NCBI GenBank assembly: GCA_903851465.1 | Contig: CAINOI010000003.1 | Coordinates: 1 to 64,000 of the forward strand | DNA: 64,000 bases | Origin: an uncultured Bacteroidota bacterium | GTDB lineage: Bacteria > Bacteroidota > Bacteroidia > Chitinophagales > Chitinophagaceae | Reading direction: 5' to 3' | Part shown: positions 1-64,000 of the stretch, piece by piece | How the letters are laid out: every line of letters starts with the position of its first letter | Position numbering within the stretch: the stretch's first letter is position 1 | Made by a program: the position numbers and the translations under genes | Notes under the pieces: model-generated | What the model saw: the letters and a program-made list of their open reading frames with translations, nothing else | Database searches by the model: none | Told to the model about the DNA's origin: nothing

Positions 1-839
1 GAATGACTAACTATACTAAAAATAAAAAAGGCACTCAATTGAGTGCCTTTTTTATTTTTACCTTCTTTTAATTTCATCGACTGCCAAATGGCTTCTTTTT
101 CTTCAAGACTTAGTTTAGCTAAATCCAGTCCATGCTCTTTAGCATAGGTTTCCATTAATTCAAAACGATGCTTGAATTTTTTATTCGTTTTCTCTAGGGC
201 GGTCTCAGGGTCTATTTTTAAAAATCGTGCGTAATTGATGAGGCTAAAAAATACATCCCCCAATTCGTCTTCCATTTTCTCCATGTCATTCTGAGCAACC
301 TCATGTTGTAGTTCCCCAATCTCCTCATTCACCTTATCCCAAACCTGCTCTTTGTTCTCCCATTCAAAACCCACTTGTTTTACTTTTTCTTGTATTCTTA
401 AAGCCTTCACCATGGCGGGTAAACTATTAGGCACACCACTTAATAAAGTTTTGGTGCCATCCCCTTCTTTTAATTTTAACTGTTCCCAGTTTAATTTTAC
501 CTGTTCTTCGGTATCGGCTTTTACATCCCCATAAATATGTGGATGTCTATGTATTAATTTTTTAGAAATGCCTTCTATTACTTCTTCTAAAATGAATTCA
601 TTTTTTTCTGAAGCAATCTTGGTGTAAAATAAAATATGCAATAATAAATCTCCTAGCTCTTCTTTAATTCCTTGCCAATCTTCCTCAATAATGGCATCTA
701 CTAGTTCATACAACTCCTCGATGGTATTACTTCTTAGGCTATGAATCGTCTGCTTTTTATCCCAAGGACATTCTGCTCTCAGGCGATCCATGATTCCAAC
801 AAGTTCTAAAAAATTATTAGAGATATTTTCTTGAGACAT
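1..839 (-). CDS. mazG: MazG family nucleoside triphosphate pyrophosphohydrolase (3' end off window)
   Basis: Translated by hand from the ATG at 839 (MSQENISNNF...). MazG hydrolyses (d)NTPs to NMP and PPi, cleaning the nucleotide pool and tuning ppGpp responses. The N-terminal domain has CPWDKKQT and the metal-binding EELYELVDA...EELGDLLLH pattern (about residues 24-68). A second MazG-like half follows, with EEIGELQHE and EDELGDVFF. After about 260 residues, where the family usually ends, the frame has no stop. It runs on through a terminator-like palindrome and off the window, so the protein has at least 279 residues and its true C-terminus cannot be seen. Upstream on the minus strand, TATCTTCG is one mismatch from a -7 box. 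Identity is secure; the 3' end is not. Confidence 0.9.
   Translation of the reverse strand, partial: MSQENISNNFLELVGIMDRLRAECPWDKKQTIHSLRSNTIEELYELVDAIIEEDWQGIKEELGDLLLHILFYTKIASEKNEFILEEVIEGISKKLIHRHPHIYGDVKADTEEQVKLNWEQLKLKEGDGTKTLLSGVPNSLPAMVKALRIQEKVKQVGFEWENKEQVWDKVNEEIGELQHEVAQNDMEKMEDELGDVFFSLINYARFLKIDPETALEKTNKKFKHRFELMETYAKEHGLDLAKLSLEEKEAIWQSMKLKEGKNKKGTQLSAFFIFSIVSH
24..53. terminator. Perfect palindrome resembling a bidirectional intrinsic terminator
   Basis: GGCACTC and GAGTGCC flank an AATT loop, with A-runs before and T-runs after, so it could terminate transcription on either strand. It lies inside the still-open mazG frame, so it is either just before the mazG stop or belongs to a convergent gene outside the window. 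Confidence 0.7.
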
Positions 840-903
840 GATCTTTTAAATTAGGATTTGATTGAACGAAGATAGACAAAGTTCGGAACTGCCATTTTTC
901 GCA

Positions 904-934
904 TAAAAAAACCCCAAGTTAAAAACTTGAGGTT
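904..934 (-). terminator. Intrinsic terminator after tRNA-Leu
   Basis: Read on the minus strand, ACCTCAAGT and ACTTGGGGT (one G-T pair) flank a T-rich loop and are followed by seven T. It lies 12 bp past the tRNA-Leu 3' end and separates the tRNAs from mazG. Confidence 0.85.
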
Positions 935-945
935 TGTCGATTTCG

Positions 946-1031
946 TGCCCCAGGCGGGAATCGAACCCGCACTCGCGTTGCGGCGAACAGGATTTTAAGT
1001 CCTGCGTGTCTACCAGTTCCACCACCAGGGC
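946..1031 (-). tRNA. tRNA-Leu (anticodon TAA)
   Basis: The 86-nt class II tRNA has acceptor arms GCCCTGG and CTGGGGC, discriminator A, a long variable arm, T-loop GGTTCGATTC, and anticodon TAA in loop CTTAAAA. CCA is not encoded (CGA follows), so it must be added post-transcriptionally. It lies 47 bp downstream of tRNA-Gly on the same strand with no obvious promoter of its own. Confidence 0.97.
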
Positions 1032-1045
1032 GTCATTACTGACTT

Positions 1046-1076
1046 AAAAAAAATCCCGTCCGAAGAACGGGATTTT
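1046..1076 (-). terminator. Terminator-like hairpin between tRNA-Gly and tRNA-Leu
   Basis: Minus strand: TCCCGT and ACGGGA stem with a TTCG-containing loop, followed by eight T. It sits between two tandem tRNA genes, so it either ends the tRNA-Gly transcript or is a leaky or processing hairpin within a tRNA operon. Confidence 0.8.
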
Positions 1077-1078
1077 TG

Positions 1079-1151
<73 letters not shown>

Positions 1152-1177
1152 TTGAACAAGAACTATTTTTTGGACTG

Positions 1178-1208
1178 CGAAAATAAGGAATCAACGCAAA
1201 CCAACAAA
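1178..1208 (-). promoter_or_regulatory. Predicted promoter of the tRNA-Gly/tRNA-Leu pair
   Basis: Minus strand: TTTG (-33) at 1208-1205, a 19-bp spacer, and TATTTTCG (-7) at 1185-1178. This fits the Bacteroidota TTTG/TAnnTTTG promoter with one change. The same TATTTTCG box precedes tRNA-Cys. Confidence 0.5.
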
Positions 1209-1216
1209 ATTTTTTT

Positions 1217-1420
1217 CTACTTATATTCAGGTTTGTACTGAGAACTTGTGTTCACTTCTACAGTAGGCTTTTTGAAGCCAGAACTGAATAGCTTAGTACA
1301 ATTTCCTAAAACGAGTGATAATAGTGCAAAAACAGATACATAAAAAAGGAATCTAGAAGAACTTACCCAGTTCTTAGCGATGTCTTTATTGGTAGATGTT
1401 TCTTGAATTTCTTGTGACAT
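1217..1420 (-). CDS. Small single-pass membrane protein, unknown function
   Basis: 67 residues. A polar N-terminus (MSQEIQETSTNKD) is followed by one hydrophobic segment at about residues 23-40, then a short basic, polar tail. No family is recognised and no function is assigned. A perfect -7 box, TATTTTTG at 1446-1439, lies 18 nt upstream of the ATG, which argues that it is expressed from its own promoter. It lies between the tRNA pair and a glycosyltransferase on the same strand. It could be a small accessory membrane subunit. Moderate confidence that it is a gene. Confidence 0.6.
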   Translation of the reverse strand: MSQEIQETSTNKDIAKNWVSSSRFLFYVSVFALLSLVLGNCTKLFSSGFKKPTVEVNTSSQYKPEYK

Positions 1421-1438
1421 AGTGTTTAATTACGGATG

Positions 1439-1446
1439 CAAAAATA
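1439..1446 (-). promoter_or_regulatory. -7 promoter box of the 67-residue membrane protein
   Basis: TATTTTTG exactly matches TAnnTTTG, 18 nt before the ATG at 1420. No convincing -33 element is seen. Confidence 0.45.
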
Positions 1447-1457
1447 ACAACAAGTTC

Positions 1458-2486
1458 TTAATTATGAACGAGTTTGGTGACAATTTTATCAAATTTCTGC
1501 CGGTTTTTTACAAAGTATTGAAAAACAACTGACCCATTGTAAACTCCCCCTATTGAAGCCATTGGTTTACATTCCTTGCTCCTATTGACTTTGCCTGTTA
1601 ACCAGTACCCAATTACTGCTAAATGTGCCTTAAAAATGGCCGTAAAAAAGTACCCATCCCCACTCAATAAGCCTTTCCAAGCAGATACCCCATCTAATGC
1701 AAAACGCAAAGGCATTTTCCATATTAATTCTTGGACGGGAAGATGCTTACTTAACATGATCAAATTATTCCTAAAATTTAAATAAACTTTTCTACCGCCT
1801 CTAGGTAAAGTACCCGCACCCACATGATATACGACAGCAGTTGGACAAGCATATAAAGCATGGTCTTCTAATTGCATTCGCCAACAAAGATCAATTTCCT
1901 CTTGATGTGCAAAAAAACTGGCATCAAATCCACCCAATGCATGAAACAGTTTAGATCTAATCATCATGGCCGCTCCAGATGCCCAGAAAATAGGTTCAGC
2001 ACTGTCATACTGCCCTTTGTCTTGCTCACATACATCAAATATCCTACCTCTTGAGAAAGGGTAACCTAGTGCATCTATCCATCCACCACTTGCGCCAGCA
2101 TATTCAAAACTAGTTGGCTCTTTTTGTGCTAATATTTTTGGTTGACATGCTCCAATAGTTGGATTTGATTCCATTAATTGAACCATTGGCGTTACCCAAT
2201 TCGCATCTACTTGCACATCTGAATTCAATAAAATATAATAATCGGCTTTTACTAGTTTAAGCGCCCAATTGTAGCCTCCAGCAAAACCTTCGTTGGTTGG
2301 ATTTTGAATCACTTTGACTGTTGGAAAATATTTTGCTAGAATTTCTAATGAATTGTCTTTTGAACCATTGTCTGCCACCACAACTTCTTTGTTTTGGTAG
2401 GATGTCGCGAGCACAGAAGGCAAAAAAGTCTTCAGGTAATTAGCCCCATTAAAATTTAAAATAACGATTGACACGAGCGGTTCCAA
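1458..2486 (-). CDS. Glycosyltransferase family 2
   Basis: 342 residues. The GT-A fold starts with SIVILNFNG (residues 6-14), followed by VVVADNGSKDNS and a DXD-type segment LLNSDVQVD (86-94). Later come SGAAMMIR and FFAHQEEIDLCWR, the acceptor-side motif of rhamnosyltransferase-like GT2 enzymes. It would transfer a sugar from a nucleotide sugar to a surface glycan at the cytoplasmic face. No ATG fits: the start is TTG at 2486 (MEPLVSIV) or GTG four codons later. Upstream TACATTCG is a near-match -7 box that agrees with either. It is the only polysaccharide gene in this part of the window. Donor and acceptor are unknown. Confidence 0.88.
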   Translation of the reverse strand: MEPLVSIVILNFNGANYLKTFLPSVLATSYQNKEVVVADNGSKDNSLEILAKYFPTVKVIQNPTNEGFAGGYNWALKLVKADYYILLNSDVQVDANWVTPMVQLMESNPTIGACQPKILAQKEPTSFEYAGASGGWIDALGYPFSRGRIFDVCEQDKGQYDSAEPIFWASGAAMMIRSKLFHALGGFDASFFAHQEEIDLCWRMQLEDHALYACPTAVVYHVGAGTLPRGGRKVYLNFRNNLIMLSKHLPVQELIWKMPLRFALDGVSAWKGLLSGDGYFFTAIFKAHLAVIGYWLTGKVNRSKECKPMASIGGVYNGSVVFQYFVKNRQKFDKIVTKLVHN

Positions 2487-2582
2487 AGCAGTTGTATTTA
2501 TGCGAATGTAAGTCCAATTATGGGAAAATTAGCCAAAAACCCTATCTTAGCCGTATGATAAAGGCAAAATTCTTGTTTTCTA

Positions 2583-2615
2583 ATTTAGATTTTCTAAATC
2601 ATCCCATTGGGTGAT
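2583..2615. repeat. Two adjacent palindromes upstream of rocD
   Basis: ATTTAGA-TTT-TCTAAAT (2583-2599) is followed directly by ATCA-t-CCCA-T-TGGG-TGAT (2598-2615). Neither has a T-run, so they look more like operators or an mRNA leader structure than a terminator. They lie about 90 bp before the rocD start in a 215-bp gap. Confidence 0.4.
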
Positions 2616-2701
2616 ATTAAGCTCCTAGTTTTAATTTTTTCTATCAAGTTTACTAAACTTGGTTCCTCCCGTTTTTATCATTTTATTTAAAAAAAATAGA
2701 C

Positions 2702-3937
2702 ATGTCTACTCCAATACAAACGAGTGCAAATACTGCAAAATATATTGCCCTTGAAGACCAATTCGGCGCACACAATTATCATCCAGTTCCTGTTGTCCTT
2801 GAAAAAGGCGAAGGCGTTTTTTTATATGATGTAGATGGGAAAAGATACTTTGATTTTTTAAGCGGTTATTCTGCTGTCAACCAAGGTCACTGTCATCCAG
2901 CCATTATCAAAGCCTTGACTGATCAAGCACAAAAATTAACACTCACATCGAGAGCGTTTTACAATAACCTACTTGGGGAGTATGAAAAATACATCACTGA
3001 ATATTTTGGCTATGATAAAGTATTGCCAATGAACACTGGTGTCGAAGGTGGAGAGACGGCGATTAAATTAGCAAGAAGATGGGGCTATGCAGTGAAAGGT
3101 ATTCCAGAAAATCAAGCAAAGGTAATTTTTGCACAAGGTAATTTTTGGGGAAGAACACTCGCTGCAATTTCGTCTTCTACAGACCCAAGTAGTTACAATG
3201 GCTTTGGCCCTTTTATGCCAGGATTTGGTCTTGTTCCATATAACGATTTAGCTGCATTAGAGACTGCACTGCAAGACCCAAATGTAGCAGCCTATATGGT
3301 GGAACCAATCCAAGGTGAAGCAGGTGTGGTAATTCCTACAGATGGCTATCTAAAAGGCGTTCGTGCTTTATGTGACAAATACAATGTATTATTTATTGCA
3401 GATGAAATCCAAACAGGATTGGCAAGAACAGGTACTTTATTAGCATGTGATCACGAAAAGGTACGACCTGATATTTTGATTTTAGGAAAAGCATTGAGTG
3501 GTGGTACGATTCCAGTTGCTGCTGTTCTTGCAGATGATATTGTGATGTTACAAATTAAGCCAGGTGAACACGGATCTACTTATGGAGGAAATCCGCTTGC
3601 TTGTGCAGTCGCAATGAAAGCGTTGGAAGTGATTAAATCCGAGAAGATGGTGGAGAACTCATTTAAAATGGGAGAAATTTTAAGAGCTGAGTTAGCCAAC
3701 TTAAATTCACCATTCATCGCATCTATTAGAGGTCGTGGATTGTTAAATGCGATTGTAATAAAACATGAAAATCCAGAAGCTGCATGGGATTTATGTTTAC
3801 ACCTTAAAGCTTTAGGGATACTTGCAAAACCAACCCACGGTGATAAAATTAGATTCGCACCTCCATTGATTATTACAGAAGCACAAATTAAAGAAGCTGT
3901 TCAATTAATTGGAAAAGGACTGGAGCAATTAGCGTAA
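2702..3937 (+). CDS. rocD: Ornithine aminotransferase
   Basis: 411 residues, PLP-dependent class III aminotransferase. It converts L-ornithine and 2-oxoglutarate to glutamate-5-semialdehyde and glutamate, linking arginine breakdown to proline and glutamate. Diagnostic segments are [12 protein letters not shown] (22-33), [23 protein letters not shown], the PLP aspartate in FIADEIQTG (D234), and the Schiff-base lysine in [10 protein letters not shown] (K263). The length matches OAT rather than acetylornithine aminotransferase. It stands alone on its strand, with paired palindromes upstream that may be regulatory and a terminator shared with the convergent neighbour. Confident call. Confidence 0.95.
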
Positions 3938-3961
3938 TAACCAATTTGAAATACGAAAATA

Positions 3962-3990
3962 AATAGCCCTCCAAAAGAGGGTTATTTTGT
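3962..3990. terminator. Bidirectional intrinsic terminator after rocD
   Basis: AATAGCCCTC and GAGGGTTATT flank a CAAAA loop, followed by TTGTTTT on the plus strand and A-rich sequence on the other side. It serves rocD and overlaps the stop codon of the convergent 4-TM gene. Confidence 0.8.
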
Positions 3991-4365
3991 TTTAAGCTTA
4001 GGTAAGAAAGTCATAATTAAAATTCCAAAACTTAAAACAATACATGCATAAAGCGCCCATTGTTTTTGAGGACATTCTCCCATCGCACATGCAGATAATA
4101 CTAAATAGTTTCTAAAACTCCATGCTACAAGCAATGCAGCCCATGCCATATTGAATCGCTTTACATTGATAGATGGAATTGCAAAAAATACAATAGCAAG
4201 TATACCGATATATAATAAGAACTTACCTGATTGTCCAAAATTAGTCGCACCAGCATCCCATCCTGTTACCACCCAATTTCTGCTTTCTATAATCACTAAT
4301 GGTTGTGTGGTACAAAAGAATAACAATAAAGTAAGGAGGATGCCAATGGTTTGAGAATGTTTCAT
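3982..4365 (-). CDS. Four-helix membrane protein, unknown function
   Basis: 127 residues with hydrophobic segments at about 8-26, 48-66, 73-92 and 103-121, consistent with a small four-helix inner-membrane protein. Between helices 3 and 4 lies ACAMGECP, with two cysteines four residues apart that could form a disulphide or bind metal. No family is recognised with confidence. It is convergent with rocD, and its stop codon lies inside their shared terminator. It may be cotranscribed after the FAD oxidoreductase 45 bp upstream. Function unknown. Confidence 0.7.
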   Translation of the reverse strand: MKHSQTIGILLTLLLFFCTTQPLVIIESRNWVVTGWDAGATNFGQSGKFLLYIGILAIVFFAIPSINVKRFNMAWAALLVAWSFRNYLVLSACAMGECPQKQWALYACIVLSFGILIMTFLPKLKTK

Positions 4366-4410
4366 GAGTGCAAAAATACATTAATCTAGGTTATAAATAA
4401 TTTAGCATTA

Positions 4411-6282
4411 TTATTTGATATAAAAGCCAAACACATCCACATTGAACCGATTGAATAAGTCGTATTCATTTAAGATGGCAGCAAGTTCTACTCTTTTGAT
4501 ACTTCTTTTTAAATCAAAATCAGTCAAGCTTAAAGTAGCCCAATGCGTTTTAAAACTTGGAAGGATTTCATCTATTTTTTTACCACTAAGAATGGCAGCA
4601 AAATTTAATGCATCCTCAATGGTCATATCGTGTTCAATTATTTTAACAGGAGCATCAAATTTCATTTCCCATGTCATTACAAAATCATTAAATGAAACTG
4701 GTTTGTCTGGGTAAAAATAAGTTGTATTCGCCCACCCATTTGGCACACCCTCTCCTTTTAACAATCCAGTTGCGCCTATCCTTTGCACCGCTTTAAAATA
4801 AGGTGAGCTTTGTTTTACATCAACATAGGGCATAATGTAACCATTTGCCTCAAGCAAAATATTTTGCAATTTTCTTATAGAAACATTTTTTGGCGCAATA
4901 TTATCCTTCACACTTTGTGCTGCCAATAATCCTGCTGCTTGACCAATTTGCATCACACATGGTTGTAATCTTGTGGTACCATTCACAACATTTGACACAC
5001 TAATGGACTTCTCTGCAATAATGATATTGTCCTGGTTTTCAGGAATCAAAGCACTGATTGGAATATTAAAAGACGGAACCGAAAAGAAATCCAAATGTTG
5101 CGGAGCGGATGGATTTTTTTTGTGGTGGTGATCAACAGGATAATCCCCCACAGCAATGCCTGTTCTAAACAATGGCTTTTCGGTTTCAAAAGGTGTTGCA
5201 ATATGTTGCACGACCATTCTCGATAAGCCTTTTACCCTTCTTGATTCTCTATAATATGGATAGTATGCGAGTTTGTCTTTTGTTTTAAACTCATCATCTG
5301 CCAATGCCAAATTTTTAAACCCTAAATCCTTCTGAATGAAATAGACAAACCTAAGCGTTTGTTGTTTTGCAATCTCTAATAATGCTGCTCTTTCTTTGGG
5401 TGTCTTTTCAACTACATTCAAATAAATATCATTGCCATAAATGGGCCAATTGAGCATGTATTTATTCCCAGGCAGTTTACCATAATTAAGCATCTTCATT
5501 GCATCCACTGGTGGCTTTGTTCTTGTACTGTCTTTATAAAAAGAAAGATTACTTGCATCAAACTCTAAGGAATCATAATTTTTTGGTCTTTCTATCAATG
5601 GTTGTGCATTACCATAATCTTTTAACACTGCTACATAGGTGATATCTTGTATAATATCATTTGCACCATTTTTATTCACTTGTTCCTTTGTGACATCGTT
5701 TGATTCCATACCTAAATCATATGGAATATTAGCTGCTGCTAAGACATCCCCAAGTTCAGTGGCATCAATGTAGCGCTTAGCTTTAATTAAGATATTTTTT
5801 TGTTGTTGGTGATCATAAAATAACACGGCTGTGATGGTATTCCCTTCTTTAATTACCTCTTTTAAATCATACTGGTAAAAAATTTTTAAATACTTTTCAT
5901 TTCTTGCCATTGCTTTAAAAATACTATCCCCTATATGTGGCTCAAATAAAGTATTACTCACCCAGCCTGTGGAAACTTTATTGCTTCCTCCATAATGTTG
6001 ATACAGTCTTGCCCTGAACTCTCCAAAGATCCCAGCCGGCATATTATGATTGCCATCAAATGCAGATACCCCCGCAGCAGTCAACATCCCTCCTAACCAT
6101 GGAGTAGATTCTGCAATGATTGTTTGTACCCCTAGTCTTGAGGATTGTAGTCCTGCGCAAATGCCACTGGCCGTGCCGCCAATGACCAATACTTCTGTTT
6201 CTTTTATTTGATCAATGTTTTGACTCCATGCTTTTACAAATTGGCTGGATACAAATAAAAGTATAAGGCAGATAGATCGCAT
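4411..6282 (-). CDS. Secreted FAD-dependent oxidoreductase (FAD_oxidored family)
   Basis: 623 residues. A signal peptide (about 1-20) is followed by the FAD dinucleotide fold TEVLVIGGTASGICAG (about 30-45), STPWLGGMLTAAG, and later YIDATELGDVLAAANI, typical of the xanthan-lyase-like FAD oxidoreductases common in Bacteroidota. TTRLQPCVMQIGQAAG near residue 455 is the second FAD-contacting motif. The C-terminal 150 residues resemble the S-layer-like tail often attached to this family. It probably acts in the periplasm or at the surface, often in carbohydrate use, but the substrate is unknown. The start ATG at 6282 gives a clean signal peptide. Confidence 0.85.
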   Translation of the reverse strand: MRSICLILLFVSSQFVKAWSQNIDQIKETEVLVIGGTASGICAGLQSSRLGVQTIIAESTPWLGGMLTAAGVSAFDGNHNMPAGIFGEFRARLYQHYGGSNKVSTGWVSNTLFEPHIGDSIFKAMARNEKYLKIFYQYDLKEVIKEGNTITAVLFYDHQQQKNILIKAKRYIDATELGDVLAAANIPYDLGMESNDVTKEQVNKNGANDIIQDITYVAVLKDYGNAQPLIERPKNYDSLEFDASNLSFYKDSTRTKPPVDAMKMLNYGKLPGNKYMLNWPIYGNDIYLNVVEKTPKERAALLEIAKQQTLRFVYFIQKDLGFKNLALADDEFKTKDKLAYYPYYRESRRVKGLSRMVVQHIATPFETEKPLFRTGIAVGDYPVDHHHKKNPSAPQHLDFFSVPSFNIPISALIPENQDNIIIAEKSISVSNVVNGTTRLQPCVMQIGQAAGLLAAQSVKDNIAPKNVSIRKLQNILLEANGYIMPYVDVKQSSPYFKAVQRIGATGLLKGEGVPNGWANTTYFYPDKPVSFNDFVMTWEMKFDAPVKIIEHDMTIEDALNFAAILSGKKIDEILPSFKTHWATLSLTDFDLKRSIKRVELAAILNEYDLFNRFNVDVFGFYIK

Positions 6283-6346
6283 TGGGATGAATTGGATGGT
6301 AAAATAGGAAAAAGGAATTTCAAAGCAAAAAAAGATTCATTGAATT

Positions 6347-6493
6347 GCCAGCTCATTCCATTCGCTGTCAACCGCCTCGGCTATCTCGTCTTACCCAAAG
6401 CCTTTCAAAAGAATCGCACCGGGAAGCCAGCTCATTCCATTCGCTGTCAACCGCCTCGGCTATCTCGTCTTACCCAAAGCCTTTCAAAAGAAT
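6347..6493. repeat. Perfect 68-bp tandem direct repeat (two copies)
   Basis: The sequence beginning GCCAGCTCATTCC and ending TTTCAAAAGAAT occurs identically at 6347-6414 and 6426-6493, separated by 11 bp (period 79 bp). Each copy carries, on the minus strand, the right flank of the 55-nt hairpin element. Only the 6426-6493 copy is joined to the complete hairpin. The 318-bp stretch 6283-6601 holds no credible gene; short open frames across it merely read the repeat. Confidence 0.95.
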
Positions 6494-6523
6494 GCTTCGC
6501 ATCCTTTTGACTTTTTTGCTTCT
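6469..6523 (-). repeat. 55-nt structured hairpin element, copy A (after tRNA-Cys)
   Basis: Minus strand: left flank AGAAGCAAAAAAG, one nt, then a 25-nt hairpin (6509-6485) of 11 bp (one G-T pair) with a GAA loop, then right flank AAAGGCTTTGGGTAAG. Copy B at 45216-45270 is collinear without indels, and four stem pairs differ by compensatory double changes. It starts 78 bp past the tRNA-Cys 3' end, beyond the terminator. A further 7-bp hairpin (CACAAGC, GA, GCTTGTG) lies at 6534-6549. Confidence 0.8.
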
Positions 6524-6564
6524 CGTCATCTTACACAAGCGAGCTTGTGACGCTGCCTTAAACC

Positions 6565-6594
6565 AAAAAAGCCTCTCACTTTCGTGAGAGGCTT
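6565..6594 (-). terminator. Intrinsic terminator after tRNA-Cys
   Basis: Minus strand: GCCTCTCAC and GTGAGAGGC form a 9-bp stem with a GAAA tetraloop, followed by six T. It lies 9 bp past the tRNA-Cys 3' end. Confidence 0.9.
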
Positions 6595-6601
6595 TGTATC
6601 G

Positions 6602-6672
6602 AGGTCCCGAGCGGGTTCGAACCGCTGTAGAAGCTTTTGCAGAGCTTTGCCTAACCACTCGGCCACAGGACC
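6602..6672 (-). tRNA. tRNA-Cys (anticodon GCA)
   Basis: 71 nt. Acceptor arms GGTCCTG and CGGGACC (one T-G pair), discriminator T, anticodon stem AAGCT/AGCTT with loop CTGCAAA giving GCA, and T-arm GCGGTTCGAACCCGC. CCA is not encoded. A promoter-like box lies 11 bp upstream and an intrinsic terminator follows. Confidence 0.95.
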
Positions 6673-6683
6673 ATTTTGGGAGG

Positions 6684-6691
6684 CGAAAATA
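6684..6691 (-). promoter_or_regulatory. -7 promoter box of tRNA-Cys
   Basis: TATTTTCG, 11 nt upstream of the mature 5' end and identical to the box before the tRNA-Gly/Leu pair. A T-rich segment occupies the -33 position. Confidence 0.45.
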
Positions 6692-6766
6692 ACATAAAGA
6701 ACTTAATTATAAAAGAATTTTACCACTAAATCGAATTAAGCGACATTTGTACTATAAATCCTGCTT

Positions 6767-7645
6767 ATGCAACAGCCAATTGGCGCTTCCGAATTGATCA
6801 TTAACCCAAGAGGGGCTGTATACCATTTAGACCTTCGCCCTGAAGAACTTGCAGATACGATCATCACAGTGGGTGATCCGGACAGAGTTGCTCAAGTAAG
6901 TAAGCACTTTGACGATATTGAACATCAATCTGCGCACAGAGAATTCATTACCCATACAGGCTATATTGGCACAAAACGTATTTCAGTGATGAGTACCGGT
7001 ATTGGGCCCGATAATATTGATATTGCATTGAACGAAGTGGATGCACTTGTAAACATAGATTTTGAAACAAGATGTATTAAAGATGTCAAAAAATCGGTAT
7101 CTGTTATCCGACTTGGCACTTGCGGGTCTTTACAGGGCGAAGTTGGCGTAGACCAATTGGTGGCAGGTACACATGGTTTAGGCATTGATAACTTATTACA
7201 TTTTTACCAACCCAATAACAATCCCGAAGAGCTTGCAATTTTAGCTGCATTTGAACAACATACCAATATTCATGCACACCATATTAAACCTTATATCTCT
7301 AGTGCAAGTGCGGGATTGCTAAAGCATTTTACGGAAGGTTATAACCATGGCATTACAGTGACCTGCCCGGGTTTTTACGGGCCTCAAGGAAGGATCTTAA
7401 GATTGCCTTTAAAAATGCCGAATTTGGTAGATCAAATGACGAGTTTTCGTTTTGGAAATCATCATATTGCCAACTTTGAAATGGAAACAAGTGCTATTTA
7501 TGGCTTGTGTAATTTATTAGGACATCAGTGCTTAAGTATCAATGTGATTGTGGCTAATAGAGTGAAACAAGAATTTAGCAAAGACAGTGCTAAAGCTGTA
7601 GACCATATGATTCAAAAAAGTTTAGGTATAATCGCTTCAATTTAA
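6767..7645 (+). CDS. Nucleoside phosphorylase (uridine/purine phosphorylase family)
   Basis: 292 residues. ITVGDPDRV (about 35-43), MSTGIGPDNIDIALNE and IRLGTCGSLQ are the phosphate- and ribose-binding motifs of the PNP/UDP family. FEMETSAIYGL near 243 carries the glutamate-methionine-glutamate segment that binds ribose. The enzyme would split a nucleoside with phosphate into base and ribose-1-phosphate, in nucleoside salvage. Uridine is the likelier substrate from overall resemblance, but that is inference. GACATTTG about 20 nt upstream is a one-mismatch -7 box. dapF follows 18 bp downstream, suggesting a three-gene unit with the NUDIX gene. Confidence 0.88.
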   Translation: MQQPIGASELIINPRGAVYHLDLRPEELADTIITVGDPDRVAQVSKHFDDIEHQSAHREFITHTGYIGTKRISVMSTGIGPDNIDIALNEVDALVNIDFETRCIKDVKKSVSVIRLGTCGSLQGEVGVDQLVAGTHGLGIDNLLHFYQPNNNPEELAILAAFEQHTNIHAHHIKPYISSASAGLLKHFTEGYNHGITVTCPGFYGPQGRILRLPLKMPNLVDQMTSFRFGNHHIANFEMETSAIYGLCNLLGHQCLSINVIVANRVKQEFSKDSAKAVDHMIQKSLGIIASI

Positions 7646-7663
7646 TTCATTCAATCAACACAA

Positions 7664-8443
7664 ATGGAAATCCAATTTTCAAAATACCAGGGCACAGGCA
7701 ACGACTTTGTTATCATTGATAACCGAGAAGGAACCATTGCATTATCCAATCAGCAAATTGCATTCTTATGTGATAGAAAATTTGGGGTTGGATCTGATGG
7801 TTTGATTATGCTTGGCACAGCTAATGATTATGATTTTTCCATGGCCTATTACAATGCAGATGGCACTGAGGGCACCATGTGCGGCAATGGTGGTAGATGT
7901 TTAGTGCAGTTTGCACATGATCATGGAATCGTGAAAGAAAAATATTTTTTTATTGCAATTGATGGACCCCACGAAGCAAGTATTGAAAATAATGGATGGA
8001 TTCATTTAAAAATGTCAGATGTCAATGCAGTTGAAATAGGTGACAATTATTTTATAACCAATACAGGATCCCCGCACTATGTTCAAATGGTCAATGCTGT
8101 TGAACATTTTGATGTGGTCACTGCAGGAAAAGCGATTCGCTATAATGACCGATTCAAAGCAGAAGGTATCAATGTGAATTTCATTGAATTTCAAAAAGAC
8201 CATTTATTTGTGCGCACTTATGAAAGAGGCGTAGAAAACGAAACCTATAGTTGTGGTACTGGCGTAACAGCTTCAGCCATTACAACGCATTTGAATAAAA
8301 CAGGTGAACACCATGTATCCATAAAAACCCTTGGAGGCGAATTAGCTGTTAGCTTTAATAACCATGGCGGTGGTCACTTTAAAAATATCTGGCTTCAAGG
8401 TCCTGGCACATTTGTTTTTAAAGGTGCTATAAATTTAAAATAA
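7664..8443 (+). CDS. dapF: Diaminopimelate epimerase
   Basis: 259 residues. It interconverts LL- and meso-diaminopimelate for lysine and peptidoglycan synthesis. The two catalytic cysteines are present: C73 in NADGTEGTMCGNGGRC and C197 in ERGVENETYSCGTG. The N-terminal KYQGTGNDFVIID and VGSDGLIM segments are also diagnostic. Length is slightly below the usual 270-280. It lies 18 bp after the phosphorylase and 7 bp before the NUDIX gene, consistent with cotranscription. Confidence 0.96.
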   Translation: MEIQFSKYQGTGNDFVIIDNREGTIALSNQQIAFLCDRKFGVGSDGLIMLGTANDYDFSMAYYNADGTEGTMCGNGGRCLVQFAHDHGIVKEKYFFIAIDGPHEASIENNGWIHLKMSDVNAVEIGDNYFITNTGSPHYVQMVNAVEHFDVVTAGKAIRYNDRFKAEGINVNFIEFQKDHLFVRTYERGVENETYSCGTGVTASAITTHLNKTGEHHVSIKTLGGELAVSFNNHGGGHFKNIWLQGPGTFVFKGAINLK

Positions 8444-8450
8444 GACAACT

Positions 8451-8921
8451 ATGGCTTTGTTCAATGTAAGGGTATATGGTATTTTATTAGACGAGCATCA
8501 ACGACTTTTAGTGAGTGATGAATTCATCCGAGGAAATTATATTTCAAAATTGCCTGGTGGCGGTTTAGAAATTGGCGAAGGCACTAGGGATGGATTGGCG
8601 AGAGAATTTATGGAAGAAGCCAACATCGAAGTACATGTTGGAGATCATTTTTATACCACAGATTTTTTTCAAATCTCCGCTTTCAATCATAAAGATCAAA
8701 TTATATCCATCTACTATTTAGTACATACTGCCGATACTTCGATTATTAAGACCAAAGAAAAAGCATTTGACTTTTTACCTGAACAAGTTGCAGATAGCAA
8801 TGGCACTGCAGAGCATTTAAGGTGGATTCCATTCAGCGCACTTTCAGAAGACGACATGACTTTACCTATAGATAAAGTGGCTATCAAAATGTTGATTGAG
8901 TTGTTTGAAAACAGAAATTAA
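8451..8921 (+). CDS. NUDIX hydrolase
   Basis: 156 residues. The Nudix box is complete: GGLEIGEGTRDGLAREFMEE followed by ANI fits GX5EX7REUXEEXGU except alanine for the usual late glycine, at about residues 38-60. These enzymes split nucleoside diphosphates linked to another group; the substrate cannot be told from sequence. It is the third gene of the phosphorylase-dapF unit, 7 bp after dapF, and converges on the transporter gene downstream. Confidence 0.9.
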   Translation: MALFNVRVYGILLDEHQRLLVSDEFIRGNYISKLPGGGLEIGEGTRDGLAREFMEEANIEVHVGDHFYTTDFFQISAFNHKDQIISIYYLVHTADTSIIKTKEKAFDFLPEQVADSNGTAEHLRWIPFSALSEDDMTLPIDKVAIKMLIELFENRN

Positions 8922-8938
8922 CAACTGTAAATGCTTCT

Positions 8939-9724
8939 TTAAATATTTGCATTTTCACCCATCGCTTCAGATTTCATTTTTTCAGCAGCCTCGGCGCCCA
9001 CATAACTTTCAATACGATTTCTAATGAGATGAATCAATGGCGTTAATACAATTGCCATTGTGAACTTATACATGTAGTTGACAACGCCTACTGCTAATAC
9101 GGTAGACCATGCCCATCCGTTACCAATTTTAAATGCAATGAATAGTACCACAAAACTATCCACCAACTGCGAGATCACTGTGGACCCAGTAGATCTTAAC
9201 CAAATCATTTTATCGCCTGTTCTTTTTTTGATTTGATGGAACACGGTAACATCAATTAACTGACTCACCATAAATGCAATGATGCTTCCAATGATGATCC
9301 ACATCCCCTGACCAAAAATTGCTTCAAAAGCCAATTGCATACTCGGAACCCCATTTTGCATTTTTGACTCCACCCAAAAACTAGCTGGTGCTGCAGACAT
9401 GGCTAAGTAAAACATGATGAAAGCATAACTGATTAATGCCACAGCAATTAAACTAATTCTTCTAACAGCCTTTGGTCCATAATATTCATTGACAATATCT
9501 GTAATGACAAATTCTAAAGGCCATAACAAAACCCCACAAGTTAAATTAAATGCCAATCCTGATTCACCAAATATGGTCAAGTTCATTGGCTTAAAACCAA
9601 ACACGGATTCTAGTGAAAAAATCTTCCCCCCAATACATTCTGCGATAAGTGCATTGGCAACAAAGAAAGCAGTGATGCCCAAAAATAATTTGGTGGGTTT
9701 GTCTTTAAGAATTTGATGAATCAT
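8939..9724 (-). CDS. yhhQ: Queuosine precursor transporter (YhhQ/VUT family)
   Basis: 261 residues with about six membrane segments. GESGLAFNLTCGVLLWPLEFVITDIVNEYYG (split around residues 54-84) is the family hallmark: an aromatic, aspartate-containing helix start followed by DIVNEYYG. It matches the family that imports 7-cyano- or 7-aminomethyl-7-deazaguanine for tRNA queuosine. No queuosine synthesis gene is in the window, so the role rests on family membership. The 95-residue membrane protein gene lies 8 bp upstream on the same strand, so the two are probably cotranscribed. Confidence 0.88.
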   Translation of the reverse strand: MIHQILKDKPTKLFLGITAFFVANALIAECIGGKIFSLESVFGFKPMNLTIFGESGLAFNLTCGVLLWPLEFVITDIVNEYYGPKAVRRISLIAVALISYAFIMFYLAMSAAPASFWVESKMQNGVPSMQLAFEAIFGQGMWIIIGSIIAFMVSQLIDVTVFHQIKKRTGDKMIWLRSTGSTVISQLVDSFVVLFIAFKIGNGWAWSTVLAVGVVNYMYKFTMAIVLTPLIHLIRNRIESYVGAEAAEKMKSEAMGENANI

Positions 9725-9732
9725 ACTTGTGT

Positions 9733-10020
9733 TTAAATAAATAAAAGGCCTATTTGTATCAATAACATACTAAGGTTAAAAATAGTTTGCCAAGGGGGCA
9801 AATTAATTACTTTTTTTTGATGGAGTTGAATTAAAAGGACGAGCGCAAAAAAGAGGTTCATCAAGGGGGCCAATTCCAAGCCCATCACAGCAATAAATTG
9901 GGCAATATCACGGGGGATCTTAAGCCAAGTAATGAATAAAAATAGAGTAGAAATCAGGTATCCTATATTGACTATGACTGCTACTTTAGAAAAAAAGGCC
10001 AATGGGAAGCGTGGGGACAT
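9733..10020 (-). CDS. Small three-helix membrane protein, unknown function
   Basis: 95 residues with hydrophobic segments at about 12-33, 45-67 and 77-95. No family is recognised. It starts at the ATG at 10020 and ends 8 bp before the queuosine-precursor transporter, so the two probably share a transcript; whether they interact is unknown. TACTTTTA about 25 nt upstream is one mismatch from a -7 box. It is divergent from the YfhO gene, with 76 bp between the starts. Confidence 0.65.
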   Translation of the reverse strand: MSPRFPLAFFSKVAVIVNIGYLISTLFLFITWLKIPRDIAQFIAVMGLELAPLMNLFFALVLLIQLHQKKVINLPPWQTIFNLSMLLIQIGLLFI

Positions 10021-10069
10021 TTGTTGATATTTACAATTGATTAAAAGTACAAAAAAGCCTATTTAGTTG

Positions 10070-10077
10070 TAGGTTTG
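10070..10077 (+). promoter_or_regulatory. -7 promoter box of the YfhO-like gene
   Basis: TAGGTTTG exactly matches TAnnTTTG, 19 nt before the ATG at 10097. No clear -33 TTTG. Confidence 0.45.
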
Positions 10078-10096
10078 TTCCTATAAAATAATACAT

Positions 10097-12592
10097 ATGT
10101 TCAAGTCTCTTTTTAAGTCTGCACTACCCCATCTTATTGCAGTGGCCGTTTTTGCAATTGTAGCGATTGTGTATTGCAAACCAGCATTAGAAGGAAAAGT
10201 ATTACAACAGTCAGATATCACTCAATGGAAAGGGATGGCCCAGGACGCCCTCAATTATAGAGATCAATATGGCACAACGCCTTTATGGACCAATAGTATG
10301 TTTGGAGGAATGCCTGCTTATCAGATTACTGGTATTCCAGGAAATGCCTACTCAATTGGCATGTTGGATCAATTGTTCACCCTGAACTTACCTGAACCAA
10401 TTGGCTTATTCTTTTTAGCAAGCATTTGTTTTTATTTTTTAGCCCAAGTGCTTGGTTTTTCTACTGTCATTGGTATAGTTGGAGGATTAGCCTACAGCTA
10501 CGCAACTTACAATCCTATTATTGTGGTGGTTGGACATATCACTAAAATGCATGCCATTGCTTATCTACCTTTCTTTATTGGATCTATCCTGTTAATATTT
10601 CAAAAGAAGTATTACTTAGGTGCAATTTTAACAGCAATCGCAACCACCTTATTCGTTCAAGCAAATCACCTTCAGATCAACTATTATGGTTTAATCATTG
10701 TATTAGTGATGTCTGTCTTTTATCTTGTTCAATGGATAAAAGCAAAAGATGTCACACATATCTATAAAACGATTGGATTTAGTTTAGTGGGTGGCTTAAT
10801 GGGTTTGGCTGTCAATGCGGTGATGCTTATTGGGACTGCAGAATTTGGTAAATCAACCATTAGAGGTGGAAGTGCATTGGCCACTAAGGATAGTAAGATT
10901 ACCAATACAGGATTGAATAAAGATTATGCATTAAGTTATAGCATGTTTTTATCAGAACCATTGGTCATGATGTTCCCACATGTTTATGGGGCTTCTAATG
11001 ATCCTAATTTGGTGGACCCTGCTAAATCAAAAGCAATTGAAGTATTACAACAAATGCAACCAGAAGTGGGTCAGCAATTGCAATCTTTCTTACAATTTTA
11101 TTGGGGTGGCATAGGGTTTACAGCAGGCCCTCCATATGTTGGTATCATCATTTGTTTTTTTGCTTGTATCGGATTTGGAAGCAATAAAAATCCAAATCGT
11201 TGGTGGATAGGAACTGTGATTGTCTTATCTATTATGCTCGCAGCTGGCTCCTATTTTGAGTCCTTTAATTTAATGATTCTAAAATACTTGCCGCTATATA
11301 ATAAGTTCCGTGCACCAAGTATGATTATTGTTGTGCCTACTTTATTAATTGGAGTTCTGGCAATGTATGGTATTAGTGCTTCTTTAAAAGCCACCAATTA
11401 TAAAACTTTCCTACAAGAACATAAAATAGGTTGGATCACATTAGGCTTTGTATTTGTAGCATTATTGGGATTGTATTTTACTTCAGATTTTAAATCGGAA
11501 AGTGAAAAACAATTGATGAGTCAAATAATGCAAATACAAGACCCAAATCAAAAAGCAGCATTTGAAGGCCCTGCCCGAGATTTAGTAAATGCCATTGCAG
11601 AAGATCGTAAAGGATTTATTGAATCCGATTTGACTAGAACATTTATATTTATAGGTATCGCCTTCTTCTTGATTTTCTTGTATGTGAAGCAGACCATAAA
11701 AGAGACAATATTTATTGTAGCAATTGGTGTTTTAACATTAGTGGATATTTTTCAAATTAATGTACAATACTTAAAGCCAAGTCAATATGTTGAAGCTTCA
11801 GAAAATGAAAATGCTTTTGCGTTAACTGCATTGGATAATGCTCTGTTAAAAGACAAAACTAACTATAGAATCATCGACCTTAGACGCGGTGTTCAAAATG
11901 CATTCAATGAGGGTGCTATCATGGCGTATCACCATAAATTAGTGGGTGGATACAATCCAGCTAAATTGAGTATCTATCAAGATTTGATCGAAAATCAATG
12001 GTATAATTTTCCTAATTGCTTGCCTACATTGAATATGATGAATACAAAATACATCATCTCAGGGAATATGGCATCTGACACCACCCCTAACGCTGGCGCT
12101 TTAGGTAATGCATGGTTTGTGAAAGGCATTGAATTTAAAAAAGGCCCGAGAGCGGTAATGGATCATCTTAGCTTTTTCAATCCAAAAGATACTGCGGTAA
12201 TGGATGAGCAAGATAAAATAGAGGACTTAACTGGTTTACAAGTTGATTCAAATGCAACAATTCAGTTAATTGAAAATAAAAACGACGAGATCACTTATAA
12301 AGCAAAAACGAATGCGAAGCAATTAGCCGTATTTAGTGAAATCTATTATAAGGATGGCTGGAAAGCATATATAAACGATAAAGAGACGCCAATTGTAAAA
12401 GTGAACTATGTATTAAGAGGATTGGCTGTTCCAGCTGGAGAACACAAAATCAAATTTGAGTTCAAGCCTGCATCCATCACTAGTGCGAAACAAATTGCAG
12501 GCGTTGCATCCATCCTTCTTTGGTTGTCTTTGATCACAATGATTGCATTTGCAATTAGAAACTTGAACAAAAAAGAAAACACTGCTAAATAA
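10097..12592 (+). CDS. YfhO-family integral membrane protein (putative GT-C glycosyltransferase)
   Basis: 831 residues with about a dozen membrane segments (the first at about 10-28) and a C-terminal soluble domain. EIYYKDGWKAYINDKETP near 755-772, followed by VNYVLRGLAVPAGEHKI, is the hallmark tail of bacterial YfhO proteins. Known YfhO members are needed for glycosylation of cell-envelope polymers using lipid-linked sugars. WTNSMFGGMPAYQ in the first outer loop (about 67-79) is typical. Its stop overlaps the start of a GT2 gene (TAATG), so the two are translationally coupled. The GT2 may make the lipid-linked sugar that this protein uses; that pairing is inference. Confidence 0.88.
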   Translation: MFKSLFKSALPHLIAVAVFAIVAIVYCKPALEGKVLQQSDITQWKGMAQDALNYRDQYGTTPLWTNSMFGGMPAYQITGIPGNAYSIGMLDQLFTLNLPEPIGLFFLASICFYFLAQVLGFSTVIGIVGGLAYSYATYNPIIVVVGHITKMHAIAYLPFFIGSILLIFQKKYYLGAILTAIATTLFVQANHLQINYYGLIIVLVMSVFYLVQWIKAKDVTHIYKTIGFSLVGGLMGLAVNAVMLIGTAEFGKSTIRGGSALATKDSKITNTGLNKDYALSYSMFLSEPLVMMFPHVYGASNDPNLVDPAKSKAIEVLQQMQPEVGQQLQSFLQFYWGGIGFTAGPPYVGIIICFFACIGFGSNKNPNRWWIGTVIVLSIMLAAGSYFESFNLMILKYLPLYNKFRAPSMIIVVPTLLIGVLAMYGISASLKATNYKTFLQEHKIGWITLGFVFVALLGLYFTSDFKSESEKQLMSQIMQIQDPNQKAAFEGPARDLVNAIAEDRKGFIESDLTRTFIFIGIAFFLIFLYVKQTIKETIFIVAIGVLTLVDIFQINVQYLKPSQYVEASENENAFALTALDNALLKDKTNYRIIDLRRGVQNAFNEGAIMAYHHKLVGGYNPAKLSIYQDLIENQWYNFPNCLPTLNMMNTKYIISGNMASDTTPNAGALGNAWFVKGIEFKKGPRAVMDHLSFFNPKDTAVMDEQDKIEDLTGLQVDSNATIQLIENKNDEITYKAKTNAKQLAVFSEIYYKDGWKAYINDKETPIVKVNYVLRGLAVPAGEHKIKFEFKPASITSAKQIAGVASILLWLSLITMIAFAIRNLNKKENTAK

Positions 12593-13497
12593 TGCTATTA
12601 TCCATTGTTATATGCAGTTACAATAGAGCAAGCTATATCAGCGATGCTTTGGATAGTTTGTATACGCAGACAGCTGGATTAAATGCTTTCGAAACGATTA
12701 TTGTTGATAATAATTCAACAGACAATACAGCTGAAGTTTTTAGCCAATGGAGCGCTGCGCATACCAACGGAAATTTCACTTATATCACTGAAACAAAACA
12801 AGGCGCTTCCTTTGCACGAAATACAGGTGCTGCTGTGGCAAAAGGGCAATGGTTATGTTTTATGGACGATGATGCAGTAGCAACACCTAATTATGTTGAA
12901 AACATCCTTAAGCATATTGAAACCAAACCTGATGCAGTTGGTTTTGGAGGTCGCATTATACCAAAATATATTCCAGCCGAACCTAAATGGATGAGCTACT
13001 ATGTTTCTTCACTAGTAGGCAATTTTGATTACGCCCCTACTGCCTGTGCTTTTGAACATGGCAAGTACCCATTAGAGTCCAATATGATTGTTAGAAAGGA
13101 TGTGTATGAAACAATTGGAGGATTTAATACCGCTTTACCGGGCGTAGTGGGGACTTTAAGAATTGGAGGCGAAGGCAAAGAACTATTTTATAAAATATTA
13201 GCTCTAGGTCATACCATTTATTACGACCCTAGTATTTGTGTGCATCATGTGGTAGAAGTCAAGAAATTAACATCGGAATACATGTACCGAGTAGCTAGTG
13301 GGATTGGCAGAGGCGAAAGGTCTAGAACAAAAGCCATTTCTAATTTGGCCTATTCCAATAAAATAATTGAATATATTTTTAAATTAGGTGCATCTGTCGT
13401 TTTAGGCATAAAATATGCCTTACAAGGAAACCCAGGCAAGACAATGCCGATTATTCAGTTTCGGATAGATGCCCTATTAGGTCTCATTGGTCGTTAG
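12592..13497 (+). CDS. Glycosyltransferase family 2
   Basis: 301 residues. LLSIVICSYNRASYI (2-16), ETIIVDNNSTDNT (34-46) and the DXD-type MDDDA (91-95) define a GT-A glycosyltransferase. GRIIPKYIPAEPKWM and GGEGKELFYK resemble GT2 members of exopolysaccharide loci. The start ATG overlaps the YfhO stop by one base, implying coupled translation. It ends 4 bp before a convergent GT2 gene, with no terminator visible between. Donor unknown. Confidence 0.88.
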   Translation: MLLSIVICSYNRASYISDALDSLYTQTAGLNAFETIIVDNNSTDNTAEVFSQWSAAHTNGNFTYITETKQGASFARNTGAAVAKGQWLCFMDDDAVATPNYVENILKHIETKPDAVGFGGRIIPKYIPAEPKWMSYYVSSLVGNFDYAPTACAFEHGKYPLESNMIVRKDVYETIGGFNTALPGVVGTLRIGGEGKELFYKILALGHTIYYDPSICVHHVVEVKKLTSEYMYRVASGIGRGERSRTKAISNLAYSNKIIEYIFKLGASVVLGIKYALQGNPGKTMPIIQFRIDALLGLIGR

Positions 13498-13501
13498 GCT
13501 T

Positions 13502-14476
13502 CTATAGCAATTTGTAGAAATACTTTTTACCCTGCATAATGGTTGGAAACATGGTCCAAATGGTGTTAACATTTTTTGCAAAACCATTCAGATAGCCCAT
13601 CTCTGTAAATGGTGATTCCCCTTTTATAGTGTGCATGATCACACTTGCAATAAAGGCATATGGAACTGCCCATGTATAATTTAACAATAGAAGGATAAAC
13701 CAAAATACACCATATTGTTTTCTGACACGAACATGATTAGAAATCATTAATTGTAGTCCTGTTTTATCTGAAAGATTGGAATAAGTCGTTCCTATCAAAT
13801 GCACCACTGTAATATCGCCAAATAAACACAGAGGTCCTATTTTACCTAACCTGCTGCACCACTCAACTTCCTCTGCGAACAAGAAAAAATCTTCGTCCAT
13901 CAATCCTGCTTTTTGAATAGCAGTTTGCTTTACCATTAAAAATGCACCACTCACCCAATCTACTTTGATTTCTTTTTCTACTTGTATGAAAGATGGTTTT
14001 GATATACTAAACAAATTGGCGATCCATTTAATCGTCTTTCCCCAATAAGGCAATTCTAGAAGATGATTGAGCCCTCCCTTTGTAAAATAACTTCCGGAAA
14101 ATTGTGGGGAATGATCTGCATGCAACAATTGAACGCCACATGCTACGAAATCAGAAGCTGCTAGCCTTTGCACACAGTTTAAAATACTATTTTCAGGTAA
14201 CAAGGTATCTGGATTCAATAATAAAACATGTACCCCTTTTGCCATTTTTATACCCGCATTGTTAGCACGGGCAAAACCTGCGTTGTAGCCCATTTGTAAA
14301 AAATGAACTTGCGGAAATAAGCTTTCAATTTGATTTTGACCATCATCATTAGAATCGTTATCAACGACAATCCATTCTATCGCTTTGTTTTCCAAAAGCG
14401 CAGGCCCTGCCGATTGAAGGCAATCAAGGATATATTTTGTAGACCTATAATTAACAATAATAATAGATAGAAGCAT
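13502..14476 (-). CDS. Glycosyltransferase family 2 (rhamnosyltransferase-like)
   Basis: 324 residues. LLSIIIVNYRS (2-12), WIVVDNDSNDDG and LLLNPDTLLPENS (85-97, NPD in place of DXD), then FARANNAGIK and DEDFFLFAEEVEWCSRLG. This combination is typical of WbbL/RfbF-like rhamnosyltransferases, but rhamnose use is not proven here. A hydrophobic C-terminal segment (about 255-275) may anchor it to the membrane. It is divergent from the acyltransferase, with 41 bp between the starts. Confidence 0.86.
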   Translation of the reverse strand: MLLSIIIVNYRSTKYILDCLQSAGPALLENKAIEWIVVDNDSNDDGQNQIESLFPQVHFLQMGYNAGFARANNAGIKMAKGVHVLLLNPDTLLPENSILNCVQRLAASDFVACGVQLLHADHSPQFSGSYFTKGGLNHLLELPYWGKTIKWIANLFSISKPSFIQVEKEIKVDWVSGAFLMVKQTAIQKAGLMDEDFFLFAEEVEWCSRLGKIGPLCLFGDITVVHLIGTTYSNLSDKTGLQLMISNHVRVRKQYGVFWFILLLLNYTWAVPYAFIASVIMHTIKGESPFTEMGYLNGFAKNVNTIWTMFPTIMQGKKYFYKLL

Positions 14477-14498
14477 GCCCCAAGATACTAAATCCTTT

Positions 14499-14506
14499 TA
14501 TATTTG
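14499..14506 (+). promoter_or_regulatory. -7 promoter box of the acyltransferase gene
   Basis: TATATTTG exactly matches TAnnTTTG, 11 nt before the ATG at 14518. Confidence 0.5.
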
Positions 14507-14517
14507 TAATAGATCCC

Positions 14518-15570
14518 ATGAAATCAGATAATTCAATAACAAGAAACGCAAATAATTTTGATTTTATTAAAATTTTATTTGCTTGGCTAGTCATCGTTTC
14601 TCACTCCTATGTGCTACTTGGCAATCAAGGTTGTGACTGGCTCTGTGAAGCCACCCATCATTATATTAATTTCTCCTATTTTGGGGTGAAAGGATTTATT
14701 ACCATTAGCGGGTACTTGATTTATAAAAGCTTGAATAGGAGCCCCAATTTGATAGACTATTTATGGAAACGGGTTTTAAGGATTTATCCTGCTTTAATAA
14801 TCGTTTTAATCCTTTCTGTTGGTCTAGCTTATTTAATCTATCAGCCAACAAATAACTATTTTAATTTTAAAAAGGAGGCTATTGATTATGTATTGAACAA
14901 CCTTAGTTTATACCATAACCAGTGGAGAATTCATGGGGTATTTGATGCATTACCTAATACGGCTATCAATGGATCTTTATGGACAATGGGATTTGAATTT
15001 TTCTTTTATTTAGTCCTCTTGATTTTATACCCCTTAAGAAAGTACCCATTTTTAAGTCAAGTCCTACTGCTGTCAACAATGATCGTATTATTTATAGGTA
15101 ATATCTATTTCATTGACGAGGTAAGGGTTTTACCATTTAGACTAAGGGTAGATTTTATATTTGAATTGGGTTTGTTTTTTATGATTGGGGCATTTTTTGG
15201 TACAATTAATTGGAATGAAATGCAGTATAAAAAACAAATTGCTATGGTTGCAGTTATCATCACTATTGCCATCATTTATATTCAACCCAATCCAATTTGG
15301 TTATGCATTACTTGGCCCTATTTAGTATTATATATTGGGCAAGGCTCGTCCAGGTTTTCTAACTGGATTCATACCAATTTAGAAGACCCTTCTTATGGTA
15401 TCTATCTATATGCATTCCCAGTTCAACAGTCGATCATTTATTTTTTCCACCCATCTGTCACAGTACTACTCTGGACAAGCACGTTGATTGCATTTGGATT
15501 GGGTATCCTTTCTTGGAAATTGGTAGAAAAAAAGACCCTTCAATTCAAGGATCTATTTAGGTCGTTGTAG
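14518..15570 (+). CDS. Acyltransferase 3 family membrane protein (OafA/YrhL-like)
   Basis: 350 residues with about ten membrane segments. NNFDFIKILFAWLVIVSHSY (12-31) carries the conserved histidine (H29) at the end of helix 1, and DYLWKRVLRIYPAL has the R-x-x-R-I-Y-P motif. SLWTMGFEFFFYL is the third family hallmark. Members transfer acetyl or other acyl groups to sugars of O-antigen, capsule or exopolysaccharide. Position among GT2 genes supports modification of the local glycan. Its 3' end overlaps the convergent GT2 gene by 18 bp. Confidence 0.9.
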   Translation: MKSDNSITRNANNFDFIKILFAWLVIVSHSYVLLGNQGCDWLCEATHHYINFSYFGVKGFITISGYLIYKSLNRSPNLIDYLWKRVLRIYPALIIVLILSVGLAYLIYQPTNNYFNFKKEAIDYVLNNLSLYHNQWRIHGVFDALPNTAINGSLWTMGFEFFFYLVLLILYPLRKYPFLSQVLLLSTMIVLFIGNIYFIDEVRVLPFRLRVDFIFELGLFFMIGAFFGTINWNEMQYKKQIAMVAVIITIAIIYIQPNPIWLCITWPYLVLYIGQGSSRFSNWIHTNLEDPSYGIYLYAFPVQQSIIYFFHPSVTVLLWTSTLIAFGLGILSWKLVEKKTLQFKDLFRSL

Positions 15571-16491
15571 ATAATTCAATGTCATTAGGAATTTCGAGCA
15601 TGGCCCAAATTTTAATAAAGCCAATGGGAAACGAATTTGAGATTGAAGCATCCACTGAATGACTGGAAGGATCTTTTCAGGTACAACTCCATAGGCATGC
15701 AATGTGTCAACGGATCTGATTTTATAGTTCCTCAAAAGACGCCAATAGTAATCATAGATCAAGATATCTGCAAATGCTTGATTACCCAACTTATGCGCAA
15801 AATGCATATTTTCTTTTACGATTACATCTTCATTGTTACGACAAAAAACGGTGGTTTGATCTTCGTGGAGCCCAATACTAACAAGATGTTGATCTAAATA
15901 AATATAGGTATGGCCTGCCTCCAATAATTGTACATAATAATCCACATCCACCAACCAAATGTAATTTTCGTCATAACGAATTGGAATACTTCGTTTCAAC
16001 ATCACATTACTCGGTGGTCCAATGACATTGGCCCTAAGAATATGGTGTGGTTTTTGATCCATATTCCCCAGTAAAGACTTAATGGCTTGCAGATTCAATA
16101 CTTCACCATCGGGCTGTATTGCCGTGTTTTTACAAAAAACAAATCCAACTTCTGGATGATTTAAAAATTCAGTTATATAAATCTCTAAAGCATTTTCATC
16201 ATGTAACCAATCGTCTTGGTGTAATAACATGACATACTCACCTGTCGCTTTATCCAATGCATTATTCCAATTTCTAGGGCTTTTTAAGGCAGGCTCGTTG
16301 TGATAATATTTGATATCTATATCAGAAATATAAGGCTGAATCGCTATTTTTATATCCTCATTGGGAGAATCGTCAGAAATGATAATTTCTAGCTTTTTGT
16401 AGGATTGTTTTAAAATAGACTGAATAGCGCGCACCACATACTCAGGCTTTTTATAAGCAGGGATACAAATAGAGATAAGGCGATCAGTCAT
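15553..16491 (-). CDS. Glycosyltransferase family 2
   Basis: 312 residues from the ATG at 16491; a TTG one codon upstream is also open but less likely. RLISICIPAYKKPEYV near the start, LEIIISDDSPNEDI and YVMLLHQDDWLHDENA (the DXD region) identify a GT2 enzyme. The C-terminal third has no clear membrane segment, so it is probably a peripheral cytoplasmic enzyme. It overlaps the acyltransferase end by 18 bp on the opposite strand and is divergent from the FkbM gene 14 bp away, a very tight divergent pair. Confidence 0.87.
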   Translation of the reverse strand: MTDRLISICIPAYKKPEYVVRAIQSILKQSYKKLEIIISDDSPNEDIKIAIQPYISDIDIKYYHNEPALKSPRNWNNALDKATGEYVMLLHQDDWLHDENALEIYITEFLNHPEVGFVFCKNTAIQPDGEVLNLQAIKSLLGNMDQKPHHILRANVIGPPSNVMLKRSIPIRYDENYIWLVDVDYYVQLLEAGHTYIYLDQHLVSIGLHEDQTTVFCRNNEDVIVKENMHFAHKLGNQAFADILIYDYYWRLLRNYKIRSVDTLHAYGVVPEKILPVIQWMLQSQIRFPLALLKFGPCSKFLMTLNYLQRPK

Positions 16492-16505
16492 CAAACAAAA
16501 GCGTT

Positions 16506-17330
16506 ATGTTCATTACAAATATACTAAAGGGGATTGGAAAAAAGCTATCTCAACAAAAGACGAAGCCTAGATACCAAAGATTTACATGGATTCAAAAACG
16601 AATCCTAAAACACAGAGATGACTATTCTATTAAAAGCTTTGCTTTCGACAACTTCAAAGTCTTTTATAAAAGACCATACGAACTCATAAAAACCTATGAA
16701 GAACTCTTTTTAGACGAGATCTACAGATTCCAAACCAAAAGTGAGCAACCAGTCATTATAGACTGTGGGGCAAATATTGGATTAAGTAGTCTTTACTTTA
16801 AGTCGATTTATCCCAATGCAATATTACATGCATTTGAACCTGATGCGGTTTTGTTTCAATTACTTGAAAAGAATGCTCAAGTCAATGGTTTCACAAATAC
16901 CCATTTACATCAAGTAGCCGTTTGGATAGAGGATACTAATTTATCTTTCTCAAATAAGGGTTCTGAAGCAAGTCATATCGACCTTAGTAACCAAAGCGAA
17001 AATCAAGTTAAAGCTATAAGACTTGCAAGTTTTTTAGAACAATTTGATCATATTGATTTTCTGAAAATGGATATTGAAGGGGCAGAGTTTCAGGTGGTGG
17101 CAGATTGCTTAGAAGGTCTGAAAAAAGTAGACCATTTTTTCTTAGAATACCATGGCAAAGTCAACCAAACAAAGCAATTACATACATTACTCCAACAAGT
17201 TGAATCCATTGGATTCAATGTCTACATTAAAATGGCAGCAGACCAACTAACAAGCCCATTTTATCAAAAACAAACAGGCACACCCTACGATGTGCAATTA
17301 AATATCTTCTGTTATAAACAAATCCAATAG
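16506..17330 (+). CDS. FkbM family methyltransferase
   Basis: 274 residues. PVIIDCGANIGLSSLYF (82-98) is the SAM-binding motif I, ILHAFEPDAVLFQLLEKN (105-122) motif II, and HIDFLKMDIEGAEFQVV contains the FkbM signature K-x-D-I-E-G-A-E. FkbM proteins O-methylate sugars or small metabolites with SAM. Here it probably methylates a residue of the surface glycan, since it lies 8 bp before a GT2 gene on the same strand. Length is usual for the family; the target sugar is unknown. Confidence 0.9.
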   Translation: MFITNILKGIGKKLSQQKTKPRYQRFTWIQKRILKHRDDYSIKSFAFDNFKVFYKRPYELIKTYEELFLDEIYRFQTKSEQPVIIDCGANIGLSSLYFKSIYPNAILHAFEPDAVLFQLLEKNAQVNGFTNTHLHQVAVWIEDTNLSFSNKGSEASHIDLSNQSENQVKAIRLASFLEQFDHIDFLKMDIEGAEFQVVADCLEGLKKVDHFFLEYHGKVNQTKQLHTLLQQVESIGFNVYIKMAADQLTSPFYQKQTGTPYDVQLNIFCYKQIQ

Positions 17331-17338
17331 ATTGCAAC

Positions 17339-18130
17339 ATGATTAGTGTTATCATACCCTGTTATAATGATGGTAAGTATTTGCCAGAAACAATCAGCAA
17401 ACTAAAATTGCAGACCTTGCCTGCGAATGAAATTATCATTGTCAATGATGGATCTACAGATGCAGCAACAATAGAGATTTTAAAAGAATTTGAAAAAGAT
17501 CCTCTGATTCAAGTATTGCATAAGGAAAATGGAAGGATGTCAGCTGCTAGAAATTTTGGAGTAGCGCATGCAAAAGGGGATATTATTGTGGCCCTTGATG
17601 CAGATGATTATTTTGACCCGAGTTTTTTTCAAAAGGGAATGGATGTATTGAATAATGAACCTGCAACAGCCGTAGTCACTAGTTACATTCAATATTTCGG
17701 AAACCGAAAAGGCAAAGCAAAACCAAGAGGAGGCCATGCTTTTAATTTTTTATTCTCTAATCAATGTCCTGCATGTGCAATGGTAAGAAAGGAAGTATGG
17801 GATCAAATTGGCGGGTATGATGAGGCTATGAAACTAGGGTACGAAGATTGGGAATTTTATATTCGTTTAACTAAAGCCAAATGGGATGTTCATTTAATCC
17901 CTGAATTTTTGCTTTATTATAGACAAACCAATAAGTCAACCCTTGCAAATGATACCCATCCAAATAGAAAACAGATCATAGAATATATCATTGAAAAGCA
18001 CAAAGATTGGTATGCTGAATGCCTTAGTAGTCTTATAGATCAAAAAGAAGTGCTTTATACTGAGTCCAGAATATCTTTTCAATCGATTTGGAAAATGTTT
18101 AAGAATAGGTTAACAGGAAAGTATAAATAA
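17339..18130 (+). CDS. Glycosyltransferase family 2
   Basis: 263 residues. MISVIIPCYNDGKYL (1-15), EIIIVNDGSTDAAT (31-44) and IIVALDADDYFDP (82-94) are the GT2 nucleotide-sugar motifs. YEDWEFYIRL holds the likely catalytic ED pair near 170. It follows the FkbM gene by 8 bp and is probably cotranscribed. The next gene, a flippase, has its own promoter box, so the unit probably ends here, although no terminator is visible. Confidence 0.88.
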   Translation: MISVIIPCYNDGKYLPETISKLKLQTLPANEIIIVNDGSTDAATIEILKEFEKDPLIQVLHKENGRMSAARNFGVAHAKGDIIVALDADDYFDPSFFQKGMDVLNNEPATAVVTSYIQYFGNRKGKAKPRGGHAFNFLFSNQCPACAMVRKEVWDQIGGYDEAMKLGYEDWEFYIRLTKAKWDVHLIPEFLLYYRQTNKSTLANDTHPNRKQIIEYIIEKHKDWYAECLSSLIDQKEVLYTESRISFQSIWKMFKNRLTGKYK

Positions 18131-18178
18131 AGCCGGATATTTATCCAACACGAAGGACCCGCTTAGGGTTAATTACAA

Positions 18179-18186
18179 TATATTTG
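18179..18186 (+). promoter_or_regulatory. -7 promoter box of the flippase gene, abutting the start codon
   Basis: TATATTTG exactly matches TAnnTTTG and ends only 4 nt before the ATG at 18191. If used, the transcript would be leaderless or nearly so. Confidence 0.5.
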
Positions 18187-18190
18187 TAGC

Positions 18191-19708
18191 ATGGGGATTA
18201 TCCAAAAACAAGGTATCAAGTCGTCTATCTTTATCATGATTGGTTTTGTGATAGGTGCTGTGAATTTGCTTGTATTGTTCCCCATGTTCTTCTCAAAAAA
18301 TGACCAAGGACTTGTAAGAGCCATGATTGATATTGGCGCTACCCTATCTGTTTTTTGTACTTTAGGCACCCTGCCAGTGGTCTATAAATTTTTCCCATTC
18401 TATAACCACTACCTCGGGCCAAAAAAAAACGAATTGCCTTTTTTGACTTTAATCATTAATCTAATTGGTTTTGGAATACTGATGTGTATAGGTTGGTTAA
18501 ATAAAGATTTCATCATCAGAAATCTAGGCAAATCTCCAAGCCTGGCAAATTACTTTATCTATGTGTTTCCGTACACCTTCTTTTTAATGATTTTTTATTG
18601 GCTGGAAGCTTTTGCTTGGGGATTACAAAAAGGGGTATTGACAAATTTTTTAAGAGAAACAGCCATCAGGATTTTGACAACAGTATTGATTCTGGCCGTT
18701 GGATTTAAGTGGCTTAATCTAGACCAGTTCATTTTGCTTTTTAGTGGTATTTATGTGATCCCTACTTTATTATTGATTTATAACTTATCCACCTCGCATG
18801 AATGGTCGTTTAGGAGTTTTAAAATAAGCAGTGTGACAAAACGACTTAAGTGGAAGATGCTCAATTTTGCTTTATTCGTTTTCGCAGGTCAGTTCTTTAA
18901 TTTACTAGCAAGGACCAATGACACTGCTATGATTGTTGTTATGAAGGGGCTGAGTGATGCAAGTATTTTTGCCATCGCCACTTATGTTGCAGCGATTATG
19001 GAAATTCCTCAGAGAAGCTTGACCTCCATCAGCATCCCTGTATTGGCTAAATCATGGAAGGATAAAGACTTTGCCAATATCAAACATGTGTATCACAAAA
19101 GTGTTTCGAATCTCTTAGCCATTGGATTGTTATTATTTGGATTGATCTGGTTGAATATCGAAAATTTGGTTGCGTTCCTAAATTGGATCAGCCATAAAGA
19201 AGGTGGCGGTTACGATGCTTTAGTACCCATTGTTTTTATCATGGGCCTTGCAAAATTAATTGACCTTGCTACAGGCGTGAATGGACAAATCATTGGCACT
19301 TCTAATTATTGGAGATTTGATTTTTTTACCAACCTATTTTACATTGTTTTATCGATTCCTTTAAACTTTTATTTAATTAGCCACTATTCCTTAATTGGCT
19401 TAGCGTATTCCAACTTAGCAGCACTGACTTTATACAATAGTGTTCGCTTTTTATTCTTGTATAAGAAATTTAAACTACAACCTTATACATTACAGCATGG
19501 CTTATTTTTGATCATAAGCATTGCTTTTATGTTACTAGTTTATATCATCCCATCTACCTCTAATTTTACATTGAATATTGCCATCAAGTCCAGCATCTAT
19601 GGACTAGGCTTCTACGGATTATTAGTTTGGATCAATCCTGCTCCTGAACTAAAAGACTTAGTTCAAGGATTTTTGAAAAATAAATTGTTCGGATTTTTAA
19701 GGCGCTAA
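18191..19708 (+). CDS. Polysaccharide flippase (Wzx/MATE-like)
   Basis: 505 residues with about 12-14 membrane segments throughout. The N-terminal GIIQKQGIKSSIFIMIGFVI and the loop KNDQGLVRAMIDIGATLSVF resemble the polysaccharide-export flippases of Bacteroidota, which move lipid-linked oligosaccharides across the inner membrane. It would export the product of the neighbouring GT2, FkbM and acyltransferase enzymes. Its 3' end overlaps mqnA (opposite strand) by 12 bp. No polymerase lies beside it; the O-antigen ligase/TPR gene at 47-49 kb is the nearest candidate. Confidence 0.86.
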   Translation: MGIIQKQGIKSSIFIMIGFVIGAVNLLVLFPMFFSKNDQGLVRAMIDIGATLSVFCTLGTLPVVYKFFPFYNHYLGPKKNELPFLTLIINLIGFGILMCIGWLNKDFIIRNLGKSPSLANYFIYVFPYTFFLMIFYWLEAFAWGLQKGVLTNFLRETAIRILTTVLILAVGFKWLNLDQFILLFSGIYVIPTLLLIYNLSTSHEWSFRSFKISSVTKRLKWKMLNFALFVFAGQFFNLLARTNDTAMIVVMKGLSDASIFAIATYVAAIMEIPQRSLTSISIPVLAKSWKDKDFANIKHVYHKSVSNLLAIGLLLFGLIWLNIENLVAFLNWISHKEGGGYDALVPIVFIMGLAKLIDLATGVNGQIIGTSNYWRFDFFTNLFYIVLSIPLNFYLISHYSLIGLAYSNLAALTLYNSVRFLFLYKKFKLQPYTLQHGLFLIISIAFMLLVYIIPSTSNFTLNIAIKSSIYGLGFYGLLVWINPAPELKDLVQGFLKNKLFGFLRR

Positions 19709-20452
19709 TTGCTTCACTTTCTCTAAAAACAATTCCATCCCCTGTTGCATTGTATCAGTCAATCGATACTCAATATTCTTAGTATAATAAGTCTCCATGT
19801 TGTAATCATGGGTTCTAGCAGGAAGTTGGTTTAATACTTCCTCAATATGCTCCACGCCATAAGCATTGGCGTTATTAAAAAGGGTTTTAAAAGCATCAGG
19901 TATGGGTTGATTAGACATCCAAGCGGCAAATACAAAGGGCAAACCTGTATGTTCAATCCAGGCTTCGCCCAAGTCATATACATATTCAAAATTCGTCAAA
20001 TTTGCCAGCGCCCTATCTCCAATAATGACACCAGCTGTTGTCCCAGCTATTTTTTGAATATAACCTTCTTCGGCATGTAAAAATTGAACGTCCTTTTTCC
20101 AAAAGGCTTTTAATAAGATTCGAGCCAATTGAACGGAAGTTCTGCTTTGATAGTCTAGGTAAATAGATTCGATCTGTTCCATGGGTACTTTGCTAAAAAT
20201 AGCGACAGATGCCACTTTGGTCTTAGTGCCAATACAGTATTCTGAAACAATATGGGGATGCGATAAAAAAGGGGTAATGGCCACGGGCACCAGGCCAATA
20301 TCAATATGGCCGTCGATTAAGGCTTGAGCTATTTTTGCTGGATAGTCTTTTACCAATTCTATTTTTGATAAAAAATCAGCTTTTTCTATCCCCAATAATA
20401 AGGGTTGTGTGTTGAAATAACTTACCACCCCAATGCGCCATCTCTTGTCCAA
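19697..20452 (-). CDS. mqnA: Chorismate dehydratase, futalosine menaquinone pathway
   Basis: 251 residues from a TTG at 20452 (MDKRWRIGVVSYFNTQ). An ATG 11 codons upstream (20485) is open, but a perfect -7 box TATCTTTG covers its codons 4-6, so that start would lie upstream of transcription. WRIGVVSYFNTQPLLLG, then IDIGLVPVAITPFL and IIGDRALA, are MqnA features. The enzyme turns chorismate into 3-enolpyruvyl-benzoate, the first step of the futalosine route. No mqnB, C or D is in the window. It is divergent from purB, with overlapping promoter space. Strong family call; start is inferred. Confidence 0.9.
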   Translation of the reverse strand: MDKRWRIGVVSYFNTQPLLLGIEKADFLSKIELVKDYPAKIAQALIDGHIDIGLVPVAITPFLSHPHIVSEYCIGTKTKVASVAIFSKVPMEQIESIYLDYQSRTSVQLARILLKAFWKKDVQFLHAEEGYIQKIAGTTAGVIIGDRALANLTNFEYVYDLGEAWIEHTGLPFVFAAWMSNQPIPDAFKTLFNNANAYGVEHIEEVLNQLPARTHDYNMETYYTKNIEYRLTDTMQQGMELFLEKVKQLAP

Positions 20453-20468
20453 TTGAATTAACTTTGTG

Positions 20469-20476
20469 CAAAGATA
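20469..20476 (-). promoter_or_regulatory. -7 promoter box that sets the mqnA start
   Basis: TATCTTTG exactly matches TAnnTTTG. It lies 16 nt before the TTG at 20452 and inside the longer open frame. Confidence 0.55.
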
Positions 20477-20505
20477 TTCATTCAAATTGTTTTAAAGCAA
20501 ACTAT

Positions 20506-21846
20506 ATGTCTCAATTAAGCGCTATTTCACCAATCGATGGTCGTTACCACAAACAAACTGCAGCACTAGGTGCTTATTTTTCTGAATATGCCCTTATCAG
20601 GTACCGCGTTTTGGTAGAAGTACACTACTTTTTGTTTTTAGGTGACAAGAAATTCTTCAAAGTTCCATTAAGTTTAAGAAAAGCCTTATTGGAAGTCATT
20701 GAAAATTTTTCGGAAGAAGATGCGGCAAAGATTAAAGCAATTGAAGCGACTACCAACCATGATGTAAAAGCTGTTGAATACTTTTTAAAGGCTATTCTAG
20801 ACGAACATAAAGCAGGCGCATTGAAAGAGTGGATCCATTTTGGATTGACTTCTCAAGACATTAATAATACAGCCATCCCACTCAGTTGGAAAAATGCGAT
20901 GGAGTCTGAAATTTTACCAGCCTATATTAATTTGCAAAACAGATTGTACCAATTTGCTAAACAATGGAAGAAGGTTCCATTATTAGCCAGAACACATGGT
21001 CAATCTGCTTCTCCAACCACTTTGGGGAAAGAGTTAATGGTCTTTGTAGAAAGAATCAACCATCAAATAGAATTGTTTAGCAGTATTCCTTATGCCGCAA
21101 AATTTGGGGGTGCTACAGGAAACTACAATGCACACCATATCGCCTACCCTAAGAAAAATTGGGTTGCATTAGGCAATGAATTCGTGGATGATGTTTTAGG
21201 CCTTGAGCGTATGCAGTTCACCACTCAAATTGAACACTACGATCATTTTGCCGCACATTGCGATAACCTAAAAAGATTGAATACCATATTGATTGATTTA
21301 ACACGAGACATCTGGACCTATATCTCTATGGATTACTTTAAACAACAAACCAAAAAAGGTGAAGTTGGATCGAGTGCGATGCCGCATAAAGTCAACCCGA
21401 TTGATTTTGAAAACGCAGAAGGTAATTTAGGCATCGCGAATGCTTTACTAGAGCATCTTTCAGCAAAGCTCCCTATTAGTAGATTACAAAGAGACTTAAC
21501 AGACTCTACTGTGTTAAGAAATATTGGTGTGCCTATTGGTCATATAACGATTGCCATTAACTCTATTGAAAAAGGTTTAGGAAAGTTGATTTTAAATGAA
21601 GTAAAAATCAATGAAGACCTTGAGAATAACTGGGCAGTGGTGGCAGAAGCCATTCAAACCATTTTGCGTCGCGAGCAATATCCTAATCCTTATGAAGCTT
21701 TAAAGGATTTAACAAGAGGCAACAGTAAGATTGATAAAAAGTCCATGCATAAATTCATTGATGGATTAAAAGTGACAGTTGCTTTGAAAAAAGAATTAAA
21801 GAAAATCACCCCTCAAAATTATACAGGTGTGACAGCAGAATATTAG
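20506..21846 (+). CDS. purB: Adenylosuccinate lyase
   Basis: 446 residues from the ATG at 20506 (MSQLSAISPIDGRYHKQ). An alternative start 14 codons upstream overlaps mqnA and adds unrelated residues. PurB releases fumarate from SAICAR and from adenylosuccinate in purine synthesis. Diagnostic segments are ATTNHDVKAVEYFLK, HFGLTSQDINNTA, ARTHGQSASPTTLGKE and the signature loop GSSAMPHKVNPIDFENAEGN. Length and the SPIDGRY start match the long E. coli-type PurB. Its stop overlaps the convergent exonuclease stop by 4 bp. Confidence 0.96.
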   Translation: MSQLSAISPIDGRYHKQTAALGAYFSEYALIRYRVLVEVHYFLFLGDKKFFKVPLSLRKALLEVIENFSEEDAAKIKAIEATTNHDVKAVEYFLKAILDEHKAGALKEWIHFGLTSQDINNTAIPLSWKNAMESEILPAYINLQNRLYQFAKQWKKVPLLARTHGQSASPTTLGKELMVFVERINHQIELFSSIPYAAKFGGATGNYNAHHIAYPKKNWVALGNEFVDDVLGLERMQFTTQIEHYDHFAAHCDNLKRLNTILIDLTRDIWTYISMDYFKQQTKKGEVGSSAMPHKVNPIDFENAEGNLGIANALLEHLSAKLPISRLQRDLTDSTVLRNIGVPIGHITIAINSIEKGLGKLILNEVKINEDLENNWAVVAEAIQTILRREQYPNPYEALKDLTRGNSKIDKKSMHKFIDGLKVTVALKKELKKITPQNYTGVTAEY

Positions 21847-22439
21847 TCCTCACTAGCGTGTTCATCATTTGAGCCTTCACTAGGTGGCGCAATTTTTTTT
21901 CTGACTTCTTTTTTTGCCAATAAATAATGTATCGGGGCCATACCCTCTTTTTCGATTGCCATGGTCAATACTTCGGCTGTGGCTTGCGCATCTCCCCAAG
22001 CACGGTGTCTGCCTTCAATCCGAATACCAAGGTCACGCGTTAAAGAACCCAATCCATATTTAGCTAAACCAGGGAATACTTTTTTACTTAATCGAATGGT
22101 GCATAATTTAGGTGCTGACCAATCATATCCAGACTTGCCCAATAAGTATCTAACAAAAGAATAATCAAAACTTGCATTGTGTGCTACAAAAATGCGGTCT
22201 TTCAATAAATTGTATATCTGGGGTGCTACTTCCTCAAATAATGGGGCTTGGGCCACCATTTCGTCACTAATGCCTGTCATGTTCACGATAAATGGCGGGA
22301 TTTTTTGTCTTGGATTCACCAAAGTCACATATTTACCCGTTACTTCCACACCATTGTGCATCACAATTGCGATTTCGGTGATCCCATGAGTATGGGGCAT
22401 CCCGCCAGTGGTCTCTATGTCTACAATTGCAAATTCCAT
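21843..22439 (-). CDS. DnaQ-like 3'-5' exonuclease (DEDDh family)
   Basis: 198 residues from the ATG at 22439 (MEFAIVDIETTGG). Longer starts exist up to 22577, but they overlap valS and add non-conserved sequence; MRTWSLMEF at 22457 is a possible alternative. DEDDh residues: D7 and E9 in VDIET, D92 in HNASFDYSFV, H145 and D150 in RHRAWGDA. This is the proofreading epsilon-type nuclease fold without a C-terminal extension, so it may be a polymerase III epsilon homologue or a stand-alone repair nuclease. Divergent from valS. Confidence 0.88.
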   Translation of the reverse strand: MEFAIVDIETTGGMPHTHGITEIAIVMHNGVEVTGKYVTLVNPRQKIPPFIVNMTGISDEMVAQAPLFEEVAPQIYNLLKDRIFVAHNASFDYSFVRYLLGKSGYDWSAPKLCTIRLSKKVFPGLAKYGLGSLTRDLGIRIEGRHRAWGDAQATAEVLTMAIEKEGMAPIHYLLAKKEVRKKIAPPSEGSNDEHASED

Positions 22440-22489
22440 GAGGCTCCAAGTTCGCATTTTTTTGTCAATAATAGCTAGCGGCTTTTCCT

Positions 22490-22497
22490 TATTTTTG
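22490..22497 (+). promoter_or_regulatory. -7 promoter box of valS
   Basis: TATTTTTG exactly matches TAnnTTTG, 27 nt before the ATG at 22525. Confidence 0.45.
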
Positions 22498-22524
22498 TAA
22501 CTCATTATAGGAAAAGCAATTAGC

Positions 22525-25137
22525 ATGGAATTGAGTAAAAATTTTATACCGGGGGAAGTAGAAACAAAATGGTACAAACATTGGATCGACCAGGGTTATT
22601 TTCACAGTGTACCTAATGACAAGCCTGCTTATACGGTGGTCATCCCTCCTCCTAATGTAACCGGTGTTTTACACATGGGCCATTGCTTGAACAATACGAT
22701 ACAAGATATTTTAGTACGTCGTGCTCGTATGCAAGGGATGAATCCTTGTTGGGTGCCAGGTACGGACCATGCATCTATAGCAACTGAAGCAAAAGTAGTT
22801 GCGATGTTGAGAGAAAGAGGGATTGCTAAATCATCCTTAAGTAGAGAAGCATTTTTGAGTTATGCTTGGGAGTGGAAAGAAAAATACGGTGGCATTATTT
22901 TACAGCAATTAAGAAAGATGGGCTGTAGTTTGGATTGGGAGCGCACGGCTTTCACGATGGACCCAGACTATTATGAAACAGTTATTAAAGTATTCATTGA
23001 TTTACACAAAAAGGGAAAGATCTATCGTGGCAAACGAATGATCAATTGGGATGTGAAGGCAAAGACGGCATTGAGTGATGAGGAAGTCATCCATAAAGAA
23101 GTCAACGGGAAGATGTACCATATCAGGTATCAATTAGATGTACCTGGGGAGGAGTTTATTACCATTGCAACAGTTAGACCAGAAACCATTTTTGGAGATA
23201 CTGCCATTTGTGTACACCCTAATGATCCCAGGTATACCCATTTAATTGGCAAGCATGCTTTTGTGCCAATGATCAATAGACGCATCCCCATTATTGCAGA
23301 TGATTATATTGAAATTGAATTTGGAACTGGTGCTTTAAAAGTAACACCAGCACATGATATCAATGATTTTCAATTGGGCCAAAAGCATGGACTAGAAGTG
23401 ATTGATACCATGAATGACGATGGTACAATGAACGAGGCTGCGCCGATGTATATTGGTAAAGACAGAATTGAAGTAAGAAAAATAATTGCCAAAGATTTAG
23501 AAGCATCAGGTAATTTAGTGAAGATAGAAGACTATGTGAACCAAGTTGGTTTTAGTGAAAGAACAGATGCTATAGTTGAACCAAGATTGAGTTTGCAGTG
23601 GTGGGTGGATATGAAGCAATTAGCTGCACCAGCATTGGAGAAAGTGATGTCGGATGAAATTCATTTCCATCCTGCTAAATTTAAAAATGTGTATCGTCAT
23701 TGGATGGAGAACATTAAAGACTGGTGTATTAGTAGACAGTTATGGTGGGGACATAGAATACCAGCATGGTACGATCAAGAAGGGAATGTCTATGTGGAAG
23801 CAAGCCTTGAAAAAGTGCATGCTACTTTCCCAGAAACAGTTGGTAAAGAATTATATCAAGACGCAGATTGTTTAGATACTTGGTTTAGTAGTTGGTTATG
23901 GCCAATTGAAGTATTTAAAGGCATGTCCAATCCAAACAATGCAGAAATTAATTATTACTACCCTACTAGCACTTTGGTAACTGCACCAGAAATTATTTTC
24001 TTCTGGGTAGCAAGGATGATCATGGCTGGTGAAGAATACATGGGCAAGATTCCATTTAAGGATGTGTACTTCACAGGTATTGTTCGTGACAAGCAAGGCA
24101 GAAAAATGAGTAAGAGTTTGGGTAATTCTCCAGACCTACTTGGATTAATAGATCAATATGGTGCGGATGCAGTTCGATTTGGTATCATGATTGCCTCTCC
24201 TGCTGGAAATGATTTATTATTTGATGAATCTACTTTAGAGCAAGGAAGAAACTTCAATAGCAAACTTTGGAACGCAACTAAGCTTTTAAAAATGTGGGAG
24301 CCGCGTCAAAGTAACGAAGGCCCTATACCAGAGGATGCCGCATTCGCGATGGATTGGTTCCAAGCAAAACTAAGTGCGACGCAATTAGAGGTAGATGAAA
24401 TGCTTAAAACATTCCGATTGAGCGAAGCCTTGAAAACAATTTACGGATTGATATGGGATGACTATTGCAGCTGGTACCTTGAGTGGATCAAGCCAGGCTT
24501 TGAACAACCTATCCATGCGAAAGTATTTGAAAAGAGTATTGCATTTTACGATGACTTGCTTCAATTATTGCATCCATTTATGCCATTCATCACGGAAGAA
24601 ATTCACCATATGCTTAAAACCCAAACACAGGATTTATGTGTGCAGGAATTAGCACCAATTGGCAAAGTAGACGAATCGGTATTGCATGCCGGCGTATTAT
24701 TAAAGAATGTGATTTCTACCTTGCGTGATGCTAGAAATAAAAATCAAATTAAACCTAAGGATACAATTGAGGTACATATCCAATCCGAAAATAATACGGC
24801 CTATCAAACCATACAAAATATTTTAGCTAAGCAAGTCAATGCTAAAAGCGTAGCCTATACCAATACCCCTATTGGATCAAGCATTGTAGTAGCTTTAGAA
24901 AAAGATAAATTTTATTTAGTAGCAGATCAAGCCATTGATACTGTTGGATTAAAAGAAAATTTATTAAAAGACTTAGCACACCAAAAAGGATTCTTAGAAA
25001 GTGTTGAAAAGAAATTGGCGAACGATAAATTTGTTCAAAATGCAAAACCAGAAGTCATTGCCATTGAACAAAAAAAGAAAGCCGATGCTTTAGCTAGAAT
25101 CCAAACCATTGAAGAAAGTTTAGCCCAATTAGGTTAA
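22525..25137 (+). CDS. valS: Valine-tRNA ligase
   Basis: 870 residues, class I aminoacyl-tRNA synthetase. The HIGH motif appears as HMGH (50-53) within PPPNVTGVLHMGHC; the KMSKS loop is KMSKS (527-531) in GRKMSKSLGN. The editing domain lies between (TVRPETIFGDTAICVHP), and ISRQLWWGHRIPAW is typical of ValS. The C-terminal coiled coil (about 800-870) with KNQIKPKDTIEV before it is the tRNA-binding arm. It attaches valine to tRNA-Val in the cytoplasm. It has its own promoter box, and no terminator is seen after it. Confidence 0.97.
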   Translation: MELSKNFIPGEVETKWYKHWIDQGYFHSVPNDKPAYTVVIPPPNVTGVLHMGHCLNNTIQDILVRRARMQGMNPCWVPGTDHASIATEAKVVAMLRERGIAKSSLSREAFLSYAWEWKEKYGGIILQQLRKMGCSLDWERTAFTMDPDYYETVIKVFIDLHKKGKIYRGKRMINWDVKAKTALSDEEVIHKEVNGKMYHIRYQLDVPGEEFITIATVRPETIFGDTAICVHPNDPRYTHLIGKHAFVPMINRRIPIIADDYIEIEFGTGALKVTPAHDINDFQLGQKHGLEVIDTMNDDGTMNEAAPMYIGKDRIEVRKIIAKDLEASGNLVKIEDYVNQVGFSERTDAIVEPRLSLQWWVDMKQLAAPALEKVMSDEIHFHPAKFKNVYRHWMENIKDWCISRQLWWGHRIPAWYDQEGNVYVEASLEKVHATFPETVGKELYQDADCLDTWFSSWLWPIEVFKGMSNPNNAEINYYYPTSTLVTAPEIIFFWVARMIMAGEEYMGKIPFKDVYFTGIVRDKQGRKMSKSLGNSPDLLGLIDQYGADAVRFGIMIASPAGNDLLFDESTLEQGRNFNSKLWNATKLLKMWEPRQSNEGPIPEDAAFAMDWFQAKLSATQLEVDEMLKTFRLSEALKTIYGLIWDDYCSWYLEWIKPGFEQPIHAKVFEKSIAFYDDLLQLLHPFMPFITEEIHHMLKTQTQDLCVQELAPIGKVDESVLHAGVLLKNVISTLRDARNKNQIKPKDTIEVHIQSENNTAYQTIQNILAKQVNAKSVAYTNTPIGSSIVVALEKDKFYLVADQAIDTVGLKENLLKDLAHQKGFLESVEKKLANDKFVQNAKPEVIAIEQKKKADALARIQTIEESLAQLG

Positions 25138-25213
25138 TTCATTTTTCATTCCTTCATTCAAATTAACCAGTTAGATTCAGGATAATAAAAATTAGGACAG
25201 TTAAAAATATCAA

Positions 25214-25765
25214 ATGATTGAAATTCAAATCATACCTGCTGGCTTAACTGATAGCGCTTTTATCAGATCGGTATCTGAACGCACCTGGCCCAGCACCTAT
25301 GGTCATATTATTTCTCAGGAGCAAATTGATTTTATGTTGGACTGGATGTATAGTGATGCTTCATTAGAAAAACAAATGCAAACAGGTTGTGCGTTTTATA
25401 TAGCTAGTATTAAAAAAGAAAATGGCGAATGGGATGCAGTAGGCTTTTGTTCTGTGAGTCTAGGAGATGAAAAAGATGAAATGGATCAGAAGCATGAAAA
25501 AGTGGAAGGTTCAAAAGCGCATAAATTGAATAAACTATATGTACTACCTGCCGCACAAGGCACTGGCGCTGGAAAAGCATTATTAAATAAATCGATTGAA
25601 GTTGCTAAAGCTGCGGGATCAAGTTCTATTTACTTACAAGTGAATAAACTTAATAACGCTTATACCTTTTACCTAAAGCAAGGTTTTATAAAAGAAGCAG
25701 CATTCAAGTTCGATATAGGCAATGGGTTTTTTATGGACGATTACGTGATGCGTTTGACATTTTAA
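25214..25765 (+). CDS. GNAT family N-acetyltransferase
   Basis: 183 residues. LNKLYVLPAAQGTGAGKALLNKSI (about 99-122 in two parts) carries the acetyl-CoA pyrophosphate-binding motif (A-Q-G-T-G-A-G), followed by SSIYLQVNKLNNAYTFYLKQGF, the family's typical beta6-alpha4 region. It transfers an acetyl group to an unknown amine. It lies 76 bp after valS with no promoter box, so it may be transcribed from valS. Its end overlaps the convergent Lrp-family gene by 4 bp. Confidence 0.88.
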   Translation: MIEIQIIPAGLTDSAFIRSVSERTWPSTYGHIISQEQIDFMLDWMYSDASLEKQMQTGCAFYIASIKKENGEWDAVGFCSVSLGDEKDEMDQKHEKVEGSKAHKLNKLYVLPAAQGTGAGKALLNKSIEVAKAAGSSSIYLQVNKLNNAYTFYLKQGFIKEAAFKFDIGNGFFMDDYVMRLTF

Positions 25766-26289
25766 ATCAACACATGGGTCTGCTTCACTACCCCCATGAT
25801 AAATACACTCTGCACTTGTCCAATATTTTCGGCCTGACTTAATTTGTTTACATGAAAATTGTAATAGCTGTTCATATCCTCGGCAACAATCTTTAACATG
25901 AAATCAAATTCTCCCGAGATACTATAGCACTCCACCACTTCGGGTAATTCATTGATGAGCTTGATAAATTGTGTTCCCGATTTTTTACTATGCTGATTCA
26001 GCGACACATAACAAATCACCATCAAACCCTTGCGTACTTTAGCGCCATCAATCAATGTGGCATATTGCTTGATCACCCCGTTTGCCTCAAGTCTTTTAAT
26101 TCTTTCATGTACAGGCGTTGTACTCAACTGCACCGCTTCTGAAATCTCTTTCACACTCATCCTTGCATTGTTTTGCAAAAGTCTTAGAATCGCTAAATCT
26201 TTCACATCCAAATGCACTGTTTGTTGCATTAGGTCATTCGTGCTAAAATTTGCATTAGCCGAATCCTCTGTTTGTGTCTTATTTTTCAT
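25762..26289 (-). CDS. Lrp/AsnC family transcriptional regulator
   Basis: 175 residues. The winged helix-turn-helix is at about 28-75 (LDVKDLAILRLLQNNARMSV, then SEAVQLSTTPVHERIKRLE). A RAM ligand-binding domain follows (GLMVICYVSL, EVVECYSISGEFDFMLKI). The first 20 residues are a polar extension, so a start at M21 is possible. Lrp proteins sense amino acids and act as octamers. It is divergent from ahcY (116 bp between the starts), so autoregulation and control of ahcY are both plausible but unproven. Confidence 0.9.
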   Translation of the reverse strand: MKNKTQTEDSANANFSTNDLMQQTVHLDVKDLAILRLLQNNARMSVKEISEAVQLSTTPVHERIKRLEANGVIKQYATLIDGAKVRKGLMVICYVSLNQHSKKSGTQFIKLINELPEVVECYSISGEFDFMLKIVAEDMNSYYNFHVNKLSQAENIGQVQSVFIMGVVKQTHVLI

Positions 26290-26405
26290 ATCAAAAAAGC
26301 ATTTTATAGCATAAAAATAATCATATTTAGACTATTTCACTAAATTTTAGATATATTTTATTATTTTATCCTACAAAACTACCTTTACACTCTAAATTAT
26401 TAAAT

Positions 26406-27728
26406 ATGTCAGGTTTACAAAACATTGATTTTAGCCTACCCTACAAAGTAGCAGATATTTCCCTAGCAGATTGGGGACGTAAAGAAATTCGTTTAGCTGA
26501 AGCAGAAATGCCAGGTTTGATGAGTATTCGTGAAGAATATGGTCCTAGCCAACCATTGAAAGGTGCACGTATTGCTGGTTGTTTACACATGACCATTCAG
26601 ACTGCAGTATTGATTGAGACTTTAACTGCTTTAGGTGCAGAAGTAAAGTGGAGTTCTTGTAATATCTTCTCTACACAAGACCAAGCTGCTGCTGCGATTG
26701 CTGCAACAGGTGTGGGTGTATTTGCTTGGAAAGGTCAATCTATCGAAGAAGGTGACTGGTGTATTGAGCAAACATTATTTTTCGGCGGTGAAGATCGTCC
26801 TTTAAATATGATCTTGGATGATGGTGGTGATTTAACCAATATGGTTTTAGACAAGTATCCTCAATTTGTTGCAGGAATCAAAGGTTTAAGTGAAGAGACT
26901 ACAACAGGTGTACACCGTTTATATGAGCGTATGGCTAAAGGTACTTTACCAATGCCTGCAATCAATGTAAACGATTCAGTTACTAAATCTAAGTTCGATA
27001 ATAAATATGGTTGTCAAGAATCATTGGTGGATGCGATTCGTCGTGCAACTGATGTAATGATGGCTGGTAAAGTAGCTGTGGTTGGTTCTTATGGTGACGT
27101 AGGTAAAGGTTCAGCAGCATCTTTACGCGGTGCAGGTTGCCGCGTTATTGTAACTGAAATCGATCCTATCTGCGCATTACAAGCAGCAATGGATGGATAT
27201 GAAGTGAAGCGTATGATTGATGCGGTGAAAGAAGCCGATATCATCGTAACTGCATCTGGATGTAGAGACTTGATTAATGAAAAGCATTTTAGAGTGATGA
27301 AAGATAAAGCGATTGTATGTAATATCGGTCACTTTGATATTGAAATTGATATGGCTTGGTTGAACCAAAATTATGGTCATACAAAAGATACCATCAAACC
27401 TCAAGTTGATTTATACAATATCGATGGTAAAGATGTGATTGTTTTAGCAGAAGGTCGTTTGGTGAATTTAGGTTGTGCGACTGGTCACCCATCTTTTGTG
27501 ATGAGTAACTCATTCTCTAACCAAACATTAGCGCAAATTGAATTGTGGATGAACCATAAGAACTACGAAAATAAAGTGTATGTATTGCCTAAGCATTTAG
27601 ATGAGAAGGTTGCGCGTTTACACTTAGCTAAAGTAGGTGCACAATTAGACGAATTAACAGACGAGCAAGCAGCTTATTTAGGTATACCTAAAGCAGGTCC
27701 ATTTAAGTCTGACGCTTACAGATACTAG
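26406..27728 (+). CDS. ahcY: Adenosylhomocysteinase
   Basis: 440 residues. It splits S-adenosylhomocysteine into adenosine and homocysteine, removing the inhibitor of SAM-dependent methylation. The NAD-binding fold [20 protein letters not shown] (about 222-241) and [17 protein letters not shown] are diagnostic; the C-terminus ends KSDAYRY as in the family. The -7-like box TACCTTTA lies upstream and recurs before the GH20 gene. Codon use looks more biased (GGT, CGT, TTA) than neighbours, suggesting high expression. A strong terminator follows. Confidence 0.97.
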
Positions 27729-27766
27729 TCTTTAAAGACAAAAGAAATAACAATTTCTCCCTATTG

Positions 27767-27798
27767 ACCCATGTTGATTTTATCAGCATGGGTTTTTT
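27767..27798 (+). terminator. Intrinsic terminator after ahcY
   Basis: ACCCATG-T-TGA and TCA-G-CATGGGT stem with a short TTTTA loop, followed by six T. Confidence 0.88.
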
Positions 27799-27830
27799 AT
27801 TTTCAGTACCTTTAAGGAACGAATAAACTC

Positions 27831-29732
27831 ATGACTATGACATTCAAAAAAATCAGCCTCTTCTTTATAGCCGCATTGACAACATGCAGCATCCAAGCAC
27901 AACAAATACAGCTTATTCCAGAACCTAGTTCCATACAAACTGGCAATGGTGCATTCAAATTGCCAAATGCCATTTCAATTCAAGTTCCTGTTGCATTTGA
28001 AGAGATAGGTAAAGTAATGATTGTAAGATTGAATACAACGACAGGGAAAAAAGCAACCCTATCCAATTTAAAAAATGCCACCATCCGTTTTGAACAAGTC
28101 CAAGACAATACATTAGGCAAAGAGGGCTACCAATTAACAGTGAATGATAAAGGGATACAAGTGAAGGCTCAGACTTATGCAGGCGCATTGTATGCATGGC
28201 AAAGTATTTTACAATTATGTCCTCCCACCATTTACGGCAATCAAATAGACAAACAAGTAAACTGGACAATCCCTTTTGTTCAAATCAGTGATGTCCCAAG
28301 ATTCGAATGGAGAGGATTAATGTTGGATGTGAGCAGACATTTTTTTACAGTTCCAGAAGTAAAAAAGATGCTGGATGAAATGGCCATGTATAAATTAAAT
28401 AGACTGCATTTTCATTTAACAGACGACAATGGATGGAGGGTTGAAATTAAAGCCTTGCCAAAATTAACAGAAGTAGGCGCATGGAGAGTGAATCGAACTG
28501 GTAAATGGCATAATATTACGAAGCCAGCTTTGGAAGAACCAAAAACCTATGGCGGATTTTACACGCAGGAAGATATAAAGGATCTAGTGGCTTATGCGAA
28601 AACAAAGAACATCGAAATCATGCCAGAGATTGATATCCCTGGACATAGCATGGCTTTCTTAGCAGCCTATCCTCAATTAAGTACGACTCCAAGTTATCCT
28701 TATCAAGTGAATGCAGGAGATGATTTTATAGATTGGTCTGGAATGAATGGCCATATCACAGCAAAAATTGATAACAACTTGGACCCTTCTAAAAAAGAGG
28801 TATATGAAAAATTAGACATCATTTTTGGTGAACTAGCTACCCTATTCCCTTTTGAATATATGCATATGGGTGGTGATGAAACTGCAAAAAACAATTGGGC
28901 AAAAAGCGAAGATGTAAAAGCATTAATGCAAAATGAAAATTTGAAAAGCCAAGAGGAAGTGCAAAGTTATTTTGTTCGTCGAGTAGAAAAGATCATGCAA
29001 TCCAAAGGGAAAAAATTAATGGGATGGGATGAAATACTAGAAGGTGGATTGGCACTTGAAGCTGCAGTAATGAGTTGGAGAGGTGTTAAAGGTGGTGCAG
29101 AAGCAGCAAAACAAAAACATCCTGTTGTGATGAGTCCAAGTTCGCATAATTACTTGGACTATTACCAAGGTGAAGCCACTGCAGAAGGTGCCGTTTATGC
29201 CGGATTAAGAATGAAGAAGACCTATAGTTTTGAACCCGTTCCAGAGGGTGTAGAAGAAAAATATATTTTGGGCAATCAAGGTAATTTATGGAGTGAGCAA
29301 TTACAGAATATTAGAAACCTAGAATACATGGCTTGGCCAAGACTCATGGCCATTGCAGAAGTAGCCTGGTCTCCAAAATCTAGTAAGGACTGGAATACTT
29401 TTGCAAAAAAAGTGGAAGCGCATTTTGCTATTTTAGATACGCTTCAAATTAAATACGCAAAAAGTATTTATGACCCTATTGTGACAACTAGCTTAAATAC
29501 AAAAGGAGAATTATTTGCAAGTATGGAAGGAGAAGTAGATAAATTGGATTTTTACTATACAATAGACGAATCTATGCCTGACAATTACAGCAATCATTTT
29601 ACTGGGCCTGTATCTATTCCAGAGGATGTTACTGTGATGAGAATTATCAGTTACCGAAATGGCAAGCCAATTGGCAAGCTATTGAATATTCCAATCAGTT
29701 CCTTAAAGCAAAGAGCTGTTAAAGTCTTATAA
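27831..29732 (+). CDS. Beta-N-acetylhexosaminidase, glycoside hydrolase family 20
   Basis: 633 residues. A signal peptide (about 1-23) is followed by the GH20b N-domain and then the TIM barrel with LMLDVSRHFFTVPEVKKMLD (163-182) and HLTDDNGWRVEIK. The catalytic aspartate-glutamate pair is D349-E350 in MHMGGDETAKNNW. It removes terminal GlcNAc or GalNAc from glycans in the periplasm or outside. A C-terminal chitobiase-like domain (about 545-633) is present. The start could be ATG 27831 or a second ATG two codons in. It is followed 6 bp later by a BamA-like gene, implying cotranscription. Confidence 0.94.
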   Translation: MTMTFKKISLFFIAALTTCSIQAQQIQLIPEPSSIQTGNGAFKLPNAISIQVPVAFEEIGKVMIVRLNTTTGKKATLSNLKNATIRFEQVQDNTLGKEGYQLTVNDKGIQVKAQTYAGALYAWQSILQLCPPTIYGNQIDKQVNWTIPFVQISDVPRFEWRGLMLDVSRHFFTVPEVKKMLDEMAMYKLNRLHFHLTDDNGWRVEIKALPKLTEVGAWRVNRTGKWHNITKPALEEPKTYGGFYTQEDIKDLVAYAKTKNIEIMPEIDIPGHSMAFLAAYPQLSTTPSYPYQVNAGDDFIDWSGMNGHITAKIDNNLDPSKKEVYEKLDIIFGELATLFPFEYMHMGGDETAKNNWAKSEDVKALMQNENLKSQEEVQSYFVRRVEKIMQSKGKKLMGWDEILEGGLALEAAVMSWRGVKGGAEAAKQKHPVVMSPSSHNYLDYYQGEATAEGAVYAGLRMKKTYSFEPVPEGVEEKYILGNQGNLWSEQLQNIRNLEYMAWPRLMAIAEVAWSPKSSKDWNTFAKKVEAHFAILDTLQIKYAKSIYDPIVTTSLNTKGELFASMEGEVDKLDFYYTIDESMPDNYSNHFTGPVSIPEDVTVMRIISYRNGKPIGKLLNIPISSLKQRAVKVL

Positions 29733-29738
29733 ACCAAA

Positions 29739-31550
29739 ATGCTTAATAAAAGGTGCTTCTTACTTTTTTTATACTGCCAACTAGGGACATTCATTTTTGC
29801 CCCAAATATGTTTGCACAAAATAAAATAATCCAAAAAATCGAAGACGCAGTTACTGGCAAGCCGGAGTCTATGACAGATAGCGCTCGTATTAATTTGCTG
29901 AAACAAATCCGTTCGCTCAAATCCTATACAGGAAAAATAATTAATAGCATCACTATAGATCAACATGATTTTTTAACCAGTATTGATGCAAAGGATTCGA
30001 AGATGAAAGATCTGTTTTCAAAAATCGGAAATAGGTTGCAATCCAATTCTAATACTAGGACAATCCGAGATAATTTATTTTTTAAAGAATGGGATGTCTT
30101 TGACCCCTCAATTGTTGCCTACAATGAGAAATGGCTGAGAGATTTAAATTACATACAAGACGCTAAAATAACAGCGATTGTTACTCCTTATGATACCAAC
30201 CAAGTTGACCTACTAGTGGTGACGAAAGATTTGTTTTCCTACGGCGGAGAAGTATTAATAAACAATCAAGAAGCATACTCTGCAAAGCTTAATAATATCA
30301 ACTTTTTAGGTACTGGAAATAGTATTCAATTGATTCAGAATTTCGAAAACAAAAGAAGTCCAAAATCTGGATGGGGGTATGATTTTGGATTGACGAATCT
30401 AATGGGTAGTTTTATCTCCATCAATGTGGGCATGAATCAGTTTGGGAATAACCTAGCCAACAATGTGCTATCTGCAAAAAAAACCTATATTAGTGTACAA
30501 AGGCCTATCCTTCATCCTAATAGTAAGTGGCTTGGCGGAATGGAATACCTGGAAACAACCAATAAAAATGTTTTCCCTAGCAAATGGGACACTATTTTTG
30601 ACCAGCAGTTGAACTATAATTTAAAGCATAAGGATATTTGGATTGGTTACCAATTGACAAAAAATAAAAAACAAATCAAAACAAACGAGTACAGGCAATT
30701 TATTCAATACAGACATCTTGAAAATAATTTTAAAGAAAGACCAATTGACTTTGTATTGCAATTAGATAGGAATTATCAAAACCTAAAAGCAGATTTTATA
30801 ACATTTACCCTTGTTAGACAATCCGTGTATCGAACTAAGTATTTATATGGCTTAGGCAGGTACGAAGATTTACCCATTGGACGTTCTTTAACATGGACAA
30901 CAAGTAAATATAAAATAGAAAAAGACAAAGCAGTTTATGTTGGCTTCAAATTTGAACAATATAAATTATCAAAAAAAGAGAACTACAACCATATCATTGC
31001 CAATATTGCAAGTAGTTATATCAATCAATCAATACAAGACTTCAGATTCCTTGCAAGCTTAGAACAGTTTAGTAAACTGAAATACCTCAACAATGGTTAT
31101 GGCTATCGTCAAATAATTAATTTAAGTTTTACACAAACTTTAAAAAATAAATACAATGATGCTTTAAGAATCAATAGTATTTATGGTATACCACAATTGA
31201 ATAAAGAGCAAATTAAAGGTGGAACAAGGCTTTCTGCCAACTGGGAAACAGTGTTTTATAATAACCGCCCAATTTGGGGCTTTAAATCTGCCCCATTTGT
31301 TTTTGGGAATCTAACTTATATAAGAACTGTTGGCGACCCCATATTTAAAGGTGATATCTATACTTCACTTGGTTCGGGTATTAGAGTAAGAAACGAGAAC
31401 CTTGTTTTTGGCACTATTGAACTAAAGGGATTCTATTTCCCTAGAACGAATCAGCAATTAAGTCCATGGAATTTTAGCCTTATTACCAATTTAAGGTACA
31501 AGTACAATTCAAATATCGTTGATAAACCAAATTATGTTGAAATAAACTAA
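29739..31550 (+). CDS. BamA/TamA-like outer membrane protein (POTRA plus beta-barrel)
   Basis: 603 residues. A signal peptide (about 1-26) is followed by a soluble region with a POTRA-like pattern (SLKSYTGKIINSITIDQHDF, then WLRDLNYIQDAKITAIV and VDLLVVTKDLFSYGGEV, to about residue 165). The remaining 430 residues alternate polar and hydrophobic residues with aromatic belts, as in a 16-strand barrel. The last residues (YVEIN) do not end in the usual aromatic. It is shorter than BamA, with one or two POTRA domains rather than five, and no other Bam gene is near. It lies 6 bp after the GH20 gene. Family call rests on pattern, not on a specific motif. Confidence 0.7.
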   Translation: MLNKRCFLLFLYCQLGTFIFAPNMFAQNKIIQKIEDAVTGKPESMTDSARINLLKQIRSLKSYTGKIINSITIDQHDFLTSIDAKDSKMKDLFSKIGNRLQSNSNTRTIRDNLFFKEWDVFDPSIVAYNEKWLRDLNYIQDAKITAIVTPYDTNQVDLLVVTKDLFSYGGEVLINNQEAYSAKLNNINFLGTGNSIQLIQNFENKRSPKSGWGYDFGLTNLMGSFISINVGMNQFGNNLANNVLSAKKTYISVQRPILHPNSKWLGGMEYLETTNKNVFPSKWDTIFDQQLNYNLKHKDIWIGYQLTKNKKQIKTNEYRQFIQYRHLENNFKERPIDFVLQLDRNYQNLKADFITFTLVRQSVYRTKYLYGLGRYEDLPIGRSLTWTTSKYKIEKDKAVYVGFKFEQYKLSKKENYNHIIANIASSYINQSIQDFRFLASLEQFSKLKYLNNGYGYRQIINLSFTQTLKNKYNDALRINSIYGIPQLNKEQIKGGTRLSANWETVFYNNRPIWGFKSAPFVFGNLTYIRTVGDPIFKGDIYTSLGSGIRVRNENLVFGTIELKGFYFPRTNQQLSPWNFSLITNLRYKYNSNIVDKPNYVEIN

Positions 31551-31601
31551 TTTTTAGGCCTTTTAACTCAACCATTTAAACCTAAAATTGTTATTTCATT
31601 T

Positions 31602-32402
31602 ATGGTTCAAGCATATAATTTTTTAGCCAGCTGGCAGTTATTCCCCGAGAAATGTGATTTCGAATATCAAACAGTTCCAAAATCTGGTAATTATAAAATC
31701 GAGACAATTCCGAATGGCCATTTATTGAGTTTTAGCCACAATTGGGTCAACTTAGAAAACGATGCATTTTATGCTCAATACCAAGTCAATCCCAATGGTC
31801 AACCTATGGATTTTGACAATATAGAATTAGCCAATACCATTAGTGCGGAGATTAACAATGCATCTTGCTTGACAGTACAATTTTATAAGGAGGATACTGT
31901 TAGCCTTAAAGTCGTACATGAAATTTTGGCAAATGGATTTTTAAAAGTTACACATGAAGGATTCAAGGAAGATCAAACGGCTTTCAAAAATATTGAAGTC
32001 TACCATAAGCAATTAAGTGTTTTACCATATGCCTCTTCTGCAGGCAGCGTGGCTATTCGTCCAACAAAAGAAGGCGTTATCAAGCATAAGGCACTCTCTG
32101 CTATGGAGGATCAAACCAATATGCAGCTCAATCAAATTAAAGAGCAAATTGAATTACTTGCAAGACAAGCTCAGGAGATTCGTAAAAGAAAAGAATTGAG
32201 TATGATGATTTACGAAGCAAAAATTACATTTAAACCGCAAATAGGTCAAATATACCATGTGTACGAAAAGCAAGATGGATCTCATGTGTTGTCGATGGTC
32301 GCGCCTCATGAATGGGGCGGTGGCGCTGGCCCATTTGCACAGTTCATTGCTACAGTAAAATTATTAGCAGACCATACTTGGATTGAAGTGCCAGCTCAAT
32401 AA
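31602..32402 (+). CDS. Two-domain protein: lipocalin-like N-terminus fused to DUF2452
   Basis: 266 residues, no signal peptide. Residues 1-130 (NFLASWQLFPEKCDFEYQTV...) are a beta-rich domain resembling a lipocalin-type barrel. Residues 148-266 match DUF2452: IRPTKEGVIKHKALSAMEDQ, a coiled helix (QLNQIKEQIELLARQAQEIR), then QIGQIYHVYEKQDGSHVLSM and APHEWGG. This C-terminal pattern also matches the human C1orf50 family as I recall it. Function is unknown. A hairpin (TTTTAGG...CCTAAAA, 31552-31587) lies between it and the upstream gene. Cytoplasmic location is inferred from the missing signal. Confidence 0.72.
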   Translation: MVQAYNFLASWQLFPEKCDFEYQTVPKSGNYKIETIPNGHLLSFSHNWVNLENDAFYAQYQVNPNGQPMDFDNIELANTISAEINNASCLTVQFYKEDTVSLKVVHEILANGFLKVTHEGFKEDQTAFKNIEVYHKQLSVLPYASSAGSVAIRPTKEGVIKHKALSAMEDQTNMQLNQIKEQIELLARQAQEIRKRKELSMMIYEAKITFKPQIGQIYHVYEKQDGSHVLSMVAPHEWGGGAGPFAQFIATVKLLADHTWIEVPAQ

Positions 32403-32444
32403 TTTAATTTATTAAGCTCAATACTTCATTGAATTCGATTGGAT

Positions 32445-34247
32445 TTAATACCCGTACTTTTCTAAAATGGCATCTACCTTTTTTTCCACTGCTGCATCTT
32501 TCAACACAGGTGGCGCGTGATGTGGTTTAATGGTTGCATCAAATACCAATGGACCTTTTGCACCCCAATGTTTATTCACAGTAAAAGCATCGATTGCTTC
32601 AATATCATGAGAAGGATTGGTTCTAGTAAATGCAGCCCACAAGAAATTATTTAAATCACTCGTCATCCATCTTGGATCTTCTGTTCTAATTATCATGACA
32701 ACGCCTTCTTGCTCTAATAGCGCTTCACCCTGCCCTATTAATGCATTTTGTAAAGCTGCTGTTGTATAGGTGGATGCGTTGACAGCAATCACCCCTGGCA
32801 TCACCAAGCTTGCATCCATGTTTAAATCCAATAATCTAGTTGGAACAGTTGTTGCTAAATTTCTTTTTACATCCCCATAAGCGGCAATCACCACTTTTGA
32901 TCCTGCATTTAAACCTTCCCCTGAATAATCTAAAGTATCCATGGTGGTTTTAGTGTAAAAATGAATATCATTACCAAGATCTAGTCTTGACAAAATATAT
33001 TCAAAATATGCCTGCACATGATGTGTTGACAATTGATTGGTGTCGTCTGCAGTAATGAAAACAAATTTGGCTAAACTCAATTGACCTGTACCTAAAATAT
33101 GATTGGCAATGGTTAAAATCTCTGCCGGTTGTTTCGTTGTTAAATACGGTGTATATCTTTCACTACCTATGGCTAATAATAAAGGGTGCACGCCAGCTGC
33201 ATCTACTGCATGGACTTCTTTTAATCCAGGAATTTCATTGGATACGGCAGCACCCGTCATGGCATGAATCAGTTGTCCAAAACTAGTATCCTCTTGTGGC
33301 GGTCTTCCCACCACAGTGAAAGGCCAAATGGCATTCTTACGGGCATATATTTTATGCACACGCATTAAAGGGAAACTATGTTCTAGACTATAATAACCTA
33401 AATGATCTCCAAAAGGTCCTTCGGGTTTATTCTCTCCTGGGAATACTTCTCCAGTGATTACAAAGTCAGCATCTGTACTCAAACAAAATCCATCTTTATA
33501 CGTATACCCAAATCTTTTTCCTGCAAGTACCCCTGCAAAATTCATTTCACTTAATCCTTCTGGCAAGGGCATCACAGCTGCAACACTATGTGCTGGTGGT
33601 CCACCTACAAAACAACTAACTTTCAAAGGCATGCCTTTTTTGTTGGCCTTAGTTTGATGCACCCCAATCCCTCTATGTAATTGATAATGCAATCCAATTT
33701 CTTTATCTAACTCATACTCATTTCCAGTTAATTGAATTCGGTACATCCCTAAATTACTATTGGCTATGCCTGGCTTATCTGCATCTTCTGTATACACTTG
33801 TGGTAAAGTGACATAAGCACCGCCATCCATAGACCAATGTTTGATCAAAGGCAAATCACTAATTTTTATTTCCTCGTAAGTGACTGGCTGACTGATTGGA
33901 TTTTTTTTCGGCAATGCATTGATGGCTGCAGGCAATGCACTTAATGCAGCCAAAGGATTTTTTAATGCAGCGACAGGATCAATTTTTATTTCAATTAATT
34001 TTTTCACCTGTGGCAATGTATCTCTAAAAATAAATTCACTTCTTTCTAATGTGCCAAAAATATTGGATGCTGCCCTGAACTTAGAACCTTTTACTTTTTC
34101 AAATAAGATGGCTGGCCCTTTTTGTTCATGAATGCGCAAATGGATTGCCGCCATTTCCAGATGAGGATCTACGGCTTCTTTAATGCGGAGCAACTGCCCA
34201 TTGCGCTCTAAATCCAATAAACAAGCCTCTAAATTAGAATAAGCCAT
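32445..34247 (-). CDS. UbiD family decarboxylase (probable menaquinone biosynthesis)
   Basis: 600 residues from the ATG at 34247 (MAYSNLEACLLDLERNG). Longer starts overlap pdxJ, and a perfect -7 box at 34266-34273 lies within that extension. LLRIKEAVDPHLEMAAIH at the start, GIHYQLHRGIGVHQ-like prenyl-FMN region and PEGPFGDHLGYYS (with the catalytic glutamate) are UbiD motifs. UbiD enzymes use prenylated FMN to decarboxylate aromatic acids. With mqnA in the window, a late step of the futalosine menaquinone pathway is the likely role. No ubiX is in the window. Confidence 0.88.
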   Translation of the reverse strand: MAYSNLEACLLDLERNGQLLRIKEAVDPHLEMAAIHLRIHEQKGPAILFEKVKGSKFRAASNIFGTLERSEFIFRDTLPQVKKLIEIKIDPVAALKNPLAALSALPAAINALPKKNPISQPVTYEEIKISDLPLIKHWSMDGGAYVTLPQVYTEDADKPGIANSNLGMYRIQLTGNEYELDKEIGLHYQLHRGIGVHQTKANKKGMPLKVSCFVGGPPAHSVAAVMPLPEGLSEMNFAGVLAGKRFGYTYKDGFCLSTDADFVITGEVFPGENKPEGPFGDHLGYYSLEHSFPLMRVHKIYARKNAIWPFTVVGRPPQEDTSFGQLIHAMTGAAVSNEIPGLKEVHAVDAAGVHPLLLAIGSERYTPYLTTKQPAEILTIANHILGTGQLSLAKFVFITADDTNQLSTHHVQAYFEYILSRLDLGNDIHFYTKTTMDTLDYSGEGLNAGSKVVIAAYGDVKRNLATTVPTRLLDLNMDASLVMPGVIAVNASTYTTAALQNALIGQGEALLEQEGVVMIIRTEDPRWMTSDLNNFLWAAFTRTNPSHDIEAIDAFTVNKHWGAKGPLVFDATIKPHHAPPVLKDAAVEKKVDAILEKYGY

Positions 34248-34265
34248 TAGGTGATTATTAAGATG

Positions 34266-34273
34266 CAAAATTA
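34266..34273 (-). promoter_or_regulatory. -7 promoter box of the UbiD-type gene
   Basis: TAATTTTG exactly matches TAnnTTTG, 18 nt before the ATG at 34247. It supports the shorter start. Confidence 0.5.
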
Positions 34274-34287
34274 ACTTAAATTTGCTC

Positions 34288-35007
34288 ATGACTCGTTTAA
34301 GTGTAAACATAAATAAGATTGCTACGCTAAGAAATAGTCGTGGAGGCAATAATCCCGACCTATTAAAAGTGGCTTTGGATTGTGAACGATTTGGCGCAGA
34401 AGGTATTACTGTGCATCCAAGACCAGACGAACGACATATTCGTTACCAAGATGTTTATGATTTAAAGGAGAATATACAAACAGAGTTCAACATTGAGGGC
34501 AATCCAAAAGAACAAAAATTTATAGACCTAGTTTTAGCCAACAAGCCACATCAAGTGACTTTGGTTCCGGATACATTGGGCCAATTAACCAGCGACCATG
34601 GTTGGGATACCATTACAGAACAAGCATATTTAAAAGACATTATTGGGGTGTTTAAAAAAGCCGGCATTCGTGTCTCTATTTTTGTAGACCCGAATGAAAA
34701 AATGGTAGAAGCCGCTGCCACAACTGGGACGGACCGTATAGAATTATATACCGAAATGTATGCGAAGCAATTTGCCGAAGGGAATAAAGAACATGGCATT
34801 GCTCCATATATTAATGCAGCAGGTACTGCAAAAGATTTGGGATTAGGGATCAATGCAGGACACGATCTGGACCGTTTTAACTTGGCTTACCTTGTTAAAG
34901 AAATCCCTTATATAAACGAAGTATCAATAGGACACGCACTCATCTGTGATGCTTTATACCTAGGATTGGAGAACACTATCCAACTGTATAAACGCGCTTT
35001 AGGGTAA
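34288..35007 (+). CDS. pdxJ: Pyridoxine 5'-phosphate synthase
   Basis: 239 residues from the ATG at 34288 ([20 protein letters not shown]). It condenses 1-deoxyxylulose-5-phosphate with 3-amino-2-oxopropyl phosphate to pyridoxine 5'-phosphate, the deoxyxylulose-dependent route to vitamin B6. [18 protein letters not shown] and [17 protein letters not shown] are family signatures, and [11 protein letters not shown] is also conserved. Length is normal. It is divergent from the UbiD-type gene (40 bp between the starts). PLP made here serves rocD and the class-IV aminotransferase, among others. Confidence 0.96.
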
Positions 35008-35101
35008 TTTAAATTAAAAAGATACAGGTATAATTTCAGCTATAATTGGTTATTTGACTCCCAATTAAACATGAATTTGTATCTTGCATCAAATACATTT
35101 T

Positions 35102-35620
35102 ATGGCCAACCAACCAATTGTAGGGATTATCATGGGAAGTGACAGTGATTTAAACATCATGCAAGCTGCTGCGGATATTCTAAAAACATTCAATATTCCT
35201 TTTGAATTAACGGTGGTTTCGGCACATAGAACGCCAGAAAGAATGGTTGAATATGCTAAACAAGCAAAATCAAGAGGACTTAAAGTAATTATTGCAGGTG
35301 CGGGCGGTGCAGCCCATTTACCTGGGATGATTGCATCCATCACTACCCTTCCAGTAATTGGTGTTCCAATCAAATCATCTAATTCCATTGATGGATGGGA
35401 TTCTATTTTATCGATATTACAAATGCCCAATGGTGTGCCTGTTGCAACAGTTGCTTTGAATGCAGCAAAGAATGCAGGTTTATTAGCCGCTCAAATTATC
35501 GGTACACATAATGAAGCAATTGCACTAGCAATGGCAGATTACAAATTACAAATGGAGACTGAGGTCTTGGAGAAAGTAAGTAAACTAAAAACAAATTGGG
35601 ATAATCAATTTGACGCTTAG
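35102..35620 (+). CDS. purE: N5-carboxyaminoimidazole ribonucleotide mutase
   Basis: 172 residues from the ATG at 35102 ([18 protein letters not shown]); an upstream TTG would add six unrelated residues. Class I PurE converts N5-CAIR to CAIR in purine synthesis. [23 protein letters not shown] (catalytic histidine) and [15 protein letters not shown] are all present. PurK is not adjacent. It follows pdxJ by 94 bp with only a weak -7-like box (TATCTTGC), so it may be partly cotranscribed. Confidence 0.96.
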
Positions 35621-35676
35621 TAATCTGCTTATTATTGACTTATACTTTTAGATCGAAAAATTTAAATAGATATTTA

Positions 35677-37275
35677 CTAGTCAAATTGGATGATGCTGAA
35701 TGTAGACTCCAGCCCTTTAGAATGTTCCATGATGGACGCTATCCAGGTTACATCATATTGACCTACCCATTTAGAAAAATGCTCCACTCTTTCTTGTAAA
35801 TTATCTTGAGGGAATAACTCTTTTTTAATACGATGTATTCTTTGAATGGCCACTGATTGCTTGCGTCTTTCGGCACGAAGCATTTTCTTTTCTAGTGCCA
35901 ATAATTTCGCTTTAGCCTGATGTGCCAAATTTTCGGTATGCTTGCCTAATGTAGGGTCCAGTTTTGCTACTTCATTTTTGATAGTTGTATATAAAGTAGT
36001 TAAGGTATTTATTTGATCCTGTAAATCCAATGTAGTATTGGTATGTTTTTTTACATAAGCAATTTCTAATTCAAGCATAGGTTTAAACAAGTCTTGTTCC
36101 TCAAACTGCATGGCCGCCCATTGTTCTGTTTGTTTTTGACGAATCAATAAAAAAGAATTTCTGAGTTGTAATAATGGATAATGCACGCCAACTTGTTGAA
36201 ATACATTTTTCAATTCCATCCAGTAAGCTAGCTCTCCCCCTCCGCCAACAAAAACAACACCAGGTAAAATAGTTTCCTGATACACCCCTCTTAAAATTAC
36301 ATTCGGGCTAAACCTTTCAGGATGTTCGTGCAATTCTGCAATGATTTCTGCTTGCGTAAATTGAATATAGGTATCGACTACTAAAAATTGTTCATCTTGC
36401 TTTTCAATCCTTGCTCTTATATTGTCTTTTAAATAAAATAAATTAATCGCTCTACCTTCGGATTGCACATGATAGTCTTTTGAGAGCGCAGCAATCGTTG
36501 GCTGTATTGCTTCATGAGAAAATGCTGTTAGTAATTCCTTTTCCATTACTGGAATAAATGCTGCTTTAAGCAAAGCATCATCGGGTTGTAATACCAGCAA
36601 TCCTTTGGATCCAAAAAATGCATGCACAAAAGACAAAGTAGCTTCACTAATTGTTTTGCCTTTCTGATACGCTTCTTTTAATATCTCCAATGCTTTTTGA
36701 CCTTGAGGAAAAATAGTCCAGTAGCTTTCTAATTGTTTTAACAATAGTAGTAAAGCATCATCTACCTGCATTCTTCCAATGGCGCCAGTTTGCTTGGTTG
36801 CCCATTGGTAATTTTTTAAATCTAAATTAAAGGAACCTACTTCATCTAAGTCGGCGTCTTCTGAACCCATATAATACACTGGAACAAAATTACATTCAGG
36901 AAATGCTGCCTTTAAACTAGCAGCTAATTGAATAGCATGAATGATTTTGTAAAAAAAATATAAAGGCCCTGTAAATAAATTAGGTTGATGCGCGGTGGTG
37001 ATTACAAATGTATTGTCCTTATTTAATAATGCAATGTGGTTATTGACTGCATTTTCTTGTGGAAGATTGGCGTATTGTTTTGTCAATACCTCAAACAATA
37101 AGCCTCGATTGATTGGATGTTTTTTTCGGCCTTCGATCGCCAATCTATAACCTTCAAGGTTGGGTGCGTATTGCACAAAATCTAGCGCTGTGCCCTTGCC
37201 TTCCAAATAATCATTGATTAACTTAGAGAACATCTGAGTTGAACTAAATGGGATATGTTTAAAGCTTTGAGACAT
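35677..37275 (-). CDS. bshC: Bacillithiol biosynthesis cysteine-adding enzyme
   Basis: 532 residues from the ATG at 37275 (MSQSFKHIPFSSTQMF). An in-frame start at 37323 adds 16 residues that are probably untranslated, because a GAAATTTG -7-like box lies just upstream of 37275. TTAHQPNLFTGPLYFFYK and VPVYYMGSEDADLDEV are BshC motifs in the nucleotide-binding core. A coiled coil near 450-500 is also typical. BshC is the putative ligase joining cysteine to GlcN-malate in bacillithiol synthesis. Neither bshA nor bshB is in the window. Confidence 0.93.
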   Translation of the reverse strand: MSQSFKHIPFSSTQMFSKLINDYLEGKGTALDFVQYAPNLEGYRLAIEGRKKHPINRGLLFEVLTKQYANLPQENAVNNHIALLNKDNTFVITTAHQPNLFTGPLYFFYKIIHAIQLAASLKAAFPECNFVPVYYMGSEDADLDEVGSFNLDLKNYQWATKQTGAIGRMQVDDALLLLLKQLESYWTIFPQGQKALEILKEAYQKGKTISEATLSFVHAFFGSKGLLVLQPDDALLKAAFIPVMEKELLTAFSHEAIQPTIAALSKDYHVQSEGRAINLFYLKDNIRARIEKQDEQFLVVDTYIQFTQAEIIAELHEHPERFSPNVILRGVYQETILPGVVFVGGGGELAYWMELKNVFQQVGVHYPLLQLRNSFLLIRQKQTEQWAAMQFEEQDLFKPMLELEIAYVKKHTNTTLDLQDQINTLTTLYTTIKNEVAKLDPTLGKHTENLAHQAKAKLLALEKKMLRAERRKQSVAIQRIHRIKKELFPQDNLQERVEHFSKWVGQYDVTWIASIMEHSKGLESTFSIIQFD

Positions 37276-37383
37276 CGTGGGCAAATTTCGGGAAAAATGC
37301 ATTGATAAAGGCATTTTATTCAATATTGAAAGAAAAATAATACATTTATAGGGCGAAAGATTGCTCGATTAAAACTAACCCCT

Positions 37384-38655
37384 ATGGAAACCTACGGTAA
37401 GATTCTAATTATTGCCATGCCTCTATTTTTGTTACTAGTCCTACTTGAAAAATGGTATGGCTGGCGCAAGGGCAACGATACCGTTAGAACAATGGACATG
37501 ATTTCTAGTTTAAGTTCGGGGGTGACCAATTCTACCAAAGATGTTTTAGGACTAAGCATTGCTATTATTAGTTATAGTTGGATGGTAGAGCACCTTACCA
37601 TTTATCAGGTTAAATCGAGTTGGATATTATATGTGATTGCATTTTTGGCTTTAGATTTTGCAGGTTATTGGGTGCACCGCTTAGCACATACTGTGAACTT
37701 TTTTTGGAACAATCACATTGTACATCATAGTAGTGAAGAATTTAATTTAGCCTGTGCATTGAGACAAAGTATCTCAGTGTACTTTAGGATCTATGCCTTT
37801 CTTTTAATCCCTGCTGCTTTATTTGGTGTGCCACAACAAGTGATTGCAGTAGTGGCGCCTTTACATTTATTTGCACAGTTCTGGTACCACACACAGCATA
37901 TCCATAAAATGGGCTGGCTAGAATATGTCATTGTTACACCGGCACATCACCGCGTGCACCATGCCATTAATCCAGAATACTTGGATAAGAACTATGGTCA
38001 AATATTTATTTTCTGGGATCGTCTATTTGGCACATTCCAAGAAGAAAGCCCTGCCATCCCTGCTGTATATGGCGTAACAAGACCAGTGCGCACTTGGAAC
38101 CCAATCAAAATAAATTTCATGCATCTATGGTTATTAATGCAAGATGCTTGGCATACAAAAAGCTGGAAAGATAAATTACGTGTTTGGTTGATGCCATTAG
38201 GATGGAGACCAGCAGATGTGGTTGAGCAATATCCAGTGTATAAAATCGAAGACGTATATCAATTTGAAAAATACGATACCCCTGCACCTAAGGGGATGAT
38301 CATTTATTTATGGATTCAATTATTTTGCCTGCTTCTAATTGTAAGTTATTTATTTGGCAATGTAGCTAGTATAGGCCTAACCAATATGATGTACTATGGC
38401 TTATTCATATTTGCGCAAGTATATGCTTTAACAGAATTCATGGACCGAAATCCAAGAGCATTGATCTATGAGGTTGTAAAGAACATGATTTGTGTTGGTG
38501 GCATCCTTTATTATGGAGGATGGTTTGGACTAGAAAACTATTTTAGCGCAAGTAGCTATATCTTAATGGGGTATTTTTTCGTTAGCACAGCAACAGTGGC
38601 TGCTTATACTAGTCAACTAAATCGCCCTCTAAATCATAGTCGTACGCTTTCGTAA
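37384..38655 (+). CDS. Sterol desaturase/fatty acid hydroxylase family membrane protein
   Basis: 423 residues. The di-iron histidine boxes are in order: HRLAH (98-102), HIVHH (111-115), HTQHIHK (169-175) and HHRVHH (188-193), between membrane segments. This is the sterol desaturase superfamily, which hydroxylates or cleaves lipids with oxygen; members in Bacteroidota may act on fatty acids, ether lipids or carotenoids. The C-terminal 120 residues add several extra membrane segments beyond the usual core. Its last 47 bp overlap rimO on the opposite strand. TACATTTA upstream is one mismatch from a -7 box. Confidence 0.9.
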   Translation: METYGKILIIAMPLFLLLVLLEKWYGWRKGNDTVRTMDMISSLSSGVTNSTKDVLGLSIAIISYSWMVEHLTIYQVKSSWILYVIAFLALDFAGYWVHRLAHTVNFFWNNHIVHHSSEEFNLACALRQSISVYFRIYAFLLIPAALFGVPQQVIAVVAPLHLFAQFWYHTQHIHKMGWLEYVIVTPAHHRVHHAINPEYLDKNYGQIFIFWDRLFGTFQEESPAIPAVYGVTRPVRTWNPIKINFMHLWLLMQDAWHTKSWKDKLRVWLMPLGWRPADVVEQYPVYKIEDVYQFEKYDTPAPKGMIIYLWIQLFCLLLIVSYLFGNVASIGLTNMMYYGLFIFAQVYALTEFMDRNPRALIYEVVKNMICVGGILYYGGWFGLENYFSASSYILMGYFFVSTATVAAYTSQLNRPLNHSRTLS

Positions 38656-39919
38656 TCTTAACCATTACAAAATCACCTGGCTTCAATCTTTTATTGGTAT
38701 TGATCACTACCTCGTTGTCTACTTCCACACTATCAAATTCAGTGCGGCCTAAGTAACGACCAGCTTCTTTTTTATCCACCAATACTTTTAAGATTTGACC
38801 TTCCTTAGATTGATTGATCTCTAGGCTAATTTCCTGTTGTACTTCCATGATCTCTTCGGCACGACGTTGTTTTTCCTCGGCAGGTACATCATCTACTAAA
38901 TCATGTGCACTTGTATTTTCTTCGTGGCTATAAGTGAAGATGCCTACACGATCAAATTTATGCAATTGTAAAAATGCTTTTAATTCTTCGATGTCATCCA
39001 AAGTTTCTCCAGGGAAGCCTGCAATCAAAGTGGTACGAATGGCGATGCCTGGCACACGCTTTCTGATTTCATAAATCAAATCGGTCATCTCCTCTCTCGT
39101 AATATTACGACGCATGGCTTTTAGCATATTATTGCTCGCATGCTGCAATGGAATATCAATATAGTTACAAATATTATCTCGTTCACGCATGGCATCTAAT
39201 ATGTCCAAAGGGAATTTAGATGGATAAGCATAGTGTAAACGGATCCACTCCACGCCTTCCACATCGGCTAAGGCATGCAATAATTTAGGCAAGGCACGCT
39301 CTTTGTAAATATCCAATCCGTAATACGTTAATTCCTGCGCAATCAACATTAACTCTTTCACTCCTTTCTTAACCAATCCTTTAGCCTCGTCCACTAACTG
39401 CTCAATGGTTTTACTCACGTGTTGACCGCGCATTAAAGGAATGGCACAAAAAGAACAAGTACGGTTACAACCTTCGCTAATTTTTAAATAGGCATAATGT
39501 TGGGGTGTACTTAATAAGCGCTCTCCTAATAGTTCTGCTTTATAGTCGGCATTCAATTGATTCAACATCAAAGGCAATTCCATGGTGCCAAACCAAGCAT
39601 CTACTTCAGGTATTTCTGCAGCTAAGTCGCCTCGGTATCTTTCACTTAAACAACCTGTCACATAAACCTTATCTAATTTGCCTTTATTTTTCAATGCCAC
39701 TTGGTCTAAGATCGTGTTCACACTTTCTTCTTTGGCTTTGTCAATAAAGCCACAAGTATTTACGACTACAATATTGTGGTCTAACTTTTTATTTTCATGC
39801 ACTACGTCAATGTCATTGGCCACCAATTGACCACTCAGCATTTCACTGTCCACTAAGTTTTTACTACAACCTAGTGTGATGATATTGACCTTGTTTTGCT
39901 TTAAAGTTTTTGACTTCAT
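38609..39919 (-). CDS. rimO: Ribosomal protein S12 methylthiotransferase
   Basis: 436 residues. It adds a methylthio group to an aspartate of ribosomal protein S12 using two iron-sulphur clusters and SAM. The first cluster uses C18, C56 and C90 (TLGCSKN, NTCGF, VTGC); the radical-SAM cluster uses C151, C155 and C158 in EGCNRTCSFCAIP. A TRAM domain closes the C-terminus (about 370-436). NLVDSEM after the first cysteine separates RimO from MiaB. It follows prfC by 34 bp on the same strand and is probably cotranscribed. The 3' end overlaps the convergent hydroxylase by 47 bp. Confidence 0.95.
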   Translation of the reverse strand: MKSKTLKQNKVNIITLGCSKNLVDSEMLSGQLVANDIDVVHENKKLDHNIVVVNTCGFIDKAKEESVNTILDQVALKNKGKLDKVYVTGCLSERYRGDLAAEIPEVDAWFGTMELPLMLNQLNADYKAELLGERLLSTPQHYAYLKISEGCNRTCSFCAIPLMRGQHVSKTIEQLVDEAKGLVKKGVKELMLIAQELTYYGLDIYKERALPKLLHALADVEGVEWIRLHYAYPSKFPLDILDAMRERDNICNYIDIPLQHASNNMLKAMRRNITREEMTDLIYEIRKRVPGIAIRTTLIAGFPGETLDDIEELKAFLQLHKFDRVGIFTYSHEENTSAHDLVDDVPAEEKQRRAEEIMEVQQEISLEINQSKEGQILKVLVDKKEAGRYLGRTEFDSVEVDNEVVINTNKRLKPGDFVMVKITKAYDYDLEGDLVD

Positions 39920-39953
39920 AAAATTGGTTTAACGAATCCGATTCGTAATTTTT

Positions 39954-41540
39954 TTATTTATTGACTTCGTTGGTGAAGTGGAATGTAATATCTGGATTGT
40001 TAGTGATCTCCGTATTTAAGAACCATTCACTTTGTGCTAAATATACAGGTGAACCATCTTTGTCTTCGGCCGCATTTTGCTGCTTATAACGCAAGAAGTC
40101 GTTCAATTTATTTTTATCAGTTGATGTTAACCAACAAGCTTTATAAAAAGGAAGCGTTCTAAATTCACAAGCTGCTCCATACTCTTGCAATAAACGATAT
40201 TGAATCACTTCAAACTGTAAATCACCCACACAACCAATGATTTTTTTATTACCCCCAAACTGCGTGAACAACTGTGCCACCCCTTCGTCTGTTAACTGTT
40301 GAATTCCTTTCTCCAATTGCTTGGTCTTCATTGGATCCTTATTTACCAATTCTTTAAAAATCTCTGGAGAGAATGTTGGTATACCAGTAAAGTAAAATTT
40401 TTCCCCTTCGGTTAACGTATCTCCAATCTTAAAATTGCCTGTATCAAAAAGACCGACTACGTCCCCAGGATAAGCATCTTCCACGATATCCTTAGTGCGG
40501 GCTAAGAAAGTATAGGGGTTGGTAAAACGGACATCCTTGTCTAAACGAACATGCGTATAATATTTATTCCGTTCGAACCTGCCGCTACAAACACGCATAA
40601 AAGCAATTCTGTCTCGGTGCTTTGGATCTAAATTAGCATGGATCTTAAAAATAAATCCACTGAACTTATCTTCACCAGCTTGTACTTTTCGAACGCTTGT
40701 CTCTCTGTCTCTTGGCGTTGGCGCAATCTGAATAAAAGTGTCCAACATTTCTTGGACCCCAAAATTATTCACCGCAGAACCAAAAAATACCGGAGCAATA
40801 GCACCAGACAAATAATCTGCAGGATTCAAAGCACCATATACGCCATCAATTAACTCAACATCCTCTCTTAATAAATCTGCATCTCGGTCACCCACTTTTT
40901 GTTGTAAGACTGGGCTAGACAAATCACCAATCGCTACCACATCTTCGTCATCTGCTTTTGTGCTTGCTGTAAACAAACGTAAACTTTTATCATGTAAATT
41001 ATACACGCCCTTAAATTCTTTACCACTATTAATGGGCCAAGTCATTGGATGTAAAGAAATTTTTAATTCTGCTTCAATCTCTTCTAATAAATCAAATCTG
41101 TTTTTACCATCACGATCCATTTTGTTAATGAATACAATCACAGGTGTGGCACGCATACTACACACTTCCATCAACCTTCTTGTTTGAGGCTCCACCCCAT
41201 TCACAGAATCTATCACCAATATCACACTATCCACAGCCGTTAATGTTCTGTAAGTATCTTCTGCGAAGTCCTTGTGACCTGGGGTGTCTAATAAATTAAT
41301 CAAATTGCCCTTGTATTCAAAAGACATCACCGAAGTGGCGACAGAGATACCTCTTTGACGCTCAATCTCCATAAAATCCGAAGTCGCATGCTTCTTAATT
41401 TTATTGCTTTTTACGGCACCTGCAGTTTGAATGGCACCACCGAATAACAATAATTTCTCTGTCAAGGTCGTCTTACCAGCATCTGGGTGAGAGATGATCG
41501 CAAAGCTTTTTCTTCTATTAATTTCTTTTTCGTACTTCAT
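39954..41540 (-). CDS. prfC: Peptide chain release factor 3
   Basis: 528 residues from the ATG at 41540 ([20 protein letters not shown]); a longer frame to 41594 overlaps a terminator hairpin. RF3 is the GTPase that removes RF1/RF2 from the ribosome. P-loop [13 protein letters not shown] (17-29), switch region [13 protein letters not shown]3 [10 protein letters not shown] and G4 FINKMDRDG are visible. [14 protein letters not shown] is typical of RF3 rather than EF-G. A hairpin terminator separates it from lpdA upstream. Confidence 0.95.
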
Positions 41541-41580
41541 TATGTATTGTTCCTTACTTCCTTTTAATTGCATCTTATTA

Positions 41581-41623
41581 AAAATGGCCCGCATTCAAAA
41601 TCATTTGAAGCACGAGCCATTCT
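41581..41623 (-). terminator. Terminator-like hairpin between lpdA and prfC
   Basis: Minus strand: AATGGC and GCCATT outer stem, TTCAAA and TTTGAA-type inner stem, followed by a short T-run. It lies about 20 bp past the lpdA stop. Confidence 0.6.
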
Positions 41624-41642
41624 GTATTTTATTCCATGCTAG

Positions 41643-43052
41643 TTAGATATCAATTGCTTCGCCATAAGCTGCAGCAGTTGCTTCCTTCAAGCCTTCACTC
41701 ATTGTTGGGTGTGGATGAATTGCATTTAAAATTTCATGTGCAGTGGTTTCTAATTTACGAGCAACCACAGCTTCAGCAATCATTTCTGTTACATTCATAC
41801 CAATCATATGACATCCTAAGAACTCACCATATTTTGCATCAAAAATTACTTTCACAAAACCTTCGGTTGCACCCGCTGCAGAAGCTTTACCGCTCGCTAC
41901 AAATGGGAACTTACCAACTTTGATTTCATATCCAGCTTCCTTCGCTGCTTTTTCCGTATAACCTACACTTGATATTTCAGGAATACAGTAAGTACATCCT
42001 GGAACATTGTTGTAGTCAATTCCTTCTGGTAAATGTGCATGCTTTTTTTCCATGTATGCAATATGTTCTGCAGCATTGATACCTTCTTTCGCAGCCACGT
42101 GCGCTAATGCTTGGCCAGGAGAACAATCCCCAATCGCATAAATTCCTGGAACAGCCGTTTGACCAAACTTATCTACCACTATTCTTCCTTTGTCTACCTT
42201 GATACCGTTTTGTTCTAAACCAATATTTTCAAGATTTGCTACGACACCAGCAGCACTTAAAAGTACATCTGCTTCTAAAGTCATTGTAGTCCCATCCGCT
42301 TTTTTAACCAATGCTTTCACGCCAGCACCAGTTGTATCCACTGACTCAACCGATGCGTTGGTCATGATCTCGATGCCTTGTTTCTTGTATTGCTTCTCTA
42401 ATTCCTTAGAAATATCTTCGTCTTCTACTGGAACAATTCTTGCTGCAAATTCAACAATAGTGACTTTAGTTCCCATGCTATTGTATACATAAGCAAACTC
42501 AACCCCTATCGCACCACTACCAACAATGATCATGCTCTTTGGTTGTTGCTCCATCACCATGGCTTCTCTGTAACCCATTACTTTTTTACCATCTTGCTTT
42601 AAGTTGGGTAATTCTCTTGAACGACCTCCTGTTGCAAGTACAATATATTTTGTATCGATTACTTGTGTCGTTCCATCCGCAGCTTTTACTTCTACTTTGC
42701 CTTTTGAATGTACTTTTCCGTAACCCATAATCACATCAATCTTGTTCTTCTTCATCAAGAACTGAACACCTTTACTCATCTTATCAGCTACACCACGGCT
42801 TCGCTTTACAACTGCACCAAAATCATGGTTCACGCCTGTTGTTGTGATACCGTAATCTGCACTATGCTTCACATAATCATATACTTGCGCACTCTTGATC
42901 AATGCTTTGGTTGGGATACAACCCCAGTTTAAACAAACGCCACCCAAGCTTTCTTTTTCAATTACTGCAACCTTTAAGCCTAATTGAGAAGCACGAATAG
43001 CAGCAGGATATCCACCAGGACCACTACCAATAACGATTACGTCGTATGCCAT
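41643..43052 (-). CDS. lpdA: Dihydrolipoyl dehydrogenase
   Basis: 469 residues. It reoxidises dihydrolipoamide in pyruvate, 2-oxoglutarate and related dehydrogenase complexes, passing electrons to NAD. FAD fold DVIVIGSGPGGYPAAIRA (4-21), redox-active cysteines C40 and C45 in GGVCLNWGCIPTKA, the NAD fold IIVGSGAIGVEFAYVY (about 176-191), and HPHPTMSEGLKEA at the C-terminus (the catalytic H-x-H-P-T) are present. The E1 and E2 genes are not adjacent. A perfect -7 box lies 29 nt upstream and a terminator follows. Confidence 0.96.
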   Translation of the reverse strand: MAYDVIVIGSGPGGYPAAIRASQLGLKVAVIEKESLGGVCLNWGCIPTKALIKSAQVYDYVKHSADYGITTTGVNHDFGAVVKRSRGVADKMSKGVQFLMKKNKIDVIMGYGKVHSKGKVEVKAADGTTQVIDTKYIVLATGGRSRELPNLKQDGKKVMGYREAMVMEQQPKSMIIVGSGAIGVEFAYVYNSMGTKVTIVEFAARIVPVEDEDISKELEKQYKKQGIEIMTNASVESVDTTGAGVKALVKKADGTTMTLEADVLLSAAGVVANLENIGLEQNGIKVDKGRIVVDKFGQTAVPGIYAIGDCSPGQALAHVAAKEGINAAEHIAYMEKKHAHLPEGIDYNNVPGCTYCIPEISSVGYTEKAAKEAGYEIKVGKFPFVASGKASAAGATEGFVKVIFDAKYGEFLGCHMIGMNVTEMIAEAVVARKLETTAHEILNAIHPHPTMSEGLKEATAAAYGEAIDI

Positions 43053-43081
43053 ATAGTTCTATTTTAAGTGTTTATAGGGTG

Positions 43082-43089
43082 CAAAAATA
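43082..43089 (-). promoter_or_regulatory. -7 promoter box of lpdA
   Basis: TATTTTTG exactly matches TAnnTTTG, 29 nt before the ATG at 43052. Confidence 0.45.
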
Positions 43090-43124
43090 CCCCGAAAAAG
43101 GCAAATGAAAAAACAAATGATCAA

Positions 43125-43946
43125 CTATTCAAAGAAAACACGCACCATCTGGAAAAACCACTTATTGTCGTTCGGTCGTTGCTTACTAGACTGGTTTTCA
43201 TCGTATTTGCTCAAACCAAACAAACCGGCCATGTTCCCACCCCTCACTGCTATCTCTAAATAGCCAGCAGAGTTAAACCAGGCCATCTTATCGGCCACAG
43301 GCACGGATCCATAGTTTTGGCTCAAAACTTCAATGGTTTCATTTCGGGTAAATACAATTTTGAAGGACCTGCCCTTGGCATGAAAATCAAACTCCTCTTT
43401 ACGAATATTCACCACCACATTCTCAAACTGGTCTATAAATAAAATTTGACCCTCCATCCAGTCTGGCCCTAAAGTTGGCTGCATTGGATAGATTTCCTGA
43501 ATGGTATCGGTTCTTTCGCCTGCTTCGTCCAAACTTCCAGAAGCAAAGAAATAGGCTATAGATTCTACCATGCGCTCTGTCATTTGTATAAATGTACCAG
43601 CACCTTTACAGTCGATTCTGACAATTTCCTTAGGCTTCAAACCCAGCATCATGGTTAAAAAACCATTGTCTGGTGTAATAAAATAATGCCCATTGTACTG
43701 TGCAAACAATAAATGATCTGTAGGATAATGAAAAGCATTCACCATCACCACATGCACTGTGCCTGCTGGATAATACTTTGCCGCATTATTAAAAATATAA
43801 GCGCCTTGCTGGTAATTCTTACTCGATAAATAATGTGTGATATCCGCAATCACACAACCTGGAATAGTTGACAATATTTGCCCTTTAACAGCACCAATGA
43901 TAAAATCCTCTTGGCCAATATCCGATGTTAAAGTTATTAATGGCAT
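43125..43946 (-). CDS. SAM hydrolase / SAM-dependent halogenase family protein (DUF62)
   Basis: 273 residues. PLITLTSDIGQEDFIIGAVKG (2-22), CVIADITHYLSSKNYQQGAY and FITPDNGFLTMML (about 86-98) are the SAM-binding signatures of the S-adenosyl-L-methionine hydroxide adenosyltransferase family. Most bacterial members split SAM to adenosine and methionine using water or hydroxide; only rare members halogenate. The chlorinase/fluorinase loop is not apparent. It lies upstream of lpdA on the same strand (72 bp gap). Its role is unknown; with ahcY in the window it may affect the SAM pool. Confidence 0.87.
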   Translation of the reverse strand: MPLITLTSDIGQEDFIIGAVKGQILSTIPGCVIADITHYLSSKNYQQGAYIFNNAAKYYPAGTVHVVMVNAFHYPTDHLLFAQYNGHYFITPDNGFLTMMLGLKPKEIVRIDCKGAGTFIQMTERMVESIAYFFASGSLDEAGERTDTIQEIYPMQPTLGPDWMEGQILFIDQFENVVVNIRKEEFDFHAKGRSFKIVFTRNETIEVLSQNYGSVPVADKMAWFNSAGYLEIAVRGGNMAGLFGLSKYDENQSSKQRPNDNKWFFQMVRVFFE

Positions 43947-44034
43947 ATTTAATCTTTAACGAAAAAATGAGTCCTTTATTTTGTGGCTGAGCCCTAATTT
44001 TTAAATGAGTATCAATACTTTAAAGAGTAAACAC

Positions 44035-44841
44035 TTATTTAACGAGCACCCCATTTTTAAAGAAGAAATTGAAAGTCAATTTATCGGCCAAACCGGGGAA
44101 AAACTTATTCATAAAAACAGCTCGTTTGCCTGTAAAAGTGAGTACCAAAGTGCGTTTGCGTTTTTCAATCGCATGGATGATATGTCCCGCACATTCCTCA
44201 GAAGACATCATTGCGCCCTCGTCCATCGGCGACTCCCCTTGAGATCTTGCATCCTTATTCAACGCCACATTGCGGATATTCGAACTTGTAAAGCCAGGAC
44301 AAACCCACATGACATGTGTGCCTGTATGCAATAATTCGGTTTTAATCCCTTCCAGCCAGCCATTTAAGGCAAATTTAGAGGCAGAATAACCACTTCTTCC
44401 TGGCAACCCACGATATCCTGCTATAGATGACACACCCACAATCACCCCTTTTTGCTTTAAAATAGCCGGCAAAGCTGCTTTAGTGGTATAAACAGTGCCC
44501 CAAAAATTGATATCCATTACTTGCCTCAAAGTTTCGGTGGTAGTTTCTGTAATCAATGCCCTCATGCTGATGCCTGCATTGTTGATCAACACATCGATCT
44601 GTCCCCAAGTGCTTATGACATCTGCAATAAATTGTTCACATTCTTGTTCGTTACGCACATCAACCCCTTTCAAAAACAAAGGCGCACCTGGATGTTGCGC
44701 TTGCAATTGATGTAATTTTTCTTGACTTCTTCCACAGGTAGCCACTTTTGCGCCCATGGCTAGAAACTGCTCTACCAAAGCCTTTCCGATGCCATCAGAC
44801 CCACCCGTTATGACCACTACTTGATTGTTAAATACAGACAT
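44035..44841 (-). CDS. Short-chain dehydrogenase/reductase
   Basis: 268 residues from the ATG at 44841 (MSVFNNQVVVITGGSDGIG). A TTG at 44859 is open but lies inside a perfect -7 box, so it cannot be the start. The cofactor motif is TGGSDGIGKAL, with NNAGIS, then catalytic serine in VSSIAG and YSASK (tyrosine and lysine). A basic residue after the second strand (CGRS) favours NADPH. The C-terminal 40 residues extend past the classic SDR core, as in DHRS7-like enzymes. Substrate unknown. Confidence 0.92.
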   Translation of the reverse strand: MSVFNNQVVVITGGSDGIGKALVEQFLAMGAKVATCGRSQEKLHQLQAQHPGAPLFLKGVDVRNEQECEQFIADVISTWGQIDVLINNAGISMRALITETTTETLRQVMDINFWGTVYTTKAALPAILKQKGVIVGVSSIAGYRGLPGRSGYSASKFALNGWLEGIKTELLHTGTHVMWVCPGFTSSNIRNVALNKDARSQGESPMDEGAMMSSEECAGHIIHAIEKRKRTLVLTFTGKRAVFMNKFFPGLADKLTFNFFFKNGVLVK

Positions 44842-44856
44842 AAAAATGCGTTTGTA

Positions 44857-44864
44857 CAAAAGTA
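44857..44864 (-). promoter_or_regulatory. -7 promoter box of the SDR gene
   Basis: TACTTTTG exactly matches TAnnTTTG, 15 nt before the ATG at 44841. It rules out the upstream TTG start. Confidence 0.5.
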
Positions 44865-44926
44865 ATTGTTATTTGAAGATGAACCACTTAGGAGCAATTT
44901 AGAGGCAAAATAAAGTTGGCTTTTTA

Positions 44927-44957
44927 TTTGTTTTAATTCAATTAATCCCTATTTTTG
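44927..44957 (+). promoter_or_regulatory. Full promoter of tRNA-Lys
   Basis: TTTG (44927-44930), a 19-bp spacer, and TATTTTTG (44950-44957) match both Bacteroidota consensus elements exactly. The tRNA starts 26 nt later, the same distance as at tRNA-Gly. Confidence 0.7.
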
Positions 44958-44983
44958 CACTCCTCAAAAGGGAAAACGGGTTA

Positions 44984-45056
44984 GAATTGGTAGCTCAGTT
45001 GGTAGAGCAATACACTTTTAATGTATGGGCCCTGGGTTCGAGTCCCAGCCAGTTCA
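44984..45056 (+). tRNA. tRNA-Lys (anticodon TTT)
   Basis: 73 nt. Acceptor arms GAATTGG and CCAGTTC (one T-G pair), discriminator A, D-arm GCTCAGTTGGTAGAGC, anticodon stem ATACA/TGTAT with loop CTTTTAA, and T-arm CTGGGTTCGAGTCCCAG. CCA is not encoded. Confidence 0.97.
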
Positions 45057-45058
45057 CA

Positions 45059-45090
45059 AAGCTTGTCACGAAAGTGACAGGCTTTTTTTA
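45059..45090 (+). terminator. Intrinsic terminator after tRNA-Lys
   Basis: GCTTGTCAC, GAAA loop, GTGACAGGC (one T-G pair), then seven T. It is similar in design (9-bp stem, GAAA loop on the transcribed strand) to the tRNA-Cys terminator. Confidence 0.9.
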
Positions 45091-45104
45091 TGCGAGGCCG
45101 CGTC

Positions 45105-45375
45105 GAAAGCCACGAAGTGGGAAAATTGAAGCATTGGCTGTGTTAATAGCTTGCTATTATAAGCAGACAAGGATTTAATTTGAACGAGCGCAGCGAGTGC
45201 TTTCGTAAACGGACAAGAAACAAAAAAGCCAACGAAACGCGAAGCGGTTCGTTGAAAAGCTTTGAGTAAGGACACCACTTAGGGAAGTCGTTCAAGCGAA
45301 GCGAGAACGACAATCCCTACTCTATAAATTGAAAAAGAGGAATTCGGCGGAACGAAGTGGCGCATACTTCCCCTT
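45105..45375 (+). repeat. Hairpin-rich non-coding block downstream of tRNA-Lys
   Basis: The 385-bp gap between tRNA-Lys and the DUF2147 gene holds no credible gene. It contains CCAC-GAA-GTGG (45110-45120), TAATAGC-TT-GCTATTA (45144-45159), the 25-nt GAA-loop hairpin (45230-45254), and a long hairpin (45280-45319) with TAGGGA/TCCCTA and GTCGTTC/GAACGAC stems and a GCGAAGC-containing loop. A weaker GAA-loop structure lies near 45350-45365. GCGAAGC is known to form an exceptionally stable DNA mini-hairpin. Confidence 0.7.
45216..45270 (+). repeat. 55-nt structured hairpin element, copy B (after tRNA-Lys)
   Basis: Left flank AGAAACAAAAAAG, one nt, a 25-nt hairpin with outer arms CAACGAA and TTCGTTG, inner CGC-GAA-GCG and one A-G mismatch, then right flank AAAAGCTTTGAGTAAG. 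It is collinear with copy A at 6469-6523: flanks agree at 12 of 13 and 14 of 16 positions, and the stems differ by compensatory pairs. It starts 159 bp past the tRNA-Lys 3' end on the same strand. Confidence 0.8.
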
Positions 45376-45441
45376 TTACTTCAACAAAACCACATCAATT
45401 CAAACATTATTTTTAAATTCATTGCCAATTAAAAAAAGCAA

Positions 45442-45885
45442 ATGAAAAAGCACCTATTCCTATTCACTTTAATTATATCCACCCAGTCTCTATTTGCTCA
45501 AAAAAATGCAGACCAGATACTAGGGACATGGCTTACAGGTACTGGTAATGCTAGAGTAGAGATCTATAAAAATGCGAACAGTTTTCAGGGTAAAATTGTT
45601 TGGTTAAACGAACCAATAGACCCAGCTACCAATAAGCCTAAAACAGATATCAAGCATCCAAATGCTTCACTACATACTAGACCGCTTTTAGGCTTAATCA
45701 ACCTATGGGGATTTTCATACAACGAGGGTGAAGGTAAATGGGAAAATGGACATATATACGATCCAAAATCAGGTAAAGAATACAAATGCACCATTACGCT
45801 TAAGGACAAAAATACCTTAAATGTAAGAGGCTACATTGGTATTAGCGTGATTGGTAGAACAGATGTTTGGACTCGTGTAAAATAG
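45442..45885 (+). CDS. Secreted DUF2147 protein
   Basis: 147 residues. A signal peptide (about 1-19, ending LFAQ) is followed by a single DUF2147 domain: ILGTWLTGTGNARVEIYK (26-43), FQGKIVWLNEPIDP, GLINLWGFSYNEGEGKWENG and IYDPKSGKEYKCTITLKD, ending GRTDVWTRV. The domain is a small periplasmic or exported beta-barrel of unknown function, common in Bacteroidota and Proteobacteria. TATTTTTA upstream is one mismatch from a -7 box. It lies past the hairpin-rich block and converges on the exporter gene 2 bp away. Confidence 0.9.
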   Translation: MKKHLFLFTLIISTQSLFAQKNADQILGTWLTGTGNARVEIYKNANSFQGKIVWLNEPIDPATNKPKTDIKHPNASLHTRPLLGLINLWGFSYNEGEGKWENGHIYDPKSGKEYKCTITLKDKNTLNVRGYIGISVIGRTDVWTRVK

Positions 45886-45887
45886 TT

Positions 45888-47138
45888 TTATAAAGTATTG
45901 ATCATCTCTACTTCTTCCTCCTCAACTAATTGTATTGACGCCGGCTGAACAGTTTTCTTTTTAGCAATTAAAAGAATACTTGTGGCTGCAATCGAACAAA
46001 AAGCCATCACTCCAGTCATGGGCACTGTCGTTCCATTATGTAATACACTCACCATAGCAGACATGAATGCGCCTAAACTCATTTGGATAAAACCCAATAA
46101 TGCTGAGGCATTCCCTGCGTTATGTCCAAAAGAAGCCATGGATAATGCCGATGCATTTGGGAAAATAAACCCCTGACAACTTAAGTAAAAGAAAACTAAA
46201 ATTAATGTAGAAAACAATTCACTTAATCCAAGTAGGGCAATGCTTATTAAAAGGATTGCAATCACACTTTGAGACAACAAAGCCACTTTGATGATTTGTT
46301 GTGAAGTATATTTTTTTAAAAACAAGCTATTTAATTGACTTGACCCTATTAAACCCGATGCTACAAATGCAAAGCCCCATCCATAATGTTGTTCTGTGGC
46401 TTTAAAGATTTCTAAAAACACATAAGGCGACCCACTAATAAAAGCATACAAACCTGCAGAAGCTACTGCACCAGAAAAGGCATACAAAATAAATTGTGGA
46501 TGTTTTAAGATTGCTGCAAATCCTGTTAATATCGCTTTTGGTTTTAAGGAATAAGATGGATCTGGTTGCTTACTATTAGGTAATAAAAAATAAATGCCTG
46601 CAACAATCATTGCAATCACTATAATCAACATAATAAAAATATACCTCCAGCCAATATAAGTAGTGATTAACCCACCTAATGATGGTGCAATAATAGGTGA
46701 AACCGCAATCACCAGCATGAGAGTAGAAAATACCTTGGCATTATCCTTTACATCAAATAAGTCACGCACCATTGCTCTAGAAGCAACCATCCCAACACAT
46801 CCACCTAGTGCTTGAAAAAATCGAAATATAATGAGTGTCTCCACTGACATGGCAGTCGCACAAGCCAATGAGGAGATAGCATATAAAGTCAATCCAAAAT
46901 ACAAAGGATTTTTGCGACCATATCGTTCTAATAAGGGACCGTAAATTAATTGTCCAAATGAAATCCCAATAAAGAAGGAAGATAAGGAAAGCATCACCGA
47001 AGCAACAGTTGTATTAAGTCCTTTTGCTATGCTAGGAAAAGCAGGTAAGTACATGTCTATAGACAATGGGCCAATGGCTGCTAGTAATCCTAAAATGAGA
47101 ATAAGAAAAAACTGTGGTTGCTTTTTTGATGCATTCAT
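45888..47138 (-). CDS. Bcr/CflA family multidrug efflux MFS transporter
   Basis: 416 residues from the ATG at 47138 (MNASKKQPQFFLILI). An ATG six codons upstream spans the -7 box TATCTTTG and is therefore excluded. Twelve membrane segments; AAIGPLSIDMYLPAFPSIAK in helix 1 is the Bcr/CflA signature, and YGPLLERYGRKNPLYFG is the MFS motif A between helices 2 and 3. It exports drugs or small metabolites by proton antiport; the substrate is unknown. The promoter box ends 4 nt before the ATG, so the mRNA is probably leaderless. Confidence 0.92.
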   Translation of the reverse strand: MNASKKQPQFFLILILGLLAAIGPLSIDMYLPAFPSIAKGLNTTVASVMLSLSSFFIGISFGQLIYGPLLERYGRKNPLYFGLTLYAISSLACATAMSVETLIIFRFFQALGGCVGMVASRAMVRDLFDVKDNAKVFSTLMLVIAVSPIIAPSLGGLITTYIGWRYIFIMLIIVIAMIVAGIYFLLPNSKQPDPSYSLKPKAILTGFAAILKHPQFILYAFSGAVASAGLYAFISGSPYVFLEIFKATEQHYGWGFAFVASGLIGSSQLNSLFLKKYTSQQIIKVALLSQSVIAILLISIALLGLSELFSTLILVFFYLSCQGFIFPNASALSMASFGHNAGNASALLGFIQMSLGAFMSAMVSVLHNGTTVPMTGVMAFCSIAATSILLIAKKKTVQPASIQLVEEEEVEMINTL

Positions 47139-47142
47139 CCGG

Positions 47143-47150
47143 CAAAGATA
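47143..47150 (-). promoter_or_regulatory. -7 promoter box of the Bcr/CflA gene, abutting the start codon
   Basis: TATCTTTG exactly matches TAnnTTTG and ends 4 nt before the ATG at 47138. It excludes the longer start and predicts a leaderless mRNA. Confidence 0.55.
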
Positions 47151-47219
47151 TTGCATTGATGTAGAAATGACACAATAAGTATATTAATTCATCTTTACAA
47201 TCTACTTTATATGCTGCTT

Positions 47220-49547
47220 CTATTTACAATACTGTGCAATTTGAGCATCCACACCCGGATATTTTTTTGCTTTTGCTGCTTGTAAAGCGCTACATCCTGC
47301 TGCTTTATTACCTAAGGCAATATAAGACATGGCTTTAAAGAATTCTGATTTGCCTGTATTAGCGGATGATAAGTCTATGGCTCTATTAAAATACTGAATC
47401 GCTTTTTCATAGGACTTAGCTGTATAATAACAAATGCCGGTATTTTCAAAATTTGTATAATTAGAAGGCTCTGCAGCACTCGCTTGTAAATAATAATTTG
47501 CAGCTACTGTATACTTGCCTTTCTGAAATGCTTGCGCACCCAACAAAGCATAATTGGGTAAACTACCATTGGAAATTGCAGTCCCGTATAATAGCGATTT
47601 TGTATTCACAAATAGGGCACTATCTGTTGGAAATTTTGAAATCGCCGTATCCAATAATGCCCTGGTTTGTGCAATTGGGGTTTGATTGATCTCAATCAAA
47701 CCTAAAATGTATTGGTTCCATCCTTCTCCGCTATTTCTGTATTTGATATAGGTTTTAAAAGCCTTGGTTGCTTCTGCAGTATCTTTCATTTTAGCAGCTG
47801 CAAATATCATGTTCTTATAATAACTTGTTGCTCGGGGCCAATTATAGAAAGCTTTTTTGGCATAATAAAAAGTGCTATCCATTTTCCCTTGTGTCGAAAA
47901 TATGGCTGTTTTAATAAAGTCATTGTAATGCAAGTATGGATTCACATTTTCACTTTCATTCAATAAACGCATGGCTTCGTCATTCATCTTATCTCTTAAA
48001 TAATACCTAGCCACCAAAGCTTTAATAGGTAGTGTAGAGGTAGATAAATTAGGTATTGCAGGGAATGCATCCTTCACTTCTTCCAAGGCCATTTTAGGGT
48101 CTTCATTGATCTCCCCCATTACGAACTTCTGTACTTTTAAAGAAGTATAGGTTTGATAGTTCACATAAATAGCTCCAATAATCAACAATAAAGGAACGAA
48201 CAACAACAAGGAAAATTTGAAATCTTTCTTTTGATGATTCGTATTTGAATTCGTAAAATAAATAGGCAAAAACAATAAAGCAGCAGACAAAGCAAACATA
48301 GTCTGCATAGAAGTTCTTTCTGCTGGAAAATTAAAAAAGGCATCTACAAAATAACAAGCAATAGCCATCAATGCAATTGACATCATCATTTTGTGTTGAT
48401 TGTCATTTGACTGTCGCCAAAATTGAATTGTAGTAAAGCCAAGTAATACAAATAAAGCGGCAAAACTAATTCCACCAATCACTCCAAGGTCTGCAAACAT
48501 TTCGATATAATCATTGTGACAATGATAGGGTACAAATAAATCGTTGGTATACTCTTTTTCATAAGGGATAGATGCTAATTTCCAGTTGCCATAACCTGCA
48601 CCAGTAAAAGGATGTTTAGAAGCATAATCAATCGCTGCTTTCCAAAGTTTAATCCTACTATTTTGCTCACTTGCAACATTGATATCTCCTACTCTTTTTG
48701 TAATGGTACCATACCCTCCTTGAAAACCTTGTACATCAATTGCTTTAGCCAACATCCCATTGGCTGCAAAAAATGCAAATACTAAAGGAAGGATAAAAGA
48801 AGCCAAATGGGTGCCAATTATCTTTGCACCCTGATTCTTATTCAATAAAATAATGGCAGTACTAAACACTAAAAACAAGACCCCTAAACCCACATAAGTT
48901 GACCTTGTATTTAAAATAAATAGCGCCATCATCCCTAGGAACAAAATAATGAAGCCCGCAATCTTGCCAACTAACTTATTATGTAAAATCACAAAAAGTA
49001 AAAATGGAAATTTGATCAATAAACTTGCTGCCATCACGTTCTTATTCCCGTTTTTTCCAGTTAGGCTAAGTATATTCTGATCCAAATTCATATCCACCAT
49101 ATTCTTGGAGAAGCCTGTGATCACATACATGGCATCAAATAGCAATACAATGGCCACAATAATGGACACCACATTAAAAAGCGTTGAAAGCTCTTTTTTA
49201 TAAAATAGGATAGATAGGTTGACGAAAATTAAATACGTGCTCACTAACCTAGCCAAACAAACTAAGGTCTCAATGGCATTGATGGAATAAATGAGAGATA
49301 GCAATGCCCAAAGTACCAAGAAGCTATAAACAATCGTGAACTTTAATTTTAAGACCGATTGTATCGCAGCTTTGTACTGTTGATTGTTAAAAAGAATAAA
49401 GGCGAGTATAGCAAAGTCTAATAAACTGACATACAGCCATTGAGATCCCATGACGTCCGCTCCTCCAAAATCAGGAATAAAATGAACCAATAAATATAAT
49501 AAGGCACAAAACCCAGGGCCCCAAACATTTTTTTCGACCTGACTCAT
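47220..49547 (-). CDS. O-antigen ligase/polymerase-like membrane protein with C-terminal TPR repeats
   Basis: 775 residues. The N-terminal 450 residues hold about 12 membrane segments. A large outer loop (about 270-340) has NSRIKLWKAAIDYASKHPFT and GAGYGNWKL, then HCHNDYIEMFADLGVIGGI, the Wzy_C/WaaL hallmark with its catalytic-type histidine. From about 480 it becomes soluble and helical with TPR-like repeats (AANYYLQASAAEPSNYTNFE, then YEKAIQYFNRAIDL). It would ligate or polymerise lipid-linked glycans at the outer face of the inner membrane, or glycosylate proteins. It could complete the 10-19.7 kb glycan system. TATCTTTA lies upstream. Confidence 0.85.
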   Translation of the reverse strand: MSQVEKNVWGPGFCALLYLLVHFIPDFGGADVMGSQWLYVSLLDFAILAFILFNNQQYKAAIQSVLKLKFTIVYSFLVLWALLSLIYSINAIETLVCLARLVSTYLIFVNLSILFYKKELSTLFNVVSIIVAIVLLFDAMYVITGFSKNMVDMNLDQNILSLTGKNGNKNVMAASLLIKFPFLLFVILHNKLVGKIAGFIILFLGMMALFILNTRSTYVGLGVLFLVFSTAIILLNKNQGAKIIGTHLASFILPLVFAFFAANGMLAKAIDVQGFQGGYGTITKRVGDINVASEQNSRIKLWKAAIDYASKHPFTGAGYGNWKLASIPYEKEYTNDLFVPYHCHNDYIEMFADLGVIGGISFAALFVLLGFTTIQFWRQSNDNQHKMMMSIALMAIACYFVDAFFNFPAERTSMQTMFALSAALLFLPIYFTNSNTNHQKKDFKFSLLLFVPLLLIIGAIYVNYQTYTSLKVQKFVMGEINEDPKMALEEVKDAFPAIPNLSTSTLPIKALVARYYLRDKMNDEAMRLLNESENVNPYLHYNDFIKTAIFSTQGKMDSTFYYAKKAFYNWPRATSYYKNMIFAAAKMKDTAEATKAFKTYIKYRNSGEGWNQYILGLIEINQTPIAQTRALLDTAISKFPTDSALFVNTKSLLYGTAISNGSLPNYALLGAQAFQKGKYTVAANYYLQASAAEPSNYTNFENTGICYYTAKSYEKAIQYFNRAIDLSSANTGKSEFFKAMSYIALGNKAAGCSALQAAKAKKYPGVDAQIAQYCK

Positions 49548-49654
49548 AACTTTTTATTCTTAAGGCTAAAGATAAGACAATTACATAATTGAGTCGTTTT
49601 TTCCATCTCTATTTGAATAATATTGTAGTAAATTTATCCTCTAAATCACCCATT

Positions 49655-50491
49655 TTGGAAATTACCAGCTGTTATTACGATGGACAAATAAGTCCTTTTA
49701 GCCAAACCGGCATGTCACTGAATGATTTATTGATTCAAAGAGGTTATGGCATTTTTGACTACCTAAGGGTGGTGGACAACAAGCCTTTATTTGTAGAAGA
49801 CCACTTAGATCGTTTGTATAATTCTGCTGCCATCATGCACATGGATGTGCCTCAGTCGAAGGAATCCATATTGAAAATCGTGATGGAATTAGTGGCAAAA
49901 AATGATATGCCCTATTCTGGACTAAAATTGATCGTTTCTGGCGGAGACAGTTCAGATGGTTACGCTTTAGAACAACCAAGGTTAACCATTATTCAACAAC
50001 CCTTACCCGTTCCTTCCAATCAGTTTGCGGTCAATCCTTTTACATTGATGAGTCATCCTTTTCAACGTCAATTGCCTCAAGTAAAAACGACTGATTATTT
50101 GATGGCCATTTACTTGCAACCTCAATTAAAAGCATATGGTGGACATGATATTTTATATACCCACGAGGGGATGATCAGAGAATGTCCTAGATCCAATTTT
50201 TTCTTGATTTCTGAACAAGGACATATTGTAACTGCTAAGGAACAAGTCCTAAAAGGGATTACTAGAAAAAATATTTTAGCAGAAGCGTCTACAAATGGCA
50301 TCACGATAGAAGAAAGACCTATTGCCCTTGAGGAAATCAATACTGCAAAAGGGGCATTCATAGCAAGTTCTACTAAACGCATTATTCCTGTTAGTAAAAT
50401 TGATGCGACAAACATTCCTACCGACTCCCCTATTTTACAAAAGGTATTTGATCTATTGGTTCAAAAAGAACAAGCTTATTTGAAAGCTTAA
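49655..50491 (+). CDS. Class IV aminotransferase (BCAT / D-amino acid transaminase / ADC lyase type)
   Basis: 278 residues from a TTG at 49655 (MEITSCYYDGQISPF). A longer frame opens at a TTG at 49589, but no ATG precedes the domain. QRGYGIFDYLRVVDNKPLFV (about 28-47) contains the family F-D-x-x-R segment, LKLIVSGGDSSDGY is the PLP sheet, the Schiff-base lysine lies in TTDYLMAIYL's flank (PQVKTTDYL), and ITRKNILA follows. TCTATTTG at about 49606 is one mismatch from a -7 box and agrees with the later start. Which substrate (branched-chain amino acid, D-alanine, or aminodeoxychorismate) cannot be decided. Confidence 0.82.
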   Translation: MEITSCYYDGQISPFSQTGMSLNDLLIQRGYGIFDYLRVVDNKPLFVEDHLDRLYNSAAIMHMDVPQSKESILKIVMELVAKNDMPYSGLKLIVSGGDSSDGYALEQPRLTIIQQPLPVPSNQFAVNPFTLMSHPFQRQLPQVKTTDYLMAIYLQPQLKAYGGHDILYTHEGMIRECPRSNFFLISEQGHIVTAKEQVLKGITRKNILAEASTNGITIEERPIALEEINTAKGAFIASSTKRIIPVSKIDATNIPTDSPILQKVFDLLVQKEQAYLKA

Positions 50492-50560
50492 AAAAGAGAA
50501 AATTAAAAAGAACAAGAGATGGAAATTCGGATCAAAAAAAAGAATAAAAGTCTTCAACGA

Positions 50561-50602
50561 AAAAAGGGCTAACTAATTTTAAAACTAGTTAGCCCTTTTT
50601 AT
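50561..50602. terminator. Strong bidirectional intrinsic terminator
   Basis: AAAAAGGGCTAACTA and TAGTTAGCCCTTTTT form a long stem extended inward by TTTT/AAAA. It serves the class-IV aminotransferase on the plus strand and the BNR-repeat gene on the minus strand. Confidence 0.92.
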
Positions 50603-50616
50603 ATTTCATCTACAAT

Positions 50617-53094
50617 TTATTTCAATTGCTTTCTTAATGCATCTAGTTTACCTACATATAAACTACGACCATGTGTACCTAAAATAATCTCATTGTCTCT
50701 TGGGTGAATCTCTAAGTCATGCACAGGCACACTTGCTGGCAAGCCTTTTGTCCAAGCCATTGAGCTACTACCTCCATCCAAACTTACATATAAACCACCA
50801 TCAGTTCCTACATACAAAACTTGTTCAGCAACTGCATCTTCTTTGATTACATTCACTGGTTCTGATGGTAAGTCTTTCATGATTTGTTTCCATGTAGTTC
50901 CATAATCATCACTTTGATATACATATGCATTGAAATGATCATTACGATATCCATTCAATGTTACATAGACTCTTGCAACATTGTACTTGCTCGCAATCAC
51001 TCTACTTACATATAAACCCTTTGGTAATTTTTGACTAATCAAACTAAAGCTATTACCACCATCTTTTGACACTTGGACATTACCATCATCGGTACCTACA
51101 TAGATCAATCCAAAACGAATTGGACTTTCACTAATTGTAGTGGTTGTTCCAAATGGCACATCTCCTTGAACAGGATTAGTTGTTAGATCATTGCTTAATG
51201 TTACTAAGCTATCACCCTTGCTCATTGAACGATGGAATTTATTTGAACCAAAATAAAACACATCTTGATTATGACGACTCACTAAAATTGGCGACTGCCA
51301 ATTGTATCTAACTGCAGGCTCGCCTAAATCACGCATTGGACGAACTGTTTTGCGTTCCTTAGTCACTAAATTTTGTCTGGTATAAAAACCAAATTGAGAT
51401 CCGCTATACACTGTCTTATTATCCCTCCAATCTACTTGCACTTGCATGCCATCTCCCCCACCTAAATTGATATACGGATTGTGGCCATTGTCATACCAAT
51501 CGTTGTTTTCCTTTGTTGTACTAGGACCAAACCAACTACCATTGTCTTGTAATCCACCATAAACATTGTAAGGCTTCGCCATATCAATTGCGATATTGTA
51601 AAACTGTCCAACTGCTGGGGTATTGGCTTTGAACCAATGTGCTCCATTATCATAAGTAATATTACATCCGCCGTCGTTACCAATGATCATGTGACTATCG
51701 CGCGCTCCATTCATCCAAACAAAGTGGTGATCTGAATGCACATTTTCTTTTCCAATAGCATTGAAAGTTTTTCCACCATCTGTACTTAATAAAACACTTA
51801 CACCAGTGATGGCGATTTTATCAGGATTACTTGGGCTCACAAATACTTTACCAAAATAATAGCCATAAGTGCTATATAAATCTAAAGGCTTTGCATGTGT
51901 TTTGACCCAACTTAATCCCGCATTGTCTGAACGATATACTTGCGCACCATAAATTGGTGTTTCAAATAAAGCGGTGTTCGCGTCATATAAATAATCCCAA
52001 ATACAATCTGGTGCTAATTTACCAGACTTCACCTCTTTCTTAATACTTTCTGCACTATATTTAGTTGGGATGCCATTGCGTGGTGACTTTAAAAAAGCAT
52101 TTAATTTTCGGTCATCTAAAGCAAGAAACTGATCTACTGTCAATGTTTTAAAATCTCTTAACACATACCTTGAAGTGTCCGCTGCTTTCTGCATTGCAGT
52201 ATCAGGTTGATGAAAATTATTATCTACAATTGCATACACAATAGATGGATTCTTTGGATACACAGCCAATCCAATTCTACCAACGCCATCTCCTGATGGG
52301 AAACCACTAGTTGGTGTAGACACTAAAGTCCAATGGTCACCACCATCTGTGCTTTTGAAAATGCCAGAAGTCTTTCCTGATTCCTCAAAATTTGAAGCTG
52401 TTCTTGTTCTATACCACATAGCAGCATATAAAACTTGTTCATTGCTTGGATCGATATCCAAGTCGATTGCACCTGTATTTGCATCCGATGCCAATGTTAG
52501 GTTCCAAGTTTTTCCTGCATCCGTTGTTTTATAAATACCTCTTTCTTTACTCTCAGAATACAGATGACCTAGTACAGCCACCCATGCCGTGTTTGGATCT
52601 TTTGCTGACAATTGAATCTTTCCAATATGGTGACTCTCTGGTAATCCAAGGTATTCCCAAGACTTACCATTATTTGCTGAACGATACACGCCTAAACCTG
52701 CATAAGTTGAACGACTACTATTTACTTCACCCGTACCTACCCAAATATGTCTGTTCTGCCAGTTCACAGCAATATCACCAATGGTTAATACATCCACTGA
52801 ATCAAAAATGGATGTAAAACTTTGTCCATTGTTTTTGGTTTGCCATAATCCACCAGAAGCATAGGCAACATAAAATTCAGTTGGGTCTTGAGGATTCACC
52901 TCAATGTCCACCACACGACCGCTCATAACAGAGGGGCCAATATTTCTAAAACCAGTTTCGTTTAAAGTAGATCGACTCAACAATTGCTTTCTTTGGTCAA
53001 TTGTTTTTAATCTTTCCTGAGCGGATGTCGCTTTAATTTGTGCTTGTACCAATAAAGTACAAAAAAGGGCCGAGATGGTTAAAAGTCTTTTCAT
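50617..53094 (-). CDS. Secreted BNR/sortilin-like beta-propeller protein
   Basis: 825 residues. A signal peptide (about 1-18) precedes many BNR (Asp-box) repeats: GLWQTKNNGQSFTSI, GVYRSANNGKSWEYLG, GIYKTTDAGKTWNLTL, GIFKSTDGGDHWTLV, VLLSTDGGKTFNAIG, VQVSKDGGNSFSLI, YQSDDYGTTWKQIM and LYVSLDGGSSSMAW. The S-x-D-x-G-x-T-W boxes define one or two propellers, as in VPS10/sortilin and xyloglucanase-like proteins. GFRNIGPSVMSGRVVDIEVN at the start is typical of a large Bacteroidota family of unknown function. No catalytic residues can be assigned. Exported; a shared terminator follows. Confidence 0.88.
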   Translation of the reverse strand: MKRLLTISALFCTLLVQAQIKATSAQERLKTIDQRKQLLSRSTLNETGFRNIGPSVMSGRVVDIEVNPQDPTEFYVAYASGGLWQTKNNGQSFTSIFDSVDVLTIGDIAVNWQNRHIWVGTGEVNSSRSTYAGLGVYRSANNGKSWEYLGLPESHHIGKIQLSAKDPNTAWVAVLGHLYSESKERGIYKTTDAGKTWNLTLASDANTGAIDLDIDPSNEQVLYAAMWYRTRTASNFEESGKTSGIFKSTDGGDHWTLVSTPTSGFPSGDGVGRIGLAVYPKNPSIVYAIVDNNFHQPDTAMQKAADTSRYVLRDFKTLTVDQFLALDDRKLNAFLKSPRNGIPTKYSAESIKKEVKSGKLAPDCIWDYLYDANTALFETPIYGAQVYRSDNAGLSWVKTHAKPLDLYSTYGYYFGKVFVSPSNPDKIAITGVSVLLSTDGGKTFNAIGKENVHSDHHFVWMNGARDSHMIIGNDGGCNITYDNGAHWFKANTPAVGQFYNIAIDMAKPYNVYGGLQDNGSWFGPSTTKENNDWYDNGHNPYINLGGGDGMQVQVDWRDNKTVYSGSQFGFYTRQNLVTKERKTVRPMRDLGEPAVRYNWQSPILVSRHNQDVFYFGSNKFHRSMSKGDSLVTLSNDLTTNPVQGDVPFGTTTTISESPIRFGLIYVGTDDGNVQVSKDGGNSFSLISQKLPKGLYVSRVIASKYNVARVYVTLNGYRNDHFNAYVYQSDDYGTTWKQIMKDLPSEPVNVIKEDAVAEQVLYVGTDGGLYVSLDGGSSSMAWTKGLPASVPVHDLEIHPRDNEIILGTHGRSLYVGKLDALRKQLK

Positions 53095-53210
53095 GCAATC
53101 AAATTTTTATTAAGGTTTTGAAGTTAAGACTTTTTCAAAAGCAATGATAAAAAAAATGATTAGCGTATATTCAGTCCCTTTTCCCTTCAATTTTTATCGT
53201 AATATTGAGT

Positions 53211-54197
53211 ATGCATATCCTAATCGTTAACAATACCAGTATTCCAGTGAAGCAATACGGGGGCACCGAAAGGGTGATTTGGTGGTTAGGCAAGGAATTG
53301 GTTAAAAGGGGGCATCAAGTCTCTTATTTGGTTGGTCCAGGTTCCTACTGCGATTTTGCGACTAGCATTCAGGAATTGAATCATACAATACCTTTTAATC
53401 AACAAATACCGTCCGGGGTGGATGTAGTGCATTTAAACTGCAGGGTGAATGAGACCCCTAAGATTCCTTATATTTTTACTTTACATGGCAATACCAATGA
53501 CCAAAATCCAATGGATATCAATACGGTGTTTGTGTCAAAAAATCATGCAAGCAGGTACGGTAGTGCATCTTTCGTGCACAATGGCATTGACCCAGCCGAT
53601 TATGGGGACCCAGGGTTGGATCAAAAAAGAAACTACTTTCATTTTTTAGGTGATGGCGCATGGCGTGTGAAAAATTTAAGAGGCGCTATCAAGATTGCGC
53701 AGCAAGCAAAAATTAAATTTAGAGTCATTGGTGGGAAAAGATTCAATTTCAACCAAGGCATTCGACTCACATTTGACCCTCGCATACAATTTGAAGGAAT
53801 GAAAGGTGGCGTAGAAAAAAATAATTTGCTTAAGGGTTCTAAAGGTTTGATTTTTCCAGTGCTTTGGAATGAGCCATTTGGATTGTCGATTGTGGAGAGT
53901 CTTTATTTTGGATGTCCCGTATTTGGCACACCCTATGGTTCCTTAAAAGAAATCATTCAACCAAGTGTAGGTGTTACAAGTAATTCAATGAGTACACTAG
54001 TGGATGCCGTTCAAAATGCGGATCAATTTGACCCAAAAATTTGTCATGCATATGTGATGGAAAATTTCACAAGTGTACAGATGACCTCTAATTATTTAAA
54101 TAAATACGAAATGGTGCTAAAAGGTCATACCTTGAATCAAGTACCTCCAATGTTAAAAGCAATTCAGACAGAGAAATTTCTTCCATTTTTACCTTAA
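53211..54197 (+). CDS. Glycosyltransferase family 4
   Basis: 328 residues from the ATG at 53211 (MHILIVNNTSIPVKQYGGTE); a TTG two codons upstream is also open. GT-B fold: VKQYGGTERVIWWLGKELVK is the N-terminal acceptor region, and PVLWNEPFGLSIVESLYFGC (with E-x7-E) binds the nucleotide sugar in the C-terminal domain. It lacks a signal or membrane segment. TAATATTG, one mismatch from a -7 box, ends 3 nt before the ATG. It lies outside the main polysaccharide region but may share its product. Convergent with the protease gene. Confidence 0.9.
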   Translation: MHILIVNNTSIPVKQYGGTERVIWWLGKELVKRGHQVSYLVGPGSYCDFATSIQELNHTIPFNQQIPSGVDVVHLNCRVNETPKIPYIFTLHGNTNDQNPMDINTVFVSKNHASRYGSASFVHNGIDPADYGDPGLDQKRNYFHFLGDGAWRVKNLRGAIKIAQQAKIKFRVIGGKRFNFNQGIRLTFDPRIQFEGMKGGVEKNNLLKGSKGLIFPVLWNEPFGLSIVESLYFGCPVFGTPYGSLKEIIQPSVGVTSNSMSTLVDAVQNADQFDPKICHAYVMENFTSVQMTSNYLNKYEMVLKGHTLNQVPPMLKAIQTEKFLPFLP

Positions 54198-54214
54198 GCA
54201 ACTTAGTATCCTAC

Positions 54215-55801
54215 TTAATTTTTCAATGCAGTCTGGAAATTGTTATCCATCAAATTAATGGCTTCATAATACCCCTGCTTATACCATTTACAACGTGCTA
54301 AATAAGCTACTAGTTGTTGTTGTAAAAGTGGATTCTGTAGCATAGATACTGGCAATCCTTTTTGTTTGTTTGATCTTAAATATTGATCCAATATTTTGGT
54401 AAGATCTTGCTTGGCATAACCAGCAACAAATGCTTGTACAGATGAATATTGATTCAAACTCTTTTGTGCTGTTAGGTAATATTGTAATACAAATTCATTC
54501 ATGGTACCTTCTAAATATAAATTGGCATAATTTGAATCTGCATACAGCGCATTGGTTGGCAACCATTGATTCGGAATAATGCCTCCACCACCATAAACGG
54601 TATTGCCTTTTGGCGTCTTGTATGCTTTTCCAATAGATGCTGTGTCTAAAATTCCATTACTAGATTGGGTAATTCTTTCAAGGAAATCATGCTCGTAAGC
54701 CATCTTGCCATTTTGATATGGTCGTTGAATATTACGACCCAATGGTGTAAAGTATTTTGCAGTGGTCAACCTTAAAGCACCTCCATTGGATAACCTAAAT
54801 TGTTGTTGTACTAGTCCTTTACCATAAGACCTTCTTCCAACTACTTTTGCTCTATCCCAATCTTGCAAAGCCCCTGCTAACACTTCACTTGCAGATGCAG
54901 AAGTTTCATCCATTAAAATAGTCAACCCACCTGTTTCAAATAAACCTTCTCTTTTGCTATAATAATTCACCCTTGGCGCATGCAAGCCTTCAGTGTAAAC
55001 AATTAATTTATTACCAGCCAATAACTCATCCGCAATTCCTACCGCTTCTGATAATAATCCTCCGCCATTGCCTCTTAAATCAATGACTAGGGATGTCATT
55101 CCCTTTTTTAATAAAGGCTCCAAAGCTTGCATAAAAGCCTCATAGGTTCTATCTGCAAATTTGTCAATTTTAATATATCCGATGGTATCGCTCAACATAT
55201 AGGCAGCATCTATTGGAGAAACAGGTACAGATGCTCTCACTAAATTAAAAGTCATTTTTTGTTGATTTCGTAGCACGGTTAATTTTAAATTTTCCTCTGC
55301 TGGCCCTTTTATTTTTCGCTTAACGGCTTCCCCATCTAATTTGTTACCAGATAATTTTACAGAATCATCCACAGTCAATAAAATATCGCCTGTTTTTAAT
55401 CCAACTTTTTCGGCAGGCCCACCGGGTAGCACATAAGCCACAAAAACACTGTCTCTGAATTGTTGAAACTCTATGCCTATCCCTTTAAAATTGGGTTGAA
55501 ACTGTTCGTTGGCTTCTACTAGGTCTGCTGGTGGGATATAGACAGAATGGGGATCTAATTGACCCAAATAAAAATCGGCTAATTTGGTTTGAGTGCTATC
55601 CAAGTTCACTTCATCCACATATTTTGATTTAACCAATTCAATGATTTCGTCCATCGCTGAATTTGAATCAAGTGAAGGAAAACCAATCGAGAAACTTCCT
55701 TTTAAAAAAATGCCTATACCAATACCCAATAAAAGAACGACTGCATAGGCAATTGGAGTGACCCAACTTGTTTGGGTAGAACGAGGTTGATTTTGTTGCA
55801 T
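54215..55801 (-). CDS. S41 family C-terminal processing peptidase
   Basis: 528 residues. A membrane anchor (about 13-33) is followed by an N-terminal helical region, a PDZ domain (about 100-185: GIGIEFQQFRDSVFVAYVLP) and the S41 catalytic core. Catalytic serine lies in DETSASASE (298-306) and lysine in SYGKG (K328); LVIDLRGNGGGLL (238-250) is the family oxyanion region. It cleaves C-terminal tails of periplasmic proteins. The C-terminal 130 residues extend past the core, usual for Bacteroidota members. A perfect -7 box lies 17 nt upstream. Divergent from the BadF-type kinase. Confidence 0.94.
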   Translation of the reverse strand: MQQNQPRSTQTSWVTPIAYAVVLLLGIGIGIFLKGSFSIGFPSLDSNSAMDEIIELVKSKYVDEVNLDSTQTKLADFYLGQLDPHSVYIPPADLVEANEQFQPNFKGIGIEFQQFRDSVFVAYVLPGGPAEKVGLKTGDILLTVDDSVKLSGNKLDGEAVKRKIKGPAEENLKLTVLRNQQKMTFNLVRASVPVSPIDAAYMLSDTIGYIKIDKFADRTYEAFMQALEPLLKKGMTSLVIDLRGNGGGLLSEAVGIADELLAGNKLIVYTEGLHAPRVNYYSKREGLFETGGLTILMDETSASASEVLAGALQDWDRAKVVGRRSYGKGLVQQQFRLSNGGALRLTTAKYFTPLGRNIQRPYQNGKMAYEHDFLERITQSSNGILDTASIGKAYKTPKGNTVYGGGGIIPNQWLPTNALYADSNYANLYLEGTMNEFVLQYYLTAQKSLNQYSSVQAFVAGYAKQDLTKILDQYLRSNKQKGLPVSMLQNPLLQQQLVAYLARCKWYKQGYYEAINLMDNNFQTALKN

Positions 55802-55818
55802 GTTGTATGAATTCTTGG

Positions 55819-55826
55819 CAAATTTA
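55819..55826 (-). promoter_or_regulatory. -7 promoter box of the S41 protease gene
   Basis: TAAATTTG exactly matches TAnnTTTG, 17 nt before the ATG at 55801. Confidence 0.5.
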
Positions 55827-55874
55827 CATCAATTCAAAATGAAATGGCTAATTTCATACCCTAGTTCAACCAAC

Positions 55875-56723
55875 ATGAAAAAGACTTACTTAATAGCAGA
55901 TAGCGGTGCCACAAAATGCCAGTGGACATTGGTTCAAAACGGGAAGCGTCAAACCATTAAAACAACTGGCATCAGCCCCTACTTTTTAAGTCTTACAGAC
56001 ATTGTACAATTATTAGAAAAAACATTCCAAAAAAAGACAGATTTAAGCAAGGTTGCAGCTGTTTATTTTTATGGAACAGGGCTTAGTAATCCAGACAATG
56101 TAGCCATTGTAAAAAAGGCGTTGAAAACCGTTTTTAAAAATGCGACATTAGATATCCAAACCGATTTAATGGCCATTGCCAGAGCTGCCTGTCAGGATGA
56201 AAAAGGGGTGGTATGTATTTTAGGCACCGGATCCAATGCAGGATTTTACAATGGTAAAAAAATTACTAAAAACAGTCCAGGTTTGGGCTATGTTTTAGGG
56301 GATGAAGGAAGTGGGGCTTATTTAGGCAAAAAAGTATTGCAGTATTTTTTATACAAGACATTTGACGAAGAGTTAATGAATATGTTTGAAAAAAAGTACA
56401 ATTTGGATCGCGCTGCTATTTTAAATAAAGTCTATAAAGAACCTACTCCAAATAGTTATATCGCGAGCTTTACCGATTTTTTAGTGGAAAACAGAGGTCA
56501 TTATATGATCGAAAATATCATTGAAGATGGTCTTAATGATTTCTTTTTTACCCATTTGAATAAATTAAATGAATCTTGGTTGCATCCTATTCATTTTGTG
56601 GGCAGCGTAGCGTATGGTTTTAAAGATGTCTTAAAACAATTGGCAGATGGTTATGAAATTGAATTAGGCAAAATTGTGAAATCTCCAATGGATGGTCTAA
56701 TTGAATACCATAGCAAACACTAG
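55875..56723 (+). CDS. BadF/BadG/BcrA/BcrD-type ATPase (N-acetylglucosamine kinase-like)
   Basis: 282 residues from the ATG at 55875 (MKKTYLIADSGATKCQW); a longer frame to 55800 overlaps the protease start. ASKHA-fold motifs: LIADSGATKCQWTLV (phosphate 1), VVCILGTGSNAGFYNG (about 113-128, phosphate 2), and LGYVLGDEGSGAYLGKKVL, which matches the sugar-kinase branch of the family. It probably phosphorylates GlcNAc or a related amino sugar in the cytoplasm, which could act on sugars freed by the GH20 enzyme. The next gene starts 6 bp later, so the two are probably cotranscribed. Confidence 0.85.
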   Translation: MKKTYLIADSGATKCQWTLVQNGKRQTIKTTGISPYFLSLTDIVQLLEKTFQKKTDLSKVAAVYFYGTGLSNPDNVAIVKKALKTVFKNATLDIQTDLMAIARAACQDEKGVVCILGTGSNAGFYNGKKITKNSPGLGYVLGDEGSGAYLGKKVLQYFLYKTFDEELMNMFEKKYNLDRAAILNKVYKEPTPNSYIASFTDFLVENRGHYMIENIIEDGLNDFFFTHLNKLNESWLHPIHFVGSVAYGFKDVLKQLADGYEIELGKIVKSPMDGLIEYHSKH

Positions 56724-56729
56724 GTCATC

Positions 56730-57296
56730 ATGCACGACATAGAACCCTACTATCATTGGCGACATTTATATACAGCAGAAGCAGACCCAAGGTCTATCTT
56801 TTATGGCAGAACCTACAGTGAATTTGAGTTTTCTCAGACCGTTTACAATTATTATATCCACCCGCAATGGGATGAATTTGGCAGCAAAACATTGTACCTA
56901 AAAATTTTGTTCGCGGACTATGATGCAAAATTTGCAATCATAGAACTCATTGGCGAATGGAATGATACAATCGAAAATGATATCATGGAATTGAAACGGG
57001 AAGTCCTTGATAAATTAATGGCAGAGGGGATTATTAAATTTATTTTGATTGCAGAAAATGTATTCAATTTTCATAGTGGGGATAAAGACTATTACGAAGA
57101 GTTATACGATGAATTATCAGATGAGGACGGATGGGCCGTGTTGATCAATTTCCATCCGGCTGCCCAACATGATTTTTTATTGCGAAAATTAAACCGCTAT
57201 ATCGAACTAATGGAAATAAGTGCATGGCGGACCTACAAGCCTGAACATTTTTTTCAATTCATTGACCAAAAATTGAGTCAAAGACTAGATGTATAA
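56730..57296 (+). CDS. Conserved-looking cytoplasmic protein, unknown function
   Basis: 188 residues, no signal peptide or membrane segment, acidic and rich in aromatics (HDIEPYYHWRHLYTAEADPR, then YSEFEFSQTVYNYYIHPQWD). It alternates strands and helices in a single domain; LYDELSDEDGWAVLINFHPA is a distinctive central segment. I do not recognise a family. It begins 6 bp after the BadF-type kinase, so the two are probably translated from one transcript, and a functional link is possible. It converges on the TPR gene. Length and clean frame support a real gene. Confidence 0.75.
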   Translation: MHDIEPYYHWRHLYTAEADPRSIFYGRTYSEFEFSQTVYNYYIHPQWDEFGSKTLYLKILFADYDAKFAIIELIGEWNDTIENDIMELKREVLDKLMAEGIIKFILIAENVFNFHSGDKDYYEELYDELSDEDGWAVLINFHPAAQHDFLLRKLNRYIELMEISAWRTYKPEHFFQFIDQKLSQRLDV

Positions 57297-57344
57297 AATG
57301 GATTGATTAAAAGCGTTGAGTGTAATCCAATCAGTTTAGCGGAA

Positions 57345-57656
57345 TCAATAAACAAGGTCTTCGTAAGCTGCTAATAATTCTCTGTAAGCATGGTCATCCT
57401 TGGCTAATTTGCATGCTGCCAAACCTTTTTCATACCATTCAATGGCAAGTTCTTTTTCAGACAGGGCTTCTAAACATTTTGCTAAATGGTAATAGGAACC
57501 CACATAATCCGAGGACTCAGTCAGGATTTCAGTGAATAAGCCTTTTGCCTTTTGCAAGTCCCCAATTTTAATATACTCCAAAGCCAAAGCATGTCTTAAA
57601 AAGTTATCCTTAGGTTGTTGATTTAAAAATTCAATTATTCTTTCAATTCGTTGCAT
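57345..57656 (-). CDS. Small tetratricopeptide (TPR) protein
   Basis: 103 residues with about two and a half TPR helical hairpins: LRHALALEYIKIGDLQKAKG (21-40), VGSYYHLAKCLEALSEKELA and AIEWYEKGLAACKLAKDDHA. No signal peptide, so cytoplasmic. TPRs bind other proteins; the partner is unknown. It is divergent from etfB, with 50 bp between the starts; the plus-strand -7 box for etfB lies in that gap. Confidence 0.82.
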   Translation of the reverse strand: MQRIERIIEFLNQQPKDNFLRHALALEYIKIGDLQKAKGLFTEILTESSDYVGSYYHLAKCLEALSEKELAIEWYEKGLAACKLAKDDHAYRELLAAYEDLVY

Positions 57657-57663
57657 CTTATCT

Positions 57664-57671
57664 TATATTTG
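57664..57671 (+). promoter_or_regulatory. -7 promoter box of the etfBA operon
   Basis: TATATTTG exactly matches TAnnTTTG, 35 nt before the ATG at 57707; TTTC occupies the -33 position 19 bp upstream. Confidence 0.5.
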
Positions 57672-57706
57672 CATTAGTTGCATAAACAACCAAAAAGCAT
57701 TAGACT

Positions 57707-58450
57707 ATGAAGCTATTAGTTTGCATTAGCAAAACACCAGACACCACATCTAAAATTGCCTTCACCGAAGGTAATACAAAGTTCGATGAAAATGCCGTAC
57801 AATGGATCATCAATCCATACGACGAGTGGTATGCCTTAGTTAAGGCAATTGAAATGAAAGAACAAGATCCTGCTGTTACCATTCACCTTGTTACTGTTGG
57901 TGAAGCAGACGCAGAACCAATTATTAGAAAAGCTTTAGCATTAGGTGGTGACGAAGCCATTCGTATTAATATACAAAGCAATGATTCATTTGTGGTAGCA
58001 AGTCAAATTGCTGCAATTGCAAAAGAAGGTGCTTATGATTTAATCCTTACCGGTAAAGAAACCATTGACTACAATAGTGCTTGTATTGGTTCCATGTTAG
58101 CTGGATTATTAGATTTGCCATTCGTATCGCTTGCGAATCACATGGTTTTAAATGGCAACACTGCAAGTGTAAAAAGAGAAATTGAAGGTGGCGAAGAAAC
58201 TTGCGAAGTGACCCTTCCTGCAATTGTGAGTTGTCAAAAAGGCATGGCGGAACAAAGAATTCCAAATATGCGCGGCATCATGGCTGCAAGAACAAAACCA
58301 TTAAAAGTGGTTGAACCAATTGCTGTTCAAGCAACCACTTCAATTAAAACCTATGACTTACCTCCAGCAAAATCTGGTGTTAAATTAGTTGCAGCAGACA
58401 ATGTGGATGAACTAGTAAGATTATTAAAAGAAGAAGCAAAAGCATTCTAA
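57707..58450 (+). CDS. etfB: Electron transfer flavoprotein subunit beta
   Basis: 247 residues. MKLLVCISKTPDTTSKIAF (1-19), INPYDEWYALVKAIEMKE and TGKETIDYNSACIGSMLAG are EtfB features. LPAIVSCQKGMAEQRIPNMR is the signature before the C-terminal arm that wraps around the alpha subunit. With EtfA it carries electrons from acyl-CoA dehydrogenases to the quinone pool. etfA follows 20 bp downstream. Strong call. Confidence 0.96.
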   Translation: MKLLVCISKTPDTTSKIAFTEGNTKFDENAVQWIINPYDEWYALVKAIEMKEQDPAVTIHLVTVGEADAEPIIRKALALGGDEAIRINIQSNDSFVVASQIAAIAKEGAYDLILTGKETIDYNSACIGSMLAGLLDLPFVSLANHMVLNGNTASVKREIEGGEETCEVTLPAIVSCQKGMAEQRIPNMRGIMAARTKPLKVVEPIAVQATTSIKTYDLPPAKSGVKLVAADNVDELVRLLKEEAKAF

Positions 58451-58470
58451 ACAATTCAAATCGAAAAAAA

Positions 58471-59427
58471 ATGGTACTTATATATATTGATCAAGCAGAA
58501 CAACAAATTAAAAAATCTTCTCTAGAAGCGATTTCTTATGGCGCTGCCCTAGCAAAACAATTAGGCGTCACTGCAGAAGGCATTTTACTTGGCACAGTGA
58601 CAGATGATTTAGTAAGCCTAGGGAAATATGGCTTACAAAAATTACATCAGGTGTCTGATGCCAGTTTAAACCATTTTGATGCAAAAGTTTTCACACAAGT
58701 ATTGACAGAAGCTGCTAAAGCAACCAATGCAACTGTGTTGGTTTTTGCCCATAATTTAAATGGCAAAGCTGTCGCTCCAGCTGTGGCTGTAAAATTACAC
58801 GCTGGTATTGTAACTGGCGCGAATAGCTTGCCAGATACGAGCAATGGCTTTACGGTAACGAAAACTGTATTTTCTGGAAAAGCATTTGCACATATCAATA
58901 TCGACACCGCAATTAAAGTCATCTCTATCAACCAAAATTGTTTTGGTGTGCAAATGCACGAGGGTGCTGCAACTGTGGAGGCTTTATCTATAGCTATTCC
59001 TGCAGCTTCTATTAAAGTGACTGCAACCCATAAAGTAGAAGGTGAAATTCCATTGACGGAAGCCAATATTGTGGTGAGTGGCGGTCGTGGATTAAAAGGC
59101 CCTGAAAACTGGGGTATCATCGAAGATTTGGCAAAAGTATTAGGCGCTGCGACTGCTTGTAGTCGCCCTGTATCCGATTCAGATTGGAGACCACACCATG
59201 AACATGTGGGTCAAACAGGCGTTCAAGTGGCACCTAATTTATATATCGCCGTGGGCATTTCTGGCGCCATCCAGCATCTTGCTGGGGTCAATAGAAGTAA
59301 GACCATTGTGGTTATCAATAAAGACCCAGAAGCACCTTTCTTTAAAGCGGCTGATTATGGAATTGTTGGGGACGCATTTGAAGTATTACCAGCCCTTACA
59401 GCTGCCATACAAAAATCAAAGGCCTAA
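58471..59427 (+). CDS. etfA: Electron transfer flavoprotein subunit alpha
   Basis: 318 residues. The C-terminal FAD domain carries [20 protein letters not shown] (about 198-217), [45 protein letters not shown] and [20 protein letters not shown], the last being the family signature. The N-terminal domain is shorter and more divergent. It pairs with EtfB, encoded 20 bp upstream. The ETF:quinone oxidoreductase and acyl-CoA dehydrogenases are not in the window. Confidence 0.96.
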
Positions 59428-59450
59428 TTCAAATCAATCCTTTTTTGCTT

Positions 59451-59458
59451 TAACTTTG
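59451..59458 (+). promoter_or_regulatory. -7 promoter box of the DUF151-ispE unit
   Basis: TAACTTTG exactly matches TAnnTTTG, 16 nt before the ATG at 59475. Confidence 0.5.
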
Positions 59459-59474
59459 TAAAGCAAATTATCTT

Positions 59475-60065
59475 ATGCAGAAAATTGAACTTGAAATTGT
59501 TGCGCTTTCACATAGTATCACCCAATCTAATTCCTATGCGGTTATTTTAGGAGAAGTGAATGGATTGAGGCGCTTACCTATTGTGATTGGTGGATTTGAA
59601 GCGCAGGCGATTGCAGTTGCATTAGAAAACATGCATCCTTCTAGGCCTCTGACCCATGATTTGATGAAAAATTTCATGACTGCATTTAACCTGCAATTAC
59701 AGGAAGTGTATATATGCGATTTACAAGAAGGCATTTTCTACTCTAAATTAGTTTGTCATAATTCCAACGATACCATCGAAATTGATAGTAGAACAAGTGA
59801 TGCACTGGCTTTAGCTGTTCGTTTTGGTTGCCCTGTTTATGTATACGAACATATACTGGATCAAGCAGGATTGACCAATGAGAAAACAGATAAAGTAACA
59901 ATGCCAGATACAATTACAAAAACATCTGAACGAAGTGACTTAGCTAAACTTTCATTAGCAGAATTGAATCAATTACTGAGTGAAGTATTAGAACAAGAAG
60001 ATTATATCCGTGCCATTGATATCAGAGATGAAATCAATAAACGCAATGAACCAAAGCAGCCTTAG
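59475..60065 (+). CDS. Bifunctional nuclease family protein (DUF151) with C-terminal UVR motif
   Basis: 196 residues. Residues 1-130 form the DUF151 domain: YAVILGEVNGLRRLPIVIGG (22-41), RPLTHDLMKNFM and IEIDSRTSDALALAVRFGCP are conserved. The last 40 residues (LAELNQLLSEVLEQEDYIRA, then IDIRDEINKR) are a UvrB/UvrC-type UVR helix hairpin, a common fusion in Bacteroidota. Plant DUF151 proteins have nuclease activity on DNA and RNA; the bacterial role is unclear, and the UVR tail suggests protein contact. ispE starts 1 bp after its stop. Confidence 0.92.
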   Translation: MQKIELEIVALSHSITQSNSYAVILGEVNGLRRLPIVIGGFEAQAIAVALENMHPSRPLTHDLMKNFMTAFNLQLQEVYICDLQEGIFYSKLVCHNSNDTIEIDSRTSDALALAVRFGCPVYVYEHILDQAGLTNEKTDKVTMPDTITKTSERSDLAKLSLAELNQLLSEVLEQEDYIRAIDIRDEINKRNEPKQP

Positions 60066-60066
60066 G

Positions 60067-60876
60067 ATGATTCAATTTCCCAACTGCAAAATCAACCTTG
60101 GTCTTTCTATCCTTGCAAAAAGACCAGATGGTTACCATGAACTTGAAACAGTTTTTTATCCTATTGCAGTTTCAGATGCCCTAGAAGTATTACCTGCTGA
60201 TAGCTTAACAATGACGCAGTCAGGTATTCCTGTACCTGGAGACCCTGCTCAGAATCTTTGTTTGAAAGCATATCTTTTGCTCAAAAAGGATTTTCCTCAA
60301 CTTCCACCTGTGCAAATGCACCTGCAAAAAAATATTCCAATGGGTGCGGGATTGGGTGGCGGATCAAGTGATGGCACTTCGGCCTTACTCATTTTAAATC
60401 AACAGTTTTCATTGGGCTTGAATGATAAACAATTAATTGATTATGCAAGTCAACTCGGAAGTGACTGTCCTTTTTTTGTTTTCAATAAAGCATGTCATGC
60501 ATCAGGAAGAGGTGAAGTTTTAACGCCAATTGCATTAGATTTATCCAACTACCAATTTTTGTTAGTGCACCCTGGTAAACATATATCTACAGCATGGGCC
60601 TTTCAACAATTGACTCCAAATGCAAAATCAGAAAGCATTCAATCTATCATTCAAAAACCTATTTCAGCATGGAAGGCTTCATTAATCAATGATTTTGAAA
60701 AACCTGTTTTTAATGCCGAGCCTACCCTTTTAGAAATAAAAACACAACTCTATCAACTAGGTGCGATTTACGCCAGCATGAGTGGTTCAGGAAGTTCTTT
60801 ATTTGGCATCTTCCCAATGGGTCATTTCGACCAAGCCCCTACAATTGATCACGCAATGCGTATTGACCTGGTATAG
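60067..60876 (+). CDS. ispE: 4-diphosphocytidyl-2-C-methyl-D-erythritol kinase
   Basis: 269 residues from the ATG at 60067 (MIQFPNCKINLGLSILAKRP); a frame 19 codons longer overlaps the upstream gene. GHMP kinase of the MEP isoprenoid pathway. PNCKINLGL and KRPDGYHELETVFYPI form the substrate site, and PMGAGLGGGSSDGTSALLIL (about 94-113) is the ATP loop. SGSGSSLFGIF near the end is the third GHMP motif. It starts 1 bp after the DUF151 stop, so translation is coupled. Isoprenoid precursors also feed menaquinone. Confidence 0.95.
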   Translation: MIQFPNCKINLGLSILAKRPDGYHELETVFYPIAVSDALEVLPADSLTMTQSGIPVPGDPAQNLCLKAYLLLKKDFPQLPPVQMHLQKNIPMGAGLGGGSSDGTSALLILNQQFSLGLNDKQLIDYASQLGSDCPFFVFNKACHASGRGEVLTPIALDLSNYQFLLVHPGKHISTAWAFQQLTPNAKSESIQSIIQKPISAWKASLINDFEKPVFNAEPTLLEIKTQLYQLGAIYASMSGSGSSLFGIFPMGHFDQAPTIDHAMRIDLV

Positions 60877-61006
60877 ATTTTCAAATCAAACCGGCATTGC
60901 GAACATTCGTTATTAGATAAATTATAACGCAAAGGTTTGTATTTTAAAAATTATCTAAAATTTTTGATTTTTATTAAACTTAATTTTATAAAAAAGTAAT
61001 TATACT

Positions 61007-61014
61007 TAGTTTTG
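61007..61014 (+). promoter_or_regulatory. -7 promoter box of amt
   Basis: TAGTTTTG exactly matches TAnnTTTG, with TTTT 19 bp upstream. Transcription would begin near 61020, upstream of the coding-like stretch that precedes the GTG. Confidence 0.5.
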
Positions 61015-61080
61015 TTTAAATTATAAATCATAAAAATTATCTCCAATAAGCATTTTAAGTTAGCATCCATCCAAAAATGG

Positions 61081-62412
61081 GTGCCTTTTGCTCTATTGAC
61101 TGCTGTTGCAGTTGCTGCATTATTCGTACCTCAATTACCAAATTTTGTGGGGGACAAAACAACCTATAATTCGGCAGATATAAGCTGGATATTGGTTGCC
61201 ACAGCATTGGTATTTATAATGACCCCTGGTCTTGCCTTTTTTTATGGAGGAATGGTCCATCGAAAAAATATTCTATCTACAATGATTAAGAGTATCGTTT
61301 CTGCAGGAATTGTCACAATTATCTGGGTAACTGTTGGCTATAGTTTGAGTTTTGGAAACTCCATAAATGGCATTATTGGAAATCCAATGACGCATTTATT
61401 TTTTAAAGGAGTGGTAGATGGCGCACCTCAGTTGCAAGGCGGTACTCCATTTACTATTCCACTATTATTGTTTGCTCTATTTCAGTTAATGTTTGCAATC
61501 ATCACACCTGGTTTAGTTGTAGGAGCAGTTGCTGAAAGAATAAAGTTTACTTCCTATATTTTATTCATTGTCCTATTTATTTTATTAGTTTATGCCCCTT
61601 TAGCACACTGGTCTTGGCATCCAAATGGATTCTTATTAAAAATGGGTGTACTTGATTTTGCAGGAGGCACGGTCGTTCATATAAGTGCTGGCAGTGCAGC
61701 TTTAGCTGGAGCCATTGTCTTGAAATCAAGAAAAGCAAAATTAGAACAATACGAAATTCCTCCAGCAAATATTCCATATGTTTTGATTGGTACTGGATTG
61801 TTATGGTTTGGCTGGTTTGGATTTAATGCAGGTTCTGCTTTAGGTGCAAACAGTTTAGCAGTAAATGCATTTGCCACAACAAATACTGCTGCTGCAGCAG
61901 CTGGTTTAGCTTGGATGTTTTTTGATGTTATGAAAGGTAAAAAACCATCTGTTCTAGGATTTTGTATTGGTGCTGTGGTAGGTTTAGTAGCAATTACTCC
62001 AGCAGCAGGGTTTGTTGGAATTCCACAAAGTATTTTTATTGGCGTTGTTGGTGCTGTAATTTCAAATGTTTTAAGTCATGCTTTTAGACTATCAAGAGTA
62101 GATGATACTTTAGATGTATTCCCATGCCATGGTATTGGCGGAATGGTAGGTATGTTGCTAACAGGCGTATTTGCTTCTAAGGCGGTTAACCCAGCTGGTA
62201 ATGATGGACTATTTTATGGTAATCCAATCTTTTTCTTTACCCAATTAAAAGCGATGTTACTTGTTGTCACATATAGCTTTACTGTCTCTTATAGTATCTT
62301 TAAATTAATTGCCTATTTGTTACCATTACGTGTATCCGAAGAAGAGGAAGAACTTGGATTAGATGCAACTCAACACAATGAAAAATATGGACGAAATCCT
62401 ATGAAAACCTAA
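61081..62412 (+). CDS. amt: Ammonium transporter
   Basis: 443 residues from the GTG at 61081. Eleven-segment Amt fold: MTPGLAFFYGGMVHRKN (about 43-59), AHWSWHPNGFL (first conserved channel histidine region), GGTVVHISAGSAALAG and DDTLDVFPCHGIGGMVG (second channel histidine) are diagnostic. It conducts ammonium across the inner membrane. No glnK follows, which is unusual since amt and glnK are often paired. Upstream of GTG, 17 sense codons read IIKIISNKHFKLASIQKW with no ATG, GTG or TTG, so the true N-terminus is uncertain. A terminator follows. Confidence 0.93.
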   Translation: MPFALLTAVAVAALFVPQLPNFVGDKTTYNSADISWILVATALVFIMTPGLAFFYGGMVHRKNILSTMIKSIVSAGIVTIIWVTVGYSLSFGNSINGIIGNPMTHLFFKGVVDGAPQLQGGTPFTIPLLLFALFQLMFAIITPGLVVGAVAERIKFTSYILFIVLFILLVYAPLAHWSWHPNGFLLKMGVLDFAGGTVVHISAGSAALAGAIVLKSRKAKLEQYEIPPANIPYVLIGTGLLWFGWFGFNAGSALGANSLAVNAFATTNTAAAAAGLAWMFFDVMKGKKPSVLGFCIGAVVGLVAITPAAGFVGIPQSIFIGVVGAVISNVLSHAFRLSRVDDTLDVFPCHGIGGMVGMLLTGVFASKAVNPAGNDGLFYGNPIFFFTQLKAMLLVVTYSFTVSYSIFKLIAYLLPLRVSEEEEELGLDATQHNEKYGRNPMKT

Positions 62413-62455
62413 CTATTTTAAAACTGTTTTATTCGTTTTTAAGCAAGCAATCTAC

Positions 62456-62485
62456 GGCCTGAATTTCTATTCGGGCCTTTTTTAT
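62456..62485 (+). terminator. Intrinsic terminator after amt
   Basis: GGCCTGAAT, TTCT loop, ATTCGGGCC (one T-G pair), then six T. Confidence 0.92.
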
Positions 62486-62498
62486 TATATTAGAGGTT

Positions 62499-63263
62499 AT
62501 GATGAAAAAAATCTTACTTCCTTTTCAACTTTTATACTGCTTTTACGCTTTATTTATTTTTTTCTGCTTAACCATGATCTCGCTATTTGCCATGTTATTC
62601 ATCCTCCCCTTGGGTGATCGCTATTTAACAAAAGGAATCTATAAAATTGGGCGATATTTTTCTAAAACATTGTACTTGTTCTTAGGCATGCGCCATCAAG
62701 AAATTTACGAGGGCATCCACCATTTTAATCAACCACATGTATTTATTGGTAATCATAATTCTTATATGGATATCCCTCCGATTGTCCAATTAAAACATCA
62801 GCCAATCAAACCATTGGGAAAATTTGAATCCTCAAAAATTCCACTTTTCGGACTTTTCTATAGACATATTGTTATCATGGTGGATAGGTCTGATTCTGAA
62901 AAAAGAGCACAAAGTCTTAGGAATCTAAAAGACGCATTAAAAAATAAAATTTCAATTTTTATTTTCCCAGAAGGTACATTTAGCATGACCGACGAAAAAC
63001 CATTGAAAGATTTTTACAATGGGGCATTTAAATTGGCTATTGAGATGCAGGTTCCAATACAACCAGTGCTCATGGTAGATGCCGTGGACAGAATGCATTT
63101 TAGTAGCATTTTTACCCTTAATCCCGGTATCAGTCGCGTCGTCTATTTGCCTACTGTGTATGTAGATAATTACCAGCTAGAAGACCTTGAAATATTGAAG
63201 CATCAGGTACACCAAATGATGGAGGATGGATTAAGAAGATATCGCAACTATCCAGCTTCTTAA
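62499..63263 (+). CDS. plsC: 1-acyl-sn-glycerol-3-phosphate acyltransferase
   Basis: 254 residues. Two N-terminal hydrophobic segments (about 5-38) anchor it. The catalytic HX4D motif is NHNSYMD (H86, D91), the substrate motif is FPEGTFS (PEGT 157-160), and KFESSKIPLFG lies between. It acylates lysophosphatidic acid to phosphatidic acid in phospholipid synthesis. Two tandem ATG codons open the gene (62499, 62502); either is possible. It begins 14 bp after the amt terminator. Confidence 0.9.
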   Translation: MMKKILLPFQLLYCFYALFIFFCLTMISLFAMLFILPLGDRYLTKGIYKIGRYFSKTLYLFLGMRHQEIYEGIHHFNQPHVFIGNHNSYMDIPPIVQLKHQPIKPLGKFESSKIPLFGLFYRHIVIMVDRSDSEKRAQSLRNLKDALKNKISIFIFPEGTFSMTDEKPLKDFYNGAFKLAIEMQVPIQPVLMVDAVDRMHFSSIFTLNPGISRVVYLPTVYVDNYQLEDLEILKHQVHQMMEDGLRRYRNYPAS

Positions 63264-63265
63264 TG

Positions 63266-63273
63266 TATTTTTG
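63266..63273 (+). promoter_or_regulatory. -7 promoter box of priA
   Basis: TATTTTTG exactly matches TAnnTTTG, 9 nt before the ATG at 63283, implying a very short leader. Confidence 0.5.
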
Positions 63274-63282
63274 TAGCCCAAT

Positions 63283-64000
63283 ATGTACGCCGAAATTATT
63301 ATACCATTAGCCCTTCCTAAAAACTATACATGGGCCATTCCCAATGAATTGGCAGATGGCGTGATGATTGGTATGCGTGTAGAAGTCATGTTAGGGGCTA
63401 ATAAAAGATACGCTGGTATTATAAAACATATCCTGACCGAAAAACCTGCTGGATTTAACCCCAAGCCAATATTAGGTGTTTTGGATGATGCACCTATTGT
63501 ATATCCAGCCCAATTAGAATTATGGGCATGGATGGCCGGTTATTATATGTGTACGGAAGGTGAAGTGATGCAGGCTGCAATACCAAGCCATTTAAAAATA
63601 TCAAGTGAAAGTGTTTTTATTTTAAATGAGGACGCGGATGTAGATGGCCAACATTTAAGTGATACAGAATATATCGTTTCAGAAGCATTGCAAATAAAAA
63701 AACAACTAAGCCTAGTTGAGATACAAAAGCTATTAGATAAAAAATCGGTTTACCCAGTTATAAATAAACTCATTCAAAAAGGTATTTGTTCTGTAGAGGA
63801 AACGATGCATGATAAGTATACGATCAAAGTTGAAAATCTATTGCATTTACATCCCGATTATCATGCTGAAGCTGCATTAGAGCAATTGTTAAATGATTGG
63901 ACTAGGGCTCCTAAACAATTGGCCCTCCTACTTTCATTTTTACACCTGCAAAAAACAGAGGGACAAGTGCAACAAAAGGCATTATTAGAAAAATCAGGCG
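63283..64000 (+). CDS. priA: Primosomal protein N' / replication restart helicase (5' part only)
   Basis: Translated by hand; 239 codons are open to the window edge. MYAEIIIPLALPKNYTWAIP and GMRVEVMLGANKRYAGII form the PriA 3'-DNA-binding domain (about 1-100), and LELWAWMAGYYMCTEGEVMQ followed by AAIPSHLKI matches the linker to the winged helix. The helicase motifs lie beyond the window. PriA reloads the replisome at stalled forks. Identity rests on the N-terminal domains alone but is clear. Confidence 0.9.
   Translation, partial: MYAEIIIPLALPKNYTWAIPNELADGVMIGMRVEVMLGANKRYAGIIKHILTEKPAGFNPKPILGVLDDAPIVYPAQLELWAWMAGYYMCTEGEVMQAAIPSHLKISSESVFILNEDADVDGQHLSDTEYIVSEALQIKKQLSLVEIQKLLDKKSVYPVINKLIQKGICSVEETMHDKYTIKVENLLHLHPDYHAEAALEQLLNDWTRAPKQLALLLSFLHLQKTEGQVQQKALLEKSG

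Follow-up and report, generated by a model that had tools for sequence, protein, structure and literature searches.

A conserved cloverleaf behind tRNA and tmRNA genes of Bacteroidota, possibly a gene-less element integrating at their 3' ends

Cis-mobilisable elements (CIMEs) possess att sites and no recombinase, and the attC sites of integrons are single imperfect hairpins that are utilised as bottom-strand DNA. Genomic islands integrate at tRNA and tmRNA genes, the gene being rebuilt and its displaced fragment placed at the far end, as set out in the part of the Islander report drawn on here (PMC4383910). For the ssrA islands of Dehalococcoides, the corresponding part of another report gives 20-bp repeats, insertion in the T-loop and tandem islands, and also describes accretion and elements that retain attL and attR (PMC3146451). 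Amongst smaller elements, the REP palindromes of TnpA-REP and the MITEs appear, in the portions of two reports used here, as small, gene-less, palindromic and repeated (PMC3733652, PMC4596501).

The window analysed here is a stretch of 64,000 nucleotides (contig CAINOI010000003.1, assembly GCA_903851465.1) from an uncultured bacterium of the Chitinophagaceae; the protein encoded next to its tRNA-Cys gene had 93-95% identity to the nearest nine full-length matches, which came from MAGs filed as Sediminibacterium, Chitinophaga, Bacteroidetes or Chitinophagia. The original prediction for this window concerned a pair of 55-nt hairpin elements, copy A (6469-6523, minus strand) and copy B (45216-45270, plus strand), each 3' of a tRNA and its terminator and on the strand of that tRNA. 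These places were confirmed, the host genes identified by ARAGORN being tRNA-Cys(GCA) (6601..6672, minus strand) for copy A and tRNA-Lys(TTT) (44984..45057, plus strand) for copy B. The copies align over 55 nt without a gap and with the claimed flank identities of 12/13 and 14/16, and the double-sided changes at pairs 4-22, 5-21, 6-20 and 9-17 were reproduced, as was the change from G-T to A-T at 7-19; a further pair that had escaped attention, 8-18, is A-T in copy A and A.G in copy B, and is thus broken in the latter. A pattern derived from both copies found four places genome-wide (behind tRNA-Cys, -Lys, -Glu and -Arg) and its reversed control found none, hence the resemblance is not a matter of chance. 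The hairpin element is real, but 55 nt proved too narrow a boundary, as this is merely the 3' third of a larger unit.

The whole unit is a cloverleaf with a four-way junction, extends for approximately 100-125 nt from the tRNA 3' end, and has the terminator of the tRNA as its first arm. Its layout is CAAAGCC - hairpin 1 - GGCTTTTTT.. - hairpin 2 - ..AAAAAAGCC - hairpin 3 - GGCTTTG, the first part being the tRNA's own terminator, and since the stem strand of this terminator is present four times per unit, the outer two strands can pair with each other, as can the inner two, to give the four-way junction. Where the terminator is of the form CAAACCC/GGGTTT (a tRNA-Leu and one tRNA-Arg), the distant partner strands are altered correspondingly. 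By reading, the unit was found behind 11 of the 26 tRNA matches of the genome, which include two truncated genes; the hosts were Lys, Pro, three Arg, Glu, Cys, Gln, two Leu and Ser, one of the two Leu units having a degenerate third arm. Behind each of these 11, arm 1, the closing strand and a T-run form an intrinsic terminator, which is a part of the unit and not the whole of it.

Behind tRNA-Cys the complete cloverleaf comprises 122 nt (6475..6596, minus strand) and scored 129.3 bits (E 8.4e-34) with a covariance model for which it was itself one of the five source copies. Alignment and folding divide it, on the minus strand throughout, into the 5' strand of the closing stem (CAAAGCC, 6590..6596), which doubles as the 5' arm of the tRNA terminator; arm 1, the tip of the terminator hairpin with a GAAA loop (6574..6589); arm 2, with T-run/A-run pairing, an internal loop and a CTCG-tipped hairpin (6509..6573); arm 3, with a GCGAAGC tip, the core of copy A (6486..6508); and the 3' strand of the closing stem (GGCTTTG, 6475..6481). 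The cloverleaf is the minimum-energy fold of this sequence (-47.5 kcal/mol, z -5.7; shuffles -29.2 +/- 3.2), the opposite strand reaching -36.6 kcal/mol. A 79-bp tandem duplication detected by TRF (6347..6493, minus strand) contains the 3' strand of the closing stem and the tail hairpin, and the number of tail units differs among orthologues. The tails of other loci (L048/L016, L094, L097 and L102) consist of runs of tail hairpins or partial units, and the partial units begin at the arm-2 hairpin, as if copied from there. Elsewhere in the window there is an imperfect 25-bp tandem repeat of 1.9 copies (61777-61823).

The unit behind tRNA-Lys (45057..45264, plus strand), delimited by sequence reading and folding, has a second cloverleaf inserted in arm 2 (45104..45205, plus strand) that on its own matches the whole of the second covariance model described below (40.9 bits, E 1.6e-5). 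Direct comparison with copy A assigns copy B to the end of arm 2, arm 3 and the closing strand, and a tail hairpin read from the sequence (AGGGAAGTCG..CGACAATCCCT; 45280..45319, plus strand) is like the tails in relatives. The best fold of the Lys unit has another shape, the outer cloverleaf costing 0.9 kcal/mol when forced (-66.1 versus -67.0 kcal/mol unconstrained). Second cloverleaves at the tip of arm 2 are present in several other units. In the Gln unit of the same genome and in locus L089 the outer and inner junctions are both present in the best fold; for L112 and L126 the fold keeps the inner three-branch junction and has two separate hairpins in place of the outer one. The inner junction has five branches in L087 and four in L103.

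A first covariance model, built from five copies of this genome, returned ten places on the tRNA strand of the same genome, each behind a tRNA already read as unit-bearing, the remaining five rows being second-strand readings or overlaps of the same ten places. Applied more widely, it matched in at least 23 of 147 genomes of the family. With a second model, built from 35 copies, units were detected at the level of the order in at least 52 of 298 genomes and at that of the phylum in at least 21 of 395; all three counts are minima, no more than 24, 12 and 9 candidates having been scored per genome for family, order and phylum, and the order and phylum sets overlap each other and include the genome of the window. 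Among the weak BLAST matches L005-L009, the two that were read are L005, which looks coding, and L008, which lies behind tRNA-Leu(GAG). The stretch in L100 is Sediminibacterium-like though its record is titled Comamonas, a label or binning error being probable.

The loci that were fetched, a subset of all places found in these searches, gave 136 aligned rows, and 127 non-overlapping matches remained once nine rows overlapping a better one had been removed; a plus-strand reading was kept for L185 although its tRNA is on the minus strand. The proximity to tRNA genes foreseen from the first two copies held for 108 of the 127, which begin no more than 16 nt behind a tRNA or tmRNA and share its strand. 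Their hosts were Cys (32), Leu (22), Ser (20), Arg (13), Pro (11), Met, Gln and Phe (two each), and Glu, Asp, tmRNA and a tRNA of undetermined type (one each), with 30 of the 32 Cys matches being orthologues of a single locus fetched via a neighbour gene and therefore not independent. Seven more were later units of arrays (one in L076, three in L153, three in L166). Amongst the remaining 12, that of L185 abuts the tRNA on its minus strand, those of L087 and L098 directly follow an interrupted tRNA-Leu, that of L082 lies behind an assembly gap that retains the tRNA-Cys end, those of L058, L171 and L176 lie behind tRNA 3' fragments, those of L052 and L070 are 50 and 20 nt from the tRNA, and that of L078 has no tRNA. 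L140, L141 and the copy at G373:C4:2772999 share a non-tRNA upstream context (TTCTTCCAAACT.GCTCCTAT.GAGGCTA), which might be where a convergent coding gene ends. By eye, the tRNA-Leu(TAA) just upstream of L087 4697-4819 and L098 3883-4004 is seemingly interrupted by an intron, probably of group I.

It was found that 96.2% of cells were paired in 44 distinct aligned rows, and that 361 cells showed a change on both sides, in comparison with 93 in shuffles (none of 500 reached 361) and at most 54 with slid partners; the further copies have thus diverged with compensation, in keeping with the selection for structure originally proposed. For strand bias, identical and reverse rows were removed to leave 123 rows, and pairs flanked by Watson-Crick pairs were counted. 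G.T pairs outnumbered A.C pairs by 112 to 14, which indicates that selection acts on the tRNA-sense single strand. Having been fitted to the model, the larger alignments (A5 and A6) lean towards its structure; since a first alignment, made free of any structure model, also gave 11 G.T and no A.C, and in view of the slid controls, such fitting is unlikely to explain either result. Covariation and a G.U-like strand bias, the combination looked for in a structured RNA, are therefore both present. Between a small RNA and a protein-binding DNA hairpin, both among the original suggestions, this bias speaks for the former, as a single strand (RNA being the simplest case) accounts for it better than a double-stranded hairpin would; on sequence grounds, the strand under selection is most likely RNA.

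Repeats of the tRNA 3' end, of at least 10 nt, follow the unit in 28 of the 127 matches, versus 18 of 1905 control comparisons with other loci, and the other 99 have shorter matches that are mostly no longer than those of the controls. Sixteen of the 28 repeats start with AATCC or AATCT, that is at tRNA base 58 in the T-loop (our own numbering), another six include this point or begin one base later, and six start further on. Elements that integrate in tRNA genes have the tRNA 3' end repeated directly at their far boundary, and such a repeat is a mark of site-specific integration. In some relatives the tail closes with the hairpin GGATCA..TAATCC, which continues straight into another copy of the tRNA 3' end, and in L076, L064, L062, L057 and L058 an ordinary terminator was seen by eye behind the repeat. 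Carriers of unit plus repeat lie mostly outside the genus of the window, within which little beyond AATCC remains. Arrays were also encountered: L076 has two different units in tandem, and L153 has four units of equal score with a period of 153 bp, every boundary of which is a tRNA-Arg 3' end. A derivation of the tail from the tRNA 5' half was considered and rejected, local alignment of the tail with its own tRNA, set against 33 others, having given no consistent excess, loci with the 3'-end repeat excepted; when the tail was compared as its reverse complement, the locus's own tRNA came first in two of 34 cases (L044 and L064), which was taken as chance.

We therefore favour as the probable explanation, with appreciable room for doubt, that the unit is an integrative element without genes, approximately 150-190 bp long, whose targets are tRNA and tmRNA genes at their 3' ends. 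A site-specific recombinase supplied in trans would cut in the T-loop, insertion would rebuild the tRNA and push the old terminator beyond the repeat, and the terminator of the unit would maintain normal expression of the tRNA, making the insertion tolerable. The cloverleaf might then be used in a read-through RNA, whether for mobilisation, for trailer processing or for a task of the host, and such use would explain its long retention at some loci; as arm 1 is a strong terminator, the full RNA would need read-through or another promoter. The putative recombinase in trans and the putative use of the RNA are the weakest steps of this mechanism. Counterpoints are that 150 bp is very little for a double-stranded circle produced by recombination, and that repeats of at least 10 nt are found in a minority of copies. 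The more specific proposal, that these units are selfish or domesticated mobile structured RNAs, being tRNA/tmRNA 3' trailers that land in the T-loop, bring their own terminator and grow recursively, is put forward tentatively, and we would place it somewhat below an even chance.

The unit has no integrase gene of its own; in repeat-bearing copies the gap between closing stem and repeat is at most 66 nt (88 in L056), which is too short for a gene. Recombinases were encountered at tRNA ends in relatives. At the tRNA-Cys end, the island of L131 encodes a tyrosine recombinase of 405 aa, which has Phage_integrase, SAM-like and arm domains, and the island of L118 encodes a Phage_integrase protein of 189 aa together with a protein of 517 aa that has arm and SAM-like domains; both islands occupy the position at which relatives have the cloverleaf. 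At tRNA-Glu of genome G373, a serine recombinase of 537 aa with Resolvase and Recombinase domains adjoins the tRNA (L189, G373:C4:2749300-2769299; 115-1725, minus strand), and the relative G336 has a unit there. Phage_integrase genes were present in all 20 genomes searched, whether or not units had been found, so that their counts do not discriminate. Reverse transcriptase (PF00078) was matched in eight of the 20, including the unit-bearing G087, G373, G289, G066, G345 and G439, and gave no match in the unit-bearing G000, G308, G362, G336, G371, G612 and G512; with many units and no such match, RNA-templated mobility by a resident enzyme is unlikely in the latter genomes. The genome of the window is among those that gave no match.

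The alternative that survives best, though we judge it rather unlikely, is that of an immobile host RNA, a tRNA 3' trailer that tunes termination, read-through or processing, that is spread by gene conversion and acquires its repeats through tandem duplication. The tRNA-Cys locus is in its favour, as it shows vertical retention with compensatory evolution. On a gene tree of 55 rows, labelled by eye as 34 occupied, 14 empty, two with islands (L118, L131) and two partial (L080, L106 and L114 unlabelled), the 48 occupied and empty rows need two changes (one without the outgroup), and six changes are needed when all states are counted; L108 and L109 are deletion derivatives, and in the empty group the acceptor stem is a different one. 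The unit at tRNA-Cys is old and stable, the pattern looks more like host retention than frequent movement, and on the favoured reading, too, this long retention suggests that some copies serve the host. The strong sense-strand bias, the high load in the genome of the window (11 of 26 tRNA matches) and the absence of a long repeat from most copies are likewise as a host RNA would have them. Segments shared between loci, which on the favoured reading speak for movement from one locus to another, can here be put down to conversion, the terminator arms being nearly identical. The Cys unit of L139, from another species, has 98% identity to the Arg(TCT) unit of this genome and 83% to the Cys unit of this genome; in L085 and L115, the Leu units agree at 98% over 87 nt, against 79% in the next 700 nt. 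Arm-2 modules, defined by single linkage at a score of 0.88, are common to Glu, Ser, Leu and Cys units, to Cys and Leu units, and to Cys, Arg and Met units, with 71 copies standing alone.

Other loci speak against a host RNA. At tRNA-Leu(TAA), which is livelier than tRNA-Cys, six changes were required for 17 rows, the labels being set by eye, and L082 and L129 carry deletion derivatives. A deletion scar and plain terminators coexist at this tRNA; the probable scar (885..904, minus strand) is in the window, behind the gene at 945-1031, and is a junction of arm-2 start and tail end recognised by eye against occupied orthologues. In addition, the ordinary second terminators behind the repeat in several genera, and the common start in or at the T-loop across tRNA types in 22 of the 28 repeats, are what integration leaves, and the distribution of the unit over family, order and phylum is patchy.

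Less likely again is that the unit is a folded DNA site, in which tRNA-sense single-stranded DNA would be recombined like integron attC and its structure read by the recombinase rather than as RNA. The tRNA strand folded better than its complement in 122 of the 123 rows with RNA parameters and in 120 with DNA parameters, and fold energy alone therefore cannot separate RNA from single-stranded DNA; the cloverleaf was the best fold in 80 rows with RNA parameters versus 63 with DNA parameters, which is against DNA. In favour of folded DNA, G.A pairs are also tolerated (38 across the closing stem, arm 1, lower arm 2 and arm 3), and arrays of units sharing a common end resemble cassettes. GCGAAGC-type tips and GNA loops are very stable in DNA, and such tips in the unit would suit it. 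As a yardstick, tRNA acceptor stems gave 35 G.T, two A.C and no other mismatches, whereas the units also contain G.A and other mismatches. Lower arm 2, the part peculiar to the cloverleaf, with 52 G.T to one A.C, is nevertheless biased as tRNA stems are, which argues against DNA; the counts were 34 to five in arm 3 and 12 to two in arm 1, and the closing stem, with three G.T and four A.C, was without strand bias.

Far less credible are two convergent terminators, one per strand, with stems that are alike by chance: either half does resemble a terminator on its own strand, with a stem followed by a T-run, yet no pairing between the halves would be predicted, whereas lower arm 2 covaries and does so with strand bias, and the gene after tRNA-Cys of the window runs in the same direction, so that no second terminator is needed there. 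The REP-like palindrome spread by a RAYT (Y1 transposase), which the original prediction had also entertained, can be dismissed almost entirely, as the units are indeed short, palindromic, repeated and gene-free, but the genome of the window (91% complete) gave no match to Y1_Tnp (PF01797), and they are confined to tRNA ends rather than dispersed (the 108 of 127 at tRNA or tmRNA genes, and the seven later array units).

The original remark that no described family was recognisable was borne out by Rfam (release 15), in which only tRNA scored above gathering in the window and in ten unit-bearing loci; at 6200-6620 of the window, five matches were below the gathering score (E 1.2 to 6.8). A word-based search of the open-access literature, including the accessible parts of PMC3146451 and PMC2647930, retrieved no published description of the unit. 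In phage and plasmid collections, only the tRNA part was covered among the matches listed (best 8 of 391 and best 8 of 185), none of these covering 80% of the query, and two tail patterns gave no matches in viral contigs. One Cys pattern had three matches in viral contigs, all without a tRNA and in or beside phage coding frames, and these were taken as chance.

The unit joins integration at tRNA genes with structured RNA, which are usually separate subjects. If the favoured reading is correct, tRNA-gene integrants of approximately 150 bp exist that are gene-free and have an RNA fold as their sole content, and many tRNA genes of Bacteroidota can yield, on transcription, another conserved cloverleaf in addition to the tRNA. 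This would explain the odd repeats downstream of tRNA genes and offer a natural terminator/cloverleaf switch for study. A tRNA terminator that covaries with sequence 100 nt downstream, and the nesting of one cloverleaf within another, should surprise the specialist, and the testable question posed is which recombinase acts and what role the RNA has.

In relation to the described systems, the unit resembles CIMEs in having two att-like ends and no recombinase, such that one would be needed in trans, and departs from them in being without any cargo, approximately 150 bp long, of near-uniform length and a structured RNA. With integron attC arrays it shares folded, repeated sites in arrays, but it is a four-arm junction with a sense-strand G.T bias and no cassette genes. 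REP palindromes and MITEs, as portrayed in the portions of the literature used here, are likewise small and gene-less, and the unit differs from them by its tRNA-end position, its four-way junction and its tRNA-end repeats. The islands of Islander, as far as the part of that report used here describes them, are alike in integrating at tRNA and tmRNA genes, but have genes and an integrase, whereas the unit is gene-free, approximately 150 bp in length and conserved in its fold. The Dehalococcoides ssrA islands, in the corresponding part of their report, use a single target gene, carry genes and an integration module, and are described there without a cloverleaf. Integration at tRNA genes, accretion and structured RNA are thus all of known kinds; as no Rfam family or description was found, and each of the known kinds considered either fails its test or differs in a defining respect, it is their combination in this unit that is new.
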